Origin: Labia minor
Lineage: Eukaryota > Arthropoda > Insecta > Dermaptera > Spongiphoridae
DNA length: 64,000 nucleotides
Reading direction: 5' to 3'
NCBI GenBank assembly: GCA_963082975.1
Contig: OY720344.1
Span: 82,572,053 to 82,636,052 of the forward strand
Notes under the pieces: model-generated
Databases searched by the model: none
The model's input: only the letters and a program-made list of their open reading frames with translations
Told to the model about the DNA's origin: nothing
Part shown: positions 1 to 64,000 of the stretch, piece by piece
How the letters are laid out: each line of letters opens with the position of its first letter
Numbering within the stretch: position 1 is the first letter of the stretch
Position numbers and translations under genes: made by a program

Positions 1-640
1 ACAAGTTCATCATATTAATCGAATGAGATCATCATCAAGAAGTAAACTACATTTAAAAACAATTTATCAATAAGGGTTTATTGCTTTTTATCTGTTTTTG
101 AATGCTCATTTTTATTGATTTCTTCTCATTTCCAAATGGTGATTAATTGAAAGAAAAGAAATTTATTATCATAACGTTTTATATATATATATAAAACTAA
201 TGAAAAATATGATTGAGAATTCAATGAAATAAAATAATTTAATTAGATATAACGAATTGGGGAATTTAGTAGAGATACGAGATAAACAAAGTTTTGATGA
301 ATTTATTAATAAATAATTGGTTTAGGATAAATGTAGCTATATTTCAAAGTAAATCAATGTAATGTAGTGAAATTAGTAATATTTAATCAACGTAAAACAA
401 CAATTCATGGAAGAGAACAATGGATGTATGGAATGATGATAATAATTGTCATTTTTATGATATAATTTGGATTAATTTAATATTGATAATAAATATAATC
501 ACGTGCTTTTATTTTTAAATATATAATGTAATTGAAATTTGTATAAATTTATTTAAATCCGAAAAAAAATATATCTATACTACCATTATAAATCAGTTTA
601 CATCACCAACACGTTGGATCAAAACAATAATAAATAAAAT
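1..640. other. AT-rich sequence without a recognisable gene
   Basis: No open frame or known element is visible. The stretch holds A/T runs and a short TA run near 181-193. I see no splice-site, promoter or RNA-gene signature that I can support. Confidence 0.6.
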
Positions 641-1221
641 TTTTACTACCGCGCCAGAGATAATATTGCGATCACGAAAAATGTCGATGTCGAGATTTTG
701 ATGTTTTTATACTTTTTGAAGGTCCCTGACTCTTTTTCACTAGGGTTGAGAAAAATGTCTGTGTGTGTGTGTGTGTATGTAGGCAAGATTACGCAAAATG
801 CGATGTGAGCTAGAATAATGAAATTTGGTACATGGGCATTGTTCAAAATTCTTAGTTTTCTATCAACTTTTGAGAAATGTAGCTCATTCGCTCTCTAAAC
901 TGACCGTAAAAATAAAGTCTATGTTTGATAGTTTTTCATATGATTAAAAATCGTATAAAACTGCTAAATATAGAATAAATCAGCTTGATTGAATCGCTGA
1001 AAGTACCGGAATTAATCTTTTAAATTTTTTAACACTTTGATTGCCAATCACGCGCCAGCACGTGACGTGGTGTCATCAATAAAGAGCCAAACATGTGCTG
1101 GTTTAATAAATATTATTTATTAATTTTAATTTATAATTCATAATTAATTAAATTTAATTTAAATATAATGTATGTTATTTAATCCAATTCAAATTGCGAG
1201 TTTGGAGACATTCCAGATTTT
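641..1221 (+). mobile_element. Family Y, copy 1: Helentron/HINE-like non-autonomous element
   Basis: This is one of six copies of a dispersed repeat in the window. In order it shows a 5' end TTTTACTACCGCGCCAGAG, a (TG)n run near 758-777, a conserved module reading GAAATTTGGTACATGG, and an AT-rich 3' half. It ends in a short stem-loop region followed by a T run. The family consensus has ACTATCTCGC at the 5' end and its reverse complement GCGAGATAGT just before the 3' stem-loop (GAGTG, GAGA, CACTC). This copy is the most diverged at its 3' end, where part of that motif is lost. The architecture matches non-autonomous Helentron-associated elements (DINE-1/HINE type). The class is inferred from structure, not from a database match. 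Confidence 0.7.
758..777. repeat. (TG)n microsatellite inside family Y copy 1
   Basis: A run of TG dinucleotides lies in the central part of the element. Runs of TG or TATG occur at the same relative place in copies 2, 3 and 5, so the microsatellite belongs to the element. Confidence 0.85.
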
Positions 1222-2179
1222 CAAAAAAACGTTAAATTCACTTTTGGCTCCATAAGATCAAAACCAATTTAAAATAAAAAATAGTTGCACTTTTTCGGAT
1301 ATTCTTTGTGTTCACTTTGTTAAAATCCATATTATTATTTAAAAGTTTATTTACTGATAAAGACTAAGAAAAACTGGCCTCCGTTTGGTTGTTGGTCGAT
1401 GTTCGGATGTGTCTGCCCCACCTGGGGCAACTGACAGTCCACAAACATTTGTTCCAGCCACGCAAACAAGCACAACTACATTTTGTTTGGCCACGTTCAA
1501 CCATTCAATAAAATATATAAACGCCCAGCCAGCTATAAACTACCCTTCAATTATGTATGATTGTCCCCTTAAAGCTCACTTTTTTTTCGAAAAATAATAT
1601 TCAATTTTTGTTTTTTTTTAACATTAAAACATAAATTTCTATTTCTACTCGTCATAAAAATTGTTTTTATTTTAAAAACTACCATGGTGTATAAAACACC
1701 TGGCATCGATAAAAGTCATTTATCGATATGAATGAAAAATACACTAATATGATGCCAAAATAATTAATTATTTAAATTCTCAATGAGTATAAAATAGGTA
1801 ATTTAATAAAAATATTGAATGTCCCATTTATAAATATAATATATTATTATTATGAAATGTCACGTAAATGTTGATTATACATCCAAAATTATTTACATAA
1901 TATTAATATAGTCGCATAAACATCAAACAAGTTATTAACGTTTGAGTCTGTCTACTAATTAATTATATCTTAAATAAACTTTAATTAAATACAAAAAACA
2001 AAATAGATATTTTATTTTTAATGTAAAAAAAACAAATATATATATATTTAACCGTTTACTGTGTTTTTAATGAAAAAGTAACCTTTAAGAGTATAAACTG
2101 AATTTTAATTCTATTATTTTTAAGGCTCAACACAACGTTTCATGTAATTTTATATTATCAAAAGGTTTATTTATGAATG
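1222..2179. other. AT-rich sequence, no gene seen
   Basis: A slightly GC-richer island at about 1375-1560 contains a 70-codon frame with no recognisable protein similarity and no flanking splice evidence. The rest is A/T runs with a TA run near 2037-2050. I assign no function. Confidence 0.55.
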
Positions 2180-2310
2180 GGGAATGGGGAATACTACCAG
2201 AACAAACAAGAGACTCACTACCATCAAAATCATCAAGATATCCTCTGAATCCGGATTGTTGAATTATAGAGGAACGGCATTATCTACACCCACAAAACGT
2301 TTAATGTTTT
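2180..2310 (+). pseudogene. LINE reverse-transcriptase fragment (NYRG motif region)
   Basis: Translation around 2240-2300 gives LNYRGTALSTPTKR, which resembles the NYRGI-LLST-K segment of non-LTR reverse transcriptases. No open frame extends beyond it. In an intact LINE this segment lies downstream of the KATGIDGIPAE segment. Here it lies upstream of the 2440-3590 copy that carries KATGIDGIPAE, so it is a separate fragment or a rearranged one. The match rests on one short motif. Confidence 0.45.
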
Positions 2311-2437
2311 CATATGGATAGGATAGAAAATTAAATATAACAGAAAATTATTACAATTTACAAAAATTTAATTAAAAGATAAAAAAAAAATGTTTTTTAA
2401 TAATAATTAAATATTAATTATTTCTTAGTTCTATCAT

Positions 2438-3595
2438 GAGGTAGAAATGATAATAGGAAAATCTAAAAATAATAAAGCGACAGGAATAGATGGGATCCCG
2501 GCAGAATTATTCAAATATGGGGGGGAACATTTAGTAGAGTGTATACACAAATCTTGATCTTAATGGGAATTTCAAAAAAACTAGTACGTATGATTCAAAT
2601 TTGTCTTGTGGGTAGTAAAGGAAGAGTAAGATGCGGGAATCAATTGTCAGAAACTTTCGAAATTCGAAATGGGTTAAAACAAGGAGACGCATTATCACTA
2701 ATTTTATTTAATTTAGTTCTGGGATATGTAATTAGACAAATTGGGGAGAGGTCAAACGTAATCGAATTAAACAAAAAATTCAAGTATTAGGTTACGCAGA
2801 CGACTTAAATATAATAGGAGATTCGGCAATTGCAATTATAGATAGTGTAGAAAAATTAATTGAAGCAGGTAAAGAGGTGGGACTAGAAATTATTAATAAT
2901 GCTAAGACAAAGTATTTAGTAACAGAGAGAAATAGTATTAACACACAAAATCTTAATATACAAGATATAGAATTTGAAAATGTAGAAAAAATTAAATACT
3001 TAGGTTCTGTGATAACGAAAGATAATCATATTTGTGATGAGTTTAAAGCGAGGTTACAATCGGGAAATGCCTGTTATCATTCAATAAAGGGGTTTATCGC
3101 ATCAAAATTATTATCAAAGGGGATAAAAGTTAAAATATATAAAACAATTATTATACCGGTTGTATTATATGGATGTGAGGCATGGTCTATGACATTAGGT
3201 GACGAGAGTAGATTTAGAGTATTTAAGAATAGGATTCTTCGAAGCATTTATGGACCAAAGAAAGATGAGATCACTGGGGAATAGCGAAGATTGCATAACG
3301 AGGAATTGCATGACCTCTATGCATCTCTAGATATAGTTAGAATTATAAAATCGAGAAGGCTACGGTGGGAAGGACACGTGGCTAGAATGGGAGAAGATAG
3401 AATGGCAAAAAATATATTTGTAGGGAGAACGAGTGGGAAACGTCTTCTTGGATGGATAATGTGGGAAAGGATGTGAGAGAGATGGGAGAGGATAGGGACT
3501 GGAAGGTTGTGGCTCAGAATAGGAATACTTGGAGGGGTATGGTTGCTGCGGTCAAGAACTTTCGAATTCCTTTCTATCTATCTATTTATTGGGAA
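2438..3595 (+). pseudogene. Broken non-LTR retrotransposon (LINE) pol, reverse transcriptase and C-terminal part
   Basis: This is the decayed 3' half of a LINE polymerase, whose family role is target-primed reverse transcription of its own RNA. The segments appear in normal order: KATGIDGIPAELFKYGG near 2478-2530, NGLKQGDALSLILFNLVL near 2671-2720, the catalytic YADD at 2793-2804, then YLGSVITKD, the YGCEAWSM region, and RLRWEGHVARMGEDRMAK near 3360-3410. At least four frame breaks and in-frame stops split it, and part of the region between the first two motifs is deleted. It ends near a TCTA/GATA-type repeat that is also the 3' tail of the other copies. No endonuclease domain is present, so the copy is 5' truncated and inactive. 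The clade cannot be assigned by eye. Confidence 0.88.
3570..3590. repeat. TCTA-rich 3' tail of the LINE
   Basis: CTATCTATCTATTTATT follows the last LINE codons. The other copies end in GATAGATAG-type sequence at the equivalent place, so a short tetranucleotide tail is a feature of this LINE family. Confidence 0.5.
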
Positions 3596-3870
3596 AGTAA
3601 TCCCATATTTGAACATGAGTCATATTTAAAATAGTTTATGTGTTTCAGAGTAAACTTAATTAAATTTTGAATTTTTGTTCATTATAATATAACAAAACCT
3701 TTTGATTATACCAATTTAGTCTAACTTGTTAAATAATAACGAACGTTGAGTAGTTTTGTGTCTAACATGATTGTATAAATAAAACAAAAACTTCGAGTAG
3801 GTAAGGGCACGTTATATAAGGTAGGTAAGGTGATCTTAGTGATTAGTCACAAATTATATAAAGATTTATT

Positions 3871-3894
3871 GATATATATATATATATATATATA
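3871..3894. repeat. (TA)n microsatellite
   Basis: Uninterrupted TA dinucleotides lie directly before the left end of the family S MITE. Confidence 0.85.
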
Positions 3895-3901
3895 AATTAA
3901 T

Positions 3902-4452
3902 TGTGCCACTCAGAAGCCAAACCGATTAACTTCAATTTTTAAAATTTTGTCAGTAATGTAATATGAAGTGAATAATAAACTTGATAATCTTATTAGAGAG
4001 TTTGAGTTTCTCGTGAATCTGAAATAACGTACTACGTTTTTGTAAGGACAAGCCTACTGCTCATAATCCCGTATATTATTGTCGAATGGTCGATTGTAGT
4101 GACACTTTAATTTTTGGCACAGTTGTCGTGTGACCAATTTCACTTTAGTTTCTTACTTTATTTTGACAGTGATCAAAGATGTGAATATTTTAAGGTTATG
4201 ATGTTAGTAACTACTGACATTCACTTCACGTCTTTTATACACGTCTTACTTAAACTCAAAAATACAATTTGAAATAAAGTTAAAATTAAAGTATCACGAC
4301 AATTAACTATACGACATATGTACTTAAACTCTCTGAAATATACATTTTTCTGTAATCAATAAACCTGAATTTTCTACAAGCTGGAACTTTGGGCTTCATT
4401 TTCTCAGTTTTTTTAAATGTGGAGTTAATCGTTTTGGCTTCTGAGAGGCACA
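3902..4452 (+). mobile_element. Family S MITE, copy 1, with inverted ends
   Basis: The left end reads TGTGCCACTCAGAAGCCAAA. The right end, read in reverse complement, is TGTGCCTCTCAGAAGCCAAA, giving terminal inverted repeats of about 30 bases with few mismatches. No coding capacity is visible inside, so this is a non-autonomous DNA element of about 550 bp. The ends are flanked by AATT on both sides, which may be target duplication or an extension of the repeats. A shorter copy in the opposite orientation lies at 39415-39651. The superfamily is not assigned. Confidence 0.75.
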
Positions 4453-5843
4453 ATTTATAGGATTAGTTATAATTTTAATTATAATGTCACTATAATTTTA
4501 GAGTATCAGTAAACTAATTGTATGCATGTTTGAAAACTCGTTACATTATTTCTAGTTTTAATACAAAAAATATTCAATATGAAGGCTGTTATCTCTATAC
4601 CAAAATGTGTTCATAAATAATTTATTTACAGAATATATTACGGCAGATTTTCTTATTATTATATTTATATGAAATTATTTAGTATCATTCCAAACCTACC
4701 ATGGGTCAGATTTGATTTGCCTATTGTTTTTTTTTTAATTTGAAAATTTTAAGATTTAATATACTCGTAAAAATATTAACTTCGTTATCGATTAGGTTCA
4801 TTTTCATAAATTATTAACTCTCTAGCCAATCTTTAAGAACCGTTTATATAATAAAATAGTAATATCGATACATAATAATTTAATTCCAAATACACACATT
4901 AACATTCAGAAAGAAAATTCTCATTATAGTCGAAGTACTCGATTGAGTAAACATTTTTCAATAATTGAAATTTATTCAAGACATTTTGCCACTCTTTTGA
5001 ATAACTTCAAACAAACCATTAGATTTATTTCCAATACATAAATAATATTATTTTTTTAACAATAATATATATTTTATAAATCATAAATATTCGAGAAGTG
5101 ACGATGATTGAATCACAGTTTTTATTTCAATATTTACTGAGAATAAATAAATATAATAAAATATAAATTCTGAAAAGAGAGGGTAATGGAATATTGAATT
5201 TAATCTCATATTTTCTGAAAAAAATAATCATCTTTTAAACTTGTATGGAAATTGTATAAATGAAACCTATAAACATTGCTTATTCACAGATGTGTAAAGA
5301 TTTATTAAGTAAGTCATATAGATTATGGAGCCTAAAAGGGAAAGGGAAATTCATGGAGCCTTTCATAATAATATACATAGATCAAATCGAATGGTAATAC
5401 TCCCAGTTCAATTTGATGCCTATTTATGATTTGACTTATAGTTTATTATAGTATTAAACAAAACATCATCCATATAAGACAACATAGAAAGAAATTAAAT
5501 TATAGTATTTCAACATTGAAAATAGTTGAGAGGGATAAATAAATACATTTGATAATTCTTATAAATGCAAATATTACAATGATGATCTATAATTACCATG
5601 ATAGATTTAGAATTAATATTATATTATCCTAATAGCTTGTAGGTGTATATTTCTACTGATAAGGTAAATCAGAAATGCATTACCTAATTGTTATATGATA
5701 TATGATATTAAATAGAGTCTGAAACTTAATCCCTATAGAAGATTTTTCCAAATTAATTGGATTTCAGCAATTACTTAAAAGTATGCATTTACTTTCAATA
5801 TGTTCAATGATTGACTTAGTGACACCTCCCACCATTCATATAA
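4453..5843. other. AT-rich sequence, no gene seen
   Basis: I found no open frame with protein character and no inverted-end element. Short A/T runs dominate throughout. Confidence 0.55.
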
Positions 5844-5844
5844 T

Positions 5845-6935
5845 TTATTAAATATACGAGGTAAGGTTATTCGTCACTTTATGAATGAAACAGGTTTTTG
5901 AATAAAAAATTATTTTATTTTTCAACGAGGTCTCCTTTGAGCTCTATTCACTTCGCCCAACGTTTCTCCAATTTTTTTATCCCTTCCGTCGAGGACATCA
6001 AACTAGGTATTGGTATAGGTATTGTATTGTGTTTGTGTGATTATTTCATCGTTGGAGACAAGCCGTGCCGTTTCTTCAGGTTTGGAAACAAGAAATAGTC
6101 ACTCTGGGCTAATGAGGAAGCATTCCGTATGACAATTCATGGATTTTTGCTATGAAAACTACACATGTGTGCACCCTTACATTATCCTTAAGGAAAAGAA
6201 CTATTTTTTTGCCAAATGCGGTCGTTTTTTTTTCAAATCGTGATTAAATCGACCCAATAAGTTGTCATAATATCCCCCATTGATAGTTTTACCTTTTTGA
6301 AGATAGTCAATGTGAATTATACCGTGTTCATCCGAAAAAAATTGGTGGTTGACAAACGCACCTTGGCCTCTTTGGTGCCGACTCAACCCGAAAAACCCAC
6401 TAGTTTGACTGCTGTTTGGTCTCTGGTGTGTTTTATTCACAGTTAATCTCGTCCATATTGCGGTTAAACCACGCCAAACTGCGAAGTTGTCACACGATTG
6501 CGTTTATGGTCTATTTTAAGCAAACGCGGCACCCATCTTGCTGAAAGCTTTCTCAGACCCAAGTGATCATTTTAAATTGAGACCACTGAGATGGCTTCCA
6601 CAATCTCTCTCACTTTCAATCTCCGATCGACCATCACCATATCGTTAATTTTTTCAATTGTTTCAGAGACTTCAAATGGGCGTCCAAAACCTTCGGCATT
6701 TTCCGTGCTTGTACGGTCACTTCTTTATCATTGAAATTGATAGTAACCCATCGTATTTATCAAGCTTAGTCTTGGTTTCAGTGATGTTTTTTCCGCAGAA
6801 AATAATGTTTAATGAGCATACGAAATTCACTTTTTTCCATTTTCTTCTCAAATCATGAGGTAGTCATGACGTCTAACAAAAATTAAAAGACCTAGCTGGT
6901 ACAAATTTAAACAGGTTTCAGCTGATAGTTGTCTG
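5845..6935 (-). mobile_element. Mariner element remnant, approximate extent
   Basis: Sequence with mariner character extends past the transposase on both sides. On the right (6841-6935) it includes ACAGGTTTCAGCTGATAG near 6911-6928, and on the left the sequence before 5880 begins ATACGAGGTAAGG. I could not match the two ends as inverted repeats by eye, so these limits are approximate. Confidence 0.45.
5915..6840 (-). pseudogene. Mariner-family transposase pseudogene
   Basis: Read on the minus strand from the ATG at 6840, the start gives MEKSEFRMLIKHYF, a typical mariner N-terminus. Downstream come a helix-turn-helix-like region, a degenerate first catalytic segment (MDE followed by NTPETKQQS) near 6440, then IDYLQKGKTING and LKKKRPHLAKK in one 79-codon frame at 6201-6440. 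A degraded second-aspartate segment (LKDNVRVH) sits near 6180. The reading ends with GDLVEK and a stop at 5915. About 926 bp remain against roughly 1030 bp in intact genes. Several frameshifts, stops and deletions, including the segment after the second aspartate, make it inactive. Cut-and-paste transposition into TA is the family function. Confidence 0.92.
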
Positions 6936-7570
6936 CTGACAAGAGCAGTGATGCCATTTCATTTAAGAGACGGGAAATTCAAAAAGCCACGGATTTATTG
7001 ACCTGCCTTGAACAAGCCATTTCGAATCACATGTGCACAAAAATAAAAAGTGCTACTCCGAGAGGGCAGGCTTTCTATTTCAACATACATGCCTTATCTC
7101 TTTTCACCTTTCTTGACTTTCCTCCTCCTGTCCGGTTCTGAGTCTTGCTGTGTTCCCGGCCATTTTGGCCACTTGTTTACCTGTCTTTGAACTGAGCAAG
7201 TCATTGTGCCCTTTCTGAGTGGCGTTGAGTCTGCTTTCTCCTTCGTTTTCATTTGGTGGACTGATCAACGGCAAAGAGTGTTTGTTTGAGAAAAGTGTTT
7301 GAGATCCTTTTGCTCGAAGATACCACCATCTGAATCCCTTCATCCTCTTCCTTTCTATATTTTATTCCTTTCCTTTCTTCATTCCCCACAAGAGCTTTCT
7401 TTGATCGACCACGGCCATCTTGCAACTGGTCTCCGAGAGAAGCAGCGTCTCAGTTCTGTGCATGGGACGCGTGGCATGATTAAAATTCCGGCTCTATTAA
7501 CCTGGTTTGATCGATTTCATACTGTTTATGTGTATATAGTTTTCTGTTTTAATCAATATATTAATTAGTT
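6936..7570. other. GC-elevated unique block, no gene assigned
   Basis: Base composition is clearly richer in G and C than the surrounding DNA, and I saw no second copy in the window. Two overlapping frames (7104-7343 minus, 79 codons; 7299-7568 plus, 89 codons) show no recognisable domain and oppose each other, so I do not call either as a gene. Pyrimidine-rich tracts such as CCTCTTCCTTTC lie near 7340-7380. It could be an untranslated exon, a regulatory region or an unrecognised old repeat. Confidence 0.4.
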
Positions 7571-9112
7571 TAAATAAAAAGCTCAGAAAAGAATATATTT
7601 GAGTGTGCTTTCCTTATACCAAATATAACGATCCATATTACCTTTCGTTAAGAATCAAAAACCATATCTCTCTTCAGGTTATTTTCGAGAGAAAATAGCG
7701 TTAATGTATTAAACATGCCCCCATATAAAATAGTTAATATAATTTAATAAATAAATAATTTGAGAAACCTCTTTATAAATTCTTTGGAATAATTTTAATA
7801 AAATATATCATATTCTACTAGTCAATATTTGAAAAATCAAGTTTAGAGACCATAATGAAAAAATCCATATTTTATCAAAAGAAATATTCAAAGAAAATTA
7901 GTAAATTTTTCAAAGACATTAACTCTTGTCTTTCTTCTAGTACCTACCAATTATTAATTTAATACTTTTAAAGTTAAATATAATATTTATTGTTATTAGA
8001 GCTAATTATTAACAAAACGCAATTGACGTCATTGAAAAGCTCTAAAATCAAAAAATTATTTTTATATAATATTTATATCAAATTTTTTTATAATATATTA
8101 TGGAATTGGTATTATGAATTTATTTGTTCTTAAAAATATATATTTTCAACTTTTATATAATATATAATAATAACTTGCTAACGTTATATTTAAAAATAAA
8201 ATATAATATGAAATATAATAATAAATTTATTTACTTACCTAATAGTAGTATAATTTTTGTTTTATCTATATGCTATATTTAAAACAAATATTGAATTGCA
8301 ATTTAGTATTATCAAGATTGTTTTTAATTAAATTGCTCTTTTATTAACAACTTTAAATAAAAAAAAGGAGAAATCAAATTAAAAAAACAGAGGACAGAAG
8401 AATCATTCCATTGATTTAAAAAAAGTATCTAATTTTGTTTGTTCGAAGGAAATTGTACATAAAGATAGATATTATTTTGCACAAATAAATTGAAGCTTAT
8501 CAGGTAGACTAAAAAGCCAATGGTAAAAACAAAATACTTAAACAATGATTTAATATCAGTGAAAGAGAAAGGGAACTTTAAGTTGAAAGAAAAACCAAGC
8601 ATTTATATCAGATTCAATGAAAAAACTTTTCAAATCGAGAAAAACAATTTTAATTAGAGATTGAAAGAGAGATGTTTTTTTAAAGCAAAATCTAAATATC
8701 TAGTTTTTTAAACCGGATTTTAATAAAACATCTATAAAGAGAAATAAAATACTATATTTGATAAAGAAAAATAATATATATATAATATGTATGTATTTTT
8801 TTTTACTTCAATTCCGTTGCATTAATGGACTTTTTACTCGTAGAAATAATATTTAAAAATTTAATCAATACAAAGTATTCAGTCAAGTTAAATAATAAGT
8901 GTAAGAATCTTCTTTATTAGAATTAAAATTTTCTCTATAAAAATATTTTGTAAAAATAATAATTATTTTAGTGAAACATTAATTCTTGAATAATATTTGA
9001 AACGTTTTTTAAAAATATAAAAATTGTGAATTGTGATATTAAAAATATCATGGCACATACAATGTACAAGTATAAAATGGTAAACTATTGAAGATAGTTC
9101 AAAAAAAAAAAA
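7571..9112. other. Very AT-rich sequence, no gene seen
   Basis: Almost entirely A/T runs with short TA repeats (for example 8774-8786). I see no open frame, RNA gene or element end. Confidence 0.55.
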
Positions 9113-9260
9113 AAAAAATTTCGAATGTTGGGGCGCATGAATCTCTATTGGTTTCAGCCACAAAAAAAATCAACTTTATTAGTATTTTCTTAATTTAAAA
9201 TAGTATAGAAAAATAGTATAGTAAAATATAACACGGAAATATAATTTATATTTACAATGT
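9113..9260 (+). repeat. Family V fragment, plus strand
   Basis: The segment containing TATTGGTTTCAGCC followed by TTAGTATTTTCTTAATTTAA matches the middle of the longer V copies at 43720-45000 (same strand) and at 9300-9740 and 22440-22765 (opposite strand). It is truncated at both ends and forms an inverted pair with the next V copy. Confidence 0.6.
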
Positions 9261-9289
9261 TTGCAAAATAAACAAGATAAATTTTAGTT

Positions 9290-9740
9290 TTTTTTTGGTG
9301 AGAGATTAATAAATATTTATATTTCGTAATTTGATTCTAAAATATTATAAAAATAAATATTTTTAATTTTATTTTGAAATTAAATAAAATTTTTTAAATA
9401 TTTTAAATATAAAAAAATATTATACAATATTAATTTAAAAAAATAAGTGTCAAATATGGATGACGTTATTGCTTATTGGTTTTTGATGACTTCATTTGGA
9501 TTTTAAATTAAGAAAAAACTAATGAAGATTATCTTTTTCCAGGCTGAAACCAATACAGATCGAATTGTCTTTATAAATATTATCTATGGTGTGAATTTCC
9601 AAAAAATCTTTCGAGTGGTTAATTAATAAAATTATCCAAATATATATATATATATAGGTATATACAATATATACAATTTTTGCTAGTATTATACGATAAG
9701 ATAAGATAAGATATTGGCAACCAGAGTTAAAATCCATCTT
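9290..9740 (-). repeat. Family V dispersed repeat, copy 2
   Basis: In the minus reading this runs from ATAATACTAGCAAAAATTGT through a TA-rich stretch, then GAAATTCACACCATAGATA, then GTATTGGTTTCAGCCTGG. It ends in a segment containing TTTCGTAATTTGATTCTAAA (plus-strand reading) near 9320-9345. The boundary near 9700 has a GATAA pentamer repeat. No coding potential or inverted ends were found. The class is unknown: a LINE or SINE-type tail or a Helitron-type end are both possible, but neither is supported by a hairpin or a tRNA box. Confidence 0.6.
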
Positions 9741-12700
9741 ATTCATTTTTTTATTTTAAATTAATAAATTTTAATGTTTTAAGTACGCTGAATTTAAATA
9801 TTGAATCCAAATCCACATCAATTATTTTATTATTATTAAATATTTAGTTTTTATTTTGTATAATGTTTCTTCTTCAAGAATATATATATTTTACTTAAAA
9901 ATAATTCTCTATAGTTTTTATTTTTATCTTGAATTAAAATTTTAAATTAAATATGTGCATAAACATAATAAATATATAGTTTTCTCGTTATAGTATCCCT
10001 TTACTTTAGTAAGATAGTCATGTTTTAAAGTCAAGTATGTAATTAGAGTTCTATTGCCTGTCATGAAGGGCAATATGACTTTCATTATTTAAAGCAAAAG
10101 GTGAGGCAATAACTGAGTAAGGACAACAGAATAATCTCACACCAGAAGATACCCTAATTTTGAGCCTTTCCGGGGGTATTATTAGCCGATTTAATTGGAG
10201 AAACACGAATAAACAGCAAATAGAAGCTCTGATCATCCCAATTATTTCAAGTCAAATGTCCATTGGACAGAAACTTAATGATCAAATTTATAACCGTATT
10301 CTAATTGTAGAATTGCCGCAGATAGGTATTTATATATAAATATCTTTTTAGATTTCTCTAGAAACTTGTTTAATATTATTTCCATATAATTATATATAGG
10401 TACATTATATTGTTTATGTATAAATATATTTTTTCAATCACAAAAATTGTTTATTATCTCATTTATTAAAATACTTATAGAACCGAGTGTATTAACTAAG
10501 GGGTAATTTCTATTTTGCAATAAATTCTTTCTAATATTAGTCAGAAACTTATGTTAGAAAAATATTAAAAGATTATATATATATATAAGCGAATTTAGGC
10601 AAAACCGTTCAACGTTAGACCAAAAATAACAATAAAATCTTGTTTGATAAATGAAACTTTAACTTAGGTTTCTAATATATTATATTTAAAAAATAATAAA
10701 TTAAAGGTGAATGTTTCCCTAAATAATTCTTCATACCGATGAATTGTTTGTTGTTGTTTTTTACAATTCGAAAATGTATATGTAGGTTTTTTTATTTTTT
10801 CACTAGAGTTGTTACACACTTCGTCAAGTCTTTTAATTGCTTTTATTGAGAGTTGAAAATAAATAAATAAAAGCCATGGCATTTAGTTAAAAAAAATATT
10901 ACTATATCAAAGTGACACTATCTTAAAAGGAAAGTTAAAAGTTAGTTGAAAGTCTATCGATGCACTATCAATAGAACCATTCAATCATGGTCTATATCCC
11001 CCTTTTATTAAACAAATAAAATTAGGAAATAAACAAAAAACCTAGGGGGAATGTAGGAGGAAGAAAGGAAGCCTTTGACAAATGGCTGAGAATGGCCAGT
11101 CTGCTGCGCATCATGGACTTGAATGTGAATTTTGGCCAATTCCCGATGGAACGCCCAAGCGTAAAGTGATGCCATTTTTCCAAATCCTGTCAAGAAGGAC
11201 AACTTTTGTGTTTTTATTACTGATCCACGTTGGTAAGGAATTCGATGGCTGCGATTGATATCCAAAATAGAAAATAAAATCTTAAAATAGGTGTAATTTG
11301 AATTTTTTCTAAATATTATCCAATGCTTTAAATCTGATATTGGTTGAAGTTTAAGCTTGGTTAGTTTTGTTTGTTTACTCTTTAATTATTCAAAAATAGT
11401 TTTTGGGAAAGATTACTACATTGCATAATCAACTTTAAACTGTTAAATTGACGATTAAAGAGTAAATTTCTCAATATTTTGTAATTGTTAATACAGCTTC
11501 TTATTCACAAATGTTTCAATTCCGAAATTGAAAAAGAATATAGCCTGGAAAGCATCGACACTTCTATATGAGCAATTTCAAACCATCTTATATGTTCATG
11601 AATGGAGGATCTTTTAATCCTGTGGATAATTAATAGAAATGAACTTTAGCTGACGGGTGAGTTTGGGATGGAAGGGTGCAAAACGACAAAAAAAAGGAAA
11701 ATAAACTAATTTTGAAGTATTGTAAAATAAGTGTATTTTCCAAATTTTTCTTAATATGTTTCACCCCCCCCCCTTCACCCCATACCCACCCAGCTTGAGG
11801 CAACTGAAGTGCATTTCCATACTCAGCATTCAAAGATCTTCCATTCATGAACAACAAAGACAAAAGAAATATTTGGTAAAGAATTGAATGTATTTAATAA
11901 TTTTTTTCTTCAAAAGCTTTATTACTTATATCGATGCAAACAAAAACTAATCTTCAAAGCTTAAACAAATAGTTCTTAACCTTGCTGTATTCGCGCCCTA
12001 GTTTTTAATCCTAATTTTCATTACATTCCTCGCTTACAATAAAATCTATGTGACATTTTGGATTCTGTATTTAAATTTTTTTAAATAAATTCTAAACAAG
12101 AGTTTTTTAATGTCCATGTGTTCTTTCCTTTCAGTCAATTAATCATTTTATTTTTAAATATTATTTTCTTTTATATATCTCGCCCCACAAGTTGAGTATC
12201 GCTGGGATAAACCATTAAGCATTTCTATTATCACATTAAACTGGAATAATATAGAAACTAATTTTTCTATTATTATAAAAATATTATAAATTGAGGATAA
12301 AACAAAAGAGACACTTATTATTCTATACAAAATTATTTTAACCGATCAAAGGACACTTTCATTTTAAAGATTTGTTTAACTTTGAAATTTACTAACATTC
12401 TTTGTAAAAGTCACTTTAGAATGGGTCAGTAATAATTAATTAAAATATATCGAGGTAAGAATACCGAATCATTCCAATTTATTAACCTATGAATAGTGCA
12501 ATTGCGAATACAAGAACACTGAATTAGAAACAGGAATTACTTATTAAATGCTGCGATCTATTTATTGGTCCTTTGGTCAGAAGAAGTTCAAATTTATATT
12601 ATTACGGGAGTTGTTAATACATAATTTAAGGAATAATAACAACGATCCTTATCATTTAATAAGATCACCCATCTTATCATTTTTTATTAGAACAAAATTT

Positions 12701-13195
12701 ATGGAATCTTATGTGTTTATTGTAGCACTTTTTCCGCTATTAAACGAGAGGTTTTATCAAAATTTGAAAAAAGTATATATTTATATTTATTCATGTTGTA
12801 TTATGAATTAAAAATGTATTGGTTTTTAAATCGTCCTTTAGTTGTCACACTTTTATCTACACCAGTCCACTCCCCTGAGTTTGAAAGACGGGACTGAGAG
12901 CTAGAACTCATTCTTGTTAGTAAGAATTATTCTTAAGATGCATTGAAATGATAACAAATAGCCGTAGGGCTACATGTAAAAGTATTGAACCAAGAGATAT
13001 CTTATCATAATTAGAACTATTATAAAAAAAATTTTAACCTGTTGTTATACAAGTTTTTCACAATATGAATTACTAAAAAAATTATAAATAAAATAAAAAG
13101 TAAAAAATAATAGGGGGTTGATAAAATGGAAAGATATTTTATTTTTTAGTAAAATAATTTAGTTTTACAATTAAGATAAAATTTAGATTTACTAA
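9741..13195. other. Mostly unique AT-rich DNA with small GC-richer pockets
   Basis: No gene is recognised. GC-richer unique pockets lie at about 10030-10250, 11000-11270 and 11760-11850. A C tract of about nine bases sits at 11765-11773. Open frames in these pockets (61 to 87 codons) have no domain or family features and look random. A (TA)n run is at 10575-10587. Confidence 0.5.
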
Positions 13196-13197
13196 GG

Positions 13198-13335
13198 CAC
13201 CACAGGGGGGGAGGTAGCGAAGCTGGCTCACATTCTTGTGGTCCCGGGTTCAAGTCCTGGTCCTGGCAAGGGAATTTCTCTAACTGGGGTTTATGGGACG
13301 GGATCAACACTGAGAAGCTATTTGATAAAAAAAAA
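13198..13335 (+). mobile_element. tRNA-derived SINE
   Basis: The head carries an A-box-like TAGCGAAGCTGG at 13214-13225 and a good B-box GGTTCAAGTCC at 13248-13258, preceded by CCCG. The spacing suits an RNA polymerase III promoter. The body continues into unrelated sequence (AACTGGGGTTTATGGGACGG) and reaches a run of nine A residues at about 13328-13336. The tRNA cloverleaf is not complete, so this is a SINE head and not a functional tRNA. The antisense frame reading DQDLNPGPQECEPAS is the usual translation artefact of such heads. The 3' boundary is uncertain. Confidence 0.72.
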
Positions 13336-13339
13336 TCAA

Positions 13340-15332
13340 GGAAAAGGTTGATAGGACCCATTCTACTGATCATAGGACACCTAATTGATATAACCGAATT
13401 GATAGGCGTTGTTCTTGAGTAATAGTTTTTTTTAGATTTACTAAATCTATTTTTTTAAAACTAATTTTTTAAATATTAGAAATAAGCATTTAGTTTAGCG
13501 GACAGTATTTGAACATTTTAGCTTAATTCTGTAAACAAAGCAACTTCAGATTTTATATTTATAACGATATTTTTTATGACTTGTTGATATAAAGTGAAAT
13601 TATAAAGTAAATTACTTATTTTAAAATTATCACCATTTTAACTGTCTCTATGCAAGCTTTATCAAATGTTATAAAATATATATAAAAAGAGACAAAACCA
13701 TATTTTATTAACACAAATATAAGGAATTAATTACCTTAAATAAATTTTTGAATGAGATCTAAAGTTGTATATGAAAATGTGTTCTATATAATTATTGTTT
13801 AAAACAATGTAATAATCAAATATGAAGTTTCTTTAGTAAAAATATCAAAACACGAACATTTTTTTTCCACCTAATTTTGTAAAAAGTTTTCTTTTTGATA
13901 GTGATGTTTGACTTGGAAGGTGTTCAAAGTTTCAGGTCCTCGGGCTTCGAGGTGGCACCGATCGGCACCTCCATCACCTTAATATCATAGCCCAAAACCG
14001 AAAAGCAAAAAGTCATTTGAACCAATTACGAGAGTAGTCACTTGACGTTCTCTGCTAATGGCATTTTCTTAAGGCCCAACCGTTTTCGTCCTTTGCGTGC
14101 ATCCCTTCACTAGTTTTATTTATAAAATTACCTTTTACGATTCTCATTCGACCTTTTATTATTTTAAATTCTTGCACAATAAAAAAAAGTGTTTTCAAAT
14201 TAAACATCATGAATGTATTTATTTTAATAAGACAATCATGTTTGCACGTTACAAATACTGAATTTTGAAAAAAAAAAAAACTTAAACGTTTAGATCCTTG
14301 CGTGCTAAGCTTGTTAAAAATTCTCCTCTACTTCTTGCCCTAAATGGAATGGTTATATTCTTCTTATTTTAATTGTCAATATTTATTATTCTATTATTAT
14401 TATTATAAGTGTTATTCCCTAATAAATAAACTCAAAAATAAACCGTTGAGGGCAATAATAAAACAAATATTTTAATTTTATTCCATAATAAATGACATAA
14501 AAAATAATTTAATTTAAATTTAAAAAATTAAATAATTTTTTTTGTTAAAATGTTAAATTTTTATTTAAAAATCAATTGAAAAATGTAGTTTTTGATGCAG
14601 TTTTTAGTTCTTTCGGTCCTGATTTTGCATTTCTTTTAAATTCTACAAAAATATGTTTTTTAAATATAAAAAAAAAGATTTGTTTTGTAATGAAAAAATA
14701 TTTTATTTACTTATAATCCTCCTCTCTTTTCTTAACTTCAAGGATTGTTATGTAAAATGAAAAGAAAAATAATAAAGAAAATTAATTATAAAAAATAATT
14801 AAACATTAAAATTATCTAATTATTATTAATTCAAATATAGGACCAAAGAAAGAGTTAATTTACCTTAGATAATTGTTATAGGATTTATTTATTTAAATAG
14901 CAATAATCTTCCAGCAAAGCAAAAAACTTGAATAAAATAAATATTTTCAAAATGATAATTTATGTATTTTATTCACTTTTTCTATAAAAAAATAATTTAA
15001 ATTTTAAAAACAAATTAATTTTTATTTAAATTGATTTATTTATAAATACTTGTGGTTTGAAATAACAATCTTTGATGAATGCTTGCATCACTGATTGACA
15101 CCTGAGATGACTTGAATAATTTTAAGTTGAAGGGCAATAGCGGTGCAGGGAAAGCGGATAATAAAAACAGATCGAGAATTATTCAAATTAAATTTAATTT
15201 AACTACTCTGTTTAATCTATTTGTATTGTGAATTTTACATTTTAAAATTAATAAAATTTTACTTATAATTATTTAAGTTATAATTAATAACATAATAATA
15301 ACTAGAATATACTCAGGTATTTCAACTTTAGA
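13340..15332. other. AT-rich DNA with one GC-elevated pocket
   Basis: No gene is seen. A GC-elevated unique pocket lies at about 13900-14110 and contains an inverted repeat GAGGTG/CACCTC around a CCGATCGG core at 13949-13971. The remainder is A/T runs. It has no recognisable open frame or element. Confidence 0.5.
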
Positions 15333-15815
15333 TTTTTATTATCTCGCCAGAGATTTTGATGATTTATAATTTTTGAAGGTCCCTGAATCATTTTCACTAA
15401 GGTTGAGAAAAATGTCTGTATGTGTGTATATGTGTATGTGTATGTGTGTATGTAGACAAGATTACGCAAAAGCGGTTTGAGCTAGAAGAATTTGGTACAC
15501 GGGCATCATTAAAAATTCGAAGTTTTCTATCAACTTTTGAGAAATGTAGCTCATTCGGAAGAGAACTATTACCTACCACATTTTCATTTTTTTCTTCTAA
15601 ACTGACCGTAAAAATAAAGATCTATGTTTGATAGTTTTTCACGTGATTAAAAATTGTATAAAACTGCTATATATAGAATAAATCAGCTTGATTGATTCGC
15701 TGAAAGTACCGGAATTAATCTTTTAACACATTGACTGGCAAGCATGTGCCACAGCATGTGACGTGGTGACATCAACAAAGAGCCAAACATGCGCTGGTTT
15801 AATAAATATTATTTA
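15333..15815 (+). mobile_element. Family Y copy 2, left part, interrupted by a Helitron
   Basis: The copy starts TTTTTATTATCTCGCCAGAG, passes through TG-rich repeats at about 15416-15450, and shares the conserved internal segments of family Y up to AATAAATATTATTTA at 15801-15815. There the element stops and resumes at 17191 with TTAACTTTAATTTATAATT. In uninterrupted copies these two parts are contiguous. Confidence 0.82.
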
Positions 15816-15824
15816 CTAGCTGCT

Positions 15825-15845
15825 CAGAGCTCCTTCGTCGCTCTT
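15825..15845 (-). other. Helitron 3' hairpin
   Basis: The imperfect stem AGAGC with GCTCT lies about ten bases inside the CTAG terminus. In the better preserved copies the stem is eight base pairs (AGAGCGCC/GGCGCTCT). This hairpin is the replication stop signal of the family. Confidence 0.75.
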
Positions 15846-16039
15846 CACATCTAGACGGGGGCTCCGCCCCCTGTACCCCCGAGTGGTACATAGTATTTGG
15901 TTGAAAGTAGTAAAAGGTTTTCATCCATTTTGTTTCAAACAATGTATAACATAAAACATTCATTTCTTATTGTGTGATTATTTAAAATATATTTTAATTT
16001 ATTTAGTAAATTAATTATATATATTATTATTGAATATGT

Positions 16040-16660
16040 TATATCTATCTACTCGAAAGTTCTTGGCAGCTACAACCACATTTCTCCCCGGTGACCTCAT
16101 CTTTCTTTGGCCAATAAATGCTGGAAAGAATAATCTGAATCCACATCATCTCCTAAGATCATAGACCATGTCTCACACTCATATAATACAACAGACAAAA
16201 TAATTGTTTTATATATTTTAATTTTCATTCCCTTTTATAATAATTTTGATGAGATAAGCCTCTTTACTGCATGATAACAGGCGTTTCCCGATTGCAACTT
16301 CGATTTAAATTCTTCTCAAATATTATTATCCTTCGTGATTACATTCAATTTTTCTACATATTCAAATTCTACATTTTGTTTGTTAATACTGTTTGTTTCT
16401 AAATATATTTATTTATCATTATTAATTTCAAACCTCATCTCTTTTCCTATCTCGATTAATTTTTCCTCGCTATCTGTAATTGCAATTGCCGAATCTCCTA
16501 TTATATTTAAGTCGTCTGGGTCACCTAATATTTTACAATTGATTTCCACATCTTACTCTTTCTTTACTACCTTCAAGATAAATTTTAAGATCAAAATTTG
16601 AAAAAGTTTATCCGGATCTATTGAGTCATGCGTAGGTTTTACTAAAGTCTACATCATTTC
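16040..16660 (-). pseudogene. LINE pol fragment inside the 15816-17190 Helitron
   Basis: The minus strand matches the LINE at 2438-3595. Visible parts are the region encoding VDFSK near 16650, the catalytic motif changed from YADD to a PDD form (CCAGACGAC), YLGS-region remnants, and the 3' tail ending in GATAGATAT. The part encoding NGLKQGDALS is deleted, with the same joint as in the 47640 Helitron. Frameshifts and a further deletion around 16075 remove coding capacity. Confidence 0.82.
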
Positions 16661-17190
16661 ATTTTGATATTTTAATTTCATTGCTTGATTTTTATTGAAT
16701 ATTTTTAATTATAATAAAATTTGAGAAAATGCAAAGTTAGAGACTTGAGACAATTTATAAAAATTAACGGTATAAAAGTATTGATAAAACTAAAGATAAA
16801 TTAACAATATATACATTCATTAATAGTATTAATTTAAATTAATGGATTTATTTGATATTTTATTATTAAGTTCATTTATTAATTTTTTTAGATCATAGTT
16901 AATTCTCTCCCTTAAAATAAAAGAAGTATTCAAATATAGAAAGAATAAATACAAAATAATTTAAGTTAAATATGATTTAAATATTTTATTATATTAATTA
17001 AAATGAGAACTTGTTTAGAATAAATTATTTAATTGAAATGATATTTGAATATTAGAATTTAAAATAAAAAGTTAAATATTATAATAATTCTTTGATTGGG
17101 AATTTCTTTTTTGTTTGTTTCTATGACAGCAAAAAAGTAAACAAATTACATACATACATACATATAAACACTCTCCTTTATATATATAGA

Positions 17191-17294
17191 TTAACTTTAA
17201 TTTATAATTAATTAAATTTAATTTAAATATAATATATGTTAATTAATCCAATTCAAATGTGAGATAGTCGAGTGGAGACACTCCAGATTTTTTT
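17191..17294 (+). mobile_element. Family Y copy 2, right part
   Basis: It continues the 15333-15815 copy after the Helitron. It ends with GAGATAGTCGAGTGGAGACA, where GAGTG and CACTC can pair around GAGA, followed by CTCCAGA and a T run. This is the family's 3' stem-loop terminus. Confidence 0.82.
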
Positions 17295-18748
17295 TAAAGA
17301 TCCCTAAATTTTTCAAAATTATAATTTTAAGAGAAGAAATTTAATTCAAATCAAATAAAGGAAAAGTAAAAAATAACAAATACTATTATATTAGTGATTT
17401 TTTAAAAGACCACAAGCATAGTGTTGATTTAATTTAGAACAAAAATTAAATAACAATTCATGTTTCATTTTTTTATCAATGAATTAACTAAAAAGAGTAT
17501 ATAATATTATATAATTAGTAGTTATATTAGGCCGTCTATCATGGACAGAAGAGAAGAAACCTTTGATATGTTCTACGAGGTTTCTTGATGAAACCTCAGG
17601 CGGGGTTGTGAAAGTCACCAGCTGAATCAACCGCATCTTTCGCCTCCCTTCGGAGAAAACTTGACAAAGCGAGAAGTTCAAACTACCCCCTCCCTTTTTG
17701 GAACATTATACCACTCACTCACTCCATCCATTCATTCACTATTCATTGTCATTTGATGACGGAAAATGTAATCAAAATAAGAGTGAACTTTAATCAATTC
17801 GAATATATTCATATGTGTAAGGGTGCGGACCCTCTTTCAATATTTTTTTCTCTTTTTTAGTTAACTGCTCTTTGCTTAACCCTCGATTAATTCGTAAAAG
17901 AAAAATAATACTTGTGCGGGTCCTTGTGGTTTTTGACTTAGGATTAAAGAGGATAGATTATGGGGTAACCTTCTCTTTAACCAGGCAAAAAAGGAACTAC
18001 TCGAGCTATATACTTCATACTGAAATCAATCAAATCACTACTAAAGAGAAGCATATATGGTTTATATATATCAATGATAAACTTATTCTAACGTTTCAGA
18101 AAGATACTTAACTATAATATAAGAATTTTTTCCCTGTAAGTAATCCACAATCAGATGAACAAATTTGTTATCATCAAAAACTAATTTATTAAAAAAAATG
18201 ATTATATAATCCTTTTGCAATGAAAGGATCAAAGTGGTTGTATGGATTGAAGGGTGGGGTGATGTTTTTTCGGTAATGCTGGATGAGAGGATAGGAGGAA
18301 ACCCATTGAATGTATATTAAATTCTCTATAAATCTCATCAATAACTTTATAGGTAGATTTAATATACATTTCAATAATTACATAAAGCAATTAGAATTGA
18401 ATTTGAAATAATAAAAAAAAAAAAATGAAAAAAATTCTCGTTAACAAAATTAAATTTTCTCTTGTTACTTAAAATAAACACATTTTATTTGCAAATGAAT
18501 AATGGAGTTTTCTTCTGATAATTCAGTATTATTAAATTTGTATTTGCAATTTCTCTAGTTAAATAAAAAAAGGCTTAATGAATTTTGGAAAAATGTTTTT
18601 TTGTTACAATTTCCTCCATAGGTTTACAAATAAATATTTTTATTTTTTAATTATTACGCATTCTAATTTACTATTTCAGAAAAAACATATTATTTATTTA
18701 AGAATTTATTTATTTATTAAAAATCTATAAGCTTTAATTAAAAAAAAC
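17295..18748. other. AT-rich DNA with a GC-richer pocket
   Basis: No gene is recognised. A unique pocket at about 17520-17730 contains a perfect hairpin GAGGTTTC/GAAACCTC at 17577-17597. A 79-codon frame at 17872-18111 shows no family features. The rest is A/T-rich. Confidence 0.5.
17577..17597. other. Perfect 8-bp hairpin with 5-base loop
   Basis: GAGGTTTC and GAAACCTC are separated by TTGAT. The stem stands out in this AT-rich DNA, but no flanking motif shows a function. Confidence 0.5.
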
Positions 18749-19175
18749 GATAATTATTCAGGTAAACGCATTTTCGTCGATTTGGTTAATACTTTGCAGT
18801 GAGTTCCTTTTGCAATTTCAAATAAACTTTTCTTATGAAATTTTTCCCGGCATCTTATAGTTTTCGAGATAAAAATTATTAAAATAAAAATTTTTTAAGT
18901 TTGACAGATTAGTATTAAGAACGTCGAAATGTGCCATTAAATAATGTTTTATTGACTAATTCACTAATTATTCACTTATTATTATATGAAAATTAAAAAA
19001 TTAATTAAATGATTTTCCTATATCCAAACCGAACTTATAAAAACCGAAAATTAGTGTCCCACCTGGTAGCCAAACGGATAAAACATGCTAGCACGATAAC
19101 ATGATATTAAATATTATAGAAAATCAATGGATTTATATGGAAATTTTAATAATTTTTATCTCGAAAACTATAAGA
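18749..19175 (+). mobile_element. Family W foldback element, copy 1, right end truncated
   Basis: This matches the 28974-29498 copy. It has the left arm (GATAATTATTCAGGTAAACG, then TTGCAATTTCAAATAAACTT and the GAGATAAAAATTATTAAAAT joint) and the centre (TAGCCAAACGGATAAAACAT). The right arm begins with ATTTTAATAATTTTTATCTC but breaks off after about 40 bases. No coding capacity is present. Confidence 0.72.
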
Positions 19176-19984
19176 AAAAATAAGTAACCAGGTGGGTTCT
19201 TATAATAAAGCAATTGTAAACATATTAAAATAAATTAAAACAGTATTATATTAGTCGTTATTTATGTGTATTATCCAAGAATGCAATTTAATTGATTTAT
19301 TATTTTTTAATTGATTTATTATCTCATAGATAAACCTTTTATTTGACTTTACAGAATTAATCGAATATGTGATAACGATGTTTAAACATATAAATTAAAA
19401 AAAATGTCTTAATTTCTCTAATCCCCCAAAAGACGATTATTATTATGATCAAACATTTCCCCGTTGATAGCTATTAACTTTCCCCTCCTATATTTTTAGT
19501 GATTAATATATCTTATAGCAGTAATGCATTAAATGATGGGTGGAAATTCTAAAAAAAGAAATTAAATTCTTTTCTTACTTATAGAGTGAAGGAATGTATT
19601 ATGAATGGGGAATATCCCCTTTCTCAAGCTTCTTTGTTAATGGAGGTTCAATACAAATGATTACGCTTAATGGATATAATTGCCGAAAATTATGCAATCA
19701 AATAATTTTAACGAGAATTTAAATTTAAAATGAGAATAGTTATAAATTTTTGAAATATTTCATTAGAAATAGGTAGAATATTCAAATAAATATTCTTGTT
19801 CATTTGGTTCTCAGTTTTAAAATTATAAAAAAAAACAGAGAGAAAAATCCTTAGAAATAGAGTGATGGATTTAAAATTTTTATTTAGTTAATTTAGGATA
19901 AGGGGAATATAAGACCTATATTATAAACCACTGTTCATTAAGATTTATTTTCTTCAACAAAAGACTATTTTTTGAACATTAATT
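19176..19984. other. AT-rich sequence, no gene seen
   Basis: No open frame, RNA gene or element boundary can be supported here. Confidence 0.5.
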
Positions 19985-20260
19985 GTTTATAATACGGCTG
20001 AGAATGCATAAATTACATGACTTCTATGCACCTTCAAAACAAGAAAGAGGTGATAAATGGTATATCGAACTGTAATTGGAGTGATTATTGCAAGATAATA
20101 AAAAAATGTATACATTATTGGAAAATCAATTGGAAATCAACAAAAAATAAAGGCTGAAGTGAGGGAATTAGGAGAAGGTAAAAATTGGATGGTGGTGTGT
20201 TCCGCTTGCGATTCATCACTTTCAATTCCTTTTCTTAATACTCTTTAATCAATATAATAA
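19985..20260 (+). pseudogene. Highly decayed LINE 3' remnant
   Basis: AATTACATGACTTCTATGCA at about 20011 matches the segment encoding ELHDFYA in the other LINE copies. Near 20160-20210, GAGGGAATTAGGAGAAGGTA and GGATGGTGGTGTGTTCC correspond to the REMGEDR...WKVVAQ region. It finishes with TTTCAATTCCTTTTCTT where the other copies have TTTCGAATTCCTTTC. Large internal gaps and no open frame make this an old copy. Confidence 0.55.
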
Positions 20261-20819
20261 TAATTTAATTACTTAGAATAGAAGTATGAAATAAATATTT
20301 CTTTTAGATTTTTGTGCTGTTGCTTTTTTTAGAAATTTAAAAAATGAATTAACTGGCAACAAAATTGAATAAAAATAGGTGGATTTTATCCCAGGAAATT
20401 TAGAATTTTTTATTGATTTCTGGTTTTTCTGTTTTTCTCACTCTTATACCACGAATGTACCGAAAGAATGAGTCTTGTAAAAAAAAAGTAATTTAAAAGT
20501 AGATACATTAGAAGCTTTGAATTTTTTATATGTCAAAGAGAGGAATATTAATTGAACATTTTATACGACATATCTGACTTTTGTAATGCGTCTATCAAGT
20601 CAGTTTCCAACCAAGTGAGGTAAAGGTGTTGTATAATCAACGGGTCTTCTCAAACTTCAAAGAGATTTTCCAGATCAGAAGCATTACTTTTTTATTCAAG
20701 TAGGTTCTCTTGAATCCATGACCACGTGGTACAGAATGACATCTTCTATACGACATGACATAATATTATGAAATATATTCTTACTTGACTACATAAAAAG
20801 TTTATTTTCTAAATTTTTT
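20261..20819. other. AT-rich sequence, no gene seen
   Basis: A slightly richer unique stretch lies at about 20580-20750. No feature can be named. Confidence 0.5.
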
Positions 20820-21270
20820 ATAGGAAGGAAAGGTATTGTCTTCATACCAAATTTCACATGTGGAGATTTTTACATATTTCCATGAATCATGCATTTTGTT
20901 AACAGAAAAAAGTATTTTTAGCATGATGTCTGTCCGTCTGTCCGTCCGTATAGATGTGTACAGCTTGAACGGCTCAACAGATTTTGATAAAATTTGGTAA
21001 ATTTACTTAATGCATCAGTAGCATGAATTCAAATACTTTTGGTGTATATCCGGAAACCGGAATTGGTAGTTTACAAAGTATTAATTTTTAATTCATTGTC
21101 AGAAAATATTTCACTTAAAATATAGTAGTGATAAATAATTGATTAATTCAACTAAAAATTAAAAACTAATATAATATAAGTCACTTCTTTTATACTTTAT
21201 ATATATAATGTTGTTTGAAAATTAATTTATTTCAAATCGTCGGTCGGTCCTGTGCCTGGCCACAGCTCAC
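20820..21270 (+). mobile_element. Family Z copy 1: HINE/DINE-1-like element, 5' end clipped
   Basis: It contains the block GTCTGTCCGTCTGTCCGTCC near 20930-20950, then GATGTGTACAGCTTGAACGG and GATTTTGATAAAATTTGGTA. At the 3' end it has ATCGTCGGTCGGT (the subterminal repeat), followed by a small stem-loop CTGTG/CACAG and TCAC. The 5' partner ACCGACCGACGAT is lost except for ATAGGAAGG. A GTCY microsatellite, a subterminal inverted repeat and a 3' hairpin are the hallmarks of HINE-type non-autonomous Helentrons. It has no coding capacity. Confidence 0.72.
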
Positions 21271-21417
21271 ATTTTTATTACTTACCTACATATAATCTCG
21301 TATTTAATTTTTTATTTTTTAAACTTTTGAAAGCACGAATTTCATAGGTCACTGCGTGATATGTTCGGAATATAAAACAATAGATATGTTATAAATTATT
21401 GATTAATAGAATGAGGT

Positions 21418-21421
<4 letters not shown>

Positions 21422-21448
<27 letters not shown>
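21422..21448. repeat. (TA)n microsatellite
   Basis: A pure dinucleotide run. Confidence 0.85.
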
Positions 21449-21449
<1 letters not shown>

Positions 21450-21898
21450 CTTAAAGAAGGGGATGTGAATTTAATATATCACTCGTTGTATAGCTTTATT
21501 TTCTATTAAAATTGAAAGATTATCTCTTATCTGATTTGATGGCATATTAATATTTCCTCTTGATGTATTTGAACATTTAGCTAATATATTTCTATAACGT
21601 GATTGCCTGTAGCTTTCTAACGTATTTTCTAAAGGTCGGCTAACAATCCAGATTCACGAAAAGCAAACTTTCTACTTGATATATTACTTACTGTCATCGA
21701 TTGGACAGGATGTCGCTTCTATAAACGCTTATTTTAACAGAGCTGGCAGATTAGCCCCGACAACCTTCTACAATTTACTAGGAAAGTTGGCTTTAATAAT
21801 GTCGCCTGGAAATCAAATTAAATGGTGGTCGATTAAAACCCGCCGTGATGTCCTGCTCGTTTACGTAGGCGTTTAAGGAAAGAGAAAGAGACAAAAGA

Positions 21899-21988
21899 GT
21901 GAGTGTGTGTGTATGTATGTATATATATGTGTGTGTATGTGTATGTATGTATATATGTGTGTGTGTATGTGGGAGAGAGAGAGAGAGG
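21899..21988. repeat. Compound TG/TATG/GA microsatellite
   Basis: Alternating TGTG and TATGTATG blocks end in a GAGAGAGAGAGAG run. Confidence 0.85.
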
Positions 21989-22439
21989 AAATAACGAGCC
22001 GAGGTTTATTCAATTGATACAGGATTAAATTATTAAAGTACGAAGATCTATAAATAAAAAAATAAGGTCAACATTTAATTTATATTTATTATTTTTTTAT
22101 TTTTAATTATCGCACTACTATCACTTAACGGATATGTTAGTAAAGAAAATAATAAAATTATATTTTTCAGTAATTTTTTTAAAACTAATTTTAACTTTTA
22201 AAGAAATAGTACCTGGTTCACCGAGCCGCCGCTCGGTACTTTAAAAAAATATTCCTTATGAACTATGAAATTTTAAGATTAAAATTATTATTTAAAATAA
22301 ATAAACGACAAAATATATGAAGCAATTTCAAATAATTTAAAAAAGAACATAAATTAAAAAAATAGTAATAAAACATACAGCCCTTAAACGTACGTATTAA
22401 TGCACTGAAAGACAGAAAAGTATGGCCTGTGGATATAAC

Positions 22440-22765
22440 ATAATATATATTTCGTAAATTGATTACAAAATATTATTAAAATAAATATTTTTAATTTTAT
22501 TTTATTTAAAATATTTTGTATTTAAAGAATCGCTGTCTGGCGTTGCCTGAGGATATTTTTTTATTATTTAAAATTCCTATATTTTAATAAGAAAAAACTA
22601 ACAAAGATGATTTTTTCCGAGGCTGAAACTAATACAGGTCAATTTTTCTTTATAGAAAATATCTATGGTGTGAATTTCAACAAAATTCTTAGAACGGTTT
22701 AATATCTCAAAAATATACAAATATATATATATACAATTTTTGCAAGTATAATAAGATAGGATAAT
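22440..22765 (-). repeat. Family V dispersed repeat, copy 3
   Basis: Same order as the other V copies in the minus reading: TATACTTGCAAAAATTGTATA, TA-rich stretch, GAAATTCACACCATAGATA, AGTTTCAGCCTCGG. The far end carries TTCGTAAATTGATTACAAAA (plus strand) at about 22450. The central part between these blocks is shorter than in the 9.3 kb copy. Confidence 0.6.
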
Positions 22766-23532
22766 CCAACCATTGCATGACATTTATAATTAACATTTGT
22801 ATAAGAGAGATTCGATGTGCATCTGTGAAATCTTCAAACGCAATTCAATGAAAATGTTTTAATGAAAAATAAAGAAGATTTCAAGTAGGAATGAATATAA
22901 ATTGTATATAAATAATAGCTTTATAATTACATATGGAACATTCTCATATATAGTAAAATAATTTTATATATAAGTAATTAATTATTTAATTAAATAATAA
23001 CAAGAATTAATATGTTTTACAATAAACGATATACGAGTATGTATGTAAATATATTTAGGAGAAAGGGCTGGTAACAACCGGCTTTGATAGACAAAAGCAC
23101 AGGATGTTATCAATAGATAAGGAGAGGTAATGAATTTTTCAAATAACTGGAACTGATTTTAAAATTTTAAGACTCAATTAAACAACTATTTAGTGAAAAT
23201 GTCTTATTATTTGGAAAAAATCCTTATTTAGATTACAAAGCCCTTTGGTACACAATTGGTAACCATGCTTGGTTCTTGCCTACCATCTGATGTCACGATG
23301 TTTTCCACATTAAGTATAGAAAGCCTCTGAGGGGTATTGGTTTTGTCGATTCTTCTATCTTCGTCTCATCAAATATCAAGAAAAAATTAATAATTTATGT
23401 ATATGAATTTTGAAATAATGAGAGAATCTAATGGAAGAAGACCACAATATTTGTATTTGGCTCCTGAAAGGACATTAACCAGTAGAAGGAATGACATTTA
23501 GACATTGCCTATTGGTTCCATTCCTCCTTTTT
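22766..23532. other. AT-rich and partly unique sequence, no gene seen
   Basis: A moderately GC-richer unique segment lies at about 23230-23530. It has no open frame worth calling. Confidence 0.5.
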
Positions 23533-24150
23533 ACCGACCGACGATAGTAAGGGAGGTATTGTTTTCACACCAAATTTCACATGTGGAGATTTTTACATAT
23601 CTCCACGAATCATGCATTTTCTTAACAGAAAAAAGTATTTTTATCATGATGTCTGTCCGTCCGTCCGTCTGTCCGTCCGTATAGATGTGTACAGCCTGAA
23701 CGGCTCAACGGATTTTGATGAAATTTGGTATATTTACTTAATGCATCAGTAGGATGAATTGATCAACTTTTGGTGCAAATCCTGAAACCGGAAGTGGTAG
23801 TATTAGCGATCGACGATAGGAAGGAAAGGGTTATTTTCACACCAAAGGAGATTTTTTTTATATATCACCACGAATCATGCACTTTGTATTGGTTTTATCC
23901 TCGAGAAAAATCATATTTATTAGTTTTTTCTTGATTTAAAATTATATGACGTCATCCAGCCATTCATGACGTCACAGTCTGGTCTTACATATATATTATA
24001 AATAAAATAAAATTAAAAATATTTATGTTATATCCATATCTGTTTTTTATTACATTAATAGATATATTAAAATTATTTGAAATTGTTTCTGTAGCTGGAA
24101 ATTAATTTATTTCAAACCGTCGGTCGGTTCGGACCTGACCAAAGGTCAAC
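23533..24150 (+). mobile_element. Family Z copy 2, chimeric
   Basis: The left end is complete: ACCGACCGACGATAG at 23533, then the conserved leader, the GTCCGTCCGTCTGTCCGTCC repeat near 23655, and GATTTTGATGAAATTTGGTA. At about 23806 a second, partial leader begins (CGATCGACGATAGGAAGG). It runs to a V-like segment (TTGGTTTTATCCTCGAGAA, near 23890) before the Z tail ending ACCGTCGGTCGGT at about 24126. The copy is a mosaic of two Z parts and a V piece. Confidence 0.7.
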
Positions 24151-24738
24151 TTATTTTGTATTAAAATCAACACAACTCGGTTATCGTTTCGAAGCAATAT
24201 AGATAAATTTAAAATTAAATCGAATGGAATGCATAATAAACTATTAAATCATTTAAATAGTTTATGTAAACTAGAAATTTATTTATATTTTACTTAGTTC
24301 ATTCTAGATATTCTAAAAAATACAGTAATTATTATGTATATATATATATATATTCTTATTAGACAAAAGGAAAATTTGAAATATGTTCATTAGCCAATTG
24401 TTTTAGATAATCTTAATTTATGAAAATTAGTAATAACATTCAAATAGTAATTATGCTAATTACAAAAATATTTTTTTTAAATTCTTGAATAAAGTATGTA
24501 AGTTTTATTAATAATAAAACAAAATATCTCTTGCTTGCAGAAGACTTTGATTTGGCTACACCGATATATGGTACATGAAGAAAGAGAAAGAGGAGAGAGT
24601 CAGAATTTCACCCTGGTATGCATAATGCAAAAGATTATGGATAAAAGTGGAAAGTAAGATTACACATTTAATTCATATTGCAATATTTGCATATTCATAT
24701 GTTATGAAGTAAAATCACTGAAACATACGTTATTATAA
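24151..24738. other. AT-rich sequence, no gene seen
   Basis: A (TA)n run lies at 24335-24352. No other feature can be supported. Confidence 0.5.
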
Positions 24739-24870
24739 CGTTTTTCGTTGAATATGAAGCAATTCATTCATAAACTTTGTCAGGCTTATAAAAAAAATGT
24801 TTAATCTTTTTAGTCTATTGGAAAAACGTTATTTTATAAAAATTTTTTATATTTATATTTTACTTATTTA
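24739..24870 (+). repeat. Family T dispersed repeat, copy 1
   Basis: GTTGAATATGAAGCAATTCA, then AAACTTTGTCAGGCTTATA and GGAAAAACGTTATTTTATAA, recur in the same order at 34266-34395. Only two copies are in the window and no end structure is visible, so the class is unknown. Confidence 0.6.
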
Positions 24871-25051
24871 AACGATACTATTTAATTACATTATCAAAAC
24901 AGAACAATCTTTAATATTATTTGAAGTTATTATTTATATTTCTTTTTTGAGATCTGATTTCATCGCTCAAAGTTATTTAATTGAAATTTGTGGTCTTGAA
25001 TTCAATCTCAACTTTTTGTAATCAAATAAACGAATTATTTTTTTTTATAAA

Positions 25052-25653
25052 TTTTTACTATCTTGCCAGAGATAATATTGCGAAGACGAAAATTTTCGAT
25101 GTCGAGATTTTGATGTTTTTATACGTTTTGAAGGCCCCTAAGGTTGAGAAAAATGTATGTGTGTGTGTGTGTTTGTATGTCTGTATGTAAACAAGATTAC
25201 GCAAAAACGGTTTAAAACTAGAATAATCAAATCTTGTACACGACCATTATTCAAAATTCGTAGTTTTCTATCAACTTTGAAGAAATGTAGCTCATCCGGA
25301 AGGGGTCATTACCTACCACGTTTTCATTTTTTCCTCTAAACTGCCCGTAAAAATAAAGATAGATATTTAATAGTTTTTCACCACATTAAAAATTGTATAA
25401 AACTGCTATATAGAATTTCAGCTTGATTGAATGACTGAACGTACCGGAATTTTTTAACACGTTGACAGGCAAACACGAGCCAACGCGTGATGTCGTGCCA
25501 TCAACAAAGAGTCAAAAACGCGCTAGTTTAATAAATATTATTTATCAATTTTAATTTATTATTTAATTAATTAAATTTACTTTAAATATAATATATTTTA
25601 ATTAATCTAATTCAAATTTGCGAGATAGTCGAGTGGAGGCACTCCAGATTTTT
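25052..25653 (+). mobile_element. Family Y copy 3 (nearly complete)
   Basis: The left end reads TTTTTACTATCTTGCCAGAG. The right end reads GCGAGATAGTCGAGTGGAGG and then CACTCCAGATTTTT. ACTATCTTGC and GCGAGATAGT are inverted relative to each other with one mismatch, and the 3' stem-loop is intact except one loop base. The central TG run is at 25157-25171. Between them lie the conserved ACGCAAAAACGG module and the GCCAACGCGTGATGTCGTG segment. No coding capacity is present. Confidence 0.78.
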
Positions 25654-26722
25654 AATTAATAAGATTCAAATATCCATAAGAAATATTATTTTTTATTTAA
25701 AAATCAAAAAATAGACTGAAACATAAACTTATATACTTAAATATAAACATAAATAAAACATAAATACCCTTTATAAAATATTAATTTTCAATTTTAGTTC
25801 GTTAAAGGATTGCATTTATCATCTGAAGAATTAATATAACATTGAAATTGAACATTCAACTTGTTTAAGAAATATTTCATTTGATAGTTTAAATATTGAT
25901 ATAAATAAAAATGATCGAAAAAGTAAAAAAAAATGTGAAATTTCCAAAAAAAAGTACTCAACAAGGGGCAATGTAAGCGTAGGAGGTGGGTGGTGAATAC
26001 GAAGAGGATTCGTCAAGTGGACATCAAGAGTGCTTCGATCCCCTTCCCTTTGAATTTCGTTTCGTTAGATATTACCTTTTGTGACCTTTTATGGATGAGT
26101 TTTTTATCTGGATCAAACAATTTTTGTTTTCTTTTCATTGATTTCTATTATTCTATTTTCAGAGTGCAAAACACACCTCAATTCATTCTGTACCAATGTT
26201 GGTAGTTAGCCATTTTTATTTAAACAGACCAATGATGTTTTAATATCTACGGTTGAACAATTTACTAGAAATATAGATGAGTAACATTTTACTTTTTTCC
26301 CTTTTCATGTGTACAACAAAGCACAATATTTGATTTTGTTTAATAACTATGAGTATTTTTTATTTTATCTTTTCAATAAATTATTATAAAATCATAAAAG
26401 TAGTAATAAACTACAAAATTGAAATATATACCGTACATAAATCGTACATATATATTAATAAATTATATTATATTATTGAAAGTAATAATAGGACATCTTA
26501 GTTAAAAAAAATATTTAATAAAATTATGAGCTACCTTATAAATTTTTACTACTATGTACTTTTTAGTGATATTTAGAACAAATACAAAGTAACAAAATAT
26601 ATCAAGAAATAATTATATAAAATATGTGTATAAAGAAAATAGCAATTCAATATCATCAACAAAAATAGACTTATTTTACTTTTTTTCGAGATAACCATCG
26701 TGCCTTTCTTTCTTTATCGACG
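25654..26722. other. AT-rich DNA, no gene seen
   Basis: A unique, slightly GC-richer pocket lies at about 25960-26210, with two opposed frames of 61 and 71 codons that show no family features. The rest is A/T-rich. Confidence 0.5.
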
Positions 26723-27159
26723 TTTTCTCTCATTGGAATTTTCGTTTTCACTCAAATTTGCAAATTGCACTTTTTTCAAAATATAAATTTAAATATAAAA
26801 AATATTACTTTGATTTCGAAAATATTAATCAATTAGGAGAAATATTCAATTTAATTTAATTTTACCTTTAATACTATAGAATATTAGAACTTAAAATAAA
26901 AATTTAAATATTAACATTCTTTGTATGGAAATTTCTAGAATTATTATTTTTATTTTCTGTGTCAACTTCTTTACTGAGTCACCAGAGGAGCCACATGGGT
27001 TGGTTCGGTTTTTTGTCCATAACTTTGGAACGGATCAACTTTTTTGAAATTTTCAACCTTATACCTTATCTTTGGGCCATGCCGGTTCTAATGATACCCG
27101 AACCATTAAGATCCTTGAAGCCGTTTAGGAGTTTAGGATTTTGTAGTCGTTTAATTATA
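26723..27159 (+). repeat. Family U dispersed repeat, copy 1
   Basis: It shares with 56046-56496 the blocks TTCGTTTTCACTCAAATTTG, GAGCCACATGGG or its variants, CCATAACTTTGGAACGGATC, TTTGGGCCATG, GATACCCGAACCATTAAGAT and TTGTAGTCGTTTAATTATA. Both copies have the same orientation and similar length (about 440-450 bp). No inverted ends or open frames are present. The ACGGATCAA and TTTGAAATTTT segment resembles the internal module of families X, Y and Z. Confidence 0.65.
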
Positions 27160-27215
27160 TAGATATACAATTTTTGCTAGTATAATAAGATATAAATAAT
27201 ATTAAATTATATTAT
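27160..27215 (-). repeat. Family V terminal fragment
   Basis: TACAATTTTTGCTAGTATAA followed by TAAGATA matches only the outer end of family V and abuts the end of the U copy. Confidence 0.5.
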
Positions 27216-28973
27216 TTTTTGATTCTAAATTAATAAAGATTGATTAAATAATTGATTCAGTAAACATTTGTTCCAACATAAATAGAAAATTTTGAAGATT
27301 TTCACTAAAATTTAATCGTAGTAGAACCAAAGAATTATGATGAGCACGTCAATATTTTTACCTTTCAAATTCTTTATTATTAAAAATATTAACGATCATA
27401 GATTTTTTTCAAAGCATAATTTATCAATTATTTATAAAAAGTCTAACAACAAAAAGATGGCGGTCTTAAAAGCAAACCCACTAAAATTTTAAAAACTTAA
27501 ATCATAATTTTTAATATATTATAACAAGATTAAACCTAATCAGAATCTATGATATGTAAGAAAAATACGGAATTCAAATTGCACAAGAATGAATATTTAT
27601 TTATTTAAATAAGGAAACTTTTGAGGAAAAAGTCTTAACTTCAACCATACTTCAACATTATTTGGTTTAAAGTTGAAAATAGTCCAAATCTTTTACTACA
27701 TTTTGTGTTTATCATTTATGAATAGAAATTTATTATTAGATTATTAAACAAAATAAATAAATAAAGCACGTATAATGATATTTGTGTCTATGAATATAAC
27801 ATATTTTGCAATCATTTTTTTGCATCATATTTTATTTAAGAAAAGGAACAAAAAAAAAGAAAAATTAAATATTAAAATAGATATCTATTAGTTTGTGAAC
27901 TATTTTGAAAGTTAGAGAGAAAAACAATATGTAAGTAGATAATTTTATTTATTAAAGTAAAACAAAGTAAATTAGTTTTTTTAGACAATCAATCATCTAA
28001 TGTAAATATTTTAAAATCAGAACTTCATAAATAATATAATTTCATTAATAAAAATGACTTTAAAAAAGTGTTTTTAAAAAAATTAAATATTAATGTAAAG
28101 TAAATATTATATCTAACACCATTTATTTTTAGAATTGATTATTATGATTTAGATATTAATTGATAAACCGAATTAAATACATATAAATGATTTCAATTTA
28201 AAAAATGTTTAAAATTAAATTACAGTGAGTTTCCAATAAATAAAAGAAAGTTAGAAAATAATATAATCAATACTGTTCGATAAAATATTGTAGTCAATAA
28301 AATAAAATCATGTACGGTCTATCGATTTAACTTTGAAAGGGAATAGGATACTTAAATTGAATTTAAAATATATCTATCCAATCATAAAGAATTTGTCTAA
28401 TTGAAATTTATTAAACGACAAATATATAAAGAAAAGAATATAATTTTCTAAAATTCTTTGATATATTCAAGTAGGGTGTATCGAGTGATCTGGAGTGAAA
28501 AGAATTAGTTAAAGCAGTGGTCGCTAAATTGATCGATTTAGAATATATCAAGTGAATATCAAATGAAAGTTTCGAGAGAATTTAAGATTAAAATTCACTA
28601 ACTTTAAAACTCTGAATATAAGATGCCTTGCAAAGAAACTCCAGGCATACACTTTTCGTTGATTAACAATCAATAACTTTGAGGTAGCTTAATGATATTA
28701 CTTATTAATAATTAGTTAATTAAGTAAATTTTTTAGATAGTTATTATTATTTTATTATTTATAATATACTTTAATATTGAAAATCTTAAAATAAATATAC
28801 AAACACTGATAGTTTAATTAATTGAAAATTAATGGTTGATGAGGGACCTCAAAAATTATGTAAAGATGAGGATTAAAATAGTATAGTGATCCCTGGTATC
28901 TCTCTTCAAAAAATTTTGAAGAAATGAATGATATTAAAAATTATCAAATATTAAATAAATAATAAGAAAAAAA
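27216..28973. other. AT-rich sequence, no gene seen
   Basis: No open frame or element boundary was found. A moderately mixed unique stretch lies at about 28440-28700. Confidence 0.5.
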
Positions 28974-29498
28974 TTGGTGATATTCAAGTAAACGCATTTT
29001 CGTGGATTTGGATAATACTTTGCCAGTGGGTTCCTTTCGCAATTCCAAATAAACTTTTCTTATGAAATTTTTTCAGGCCTCTTCTAGTTTACGAGATAAA
29101 AATTATTAAAATAAAGATTTTTTTAAATTTGACAGATTAGTTATGAAAGTCGAAATGTGCCATTAAGTAATGTTTTATTGACTAATTCACTAATTATTCA
29201 CTTATTCACTAATTTTCGGTTTAGATATACGAAAACTATTTAATTAATTTTTTAATTTTCATAACCGAACTTATAAAAACAGAAAATGAGTGCGCGCTTT
29301 GGTAGTCAAACGGATAAAACATGCTAGCTAAATAGAATACCAATGGATTTATATGCAAATTTTAATAATTTTTATCTCGTAAACTAGAAAAGGCCCGACA
29401 CAATTTCATAAGAAAAGTTTATTTGGAATTGCAAAAGGAACCCGCTGGTAAATTATTATCCAAATCTACAAAAATGTGTTTACTTGAATAATTACCAA
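28974..29498. mobile_element. Family W foldback MITE, copy 2 (both arms present)
   Basis: The left arm starts TTGGTGATATTCAAGTAAAC and runs about 150 bases. The right arm is its inverted copy and ends GTTTACTTGAATAATTACCA. The arms share segments for CTTATGAAATT, GAATTGCAAAAGGAACC and the ATTATTAAAAT joint. The centre contains GGTAGTCAAACGGATAAAAC. No transposase is present, so this is a non-autonomous element with very long inverted arms able to fold on itself. No clear target duplication was seen. The superfamily is not assigned. Confidence 0.8.
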
Positions 29499-30907
29499 AA
29501 AATTAAAATAAAATGAAACAAATTCTAACTAATGGACTTGATGATACAAAAACATTTTTAAATATAAATATATATCTTTAAAATTATTGTGATTTATTTA
29601 AATTTCATAAATTCTCAAAAGGAATATGCATATATGATATCAATATATAAATATAAATCAAAGTGGATGATTGTATCTGATTTCTGAGTTTGAATGTATT
29701 AAGAAAAATCTGAACACGATGATATATTTAATTTTAAGCTCCTATTTGATCCCTTTCAAGGATGTGAAAAGGATATTAGCACCTAATGGGCCTCAAGAAG
29801 GAAGTATAAGATTTACAAGTTGTCAAACGTTGCGATCTACCATGATGGATGTCTGTCCGCGAGTGAGCTCTTAGCTGAATGATTTGCCACTACTTTCCCG
29901 TCTTCATAAATAGATATATTGTTTATATATTATAGATACCCAAAGTCTATAGAGATTTTGCTTAGGTGATGGGCCATAAAAACAAAAGAACATTGGTGCA
30001 CGTGGAAGAGGGTGTCGAGACAAAATTGACAAATGACGAGCTCGCCCATTCCCCTTGCTTCAGGGTGTTATCGATGCGTGAAAGAGCTTTCAGAATCAAC
30101 AGACAGACAGACAGACACAAAAGAGGGGAGAGAAAAAACTGTGAGAGATGGTCCACCTAATATATATATATATGACTTAGTCTGTGTGTGTGTGTGTATA
30201 TGCGTGTGTCAGAGTGAAATCGGGTAATTGCATTCCGATGTTTACCCCCTCCTGAATCGTAACGAAACCTACCCTTCTTCAGTGAACCCCTCACATCACA
30301 CGTTCCATATCCGAACCACACGATCCTCACCCTCATGGGATTTACAATGTGGGGTGGCTGCCCTTTACATTTAATTCAACGCCACTCTTCAATTGGTAAA
30401 AACTACAAGACTCAATTGTCTGATTATATTTATGGAAATATTAATTTCTACTGTGACACTTGGATGACATCCCTTTTTCATATCTTAAAATTCCATTATT
30501 TGCTTGAAATCGGAGCGATCCCCATTGGGGTAAGTCAAATTTGAGTATTATGATTTAATTTTGGATTTTCATAAAAGAATTATGGCACTTAAATTGTATG
30601 GATATTTTCAATTCGAGTATGAATTATTCAAAAGATATATTAAGGTAAATCATAGACAATTTGTGAAAGAATAATTCAAATTTATGAATTTTTTAATTAA
30701 ACAAGTATTTAAATCATTTATTTGTTGGTAAGACCATTTCTTATAAATATTTGATTTATAATTTTGTAAATGTATATATAATCATTTATTTAAGTGAAAA
30801 TATATTGGCTTCTAAAAGTTGAAAGTCTTTATTATGAATTATACATATAAAAAATATATATATGCATATATTTATAAAAAATATATATAAAAAATAACAA
30901 ATATTTT
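29499..30907. other. Unique DNA with a GC-richer pocket, no gene assigned
   Basis: About 29740-30540 is richer in G and C and not repeated here. It contains CAGACAGACAGACA at 30101-30116, a (TA)n run near 30159-30171 and a TG run at 30182-30198. Three overlapping frames of about 64 to 69 codons lie in it, none with a recognisable domain. The stretch from 30545 on is A/T-rich. Confidence 0.45.
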
Positions 30908-31350
30908 GCCGGATGTATTATAAGGGTGTGAGGCATAGTCTATGACCTTAGGAGACGAGAGTAGATTATTTGAGTATAGGAAGCATTTATGGGCCAAAGA
31001 AAGATGAGGTCACCGGGAAATGACGGAGACTGTATAACGAGGAATTGCATGACTTCTATGCATCTCCAAATATAGTTAGAATTATAAAATCTGCCATGGG
31101 CAGGGCACGTGGCTAGAATGGGAGAGGAAAGAATGGCAAAAAATATATTGGTGGGGAGACCGATTGGGAAACGTTCGCTTGGAAGACCAAGGACGCGGTG
31201 GGTGGTTAATATGGGAAGGGACGTGAGAGAGATAGGAGAGGATAGGGATGCAGGGTTGTGGCTCAGAATAGGGATACGTGGAGAAGTGTGGTTGCTGCGG
31301 CCAAGAACTTTCGAGTTCCGTAGAACCATAGAGATAGATAGAATATAAAA
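30908..31350 (+). pseudogene. LINE 3' end, copy 2
   Basis: It starts inside the segment encoding LYGCEAWSM and continues through YGPKKDEVTG, LHDFYASPNIV, GHVARMGEERMAKN, GKRSLGRPRTRW and REIGEDR. It ends at GTAGAACCATAGAGATAGATAG. The 79-codon frame at 31109-31348 is the best preserved C-terminal piece of this LINE in the window, including the zinc-knuckle-free RxGRP-RW tail. It is 5' truncated, with frame breaks around 31000-31100. Confidence 0.85.
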
Positions 31351-32235
31351 AAATAAATAAATAGTTTTTTAAAATATATTGTAAGATTTTCTTAAATTAT
31401 AATAAAATAATGGCTATGTAAAAAATTAGATAAATGAAAAATAATTTTTTACATAATTATAATAATATATATAATATATTAAATTAATTTATATTGTAGC
31501 ACCACATAAAGTGATTACTACGATGTGTTTTTTAAATTAATTATAACTAAAAAAATATTTTAGGAACTAGGTAGTATAGGTACTATTAATATATTTTATC
31601 ATAGAATAAAGGGGTTGGTTTCTCTTTGTTGAATAGAGTAAACACATTTACGAGTGAGCAAATTTACAGGAGAGTTTGTGTTGGCCCATGTAAACGGAGT
31701 TGTCGCAATGTTTGATTAAAAATATTCTCAGCCATATAACACATGAGTGGAGTTAGAGAAAATGACAGTGAAGCCCACCCAAATGCTCAGCTATTTTATC
31801 GAGAAAAAAAATCTTCCAAAAATATAGAACATTTATTTAAACCTATAAAATTCATATATGTAAGAGTGGTAAGTTATATTTGTTTGGGAGATTTTTCACA
31901 TCGTTCCATGTTTAAATTAACTTTTAACAATAAAAATCTCCTCGGTGAACAATTACGACATGGAGTAAATTTTCTCTTATTGTAATTTTTTCCCCATTCA
32001 ATTAATGAAATGGTAAAATGTTTCGTACAGAATATATTAAATGAAAAAAATATAGACATTCAAATAAATTCCAAATAATAAATCAGATTTATATATCTCA
32101 AAATCTAGTATTAATATTCAATTTGAGCCGATTTAAAAAATATTTAAGAAATTTATTATATATAATTAATATTATTTATTTTTCATTCGATTTATGTCTA
32201 TTTTCCAATCGTTTAAATAATATCCACTCTTGCTT
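31351..32235. other. AT-rich DNA with a unique pocket, no gene seen
   Basis: A mixed-composition pocket at about 31600-31800 has no recognisable features. The 80-codon frame at 31743-31985 is low-complexity and unsupported. Confidence 0.5.
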
Positions 32236-32472
32236 TTTTGCCGCCCCAGACAAAAAGTTTAATTGCCGCCACTTTAAATAAATAATCTTTTTAGTCAGAG
32301 CAAAAGTTTAAGACAAAAATCCAAAACAATTACCAAAATATTAACAAAATTATGTAAATTTTGATTAACTGATTATTAATATTTTATGTTAATAATGACC
32401 AAAAGGCCGCCCATTAGATTTGCCGCCCCGGACAAATGTAGGGGTCAGCCGGCCCTGGAGCGGGCCCTGCTA
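32236..32472. mobile_element. hAT-like MITE remnant
   Basis: GCCGCCCCAGACAAAAAG at 32239 and, at the right, TTGCCGCCCCGGACAAATG followed by CAGCCGGCCCTG near 32420-32456 resemble the GC-rich ends of hAT-type MITEs. The right terminus (CAGGGCCGGC in reverse complement) is present. The corresponding left terminus is missing, so the copy is truncated. Compare the complete element at 42113-42727. Confidence 0.5.
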
Positions 32473-34265
32473 CAGCAATAACACTCCTCCAGCCGCACAC
32501 TGAATCATCTTTATTTAATTCATATTTCTCCCAAATATCTTCCATATCTTGTTTTATAATGCTTGGCTTTTTTACTTTTTTAGTCTATTATTTTAAGTGT
32601 TTTATTTAGGTTTTTTTTTAATTTCATTATATATATTTTTTAAAAAATTAATTTTTGTGAACTTGGAAACCCTTTTTCTTGTTTTCTAAATTTTATTATT
32701 AAGTTTAATATTGATCAATGCTCCAGTTAGATATATATATATTTTATTAAATTTATATAATTGTATTAAGTGTATTTTTTTTAATCTTTTAAAGCCTTCA
32801 TTGAATTCTCATCTACAAGTTGATTTTTATTTAGCGATATCTAATTACAATTGAGGTTTTGTTAAGTTTAGAAGTATTTCTATGGAATTATGAAGAAAGT
32901 AATTTGAACATATATTTTTATACATTTTATAAGTTAAACATATATTTTATTGTAAATAAAAACATTATTGTTATGAAGAATGTCAAATATCTTCAACCAA
33001 ATTATACATCTAATAATTGAATAGACAATTAAAGTAAAAATATTATCTTTATAAAAATATATTAGAAGGGGTAGGTGTATTGGAAAAATAAAATAAAACT
33101 TTGTTAAAAATATTTTAGGCGTTTAGCCAAGTAATCAAATAAAATAAGATGTATGAATAAAATAAATATTTTTCTTTTTTGACATTATCTATTTAATTTT
33201 TATATGAAAAAGTGTTCACTAGAGAATAATAAAAAAATACTCCGAATGTTCCATTAAGGCGTTTTTGATAAGATTATTATTTATCTCAAATATTTGTATT
33301 TCATTGTTTTGTTTTGCTTTACCATAAGTATCCCTAACCATTTTCAATAACAATTTTTTGTTTTTACAATTTCATAGTTTTTCTAAAATCTTCTAATTTA
33401 TTATTATTTTTATATAGTTTTTTGATGTTTCAACTTTAAAAGAATAAAGAAAAAACAAATTTCTATGAAATATACCATATATTAAAATACTTTTCTAGAA
33501 ATACAATATAATAGTTTCCCATTCGATATTTTCATAAACGTTTTAATTTCCGTAACCTGCAATGTTTGAACATTTGGGAGAAATTGTTTTTTATTTCTTC
33601 CCTTTGTAAATAGTAAATAGTATTCCATAAACACATTTTTTGTAAATATTTTATTACTTTTTATAACGTTTTTATCATTTTCGCTTCATGTCTGTCTGCC
33701 TGTCTCTTATGACAAATTGAAATCATTATTCAACAACTTTAAATTTACTTTTGAAAATTGTTATAGATTTTTCAATGGATCCCTATGAGGTATTGATTTA
33801 ATATAATTTAATTATCATTAATTCATTTTAATGTAATTAGCAATTAATTGACTAGAATTTGAATGAAACATATACAGCGAAAAACGTTTGGCGCATTTAG
33901 TTTTCATTTGCTTTCTATTTTATTTCTATGCAATTAAATACCTTTGTAGAGCTATAATTTATATAATTACTTACTTATCACACTGAAACACTTCCTTAAC
34001 AAGTAACACTATTTCTTCTGATATAATCAACTATTTTGACTTTGATAATATGAAAATTTAAGAAAATAATCATTCTTTTAAAATTTGTTATATACTTTGA
34101 TATAAGTATATTTTACATTGAAAAATAATAAAATACTAATTTCTTAGATCTTAATCTATCAATTTTATTGCATAATAAAAAAATTGTGAGTTCATGTGTT
34201 TAATAAAATTATTAATATTACAAAAATTTGACTTGATGTTTAATATAAATAAATAAAACTAAATG
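32473..34265. other. Featureless AT-rich DNA
   Basis: Long A/T runs with no open frame above about 50 codons, no RNA boxes and no inverted ends that I can see. Confidence 0.5.
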
Positions 34266-34395
34266 CGTTTTTTGTTGAATATGAAGCAATTCATCCAAAA
34301 ACTTTGTCAGGCTTATAGAAAAATTATTTTATTCTGTTTAGTCCATTGGAAAAACGTTATTTTATAATTTTTTTTACTCATATTTATAATTTATC
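34266..34395 (+). repeat. Family T dispersed repeat, copy 2
   Basis: It matches 24739-24870 segment by segment, including GTTGAATATGAAGCAATTCA and TTGGAAAAACGTTATTTTAT. Confidence 0.6.
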
Positions 34396-36518
34396 TTTTA
34401 GTTAAATAATTAATTAATTTATTATTGTTAATAAGATAAAATTAATAGTACAGATATAATTTTGTTAATATATTATATAATAAAACATATTTATAAAGAA
34501 TATAAAAATCTGTTGTAGTTAACTATTATTATGTTTAAGTCATATAATTTTTATTATTATTAACCAGAATTTTCCGATAGTTTTCATTTATTAAAATATT
34601 TTATAATTCAAAGATGAATTATTAATTTATTTACAATATTTGATATTCACCACAATTTTTTTATTAAATAGAATGTATAATCAAGAATTGACCATAATCC
34701 TCTTTTTATGTTATAACAATATGTAATGTTATCTAAATTATCCGCCAATAACTCTGTCCGATTAGCAACATTTTGGAAAAATTGATTATTGATTTTGAAG
34801 AACCGCTCTCAACCTCTCCACCACCTTCTACCCCCCACCCCCCAACTGATTTTGATCCAGATGGGAACCGTTTGATCGTCTGCCTTTTGTGTCCCAATCG
34901 CTTAAATCCTAATCCCTTACAATAACAGTACTAGTTTTATTTTTATTAAATATTTATTAGATTTTATTGAGTTAATATTTTCATACGATACGAAATGAAT
35001 AAAAATATATAAATAAAAATAAAAATGGTTGAAAATAAAAAACAAACAAACTAATATTGGATAATAATACAATAATTAAATTATTTTTATAAATCAGTTT
35101 ACCCTTTTTTTCGTTATTATTTTTTTAATTTTACATTTAAATTACTTTTTTTAATTATAAAATTTTATTTTTTAATTGACATAAAGATAAAGTTTTCATA
35201 TCGATTTCAAACCTATTTGAGCTGATGTGTATTTTTAATAATAATAATATTGTCTTTTAAATTGAGAAACATAATTTTTTTTTTCTTTAAAAAAAAAAAT
35301 AATAAATTTAATACCTCACTTAATTCTAGAGCTATCATAATTTCAACAAATAATAAAAAAAATTACATAATACGTTATTTATTCTATCACATATAAATCT
35401 ATTTTAAAATTCAATTATGTAAAAATGCTTTTAATTTGTCACACTTAAGTATAATTCTGTCAAAACAAAAATCAATTTTTTTTTGTTCTCTTGGGTAAAA
35501 ATCTGTCCATAATGGTTAAAATCATGAATGACATGATAATAATATTTTTTATTAAAAAATTATTCATTTATTTCTTATCGAATGAAAAATACAAATAATT
35601 TTGTCAATTATTAATATTAGGTATTAAAAATAATTATGAGTTAATTTTCATTTTCTCCTAAATTTAATTAAGTAATCAAAAATATTTTAATTTATTTATA
35701 AATTGAATATATTTAAAATGTTTGCATAATATAATAAGCAGTCATTATGGAACAAAAAAAAATACACAAATGACTTTATTTTTGTAGTTCTTATTAATAG
35801 TCGTATTTTAACTTCACTTTAATTTCACTATTAATTCTCCTGTTATAAAACCTTTATTATTACACGATATTTCAAAGTTTTTATAATATAAAGTTTGCCG
35901 TATTCATAAATATTTAAAATTAAACTATGTCTACGAAAGTTGTTATCAAAAGGAGAATTGACTTTTTTTCAATATCCTACTCCTGATAAGACTTAATTTG
36001 ACTTGACGTGATAGCCTTTGTAGTTTTTTTTCACGAAGCCTGAATGTGTCAAAAGGGCTTGGCTCGTATTTTGGTGGCGCGTGCTCTCCATTTGAAAGTA
36101 ACCTGAAATTGGCAGCAAATGTGAGTCTAAATTAACTTGTAGCTATCTCCGCCAACGTAACTTTGAGAAAGAAAGTAAGAAAAAGAGAAGACACAACAAC
36201 GAGTTTCATATCAAATGAGTATTTGAGACAAAGTCGTTATCATCGGGTCAATGATCTCCAAAGTTTCATTCGGACTTGAGCTATTATTTTTTTTTTCAAA
36301 ATTTAAAAATATCCTTTTGGCATGACTATTTATCTACTTCAATTTTAAGTTTGAAGTAATTTAGCTTATTTTCATAGCCAATACTTTTCTATTATTTATG
36401 AAACTTTGAAATTCTCTAAATGAATGAATAATATTTATTTATTTATAGCTTTTCTTATTGGTTCACAATTTCATTATTTACAAATGAATATTTTTTTAAC
36501 AAAATATTAATTAATTAA
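34396..36518. other. AT-rich DNA with two GC-richer pockets
   Basis: A C-rich stretch (CCCCCCACCCCCC) lies in a pocket at about 34795-34925. A second unique pocket spans about 35990-36280 and includes TTGGTGGCGCGTGCTC. No open frame or RNA gene is recognised in either. Confidence 0.5.
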
Positions 36519-36988
36519 ACAAAAACGGTTTAAAACTAGAATAATCAAATCTAGTACACGGCCATTATTCAAAATTCGTAGTTTTCTATCAACTTTTGAG
36601 AAATGTAGCTCATCCGGAAGAGGGTCATTACCTACAACATTTTCATTTTTTTTCCCCTCTAAAATGACAGTAAAAATATAGATATAAGTATGTTTGATAG
36701 TTTTTCTCTTGATTAAAAATTGTATAAAACTGCTATATATAGAACTTCAGCTTGATTGAATCGCTGAACCTACCGGAATTAATTTTTTAACATGTTAACT
36801 GGCAATCACGCGCCAGCACGTGACGTGGTGCCATCAACAAAGAGCTAAAGACGCGTTGAATATTATTTATTAATTTTAATTTATAATTTATAATTAATTT
36901 AATTTAATTTAATTTAAATATAATATATGTTAATTAATCCAATTCAAATTTGAGAGATAGTCGAGTGGAGACACTCCAGATTTTTTTT
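36519..36988 (+). mobile_element. Family Y copy 4, 5' truncated
   Basis: It begins at the ACAAAAACGGTTTAAAACTA module, so the 5' subterminal repeat and microsatellite are missing. It ends with GAGATAGTCGAGTGGAGACA, CTCCAGA and a T run. The 3' half is almost identical to copy 5, including a shared loss of bases in the ACGCGTTGAATATTATTTA region. The two copies therefore form a subfamily. Confidence 0.75.
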
Positions 36989-36991
36989 ATA

Positions 36992-37300
36992 GTGGAACCA
37001 AGCCCTTATGGCCAAAGATCACTCCCAAGTGCCTCCAAACTCTTCTTTGTTTGGCAATTCTTTGCCATACTACCCCTGTAATCTTTGTAATTTCGTCAGT
37101 TCATCTTTCTATCTAGTGGGTACCATTCTGTAATTGTCTTGGTCCATTTTTCGTCTTCTGTTCTAGCTAGGTGTCCCGCCCATCTCCATTTCAAATTTTT
37201 AATAAGAAAATTAATCTTAGTAATATGCGAATTTTTGTAAATTTTATCCATCTATATTAACATGGTCTCCTCTCTTTATCCCTACGATGCTGCTCAATAG
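36992..37300 (-). pseudogene. LINE C-terminal remnant of a second subfamily
   Basis: The minus-strand translation gives LKWRWAGHLARTEDEKWTK, then TEWYPLDRK, a pattern found at the C-terminus of several non-LTR polymerases (RWAGHIAR...WTK...EWRPR). Stops and small indels follow. The sequence differs from the LINE at 2438-3595, so it is another subfamily. Its 3' end directly abuts the T run of family Y copy 4. Confidence 0.68.
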
Positions 37301-39414
37301 AGATCTTGAATACTATAAATGCCGTGATTGTTTCATTGAAGTAAAGGGGATACGATTTCGATAAAGTGAGATAGTTTAAGTCAATCTCATAGGAATAATA
37401 AAATTTTACAAACAATAACTTAATTAAAAAATTATAAATTTATATTAATTCATAACATAACATAAGGAAAAACAAAGATGGCCGGTATGTAATTTTGAGC
37501 GAGAGAGGCAATATTACGAGGGAATTGGCTTAAAGTTTTCAAACTTTTTTGTGTCATGCTGTTTGGCATGTCTTAACTGAACTCAAATTATCTATTGTCT
37601 ATTACCAAATTGTAGAGCTCAGCTTGAAACTAAAATATTATAATGATCTTAATAAGAAATCTGAAAATTTCCCAAATAAAATAAATGAATTAAAATCTTA
37701 AAATTTTTTGAAAAACTAAAACAAAAAATCAATTGCAACAATAGGATCTTATATTTTGAATATAAAAATAAATATACTACTTATTCAATATTTATTTATT
37801 ATATGTTTTGAGGCTACATAATTATCACAAAGAATATTTTAAAGGGTGTGATATTCAAAGATAACACATTGTCAACTTGTGTAAAATAACATAGTAAAAC
37901 AGTAAACATCTGCTTCATCTTTATATTACTCATTTAATTGATGTCAGTTACATTATCAACACATTTTTAGTTAAAAATAACGCCTTAGGATTTGATCTTT
38001 AATTGAATTTTATCAAATAAAGGCATTAACATCATTACATGAGCATAATTTAGTAGCAGTCAATTAGTTCCCCGAACCAATTCTCTCTCAAATTGGTTTT
38101 AAAATATTTGTTTCTGACTCATCATTAAAAATGATCAGAGCCACTTTGTAAGGTCGTCTTTATGTTGTCCGTGGATTCCTAATCAATTTCTAGTGGGAGT
38201 TTTATTGTAGAACAAAATGTCAGTTGGCGAGATTTGGGAATAAAAAGCGCCCCAGCTGTGAATACACACAGAGGTTGCATTATGGCCTATTAGACGTCTT
38301 CTCCCTTTTTAGGGTGTCTCCTCCCTTTGTCCATCAAACATGGATGCTTGGCTGAAATTTCAATTCATAATCAATTGGGTGTCACTGATGCTTAACAAAA
38401 TCCAAAATACTCCCATCTGTCCGTCCCGGGAGGTGAGCATATGTGCCCCGAGCTGGCCGATTAACAGCCATTCAATGAGAGAATGCATTTATTTATTATA
38501 TCTCTTCTTGTCTTTCTTTCACTTCAAACGCAAAAAAGTGTAAAAGAAAAATTATCGAGATTAAGTTACATAAATTATTCTGCATTTGCTTTTAGTTTCC
38601 TAGTGACTAAGAGACATTTATATTTCCATTTGAATAAATTACAATAAATTGAATGGATCATTATATTAATTTTTTTGCCCTTTTTTGGATAAAGTAAAAT
38701 AAAATCTTAACAGATGTCACTGTTTTATTTTATCGATTCACACCATTTCCTATGTTTGAAACAATTAGTTGTACAATGGACATTTCAAAAACATATAGTC
38801 TATTTCATTAGAAATCTTTGAAGCATAATTTTCATTTGTATATTGTAAGTAGATTCCTAACAGTAGTACAAATATTAATAGTTCAGGTTTTATTTTGGTT
38901 TGTTTGAATAATGTATAATATAATTTCTATTGTTGTCATATTATAAGATATATAACAAATATATTAATTATGTAAAATTTCAATTTTATCAAAATATTAA
39001 CCTCATCCAAGATCAAATTTTAGAATGGAACTATTTTTAACAATGACCAGATACAGAGGTTCCAAAACAATGAACTAATAATGATGTATGCGTTCTTTGG
39101 TATGTCCTTAATAGAGTGATTTAGAGTGACCTCGCGAAAGATTCGATAGATACTGAAATAAAAAAATACAGCCTTCGCTATAACGATGCTCCTTAACTAC
39201 ACCAGCCAGATAACTACTTGACATTCAAGGAAAAATTGAGAAGACTAAAATGTCTCAAACCACATGACCTGACAAGACAAAGAAAATCACAACAAAGAAA
39301 ATTTGATGATGGTACCCTAACTGAATTTAATTTTACAGGTTGCAATTTTCTAAATAATTAGGTGACATACCTTACCCCTCCTTATTTAATTTTCCTTCCT
39401 ATTATGTGTCAGTC
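37301..39414. other. AT-rich DNA with a GC-elevated pocket, no gene assigned
   Basis: The block at about 38040-38480 is unique and clearly richer in G and C (for example AAAGCGCCCCAGCTGTG and CCCGGGAGGTGAGC). A 67-codon frame at 38340-38543 has no domain similarity that I recognise. A second mixed stretch lies at 39110-39300. Either could be an exon or regulatory DNA, but nothing in the sequence proves it. Confidence 0.42.
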
Positions 39415-39651
39415 AGAAGCCAAAGCGATTAACTCCACATATAAACAAACTGAGAAAATGAAGTCTAAAGTTCACAGCTTGTAGGAAATTCAGGGTTATT
39501 GATTACAGAAAAATGTATATTGCAATGGTATTATGAAGTTCATTGTTGACTTCATATGTTGCAGTTTACATTACATTACATTACAATACATTACTAGCAA
39601 AATTTTAAAAATTGGAAAAAAAATTTTAAAGTTCTGCTTCTGAGTGGCACA
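39415..39651 (-). mobile_element. Family S MITE, copy 2 (short, inverted)
   Basis: The ends are TGTGTCAGTCAGAAGCCAAA on the left and GCTTCTGAGTGGCACA on the right. The left half (GATTAACTCCACAT, ACTGAGAAAATGAAG, AATTCAGGGTTATTGATTAC) is the reverse complement of the right half of copy 1, so this copy is in the opposite orientation. It has an internal deletion to 237 bp and a pentamer run CATTACATTACATTACA near 39572. Confidence 0.75.
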
Positions 39652-41220
39652 TATATACTTTGATTTCTTTTCCCTACCCTCTCCTAAATAATTTGATTGA
39701 TTTGAGTCAAACACTATATTATGTATTATTGCTTTCAGGCAGATGTACATACAATATAAATGGTTGTCTAATAATAAAAAGAAATATTATCCCTTGAATC
39801 CAACTTAAAAATTTAAAAAAAATCCTGAATTTTTTGATTATAGATATATGAAATAAAAATTATTTAGGATAATAATATTTAATATAATATAATAAGATGT
39901 TCATTATAAAAAAAAATTAGTTAAAATATTCGGAAATAATATAATTAAATCAGTTAAATTAACAATGACATAGGTCAAATGCAGTTGTTTACTGATTGCT
40001 TATCTGTATCCCGGGGAAGAATGAGTTTCTTGAGTAAGAGAACAATTTCATCGTCCAAATGGCCTTTTTTGCTGAAGTGCCTGAGAGTCTTAACAATAAT
40101 AATTATTATCATCATCATCATCGAATGAGAAAGTGACATTTTTAATAATTTTAGTATTTTTTTCTTCCTTCCCTTGACTTTGACTACTTACATTGATTGA
40201 TTTTTGTAAATGCAGTATAAAAATATAAAAAAAAATCTTAGATTTTAAATAAAATAAAAATTAATATTCCACGGGTAAAAGAATAGTAACTAAATACAAT
40301 TTTGAAGAATTTACTTCGGATCTCATGAAACCCAGAAAATTGGTAAACTATTAACAACCACCTATCAATTTTTCTTTGAGGAATTAGTTGAGTGAATTGT
40401 ATTTATAATTGTTTTCCTAAAACAATATTTCTTACTTCGAATGATAAAGAGAGAATGGGGGATATATCAAATGGATTGAGTTTAGAAAGGTTCTTATCAG
40501 AATCGAAAACAACTGTAATTAAATGGAGGCGGTATCCGTGTCAATCTTTTGCTTCTTGGGGTGTCAGCTAATTTCCAGCTGCCAGAGGGGTAGACACCCC
40601 ATATGAGGGGGATTATATATATCCTTTTAAATCATGTTAGTCGATTGCTCATTTATACAGCTCTCTTTTTGACAGGTGAGTTAATAGAAGAGCATTTCCG
40701 GAGCTTGAAAATAATCGATTGATCAAATCGTTCAAGCAAATAATCACCATTACGCCATTGAAATTCAATCAAGAAAGATTATAATCAGCATATATGGAAA
40801 ATAACAAAGAGGGGAGGGATACAATTTGTGAATATATTTTGTGTTTAATACAATTAAAGAAGTTCCAAGTTATTTTATTATATTATATTTATGCGCATTT
40901 CGGTTGTTTCACATCAGTTATTTTATAACTTTATTCTTCTCGATTAAACATCTTTTAAAAAAAATAATTGAAACTTCGCCGAGTACCTTAAATATAAAAA
41001 AAATATTCTTATTAAGAATTTAAGTAAACTAACATTAAACTTAAAAAATTATATGACTTAATAAGAATAATTTTTAATTAAACACTTGGTGAAATTTCAA
41101 GTTAATCTATTTTAATATTTATTATACATTATTTTGTTAATTTCTCATCAAAGAATTAAATATTCTTGTTACAATAAATATGAAATCATTGATAGATCTG
41201 AAAAAATTTAATCTTCTTAA
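39652..41220. other. AT-rich DNA with a unique pocket, no gene seen
   Basis: A GC-richer pocket at about 40490-40720 holds an inverted repeat GGGGTGTC/GACACCCC at 40558-40600. The 60-codon frame at 40841-41023 is low-complexity. No gene is assigned. Confidence 0.48.
40558..40600. other. Inverted repeat GGGGTGTC/GACACCCC
   Basis: Eight perfect base pairs enclose 27 bases that contain two AGCT copies able to pair inside. This is an unusually GC-rich potential stem-loop in this DNA. No known element or RNA is recognised. Confidence 0.45.
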
Positions 41221-41676
41221 TTTTTACTATCCAGCCAAAGATAGTAAGTATTATGATTACGGAAATGTGTGTGTGTGTGTATGCAGACAAGATTACGCAA
41301 AAACGGTTTGAGCTAGAATAATGAAATTTAGTACACGGCCATTATTCAAAATTCGTAGTTTTCTATCAACTTTTGAGAAATGTAGGTTTGATAGTTTTTC
41401 TCATGAGATTAAAAATTGTATAAAACTGCTATATATAGAATTTCAGCTTGATTGAATCGCTGAACCTACCGGAATTAATTTTTTAACATTTTAACTGGCA
41501 ATCACGCGCCAAGACGTGATGTAGTGCCATCAACAAAGAGCTAAAGACGCGTTGAATATTATTTATTAATTTTAATTTATAATTTATAATTAATTTAATT
41601 TAATTTAAATATAATATATGTTAATTAATCCAATTCAAATTTGAGAGATAGTCGAGTGGAGACACTCCATATTTTT
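41221..41676 (+). mobile_element. Family Y copy 5
   Basis: The left end is TTTTTACTATCCAGCCAAAG and the TG run is at 41266-41280. The conserved module reads ACGCAAAAACGGTTTGAGC. The right end is GAGATAGTCGAGTGGAGACA, CTCCATATTTTTT. The segment between microsatellite and start is shortened relative to copies 1 and 3. Its 3' half is closest to copy 4. Confidence 0.78.
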
Positions 41677-42112
41677 TATTTTATCATTTTAAAAATGTTA
41701 TTCAATTAATTTGATTAACTTTGATTTTCAATTTAAAGTTATTCATTGAAAATCAAAATTAAAAGTAATCTAATATAAAAATTAATTTATTACTGATAAT
41801 TTATTAAATAGAATTGTTTATGTTTTGTTATATTAATAATATAAAATTATATAATATTTGTTGTGAATATTCAATTCCTGTGCGGGCAACCATTGGTACC
41901 ACTAGGCCACGGTGCTGCCAGCCCACGGTCCACCACGGTCTTGTTAGTCAAACTGTCATGTAAACAACTTATACTTTCTCTCTCGCACACGTTATCTTTA
42001 CTTTTATTCAACTCAATATAATTCTATGTATAAATATTAGAAAAAGTTTATATTTTACAATAAATCTTTTTCTTATCAACTAATTGTTTTTATTCCGACT
42101 CTGCTCCATCAA
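41677..42112. other. AT-rich DNA with a tRNA-like GC-rich patch
   Basis: At 41880-41945 the minus strand contains TGGCCTAGTGGTACC, an A-box-like sequence, but I find no B-box at a proper distance. The patch also contains three copies of CCACGGT. It might be a truncated tRNA-derived SINE. The rest has no features. Confidence 0.35.
42105..42112 (+). repeat. Left 8-bp target-site duplication of the hAT MITE
   Basis: TCCATCAA here is repeated exactly at 42728-42735 on the other side of the element. Confidence 0.9.
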
Positions 42113-42727
42113 CAGTGGCGTACCTAAGGGGGCGGTGGGTGCGGTCCGCACCGGGCGGCACTTATCTTGGGGCGGCATTTTTTATATTTAGTTATAGTTG
42201 TAAAAAGCAAGTTATTCATTTCATATTTTTTTTCTTTCTTGAATAATACATGATTATTATGATTATTATAAGTTTACTATTTGATTTATATAGATTATGA
42301 TTAATTATATGATTTCGAATATTATTCCTCGGTGTATATAAATGCATTTTAGTGTAAATTTTGAATTCTAATTCCAAGAACAGGATAATAATTTTATTTT
42401 ATTGTATTCATTAAAATTCGTTGAATTCGTAAACGCATCTTTAAGATTTTGTTGGGCAAAATTATCTTCGTTCTACAATGAGTCAATTAAGACTACAAAA
42501 TCTTGCAATATTGTCAATAGAACAAGAAATTACAAATATTATAAATTTTGAGAGCATTATACACGATTTTTCTAGTATGAAAGCTAGAAGAGTAAATATT
42601 ATATAAATAACTTAATAATTTATTTATGTGTATTAATTTATAAAAACCACTATTTGATTGACTTATAATAGAAAGGGCGGCAAACTGGAGATCGCCCCGG
42701 GCGGCAAAAGTTCTAGCTACGCCACTG
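42113..42727. mobile_element. hAT-type MITE with perfect 8-bp target duplication
   Basis: The left end is CAGTGGCGTACCTAAGG and the right end in reverse complement is CAGTGGCGTAGCTAGAAC, so the terminal repeats are CAGTGGCGTANCTA. It is flanked on both sides by TCCATCAA. Eight-base duplications and CAGTGGCG ends are typical of the hAT superfamily. Subterminal GC-rich blocks (CACCGGGCGGC and CGCCCCGGGCGGC) flank an AT-rich core of about 500 bp without a transposase. A full-length hAT elsewhere would have to mobilise it. The clean duplication suggests a relatively recent insertion. Confidence 0.9.
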
Positions 42728-43719
42728 TCCATCAATATTAATAAATCTATTATAACCCACAAGGGAAATTAATGAATCAATGAAACATGTAAATAGTTTT
42801 TATGATTGAAAAATAAGTCAATTTCATTCAAATGTCTCCGGTTATCTTTTTTATATACTTTTTAGTTTTTTCATTTTTTTTTCAAATTTTGCTTTTAAAA
42901 ATTTAAATGTAAATAAATTAATTTCAAGGATAGAGACAATTTTATAAAATTTTGAAAAGAGAATCATTACAACTTTTTTAAAAATAATTTATTATAAAAT
43001 CTTAATAGCTAAGATTCTTGGGTAAATATAATATAATATAATACAAAAGTAAAATTATTTACATTTGAATTTTTAAAAGCAAGATTTTAAAAATAACAAT
43101 GAAAAGACTAAAAAGTATATAAAAAAGTAGGATATAAATATTGATCTGTCTTTTCCCTCTCACTAAACGCAAAGTATATAAAGTTATAAGATTTTTCTTA
43201 TTTATTTTTATATACTCACACTTTTTAAGAAAGCTTTTTTCTAGTTTTTTTTTAATGCCATTTTAAGGTTCCTCATTTTTCCCTCTTAAAGATTATATAT
43301 AGAAAAAAGTTCAATCTAACTTGTAAGTATGGATATATTTAGGAAAAAAAACAAATTGTAAATGGTAGCTTTTCTTAAAACATAAAATTTAACGAGAGAA
43401 AAAAATGTTTATTCCAAAATAGATAGATAATGCAATTATAGGCGACATTCTTTAATACTTTTAGATTAAATAGTAATAAAAATACAAGATTAAATCATAA
43501 AATGAGCTTTTCTGGGGTGCATTTAATACTTCAAATAATAAAATAATAATAATCAAAAATTTTAGTTTAAATATATATATATATATATACCACCCATTAA
43601 ATCCATAATTCCAACATTAACACATCTTAGACTTACAATTAATCTTAGACCTAGAATCCCAAAAATTCTGAATTAAAAATGGCTACAATATGAGGGCCTA
43701 AACGTCGAGACTCAAATAT
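42728..43719. other. AT-rich sequence, no gene seen
   Basis: The stretch starts with the right target duplication (42728-42735). A (TA)n run sits at 43572-43588. Nothing else can be named. Confidence 0.5.
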
Positions 43720-43771
43720 CTTATCTTATTATACTAGCAAAAATTGTATATATATATATATATTTGTATAG
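43720..43771 (+). repeat. Family V copy 4, left part
   Basis: ATCTTATTATACTAGCAAAA, then a TA run, match the start of the other V copies. The copy is interrupted at the TA at 43770-43771 and resumes at 44653. Confidence 0.65.
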
Positions 43772-44652
43772 GGGAGAGTGGTGATACTTGATCCCCACTT
43801 TGGTTTTTTCATATATTTCGGGCTATATTCGTGAATTTGAAATTCTGTTTGAACGAGTTGATGACATGGTTCCTTACATTCCACTTGGCACCATATGAGG
43901 GATACTTGATCCCTTGGAGTGGGATACTTGTTCCCGGGGATTTGTACCCGTTGCGGGGACTGCCACTTATAAGCGGGGCGGACGGTAGCCGCTCATAGTG
44001 TGATAATATATATTTTCCCTTGTGTCACTTAAAATTACTTATTTTAAACGATAACTAATATATATCCCTCATATAAGTGGCAACGGGTATAAATACCCGC
44101 CCCGTTTATAAGTGGCAGTCCCCGCAACGGGTACAAATACCCGCCCCGCTCATAGTGTGTTAATATATAAATAATACAACAATAATAATTATCAAAATTG
44201 CCTTCTTAAAAGGAGAATCTCGTGGTGGGTGATACTTGATCCCAGGATCAAGTATCACTTAACGCTAAGGGATCAACTATCCCCCACTTAACATAAAAAA
44301 TTAATAAATTGGAAAATGTCAAAAAAGTCGGCCTGTACAAAAAAGCTATGTCATTTTAAATAGCCAATAAAATGTATCAATTTAAATGTATCAACCAATT
44401 CTTTACAACATATAACACAAGAAAATAATATGACTTACCGTTAAGTTGAAAAAAAACTTTGAGGTAAGAGTTAAAAGAATATATATATTATTGGTCTATG
44501 TCATCAACTCAAGCGGCTACCATTTCACGGATTCAATAAATAAACAACACTACCACCCAGTGATGCCAACAAAACGGCGACAAAACGTTCTAAGACGGGA
44601 AATTTCAATGGGGATCAAGTATTACCCAGGATCAAGTATCACCACTCTCCCC
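43772..44652. mobile_element. TA-flanked element with repeated ATACTTGATCCC motifs
   Basis: The left end is GGGGAGAGTGGTGATACTTG and the right end in reverse complement is the same, giving perfect terminal repeats of at least 24 bases, flanked by TA on both sides (43770-43771 and 44653-44654). The motif ATACTTGATCCC or close variants recurs inside both ends in both orientations, for example near 43908, 43932, 44231, 44247 and 44631. It has no transposase (the frame at 44446-44655 is unsupported). A GC-rich inverted repeat occupies 43941-44160. TA duplication fits Tc1/mariner-like transposition, but the superfamily is not proven. It lies inside a V copy. Confidence 0.8.
43941..44160. repeat. 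GC-rich inverted repeat inside the TA-flanked element
   Basis: GTACCCGTTGCGGGGACTGC with CACTTATAAGCGGGGCG at 43946-43982 is repeated in inverted form at about 44100-44145 (GGCAGTCCCCGCAACGGGTA). A shorter third piece (GTGGCAACGGGTATAAATAC) lies near 44079. The unit GCTCATAGTGTG follows both arms as a direct repeat. It may be a small nested foldback element. Confidence 0.65.
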
Positions 44653-45005
44653 TAAGTATATCTTTGTATATTTTTGAGATATTAAATCGCTCGATGGATT
44701 TTATTGAAATTCACAATATAGATAATATTTTATAAAGAAAAATCGATCTGTGTATTGGTTTCAGCCTAGAGAAAAATCAATTATATTAATATTTTCTTAA
44801 TTTAAAATAGAAAATTATGTCATTCATATTCTCTCCTCCCGCCATTCGTTTTTTAAGTGATATTGTATTAATATTTTTTTTATATTTTTATATTTTAAAA
44901 TTTTTTATTTAATTTCGAAATAAAATTAAAAATATTTTATTTAATTATATTTTAGAATCAAATTACGAAATATATTATAATAAATATCATTCCCCCACTC
45001 AAAAA
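44653..45005 (+). repeat. Family V copy 4, right part
   Basis: It continues with TTTGTATATTTTTGAGATAT, GAAATTCACAATATAGATAA, GTATTGGTTTCAGCCTAG and TTTTCTTAATTTAAAATAG. It ends with AGAATCAAATTACGAAATAT near 44956 and a pyrimidine-rich tip near 44993. Confidence 0.65.
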
Positions 45006-45973
45006 AACAAAAATATTCATGAAGTTAGCAACATATAAAGGAAGGAATTTCAAATAAATTGTTAAATAAATTTGATCTAATAATATTAAATAAATTATAT
45101 TAATTAAAATGTTTTTTAGATTAAATTATAAATAATATATAAATGATATGGATTATGGGGTAAATAAAAAGAAAAAAATATAATCTTCTTTCTTAATCCT
45201 CCTTTCTTAATTAAAATATAGATAAGTGTCAATATATCAGAATTTATATTATTATCAGTAGTAATTCGTGGTCGAAACAGCCTATAAGCTGTTGCTACTT
45301 TGAAAAATATAAAACTGAAACTATCTAACTAACTAATATAGGATCAAATATTTTTTGAATATATTTTTCATCTTGAAATGAAAATCAAATTATTTTAATT
45401 AATTTCTACCATTTTAGGAAAGAAATTTTTAATGGGTCATTTTTAGAAAACTTATTTAACAATTGTAATAAATAATTTAAAAAATTGCAAAATTTGTAAA
45501 GTTTATAATAATACATTGTATAAATTTGTTAAAGGGTCAAACGTGCAAATAATCCGAAACAACTTCTCATAATAATTAAATTTTTCTCAAAAACTTAAAC
45601 GAAAATATATATTCAATATATGTTATAATTCCTAAAAATGAAAGGTTTTATATAAAAAAAAAAATTATATTCTATTATTCCATTTATATCATATATTCTT
45701 ATATTTGAGGAGTTGACAGATAATGTAATGATTGATTAATTTTTTTCTACTTTTTGTATATAGCTCGTGTTCTTTATACAATTATTTTGTTTTGTTTAAT
45801 TTTTTACTTTTTATTCAAGCCACTTTTTTATTATTAATTATCTTCAGAGAATAGATTGTTAAATCGCTTCTAGGCTAATCAATATTTTAATTAAATAGAT
45901 TAAGCCCTTTTATCTTTATATTGAGCTTACCATTCTAAAAACTTTTCTTTTTCATTTCATAAAATATTATAAT
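45006..45973. other. AT-rich sequence, no gene seen
   Basis: A short hairpin AACAGC/GCTGTT lies at about 45276-45294. Otherwise A/T runs. Confidence 0.5.
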
Positions 45974-47294
45974 TAGGGTGACCATATTATCTAGTACACA
46001 TGTTCTCAAAATTGAATGGATTCCGACTCATCTAACAAAATTTTCTAATTTTGGGACTCCCTTTTTAGTCTTAATTAGAGAAATTTTAAAATAATTAAAT
46101 TTAAATTGAATTCAAATTCAAATTAATAATAAATACTGATCTTGGAGTTAATAAAAGGTTGATTAGATCCACTTTAACTACTCTATCAGCAATAAAAAAG
46201 GCAGATTTCAGGAATTATTAAATAAATCTAGCAGATTAGACTCGAAGACCAACTCGAAGACTAGAATAGATGTCTCATCTCTCTCGTTTGGATATAAATA
46301 AGAAATTAAGTAAGATTATCTCAAGAAAATGAAAAAATATATAAAAATGATAATATGATTCAAAAGGTGTATAGATTATTAAAATAATATAATTTCTGTA
46401 ATATTAAATTACTAAAATTCTTTAAAATATTTAGAATAATAATATTAACATATTTTAAAATGATTTTCATTTAAAAAGTTATTTTATTCTTAATTATATT
46501 TAAGAAAAATTAAATCTTATAATTGATTTTTTAATGTTACAAAAATATGTATTTAACTTTCAATACAATTGAATTAATGAATTCTTAAATCGAATCGTTA
46601 GAATATTTAAGGTAAATTCTAGTCTCAAAGGTCTTAATGAAAAATTAATATATATATAATTAAAAAATTATAAAAATGCATTTTATAAAATATAATGTTT
46701 ATGGAAATATTTTTTTTAAGTTCATTATTGAAATTATTATATTTTAAAAAATTGAATGGGGGATGACAATTGTTTAATTTTAAATTATGAAATGTTTAGA
46801 GAATGTAATTTAACTATAATTTGAATGTAAATACCTATAATGTGAAAAGAGAGTAAAAGATCTTACCTAGGTTGGGATGTAGCAGGTCGACATATCATTT
46901 AGAAGGTATTGAAACGTTTTGCTTCATTCTGTATGTTTTCTACACTTTAGACATCTAAAACAAGTAAAGAAAAACAGTGATAATATATATAATAATATTT
47001 CTATTACATTTCAATAATAATTCCTTCTTAGAAAAAATATTTTTTTTTTACTGATCGGATTATCTTGTTTTAAAATATATTTATTTATTTATTTATTGCC
47101 ATTTTGGTTCAAATTTACAACTTTTTTTTTTACAAAATTTGTACATATTTGCCATATTAAATATTATTATTATTTACATTAATAATCAATATTACTAAAT
47201 AATGTATAATCTACGGCGGAACCAGGCCCCTTAGGGCATAGGCCTATATAAATATATTTAAATGGTTATATAAAAATACCATGCAAATTCACTT
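45974..47294. other. AT-rich sequence, no gene seen
   Basis: Apart from the possible terminus at 45974, the stretch is A/T runs. GGAACCAGGCCCCTTAGGGC at 47218-47237 resembles the 3' end of the LINE subfamily at 36992, but it is too short to call. Confidence 0.45.
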
Positions 47295-47345
47295 GTTACT
47301 AGTTACCTTCTTCGCACCTAGAAAAGAGGCTCCGCCCCTTGAATT
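47295..47345 (-). mobile_element. Degenerate Helitron 3' terminus
   Basis: ACTAGTTACCTTCTTCGCAC, CTAGAAAAGAGG and CTCCGCCCCTTG line up with the terminal region of the 47640 Helitron (ACTAGCTGC, hairpin, CACACCTAGACGGGGGCTCC). The hairpin is destroyed and no 5' end is found. It is a solo remnant just left of the outer Helitron. Confidence 0.45.
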
Positions 47346-47368
47346 TTCTTCAGCGTTAGTATATTATA

Positions 47369-47639
47369 TTTATATATATAAAAAAAGGTTTTTGTCTGCA
47401 CATTGCTCAGAGTTTAAAAATTTTTACATATCTTCGCGTTTCATGACCTCTAGAATCCAAAAGTGACTTTATAATTTTTTATGTCTGTCTATTTTATAGA
47501 CTCGGAATTGGCTGAACCGTTTTCTATGAAAATACATCACAATATTCTTATATACCTCTATTGTAACATAGGCTATACATTTTATTAATATCTAATCAAT
47601 AACCGGAGAAATTAATTTTTTAAAGTTTATATATATATA
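47369..47639 (+). mobile_element. Outer Helitron, 5' part (module X)
   Basis: The 5' end reads TTTATATATATAAAAAAAGG. It differs from the inner Helitron's TCTATATATATAAAAAAAGG only by a C-to-T change in the terminal TC, and it is preceded by A at 47368. Module X follows: GTCTGCACATTGCTCAGAG, then TCGCGTTTCATGACCTCTAG and AATCCAAAAGTGAC. Next come a GTCTGTC stretch, GGCTGAACCG, and CTAATCAATAACCGGAGAAA, ending at AAAGTTTATATATATATA. The inner Helitron begins after 47639. Confidence 0.75.
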
Positions 47640-47648
47640 CTAGCTGCT

Positions 47649-47670
47649 CAGAGCGCCTTCGGCGCTCTTC
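47649..47670 (-). other. Perfect Helitron 3' hairpin (inner copy)
   Basis: AGAGCGCC and GGCGCTCT pair around a three-base loop, ten bases inside the CTAG terminus. A second GC-rich stem, GGGGGC/GCCCCC, lies just upstream at about 47681-47697. Confidence 0.9.
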
Positions 47671-47872
47671 ACACCTAGACGGGGGCTCCGCCCCCTGTAC
47701 CCCCGAGTGGTACATAGTATTTGGTGGTTGAAAGTAGTAAAAGGTTTTCATCCATTTTGTTTCAATCAGTATATTACATAAAACATTCATTTCTTTTTGT
47801 GTTCTTATTTAAAAAATATATTTTAATTTAATCACTATATTAATTATATATATTATTATTGTATATGTTATA

Positions 47873-48712
47873 TCTATCTACCTATGTGGCTCAAAGATAC
47901 TCGAAAGTTCTTAGCCGCAACAACCACATTTCTCCAAGTGTCCCTATCCTGAGCCCTTGTTCCATCTCTCTTACGTCCCTTCCTACGCGTCATTGGTTTT
48001 CCAAGCGGACGTTTTCCAATTGGTCTTCCCACCAATATCTTTTTCCTCTCCCATTCTAGCCACGTGCCCTGCCTATCGCAGTTTTTTCCCTTTTATAACC
48101 CTAACTATTTCTGAAGATGCAGAGAGGCCATGCAATTTCTTGTTATGCAGTCTCCCCCATACCCGGTGACCTCATCTTTCTTTGGCCAATAAATGCAGGG
48201 AAGAATCCTATTCACAAATACTCTGAATCTACTCCCATCTCCAAGGGTCATAGACCATGCCTCCCACCCATATAATGCAACAGGCAAAATAATATTTTTA
48301 TATATTCCCTTTGATAATAATTTTGAAGAGATAAGCCTCTTTATTGCAGATAACAGGCGTTTCCCGATTGCAACCCCGATTTAAATTCTTCTCAAATATT
48401 ATTATCCTTCGTGATTACATTCAATTTTTCTACATATTCAAATTCTACATTTTGTATCTTAAGATTTTGTATGTTAATACTCTTCCTCTTTGTTACTAAA
48501 TATTTTTTCTTATCCCTATTAATTTCAAACCTCCATTAAATTTTCCTCGCTATCTGTAATCGCAATTGCCGAATCTCCTATTATATTTAAGTCGTCTGGG
48601 TAACCTAATATTTTACAATTGATTTCCGCATCTTATTCTTTCTTTACTACCTTCAAGACAAATTTGAAGATTGATTGGATCTATTGAGTCATGCGTATGT
48701 TTTACTAAAGTC
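47873..48712 (-). pseudogene. LINE pol fragment inside the inner Helitron
   Basis: The minus strand gives the VDFSKTY region near 48700. A deletion removes the NGLKQGDALS part, after which the motif encodes a PDD form instead of ADD (CCAGACGAC near 48590). Then come the ENVEKLN and DEFK-R-QSGN regions, VALYGWEAWSMTLGDGSRFR in the 60-codon frame at 48105-48287, the GHVARMG region, and a GATAGATAT tail. Frameshifts and stops abolish function. The deletion joint and the PDD change are shared with 16040-16660. Confidence 0.85.
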
Positions 48713-49129
48713 TACAAATAATTAGTGAACAGATTGAATATTGAATTCGCGGTTTTTTTCCTAATATCTGTCATAATGAAAATATCTTAATTAATGTTGG
48801 TCGATTTGGCCTGAACCCGCAATGATATCTCCTAATATTTCCTCCGCCTATGGTTCTTAAGTATTGTATATGTTATAATAGTGAAATAGAGTATAATATT
48901 TCTTGATCATTACATTTTGGTATTTTATTTTCATTGCTAGATTATTATTGAATATTTTTAATTATAATGAAACTTGAAAAAATGCAAAAATAGAGACTTG
49001 AGACAATTTATAAAAATTAACGGTATAAAACTATAGATAAATGACCAATATATACATTCATTAATAGTATTAATTTAAATTAATTGATTTATTTGTTTTT
49101 TTTATTATTAAGTTCATTTATTAATTTTT

Positions 49130-49285
49130 CTAGATTTTAGTTAATTTCCTCCCTTAAAAGAAACTTATCTAATTCTGTGGTGCTAGGGGATTTGAAAATT
49201 ATTCTTCGTAATATGAAGATTTCGCTTACAGTTTCTGTCATGTCCGACCTCCATCCAACAGTTATTTTTCTCAAGTTTTTTGCTT
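49130..49285 (-). pseudogene. Conserved reading-frame fragment in the inner Helitron body
   Basis: The minus-strand frame reads KITVGWRSDMTETVSEIF, continues to FKSPSTTELDKFLLREEIN, and then meets a stop. The same frame is open further in the outer Helitron (51628-51816), and its end part also survives in the 15816-17190 copy. I do not recognise the protein. It may be a captured gene piece or an old part of the element. Confidence 0.5.
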
Positions 49286-50765
49286 CTCTTAATCATGTGA
49301 TCTATATATTTAATTTTTTTTGATTCATTATAATAAAATTTAAACAAATAAAAATTTTCACTTTGTTAATTTATATAAATTTCAATTTAAACTGATTGTG
49401 AGTGATACGCTTAGCCAATACTCTGAATAATTTGTGTACAAAAATATTGAATGTTCTTAGCGAGATTTGATATAATGTTGTACGATTTGTCCTAAATCTG
49501 AATTAGAAGAAAATTATAAATTGCCTCCTCTTCCAGCCCAATTCATTTACCCACCCATGTTGCATATGGCATCTAAATTTCTTAAAACTCCGTTTTTTTT
49601 AATTTAAAATAGAAGGAGAGAAAGAGTTTTAAATTATATTCGAATAGTCTATATATTCTATATATCAGTATTTTTTTTCTGAATTTAATAGCAAGTTGAT
49701 TTTAAAAATTTTCCATTCTTAATGCATATGATTGATTACATGTGTTAAAATTTAAAAAAATTCAAATATTCTAATTTTTATATTTATATACAATTTAATA
49801 TTATTTTTTATTAATATCATATCAAAAAAAGAGAATTTATTAAAAATTAAAAATAAAAAAAGAAGCCTATTAATAAAAAATTGAATGGTGATTTAATTAT
49901 TTTATTAAATTAATTAAAATGAGACCTTTTAGAATGAATTATTTAATTGAAATGATATTTAAATATAAGAATTTAAAAAAATATTATATTCTTTGTTTGG
50001 CAATTGTTATTTAATTATGTGCAACATGATTCGACTTGCACAGAGCATCGTTATTTTTTATTAATATCACATAATAAAAATGAATCTTTTAAACATAATA
50101 AATAAAAAAAACATTTTAATAAATTTAAAAAATATATCCAATTTAAAAATGTCAAAAATTTAAAACAACTTTATATCATCATATTTTAATTTTTATATAA
50201 TATATATATATATATTTAGTAATTAATAATAGAGTAATTAAATTAAAATAAAAAACAAAGATAATATAATTCAGTCATTTTAATTCAGGTTAAATAATAT
50301 TTTTTTTTTATTATTCAATATTAAAATTTATATATTATTATATATATATTATAGAAAAGAAGAAATATTCAATTAAATAAAAAATAATTTAAGATAAAAA
50401 TATGATCTAATAAATATTTTAATTAAATTGAGAACTTTTAGAATAAATTATTTAATTGAATTGATATTTGTATATTAGAATTTAAAATAAAAGTGAAATA
50501 TTATAATAATTCTTCGATTGGGAATCGCTATGATAATTCATTGTTTGAAATGATTCCGCTAGGCCGGCAGTGAGCCGCGAGCTGCTCTTGAATGAACAAC
50601 ACGGAGAATTATATAAACTTTAAAAAATTAATTTCTGCGGTTATTGATAAGATATTAATAAAATTTATAGCCTATGTTACTCTAGAGGTATATAAGAATA
50701 TTGTGATGTAATTTCAAAGAAATCGGTTCAGCCAATTCTGAGTCTATAAAATAGTAATTTTCCGG

Positions 50766-50780
50766 ACAGACAGACAGACC

Positions 50781-50815
<35 letters not shown>
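50766..50815. repeat. (GACA)n microsatellite in module X
   Basis: Repeated CAGACAGACAGA units, with one GACC interruption, lie inside the 5' module of the inner Helitron. The left copy of the module has only a short GTCTGTCT at the same place. Confidence 0.9.
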
Positions 50816-51627
50816 GTGAAAAATTCTAAAGTCACTTTTGGATTCTAGAGGTCATGAAACGCGAAGATATGCAAAAATTTTTAAATTCTGAGCAATGTGC
50901 AGACAAAAACCTTTTTTTATATATATAGAAGATATAAGATATATATATATATATATAATTCTTCGTGTTGTTCATTCAAGAGCCTGGCGTGGCCCACTGA
51001 CCCTAGCGGAATCATTTTCACAATGTGTATATATTAATTACTTATAGGAAGTCCCAAACAAAGAATTAATATAATATTTTTTTTTAAATTCTTATATTTA
51101 AACATCATTTCAATTAAATAATTTATTCTAAAAGTTCTCATTTTAATTAATTTAATAAAATATTTTACTTAATTTTTATTTATTCTTTCTTATATTTGAA
51201 TATTTCTTCTTTTCTATTTGAAAGTGAAAGGTTAAAAAAACAGAATATATTATTTTTAATGTTCTTTCTCTCCTTCTATTTTAAATTTAAAAAAACGGAA
51301 TGTTAAGAAATTAAGATGCCTTATACAACATGGATGGGTAAATGAATTGGGCTAGAAGAGAAGGCAATTTGTAATTTTCTTCTAATTCAGATAAAGGACA
51401 AATCCGGACAACATTATATCAAATCTCGCTAAGAACATTCAATATTTCTGTACACAAATTATTCAGTCTTGGCAAAGCGTATGACACAATTAGTTTAAAT
51501 TGAAATTTATATAAATTAACAAAGTGAAAATTTTTATTTATTTAAATTTTATTATAATGAATCAAAAATTTAAATATATAGATCACATGATTAAGAGAAG
51601 CAAGAAACTTGAGAGAAAATAACTATT

Positions 51628-51816
51628 AGGTCGGACATGACAGAAACTGTAAGCGAAATCTTCATGTTGCGACTAATAATTTTCAAATCCCCTAGCACCA
51701 CAGAATTAGATAAGTTTCTTTTAAGGGAGGAAATTAACTATGATCTAAAAAAATTAATAAATGAACTTAATAATAAAAAAACAAATAAATCAATTAATTT
51801 AAATGAATAATATTAT
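51628..51816 (+). pseudogene. Conserved reading-frame fragment in the outer Helitron body
   Basis: About 62 codons are open from RSDMTETVSEIFMLRLIIFK through TTELDKFLLREEINYDLKKL and a lysine/asparagine-rich tail to a stop. An upstream stop prevents a longer frame. The tail part (REEINYDLKKLINELNN) is also legible in the 15816-17190 Helitron. The function is unknown. Confidence 0.5.
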
Positions 51817-52059
51817 TGAATGTATATATTGTTAATTTATTCTAAAGTTTTATACCGTTAATTTATATAATTTGTCTCAAATCTGTAACTTTGCATTTTC
51901 TCAACTTTCATTATAATTAAAAATATTCAATAAAAATCAAGCAATGAAAATAAAATATCAAAATGAAATGATCAAGAAATATTATACTCTATTATAACAT
52001 ATGCAATACCTACGAACAATAGGCGGAGGAAATATTAGGAGATATCCCCGTCTAGGTGT

Positions 52060-52090
52060 GAAGAGCGCCTTCGGCGCTCTGAGCAGCTAG
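52060..52090 (+). other. Perfect Helitron 3' hairpin and CTAG terminus (outer copy)
   Basis: AGAGCGCC and GGCGCTCT pair around the loop TTC and are followed by GAGCAGCTAG. The loop is the reverse complement of that in the other two copies. Confidence 0.9.
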
Positions 52091-52302
52091 TATATATATA
52101 TATAATATCTTTGTATATCTTGTAACTTTCCTGTACAAAAATGTTCTAATTTTAAGTATTATAAATATTAATATTTTAAATTTATAAAAGTAAAATGATT
52201 GTTAAATAATATTATATAGTATATATATATATATTATTTGGAATGTATTTGTGATACAATTTTTCTTTCCTAAAAATTATCAATGCTTATTTGAGGGACG
52301 TT

Positions 52303-52704
52303 AATTACTGTTCTGAATCGGCCGCCAAAATTCTAGCCCCGGCAATGCTTTTAATTTTCAACTTTTCATATATTATGAATTCATAAATATTTAAGATAAT
52401 AAAAAATTTATTATATATAAATATTGATTCTATAAACAATTTTTCTTTAGTCACAAAACCGATCCAAAATTTTGTATCGATGCAGAGAAGTGTTTTCTCC
52501 AATGAGCTATTCTTAGGAACCAAATTTTGATCTTTCAACAACTTATCATAAAATTTCCCATATTCCATGACACAATTTTAGTTATTACTATAGTTTGTTA
52601 TTAGAGAACAAAATTGACATTGTTATTAAAACGACATTATGGTCGAAAAATATGAAAAAATAAGTATTAATCCCGTTTAAAGCGGCACGTATGTGGCCAC
52701 CCTA
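52303..52704 (-). repeat. hAT-like subterminal sequence
   Basis: The minus strand begins TAGGGTGGCCACATACGTGC, then CGCTTTAAACGGGATTAATA, a GC-rich end of the type seen in hAT-like MITEs. Near 52303-52345 it reads GGGGCTAGAATTTTGGCGGC, which resembles the GTAGCTAGAACTTTTGCCGC end of the 42113 element. The 87-codon frame at 52305-52568 overlaps this and shows no transposase motif, so I do not call it. Confidence 0.42.
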
Positions 52705-54542
52705 ATTTTAATAATATAATATATTTTTACATCAATATATATGAAATTATAAATTTCTTTCTATACAATATATTATTGTAATCTTGAAAATTACTTTCAT
52801 TTCAAAGAACAATTAAAATTAATCTTTTAAAAAATTAACATTTGAAATAATTAATATTGATTCCAGTGAAATAAATTTTTATATTTATTTAATTACAAAA
52901 AAATTAATATATTTTTAAAAGAAATGATTACTGACTCCAATAATCATCAAATTTCATTTGTTATATAAAAAAAATTTAAATATTTTTTACTATACTTATT
53001 AAAGATAAATAATTATTGCATATAACTTTCTTTAAATCATAATCAATCCCTCAAGAAAAATGCATGTACGTAATTCACATATTTGTTTCATAATACATGT
53101 AACATGTATAAATAAAATGTGTAGGGAGGGTTGCAGACTCCTAAACTCGTAAAAATATCATAAATTGGTTCCTGGAACTTGAATTCGTAAAGAAATATCA
53201 AAATTGCTGTTCTGTTTTTATCATGATAGAAATATGATATATATGTTATATATATATACATAATATACATATGAATACGGTATACACAAAATATATATTT
53301 TAACTTAGTATAGAAATATATATATAAAAAACACATTTCTCAATTTTTCTCTAGAAGTTTCAATTTAGATGAATATAATTTTTTGCTTTGACTTATATTT
53401 TATCACTAATATATTAATTCTATATAAATCATACAAATTAAAAATGAATAAATATATTAATATGTAATGATTTTGTTAAACACTCTCTATTATAATTTAT
53501 AAAAAAAATATTTTCACAAATGATTATAATTGAAAACATAAATGAACATTATTCGTTAATTATTTTAAATGTTTTCATTTATATTTATAATATCCAATTG
53601 CTACCACATACATCTTCTTGTATTGTCTATTCATACAAGCATGAATAAATTATTATTATGATTGTATAATATTAAATTATACAATTGGTTGTAATTAATT
53701 TTTGTATCTAATAATATTATATATAAAGTTATTAATGAGAAACACAGGATATGTTGTTTTGAAAAAAGAAAAAAAAAACAAAATTAATAAATAAACAACA
53801 ACAGATTTTAATATTTTCATTTATAATTATATTTAGGGTTGATTAGTGGAAGGGGTTTATTCTCATGGATAATAATCATTAAATTATATTTATCGACCAT
53901 TAACTTACCAACAAAACAATCACGACACTTTACCGGCAATCTTCATGTAAATCTTTACGTAACAAATTTACGATGTCATAAACTGAGTGAGAAGAGAAAA
54001 GGGAAATTGTAGAAGTGTGAGGAAGGGAGTGAGGGAGAGAGGGCACCGTGCGAAGGGTTAATTTTGTCACAAAAGGAGTTAAGATTAGGATTAAGTAGGA
54101 TGAGAAGGAAGAAAATACAAAGAGACACGACGACGAAATTAACCACCAGGAATGATTTTAATGATTACCATAATATTCTGCAATTCTATAGGTGTTACAT
54201 TTACTCCAAGATCATCTATAGAATATAAAGACTGAGTTTATACAAATAAACAAATTAATATATATATATATATATATATATATCAAAATTTTATAATAAT
54301 AGGCGGCTCTAAAATTAATGAGTCAAAAAAACTCAACTTTTCATCGTTGAATTAATTTATTTGTTTATTTCTAAAAATTTCTAGAACAACATCTTTAATT
54401 TCAATATTTTACATTCATAATTATTTTCTAAATGTTTTTACTATCTCTCTTGATTATAGTATTGCACTAAAATAGCACTGCTTTGATGATTAATATATAA
54501 TTTGTTTCAAATTTTGTTTCATTTATTGTTTCCCTTTTTACT
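52705..54542. other. AT-rich sequence, no gene seen
   Basis: A unique purine-rich pocket (GAAGGGAGTGAGGGAGAGAGGG) lies at about 53990-54150, and a (TA)n run lies at 54260-54283. No open frame has family features. Confidence 0.5.
54260..54283. repeat. (TA)n microsatellite
   Basis: A pure dinucleotide run. Confidence 0.85.
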
Positions 54543-54746
54543 ATTACCTACCACGTTTTCATTTTTTTCCGCCAATCACGCGCCAGAACGTGTCGTTGTT
54601 TCATCAACAAAGAGCCAAACACGCACTGGTTTAATAAATATTATTTATTTATTTTAATTTATAATTTAATTAACTATATTAAATTTAAATATAATATATG
54701 TTAATTAATTTGCGAGATAGTCGAGTGGAGACACTCCAGATTTTTT
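54543..54746 (+). mobile_element. Family Y copy 6, internally deleted
   Basis: It starts at ATTACCTACCACGTTTTCAT, so the 5' subterminal repeat and microsatellite are absent. It then jumps to CGCCAATCACGCGCCAGAAC. The 3' terminus is perfect: GCGAGATAGTCGAGTGGAGA, CACTCCAGA and a T run. Confidence 0.75.
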
Positions 54747-54817
54747 AATTCATGTTCATAAACAGAAGAATATTATATAATTTTTGTATATTTGTATATA
54801 GTCTAATGTATACCAGG

Positions 54818-54892
54818 AAGGTAGTAGCTTAGTAGTTATAGCCCTTGAGAATAGAAGAAGAAGAAGAAGAGACCGAGGGATCTAAACATAAA
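54818..54892 (+). mobile_element. Possible tRNA-derived SINE head
   Basis: GTAGCTTAGTAGTTATAGCC resembles a D-arm/A-box region. It is followed by an AAG trinucleotide run (54855-54872) and ACCGAGGGATCTAAAC, which could be a degenerate B-box region. No cloverleaf is visible. Confidence 0.32.
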
Positions 54893-56045
54893 CACTTAGA
54901 TTTAAGATTAAATAATTAATTTAAAATAAATGTGAAGACTGTCTAAAATGGAATTATGTCGATTTCAAAAGTCAATCAACTTAAAAAAATATAGCCTATT
55001 AATACAAAATAAAATTTCCCTTTTATATCATTAAGGTTTGCAATGCTCAAAAGTTTATACGTAAAATTATCGTTTGTCCTTCTCATTAATAAATCTTTAG
55101 ATAATTCTGTTTATTTATAATGCCAAATGATATCGAACTGATGACAGTTTCAGCACAAAGGGGGCCGTTCCAAAAATAAACGAAACTTGATATTGACTCG
55201 TTGTATACTAGCAGATTAGAAGTTTTTTTTTCGTGTCCATCTTGATATCGTATTCCACTGCATTAGGACCCAACCAATGCATCTTCTTCGTGTCCAATGT
55301 GCAAACGAGATGGATTTGATTATCAGTCTTAGACTAATTAGATTGTAGTGGGAAGACAGATAAACAAACCGTTTAATCATTAGCGCCCATTGATCACGTC
55401 AAGCAGCTTAATAGATTATACCTCCTGACCTAACCTCAGAATGAGCTTAACCCAATCGTATCAATATTGATATCAACTTGATAACATGTTTTCCGGCACC
55501 TCATAATGGAAGTGGGTGTTTCCAATAGCATTGATTCAAAACAAACAAATCGTTTTTTTTTTTTTTATTTCATATTTTTTAATGACTAATCAATCAATCA
55601 TCTATCGATTCAAATTCTCTTTCAGAAAAATATATTTAATAAGAAACTACAGTAAAGTGAAAAGCATCTTATACCTACTTATTAAGATATTTTCATCCCA
55701 TCTAAAATAAAATAAAATGACAGTATCACACTTATTTTTTATATGATGTGATAATAAATAATTTAATTTAACTAATTCGTACCCAGGATCAACATTGGTT
55801 TGGAAGAGACAAGTCATGGAAATTGAAGTTGTAACATTTAAAAAGGGAAACAATAAATGAAACAAAATGAAAACAAATGAGCTATATTAGAGTTCACACA
55901 ACTTGTTTTTTCGGTTTATCTCTTTATAATCTTTAATTATTATTATTTTTGGTTTTGTAGTAAATATTCAAATTTAATTATTATAAGTAGCTTTAGATAG
56001 AGGGCTCTGCAAAAGGTTTTAATTATTTTAATTCAATCAGTATAT
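54893..56045. other. AT-rich DNA with a GC-richer unique pocket, no gene seen
   Basis: The pocket spans about 55135-55520 and contains AAAGGGGGCCGTTCC. Opposed frames of 64 and 72 codons at 55516-55865 show no features. Confidence 0.48.
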
Positions 56046-56496
56046 TTTTTCTCTCATTTGGATCTTCGTTTTCACTCAAATTTGCAAATTGCGCATTTTT
56101 TCAAAATATAAATTTAAATATAAAAAATATTACTTTGTTTTAAAAAATATTAATCAATTAAGAGTAATATTAAATTAAATTAAATTTTATTTTATTTTTA
56201 ATATTATAGAATATTAGAATTCAATATTATAAACATTCTTTGTATGGAAATTTCTAGAATTATTATTTTTATATTGAGTGTCAACATTTTAACTGAGACA
56301 CCAGAGGCGCCACATGGAGCGTTGTTTATTTGGGTCGGTTTTTTGCCCATAACTTTGAAACGGATCAACTTTTTTGATATTTTCAACCTTATAACTTATC
56401 CTTGGGCCATGTCTCGGTTGTAATGTGATACCCGAACTATTAAGATCCATGAAGCCGATTAGAACGAGTTTAGGATTGCGTAGTCGTTTAATTATA
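56046..56496 (+). repeat. Family U dispersed repeat, copy 2
   Basis: It matches 26723-27159 in order and orientation. Differences include the GGAGCGTTGTTTATTTGGG insertion near 56317 and CATGTCTCGGTTGTAATGTG near 56407. The right end is TAGTCGTTTAATTATA. The V tip that follows copy 1 is absent here, so it is not part of U. Confidence 0.65.
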
Positions 56497-58087
56497 ACAA
56501 GCTCTAAAATAAAATTAGAGTAATTTTTCTTTGCTTAAAATATTCTATCAATTCAATAAAATTTATTATTTAATTTCAAAGGTCTCAATGTGAAATAAAG
56601 GGATGGGTCAACAAGTATTTAATCTGACATCAAACCCTATTATTCACCCTAACATTCTAGACATCATTCTCTATTGTAGATTATGGTTCTTTTATTTGAA
56701 GTGTCCTTGAGTGAAATATTGACCATTCTCATTGAATGCTAGACCCTAGCTATTCTATCCCTCTGGTAAATTATATCAAGTTAAATTATTGGAATTTAAT
56801 TGGAATTTCATTTAGGTTATGGTAACAAGTTAAACAAGAAATTATTTATAAATTAATAATGAACATTTTTTTTTAAAAAAAAATGTGATTAATTACTTAA
56901 TAATTAATAAATAATTATATATTTTTTTATTAACTGTTTAAAATGTTTCAATGTTCTTTATTCATATTGAGGTTAAGTAAAACGAATTGAAATTTCGTGA
57001 AGAGCAAAGTGGAATGATAATTGCATTTGAAAAGATTCTATCCCGACCGAATTATCTCCGTCGAATGTGTTTTTTAATGATCATTCGTTCGTACATAAAG
57101 AGCCAATTGAAATGGAACGTGATCAGATTCGAGATCCGCCAAATGAGAAATACAATTTAGTCTCAGCCGATTTTGTTAAAAAACATATTACTAAACAAAT
57201 TGTTAATAAGAGAAGATTTATATTATAGAAAATCGCATTTTTTTTTAATCAAATTTTTAATTAAATTTTGAATTTCAAAACTTTTGAAAAATATAGGAGG
57301 GCCTTATTTAACAATTTAAGAGTAATGTTTTTTTTTCTTTTATAATGAAAAAGAATTATTTAAAAAAAAAATAATTTGGTCGAGATATATGAAATGATAA
57401 AATTTAAAGGGAGAATAAATTGTTCTCTTAAAATATGAAATCAAATGTTGATTTTGGTTAAATTTTGCTCCTTTGATAAGAATTTTTATTCAATACCTGA
57501 CATTTAATTTAATTTATTAGCTATTTTAGTTTAATATTTTTATGTAAAAATTAGATCAATGGAAATAAGAAAAATCCTGGCTATATTCATAATTCTGTTT
57601 TCGTTTTTTATAAACCTTTACTAAATTAAAAGTTTAAGTTAAAGTTTAAAACTTTTTGTTATATATACATTAAATAAAAAAAATAGTAACTTACACTTAA
57701 ATTTTTGAACATAATTTAACTGTAGATAAACGTGATAAAAATTAATTGATAGAAAATTAACTTCTAATCACAGGACTGTAAATATGAAGGAAGTCCTGAT
57801 ATGAGACCTCTTCGATTTAGTTTGTCGTAGAAATTCTATTTTTTCTTTGAATAGTGATTGTTATATAAATAATATTAATTATTAGTATGGTATATCGTAA
57901 ATTTTATTTTAAAGTCAATTTTAATCTAATATTAATATTTTTTTATTATAAATAATTAAGTAACATATTTTCATTATACTAAGATAGATCTAACCTTTAT
58001 AGGTCTGATAAAGCTTTAAACTTATAACGACAAAAGAGGATATACTCAAATTAAATAATTCAAAAGATAATAGTAACTAAAAAATTT
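56497..58087. other. AT-rich DNA, no gene seen
   Basis: A mixed unique pocket lies at about 56990-57180. No open frame, RNA gene or element end can be supported. Confidence 0.5.
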
Positions 58088-58542
58088 GAGTTGTGGCCAG
58101 GCACAGAACCGAGCGACGATTTGAAATAAATTAATCTCCAAACAACATTATCTAAATATATATATAAAGCTTATAAAAAAAATATTTTTAAAACTTGAAT
58201 TAAAATGACAAAATTATATTATCTTGGTTTTTATTTTTAGTTTAAATACTCAATTATTAATTACTATTATGTTTAAGTGAAAAATTTCCGACAATGAATA
58301 TAAAATTAATACTTGGGAAACTACCACTTCCAGTTTCCGGATATCTACCAAAAGTTGATGAATTCATGCTACTGATATATTAAGTAAATATACCAAATTG
58401 TATCAAAATCCGTTCAAGCAACACACAACGGACGGTCGGAGAGACATCATGCTAAAAATACTTTTTTCTGTTAATAAAATGCATGATTCGTGGAAATATG
58501 TAAAAATCTCCATATGTAAGATTTGGGGTATCCTCGGTCGGT
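58088..58542 (-). mobile_element. Family Z copy 3
   Basis: Minus-strand reading: ACCGACCGAGGATACC at the start, then CATGATTCGTGGAAATATG in complement, a shortened microsatellite (TCTCTCCGACCGTCC), ACGGATTTTGATACAATTTG, and the end ATCGTCGCTCGGTTCTGTGC with a CTGTG/CACAA stem-loop remnant. The GTCY run is nearly lost, otherwise the copy is full length. Confidence 0.72.
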
Positions 58543-58678
58543 AAAAATAAATACAATGCCTATTTAAAATAGAAACTGATTAGATTTTGAATTCATTTAA
58601 AAGCTTAAATAAAAACATAAAAATATAATCTCGGTAATTTTTAATAAAAAAATCATAGAATTGATTGATACATTTATA

Positions 58679-59511
58679 GAGGAGGTGGTTGTATTATGGA
58701 ACCTGTATTTAATATGGAACCCATTTGTTTCGTTCATTATAACGTGCTGCACCTTTTTAACAATAAGTGGAATTGATTCTCTAGTACCAAAATCTACCAC
58801 AAAAATTGAAATGGCGGTTAGTTACTGTCATTCAGAAATGTTTTGTGTTTTCAATTTTACAAAACTTTTTTTAAGGTAAGTAAAACTATTTATATTCAGT
58901 TCATAGCAAGTGCATTTTTTTTAAATGGCGATTTCTGTAATATGGACCCTTGCCGTGATGCTAATATGGAACCGGGTTCTATAATACAGACAAGGTTTCG
59001 TATTTTAGACAAACATTTAATTATTTTTTTTTAGCTCTATTTATTTATTTTAATTATATTCCACATATTTTTCAGATGCCAAGAAAAGCATTAATGTGTC
59101 AAATGTGGGCCCATTCAAATGCGCAGGTGCAGAAAAAGACTATTACATTTGTGATTTCTGTTTATAATTTTATTACGGTTAAATTTTACATACATATATG
59201 TCAATGTATAATTTTTGAATAAAAAATGTTTTTTTCAAATAATTGCTGTCTATGACTGATTTTTACTAGGGTTCCATTTTACCAACACAGTAGGTTCCAT
59301 ATTATCAACACTTTTATCTTGAAACGTTTTTTCACTTTTTTCAAAAAAAGTGCCACTACGTCGTGTAAGTAATATTAGTTGTGATATTGTACCTGGATGT
59401 CAATAGGAAAATAATGAATAAAAACATTTTACCCTGTACCCAGAGAACACAACTTTTAGATGAGCTTCAATTCACGAAAAATAAAATGGGGCTCCATATT
59501 ACCACCTCCTC
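58679..59511. mobile_element. Second TA-flanked element with repeated ATATGGAACC motifs
   Basis: The left end GAGGAGGTGGTTGTATTATG and the right end in reverse complement GAGGAGGTGGTAATATGGAG form inverted repeats, flanked by TA (58677-58678 and 59512-59513). ATATGGAACC or close variants recur at about 58694, 58711, 58941 and 58963. In the opposite strand they recur at about 59270, 59291 and 59491. The layout copies that of 43772-44652 (GTGGTGATA plus repeated ATACTTGATCCC). Frames of 60-70 codons lie inside without transposase features. TACATTT also flanks both sides, so a longer duplication is possible. Confidence 0.7.
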
Positions 59512-59513
59512 TA

Positions 59514-61157
59514 CATTTGTTGAACTATTTATAATAGTATATAAAAGTGATTAATTAAAACTAACTACGTTTTAAAAGTAAACCCCAAATGATTATAAAA
59601 AAACAAATATAAATAATTTATTTTGGAAAATCTTTGGGTCAAGAAGATCAAGTTAACGTCATTGTCACTTTCTAGTTGATTATGTACTGCTTGTTTATAA
59701 AGGCGATGATGATCGAAAATACCGCCTCTTGTGGGAAATTAGAACTGCCGTTCGTTCTGAAAGAACCAATTATCAATAATCGAGAAATCTTCAAAGTTTA
59801 GGGAGAAATTTCAATGAGTGTTTCAAAGCTGAGAAAAGATAAGTCAGACATCTCTTACTGACACTACGGATCAAGCGTACGATGAAGAACGAAGTGGATG
59901 TTCATCTGGGGTTTTTGTTAAGTTGAAGAAAATATTAAAAACAATCGTAAGAACATTACAGGCATTTATTATAAATAGTCTAAGGAATGTAGATTTTTAT
60001 GAAATAAAATCGGAACTTATTTTCCACTAAAAAAATTAAATATTAAATAAACTATACAAAAACTAAATTAATTTATAAACTATAATAGAAATCAAAATCT
60101 TATAACTACCTATATGTAATATTACAAATGAATGGAGATCGGATATTTATGAGTATCACATATTATTTCATCTTTTTTTTATATAAGAATTAAATTTGAA
60201 ACTATATTAGAAAACTAATGAATAATCTGTTCATTGTATATTATAAAAGTTTGAAACAACTTTTAGATGAAATTCATATCTTTGAATAGTCAAGTATTTT
60301 CTTGTATGATATCAAGCAATGAAGATGAAGCGAGATGAGATGAATGTTTGTATATACATTGAAAAATAAAAACAAATTACTCTAGGACGACACTTGTGCC
60401 CATAAGTAGAAACAAGATTAATTTTGCAAACAGTTGCAGAAGTTATTTGTGCGCCTCGTCATACCTCAAGTTTCCTAATTCCGTGCGTGTCTAATTTGCC
60501 TAATGCCCTAGAGTCAGTCCTGCGGGCATCTTTAACTTATAATCTCCACTTGGCATCGGAAAGTACAGGAGGCGGTACCTGATGAAGGTTAATTGAAACC
60601 TGGCTGACATCCCCACCAAGACATCTCGCGTGCTCTGAGCTGACAGTAACATGAGGCCTCGATTAGTAAGTGGCTACGTTGCAATAGATAAACTAAGGAA
60701 ATGAAAATTCGATAATAGGTAACAAGGCAAATCACACAGAGATTTAATAACATTTCATTTACACGAATTTTTATTTAACTCAAGATAATTTTAAAAATAA
60801 AGCAACTAAAATTCATGTTGAGAAGGTGTGAAATAGTAATTTGAATAAAAAAAAGAAATTAATATTTAAAAAATAACTATATAATACTACAAAATAAGTA
60901 ATTAGAATGATTATTATAATAAGAGAACACAATCGAGTTGAACCTTAGAAGTAATGTCTATGGCGGTTCCAGGGGAGACTTCGAAACTGGCCAAGGAATG
61001 GGTTTTAACTGATAGGCAATATATGTGAAGTGTCCATGAGGATTTCTCCTTTTGAAAAAATTGAACAAAAGAGTTGAACATCGAGTGATCAGAGATGGAG
61101 GATATGGGAAATAGAAGGAAATATTTTCTCTGAAAATGTAAATTACAAGACATTTTT
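59514..61157. other. AT-rich DNA with GC-richer pockets, no gene assigned
   Basis: Pocket 59640-59960 contains GATGAAGAACGAAGTGGATG, which in one frame reads DEERSG and is reminiscent of mariner transposases. The flanks give no support. Pocket 60390-60690 is unique and GC-elevated (GGAGGCGGTACCTGATG). The 79-codon frame at 60914-61153 has no recognised features. Confidence 0.42.
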
Positions 61158-61271
61158 GAAGTTATACTTCTTTAGGCGCGTTATGGAAAATTGATGGGGA
61201 GTGAAATTTTAAGATGTGTGACACGAAAAATTAACAGTTTTTTTGTTTTTCCAGAAAAATAAATTTTTATT

Positions 61272-61366
61272 TGCCTGAAGTAGGATTCGAACCTACCATG
61301 TCTCTCTTCGACTACGTCATAGCGCTCAAAGCAAGCGAGCGCTCTACCCACTAGGCTATGACGAAT
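61272..61366 (-). tRNA. tRNA-like sequence or tRNA pseudogene
   Basis: The minus strand has an A-box TAGCCTAGTGG (61348-61358) followed by GTAGAGCGCTCGCTTGC, and a consensus B-box GGTTCGAATCC (61283-61293) inside a perfect GTAGG/CCTAC T-stem. CGCTC/GAGCG can pair but leaves a nine-base loop, and the box spacing of about 54 bases is long. The expected acceptor stem fails: TTCGTCA does not pair with TTCAGGC. CGTCATAG pairs instead with CTATGACG further in. It may be a pseudogene, an unusual intron-bearing tRNA or a SINE head. Confidence 0.45.
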
Positions 61367-61516
61367 CCCCAACATTATTATCTTATTTTAACCATATATG
61401 CCATCCCATGGATAGATTATTAACAATTTTTTAATTAAACACAAAATATGAAGAATCTTGTTGAATTCTTGATGTCATATCTAATCTAAGGTGTGTAGAA
61501 AATTATAATAATTCCA

Positions 61517-61519
61517 AGA

Positions 61520-61553
<34 letters not shown>
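61517..61553. repeat. (TA)n microsatellite
   Basis: About 18 TA units form the longest pure dinucleotide run seen in the window. Confidence 0.9.
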
Positions 61554-61555
<2 letters not shown>

Positions 61556-61749
61556 CAATCTAATACCAGACCAAAAAACATAAATATATATCTATTTCTG
61601 TGACCCTTTGTAAATGAATCTTCTTGGCCTCAAGAAATCACATCCCTCCAAATTTTTATTCCTATTCTGAACTATAAATCCATCCAACTATTCATTCTCT
61701 CTATACTCCTTCAATTCGCTTATTATATTTTATGTTATGCTTCTCATGC

Positions 61750-61975
61750 AGTCTCGGCCATTCCCTTGTAATTTCAATATTCAATATTGCTATTTGAAAT
61801 TACTTTAAATTTAATTTGTTCCCCACATAATAAAAAAATGATTTTATTACTCTTGGATAATAATTTTGATAAAATGAACCCCTTTACTGCAAAATAATAG
61901 ATGCTACCCAACTGCAACCTTATTTTGAATTCTTGTCGAATATTCTTCCTGATAATATAGAACCTAAGAATTTAA
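61750..61975 (-). pseudogene. Decayed LINE fragment (region after the catalytic motif)
   Basis: The minus-strand translation gives IRQEFKIRLQLGSIYYFAVK and GFILSKLLSK. This aligns with DEFKARLQSGNACYHSIK and GFIASKLLSK of the LINE at 2438-3595. About half the residues differ, so it is a distinct or old subfamily. No further domains remain. Confidence 0.7.
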
Positions 61976-63075
61976 ATATATCTATAAATAAATATTGATA
62001 TTTAAATTGCAATTAAAAACTATTTTTTTAATGATGCCAAAGAAGTATAACTTCTCACGCGCGTACATAAGTACACGCACCGCTTTTTTTATTTTTTTTG
62101 ATTTAACAAATGTTTAAGAGGAATAAATATGCAACCACTTTTGATAATATAATATTGCATCAAATTAAATCTTCAAATAAAATGAAAATATTGATATTCA
62201 CTTTATTTTATAAGTTTTAAATTTTTGCAAATTTTATTTTTTTTTTAATTTTTAGTTTTTTTTAGGAACAAATCACTTATTCCTCTGTAAAGATCCAAAA
62301 ATCTTTAACTGAAAAGAAATTGTTAATTAATTTCCTATCTAAAACAGACGATGTTGAAAACAATCAAAATCAACTGTTTGGAGAAGTTATTTAATTATTT
62401 TAGGGGGCGATGTGGAAGGGGTGAAAAATGGAAAGATTTTTTTTTTATCTATCAACAAATCGAAATTCCTTTTATCCTTTTGTCTAAGAAATAAAAGAAA
62501 AGGTCGAATCAATCCACGAACAAATAGAAACTTATTGATCCTCGGATCCAGCCTCCTGTTTCAACTTAATGGTTTATTGCTAAGCTGAACTGGCAAAGTT
62601 CGATCACGTCTTACAATCCGATTTTGTTGGATAAACATTATATAGCAAATTCATTTGCTGTACTACATTCTAGATAAATACAATATTATGTTTACATACG
62701 AAATCATTTCCAAGTATTCAGGGATCCTCCAAATAATATTTAGTAACGTTTATGGAATTCTAACGACACTTTGAACAAATAACTTGCTATTAAAGTTTCG
62801 TATTTTTCTAGGTAAAATAATACAGGTTACAATTTTAGTAATGTACCAAGAAAGTTAAAAAGAGCGTTTACTAGTCTAAAAAGAAATCACATAAATTTTT
62901 ATTATATTCATAAAATGGGATCCATTTAAATAGAAAGTAAATATGTGTTTAGAAACAAAAAGATATAAATGATTTATCATATATGTGGATTCTATGAATA
63001 TAATATGTGAAAGAAGTTTAAATTTAATTAACACTTTAATTAAATCACATATTATACCAAATTACATTTAAATAT
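61976..63075. other. AT-rich DNA, no gene seen
   Basis: It contains AAAGAAGTATAACTTC and CACGCGCGTACATAAG at about 62039-62070, an inverted counterpart of a motif at 61159-61187. A unique pocket spans 62480-62640. No gene is recognised. Confidence 0.48.
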
Positions 63076-63502
63076 GAGCTTTGGCCAGGCGCAGAACCGG
63101 GCGACGATTTGAAATAAATTAATATCCAAACAACATTATATATATATAAAGTATAAAAAAAAATTTTAAAACTCGAATTCAAATGATTAAATTATATTAC
63201 CTTGGTTTTTATTTTTAGTTTAATTACTCAATTATTAATTACTATATTTTAAGTGAAAAATTTCCGACACTGAATATAAAATTAATAAAAAATTAATTAA
63301 TTAATATTTTGGGACAATGAATATAAAATTGAGCGTATCAAGCTGTACACGTCTATACGGACACACAGAGGGACGGACAGACATCATGCTAAAAATACTT
63401 TTTTCTGTTAACAAAATGCATAATTCGTGGAGATATATAAAAATCTCCACATTTGAAATTTGGTGTGAAAACAATACCTTCCCTTCCTATCGTCGGTCGG
63501 TA
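63076..63502 (-). mobile_element. Family Z copy 4
   Basis: Minus-strand reading: ACCGACCGACGATAGGAAGG at 63502, leader with TGTTTTCACACC, ATGATGTCTGTCCGTCC near 63385, then a deletion of the GATTTTGATGAAATTTGGTA part. The AT-rich half follows, ending ATCGTCGCCCGGTTCTGCGC. The 5' end is the best preserved of the four copies. The 91-codon frame at 63317-63592 crosses it on the other strand and is not a gene. Confidence 0.72.
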
Positions 63503-64000
63503 ATAAAATGTAAAAGCGATAGGTTATTTCTTATGAGTAGTATTCATTCAATTCGCAATCATTCAAATCTGTTTTTTTTTAATAGAAGATAGTAAAAAAT
63601 AAAAAAAAATGCTAATTTAATAATGATAAACGATTCATCTTTTTTCATCATCTTTCCAATTCGGTGATGTTGATTTTTTTTTAAAAAATACTACTATTAA
63701 TAATTTCATTTACATGGTATAGTAGATGTTAAAGAAAATTAATATCGAGTTCAAGTCATTTAATAGCTTGTAGCGGGTGGCGTTTTATTGCTTGTTGGAT
63801 CCGTCAGATCATAAAACTTATTCAATAACAGTCCTTACAATTGTACTGATAATAATTAAGTTGGAAGGAGATTTATTACATAATATTAACGAAAGTGACA
63901 GTAAAAAATGTAGATCTACATATATCGGATTCACAATAGAATAGTTCTAAACAAATTTAATTAATCAATTTATAAAAGCATCCAATTTAATATGACTTAA
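63503..64000. other. AT-rich sequence to the window end, no gene seen
   Basis: No feature is supported. TAGCGGGTGGCGTTTTATTG near 63772 is the only GC-richer patch. Confidence 0.5.

Follow-up and report, generated by a model that had tools for sequence, protein, structure and literature searches.

The window examined here is the whole stretch of 64,000 nucleotides that was analysed (G000:C1:82572053-82636052), and it belongs to the 604-Mb assembly of 71 contigs in which the genomic searches were carried out. It contains several plus-strand copies of a repeat, termed family Y, the second of which is divided by a unit of 1375 bp lying on the minus strand. The features concerned are the following:

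692..1225, plus strand: Y copy 1, with an empty site between 1119 and 1120
15333..15815, plus strand: left (5') part of Y copy 2, a HINE/Helentron-like repeat
15338..15354, plus strand: 5' subterminal repeat of Y, ATTATCTCGCCAGAGAT in the window copy
15816..17190, minus strand: non-autonomous canonical Helitron of 1375 bp, TCTATATATATAAAGG...GAGCAGCTAG, with flanks A and T
15816..15844, minus strand: 3' terminus of the insert, an imperfect hairpin AGAGCGACGAAGGAGCTCT and then GAGCAGCTAG
15857..15871, minus strand: GC-rich palindrome GGGGGCGGAGCCCCC, upstream of the terminal hairpin
17177..17190, minus strand: 5' terminus of the insert, TCTATATATATAAA
17191..17294, plus strand: right (3') part of Y copy 2
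17261..17268, plus strand: 3' subterminal inverted repeat of Y, GAGATAGT, the inverse of ACTATCTC at the 5' end
17270..17283, plus strand: 3' hairpin of Y, GAGTG-GAGA-CACTC, followed by CAGA and a T run
25104..25653, plus strand: Y copy 3, uninterrupted between 25544 and 25545
36514..36992, plus strand: Y copy 4, uninterrupted between 36869 and 36870
41268..41677, plus strand: Y copy 5, uninterrupted between 41565 and 41566
54540..54746, plus strand: Y copy 6 (partial), uninterrupted between 54647 and 54648

The joint in family Y

In Y copy 2, the left half runs up to 15815, where its last bases are ATTATTTA, and the right half restarts at 17191 with TTAACTTTAATTT. The left part matches 692-1119, 25104-25544, 36514-36869, 41268-41565 (two pieces) and 54540-54647 (two pieces), and the right part matches 1126-1221, 25547-25653, 36876-36992, 41572-41677 and 54653-54746. 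The joint is uninterrupted in each of the other five window copies of Y: the exact sequence ATTATTTATTAATTTTAATT crosses it in three of them (those starting at 692, 36514 and 41268), and the copies at 25104 and 54540 depart from it by one substitution each. These five copies were found by each flank separately and are hence free of any bias towards continuity.

For the rest of the genome, 40 of 9227 candidates were scored and 20 loci (L009-L028) were fetched. The joint is continuous in all 20, a count biased towards continuity because the query was an uninterrupted copy and its best matches were the ones taken. One of them, L009, is window copy 1 itself, which leaves 19 further genomic empty sites besides those of the window. 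The base before the joint is A in 19 of the 20 loci and G in L015. No base is lost or added at the joint in an alignment of 24 rows, in which copy 2 is represented by its joined flanks, next to window copies 1, 3, 4 and 5 and the 19 genomic loci, with the partial copy 6 left out. The initial annotation had described a Y copy split by the insert while its relatives are intact, and this description holds for five copies in the window and 19 in the genome, which share the same joint without a gap.

According to one alternative, there was no insertion and the other Y copies have precisely lost 1375 bp. Its probability is practically nil: nothing in its support was found, at least 24 further Y copies would have to share the same exact loss, and the same kind of unit is present with the same ends in unrelated flanks elsewhere. 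It is also scarcely credible that the junction is an artefact of assembly or a product of recombination between repeats. The region is indeed repeat-rich, and the junction was examined in assembled sequence, but the two Y halves keep their order and orientation and join with no base missing, and the ends of the insert coincide with the ends of its family elsewhere.

The position of the insertion is left with a single base of play. The A at 15815 equals the A at 17190, so that the insertion point can be shifted by one base with no change in the sequence. The earlier claim that the unit entered between A and T and duplicated nothing is backed by clean empty sites, with the reservation that a one-base slide is formally possible. 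The boundaries, which had been called fixed to the base, are narrowed to two adjacent and equal placements rather than to one certain base.

The insert and its genomic siblings

Read on the minus strand, 15816-17190 has TCTATATATATAAA as its first bases and GAGCAGCTAG as its last, with A preceding and T following. The 5' end together with its A flank has its sole exact match in the window here, and 113 window matches appear when up to two mismatches are allowed, owing to TA runs. A genome search with this sequence yielded 132 matching pieces (40 scored of 2252 candidates), and the set analysed consists of 40 genomic loci, namely the window copy and 39 fetched ones. Thirty-six of them, the window copy and 35 others, align to within three bases of both query ends and are called two-ended here. 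The other four miss one query end (L029, L034 and L051 at 5', L041 at 3'); they may be truncated or diverged, and the fetched stretch of L051 starts inside the element.

The ends of this family are highly uniform. The element starts with TC in 35 of the 36 two-ended loci, the exception (L045) being a slipped copy with a longer TA run and a TC further out. The 5' flank is A in 35/36 and the 3' flank T in 36/36, and the last four bases are CTAG everywhere except in L050, which has CTAA (35 and 1 of 36). The flanking bases lie outside the search query, and since A and T each account for only about 0.37 of the bases of the insert loci, chance is no issue for this agreement; L062-L064 have a common 5' flank and are hence not independent. 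The 15-base 3' end occurs exactly 4527 times in the genome, compared with 0 for a reversed control. It had been proposed that copies ending at different points would speak against these boundaries; this was tested on the 40 loci, and in the 36 that align at both ends, the ends agree.

This uniformity bears on another reading of the termini, a one-base target duplication (T in the orientation of the Helitron), by which the element would be CTATA...CTAG instead of TC...CTAG. The base after the element is the same as its first base in 36/36 two-ended loci, and the two placements are indistinguishable by sequence. However, PMC4067079 gives TC...CTAG, placed between A and T, as the Helitron rule, and the sections of PMC4778049 on Helraiser describe TC joined to A and CTAG joined to T in 10 sequenced insertions, although these junctions are formally just as ambiguous as long as the nick is unmapped. 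A duplication is accordingly regarded as very unlikely, and TC...CTAG is kept as the extent of the element.

Empty sites were also sought for the siblings, by comparing the joined flanks of the 36 two-ended loci with the sequence retrieved. Clean ones were obtained for 6/36: the window copy, L033, L037, L046, L058 and L067, where some of the spanning matches counted below are one genomic place counted twice. For the window copy, 33/35 spanning matches are clean. The single match of L033 is clean (1/1) and lies, at 98%, within the RepHel Helitron of L080. L037 (9/9 clean), L046 (7/9) and L058 (7/7) occupy three different positions in a third repeat. L067 (C1:68978700-68982100; 27/34 clean) has the same Helitron in Y-like sequence at a different AT and, by these flanks, is a second Helitron insertion into a Y-type repeat. 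L043 was considered and dropped, as only 1 of its 31 spanning flank matches is gapless at the joint and they have the look of simple repeats; the remaining 29/36 gave no passing empty-site match in the sequence compared.

The window itself holds, at 23846-24148, an uninterrupted copy of the third repeat that is the target of the Helitron in L037, L046 and L058.

By comparison with its siblings, the window unit derives from a longer family by internal deletion. It is without about 175 bases at element position 538. At that point, 38 of the 39 siblings align on both sides and carry extra sequence, of about 158-181 bases in 37 and of 776 in one; L042 is the one sibling that is not judgeable there. 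A direct repeat that is absent from the window copy is carried by 22/39 siblings, as counted from alignment spans. The element is 1607-2061 bp long in 33 of the 36 two-ended loci, the outliers being the window copy (1375 bp), L042 (3228 bp) and L049 (4228 bp). The deletion of about 175 bp is inferred to be specific to the window copy or its close kin.

The window copy appears as a mosaic among the 40 loci scored, its 5' part being nearest to one set of siblings and its 3' part to another. Closer siblings may exist beyond these 40.

The terminal hairpin and RepHel elements

The 3' end of the insert had been described as a hairpin plus CTAG on the minus strand. Both are present, but the hairpin is imperfect: the terminal palindrome spans 19 nt, lies 10 nt from the end and forms six of eight stem pairs, where the criterion for canonical Helitrons asks for a palindrome of 16-20 nt some 11 nt before the 3' end. 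Among the 39 loci in which a 3' end is present, 35 agree in all of the last 29 bases, and the imperfection is therefore a trait of the subfamily. When folded as DNA, the last 80 nt of the insert, in which the GC-rich palindrome GGGGGCGGAGCCCCC forms a 6-bp stem, give a z of -3.56 (0/200 shuffles as good), and the last 50 nt give a z of -1.47 (16/200), which is no exceptional fold. Two further exact GAGCAGCTAG ends are found in the window (47640 and 52090), which on reading stand behind a perfect stem.

Window segments 47640-49163 and 50374-52090 are more diverged relatives of the Helitron, in both orientations and apparently nested in each other.

The insert is non-coding and, at 1375 bp, has no room for a RepHel of its own. 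The genome holds 104 matches to PF14214, and for three RepHel loci at least 7.5 kb of sequence was read. One of the three contains an element of 8216 bp at C4:72530932-72539147 (L083 and L081), which reads TCTATATATATAAA...CAGCTAG with A before it and T after it. This element encodes an open frame of 1722 aa that matches PF14214 (Helitron_like_N) and PF05970 (PIF1) and bears the Helitron-type signature RGLPH. Over the last 148 bases it shares 93% identity with the insert, its 3' end also contains the GC-rich palindrome GGGGGCGGAGCCCCC, and its 3' hairpin has 8/8 stem pairs. At the 5' end, the first 14 bases are the same, a TA-rich stretch with an E of 0.14 on its own, and the two differ beyond it. 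From these similarities, the C4 element is a plausible trans-acting partner of the insert. The direct partner may be another element, since only the 14 TA-rich bases match before the 5' ends diverge.

A second copy, on C5, shares 868 matching bases with the C4 element and reaches 19 bases past the CTAG. When the flanks of the C4 element are joined, 21/53 matches span the joint and 20 of these 21 are gapless right there, including window 50374-50650, where several matches are one genomic place counted twice; the text at the joint is ATTTA in 10 of the 21, compared with TATTA in the flank. The joined flanks being continuous in relatives, the C4 element lies inside another Helitron. This reading is complicated by 19 other places that share the passage from its CTAG into this flank, the last 148 bases matching in full at 17 (40 of 2356 candidates scored). 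The recurrence of the same junction at these places argues that it was copied as part of a composite; thus the Helitron-in-Helitron unit seems to have been copied whole, and the boundaries of the C4 element may rest on one event.

At the sequence level, L081:6501-7000 (C4:72539000-72539499) shows a Helitron 3' end that crosses CTAG into the 5' part of a Helitron on the opposite strand, an arrangement that recurs at 87-95% identity.

In Helraiser experiments (PMC4778049), the 3' hairpin acts as a terminator, the deletion of which raises read-through while insertion persists. It could be supposed that weak 3' termination with read-through is a regular route by which composite Helitrons multiply in this genome, because a weakened 3' hairpin is fixed in a subfamily of many copies and the composite junction recurs at 19 other places. 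This proposal is considered unlikely.

A commoner RepHel family, represented by L080 (C9:43362500-43370500), was rejected as a partner on its 3' end, GGTACTAA, which stands behind a different hairpin; TCTATATATA is absent from the 8001 bases of L080 read, a stretch that stops short of its 5' end. L080 and its copies make up a second Helitron family with a hairpin plus CTAA end. Five of the 104 PF14214 matches report its frame of 1652 aa with the same score, and most of the closest copies are about 98-100% identical in flanking DNA; the family has possibly been active recently. The third RepHel locus, L082 (7501 bp), bears RGSPH, a signature listed as Helentron-type in the text available of PMC4067079. 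As for the N-terminal parts of these frames, those of L080 and L082 match STPRs repeats (PF21107), and that of L082 also matches DUF6570 (PF20209).

The host repeat, the order of events and known Helitrons

The best-kept Y copies start with TTTTTACTATCTCGCCAGAGATAGTA and end with GAGATAGTCGAGTGGAGACACTCCAGA plus a T-rich edge. Such edges are present in many of the listed copies and missing from some. At the 5' end, ACTATCTCGCC, the first 11 bases of a palindrome, is found in 7 of the 20 fetched loci, the full palindrome ACTATCTCGCCAGAGATAGT is found in 3/20, and the fold of the repeat has a z of -3.71 (5/200 shuffles as good). GAGATAGT is present on either strand in 17/20, a count that takes in either end. 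The 3' hairpin is exact in 11/20 loci, and its fold has a z of -1.96 over 41 nt (9/200 shuffles as good) and of -0.61 over 110 nt (53/200). Lastly, window copy 2 includes a GT-rich microsatellite.

Palindromic subterminal inverted repeats, a 3' palindrome, T-rich edges and a microsatellite make up the set of HINE features in the text available of PMC4067079, and Y shares these hallmarks with the DINE-1-like non-autonomous Helentrons of Thomas et al. 2014 (PMC4067079). Its end structure supports the reading of Y as a HINE-like repeat, that is, one like a non-autonomous Helentron, which agrees with the "Helentron-like" host proposed in the initial annotation. The alternative is that Y is an AT-rich repeat unrelated to HINEs or Helentrons. 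No autonomous partner with Y ends was found among the 3 of 104 PF14214 loci read at 7.5 kb or more, the 7501 bp of L082 are without exact Y end motifs and its frame matches no endonuclease family at E 0.001, and the hairpin and subterminal repeat of Y are exact in part of the copies only. Against this stands the combination itself, with the subterminal palindrome, its 3' inverse, the hairpin inside a T-rich edge and the microsatellite, which is the HINE set as it appears in PMC4067079; an unrelated origin is therefore judged unlikely, and Y is treated below as HINE/Helentron-like.

The two families also differ in age. Y copy 2 differs from the 23 other Y copies by a median of 11.3%, as do all 276 pairs, and the insert differs from its siblings by median substitutions of 1.3% in the 5' part (37 loci) and 1.8% in the 3' part (38 loci). 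Only substitutions were considered for the insert, and both figures are low estimates for their families because both sets consist of closest matches (to copy 1 in the case of Y). Nesting, together with about 11% versus about 1-2% divergence, supports the proposed order of the two insertions, with Y as the older, and on these values the insert family looks young.

Taken together, the TC start, the CTRR end, the target between A and T, the precise empty site, the many copies with the same ends and the RepHel relative support the initial classification of 15816-17190 as a canonical Helitron. The most satisfactory explanation for the locus, held here with great confidence, is that a non-autonomous canonical Helitron would have been copied by a rolling circle, with RepHel acting in trans, into an AT of an old HINE/Helentron-like repeat. 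The RepHel of the C4 element or of a relative would mobilise the insert in trans, the insert would be copied by rolling-circle transposition, each reaction step of which is presumed, and the copy would land between the A and the T of a Y copy that was already old.

A full-text search of the literature, as distinct from sequence libraries such as Repbase, yielded no paper with the 5' end of the insert and the word "Helitron". No Rfam family reached its gathering score in the window, and viral contigs gave no match to one 21-base pattern from the 3' part of the insert. Paralogous empty sites are routine evidence in the field, as illustrated in parts of PMC4067079 and PMC6544945, and the one described here confirms the insertion rules of Helitrons and orders two repeat families in time. 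Furthermore, insertions that differ between individuals are likely, given that the family looks young and that an element with similar ends and an open RepHel frame is present, and in them lies the practical use.

The insertion is an ordinary and well-documented event with a known mechanism, of which this locus is a clean example. In the text available on canonical animal Helitrons (Helibat/Helraiser, PMC4778049; insect Hel1, PMC6544945), the same TC and CTAG/CTRR ends and 3' hairpin are described, likewise with a target between A and T without duplication, a RepHel relative and many short non-autonomous copies. Compared with them, the insert shows nothing different in kind; what sets its subfamily apart is the imperfect 3' hairpin of the examined siblings.
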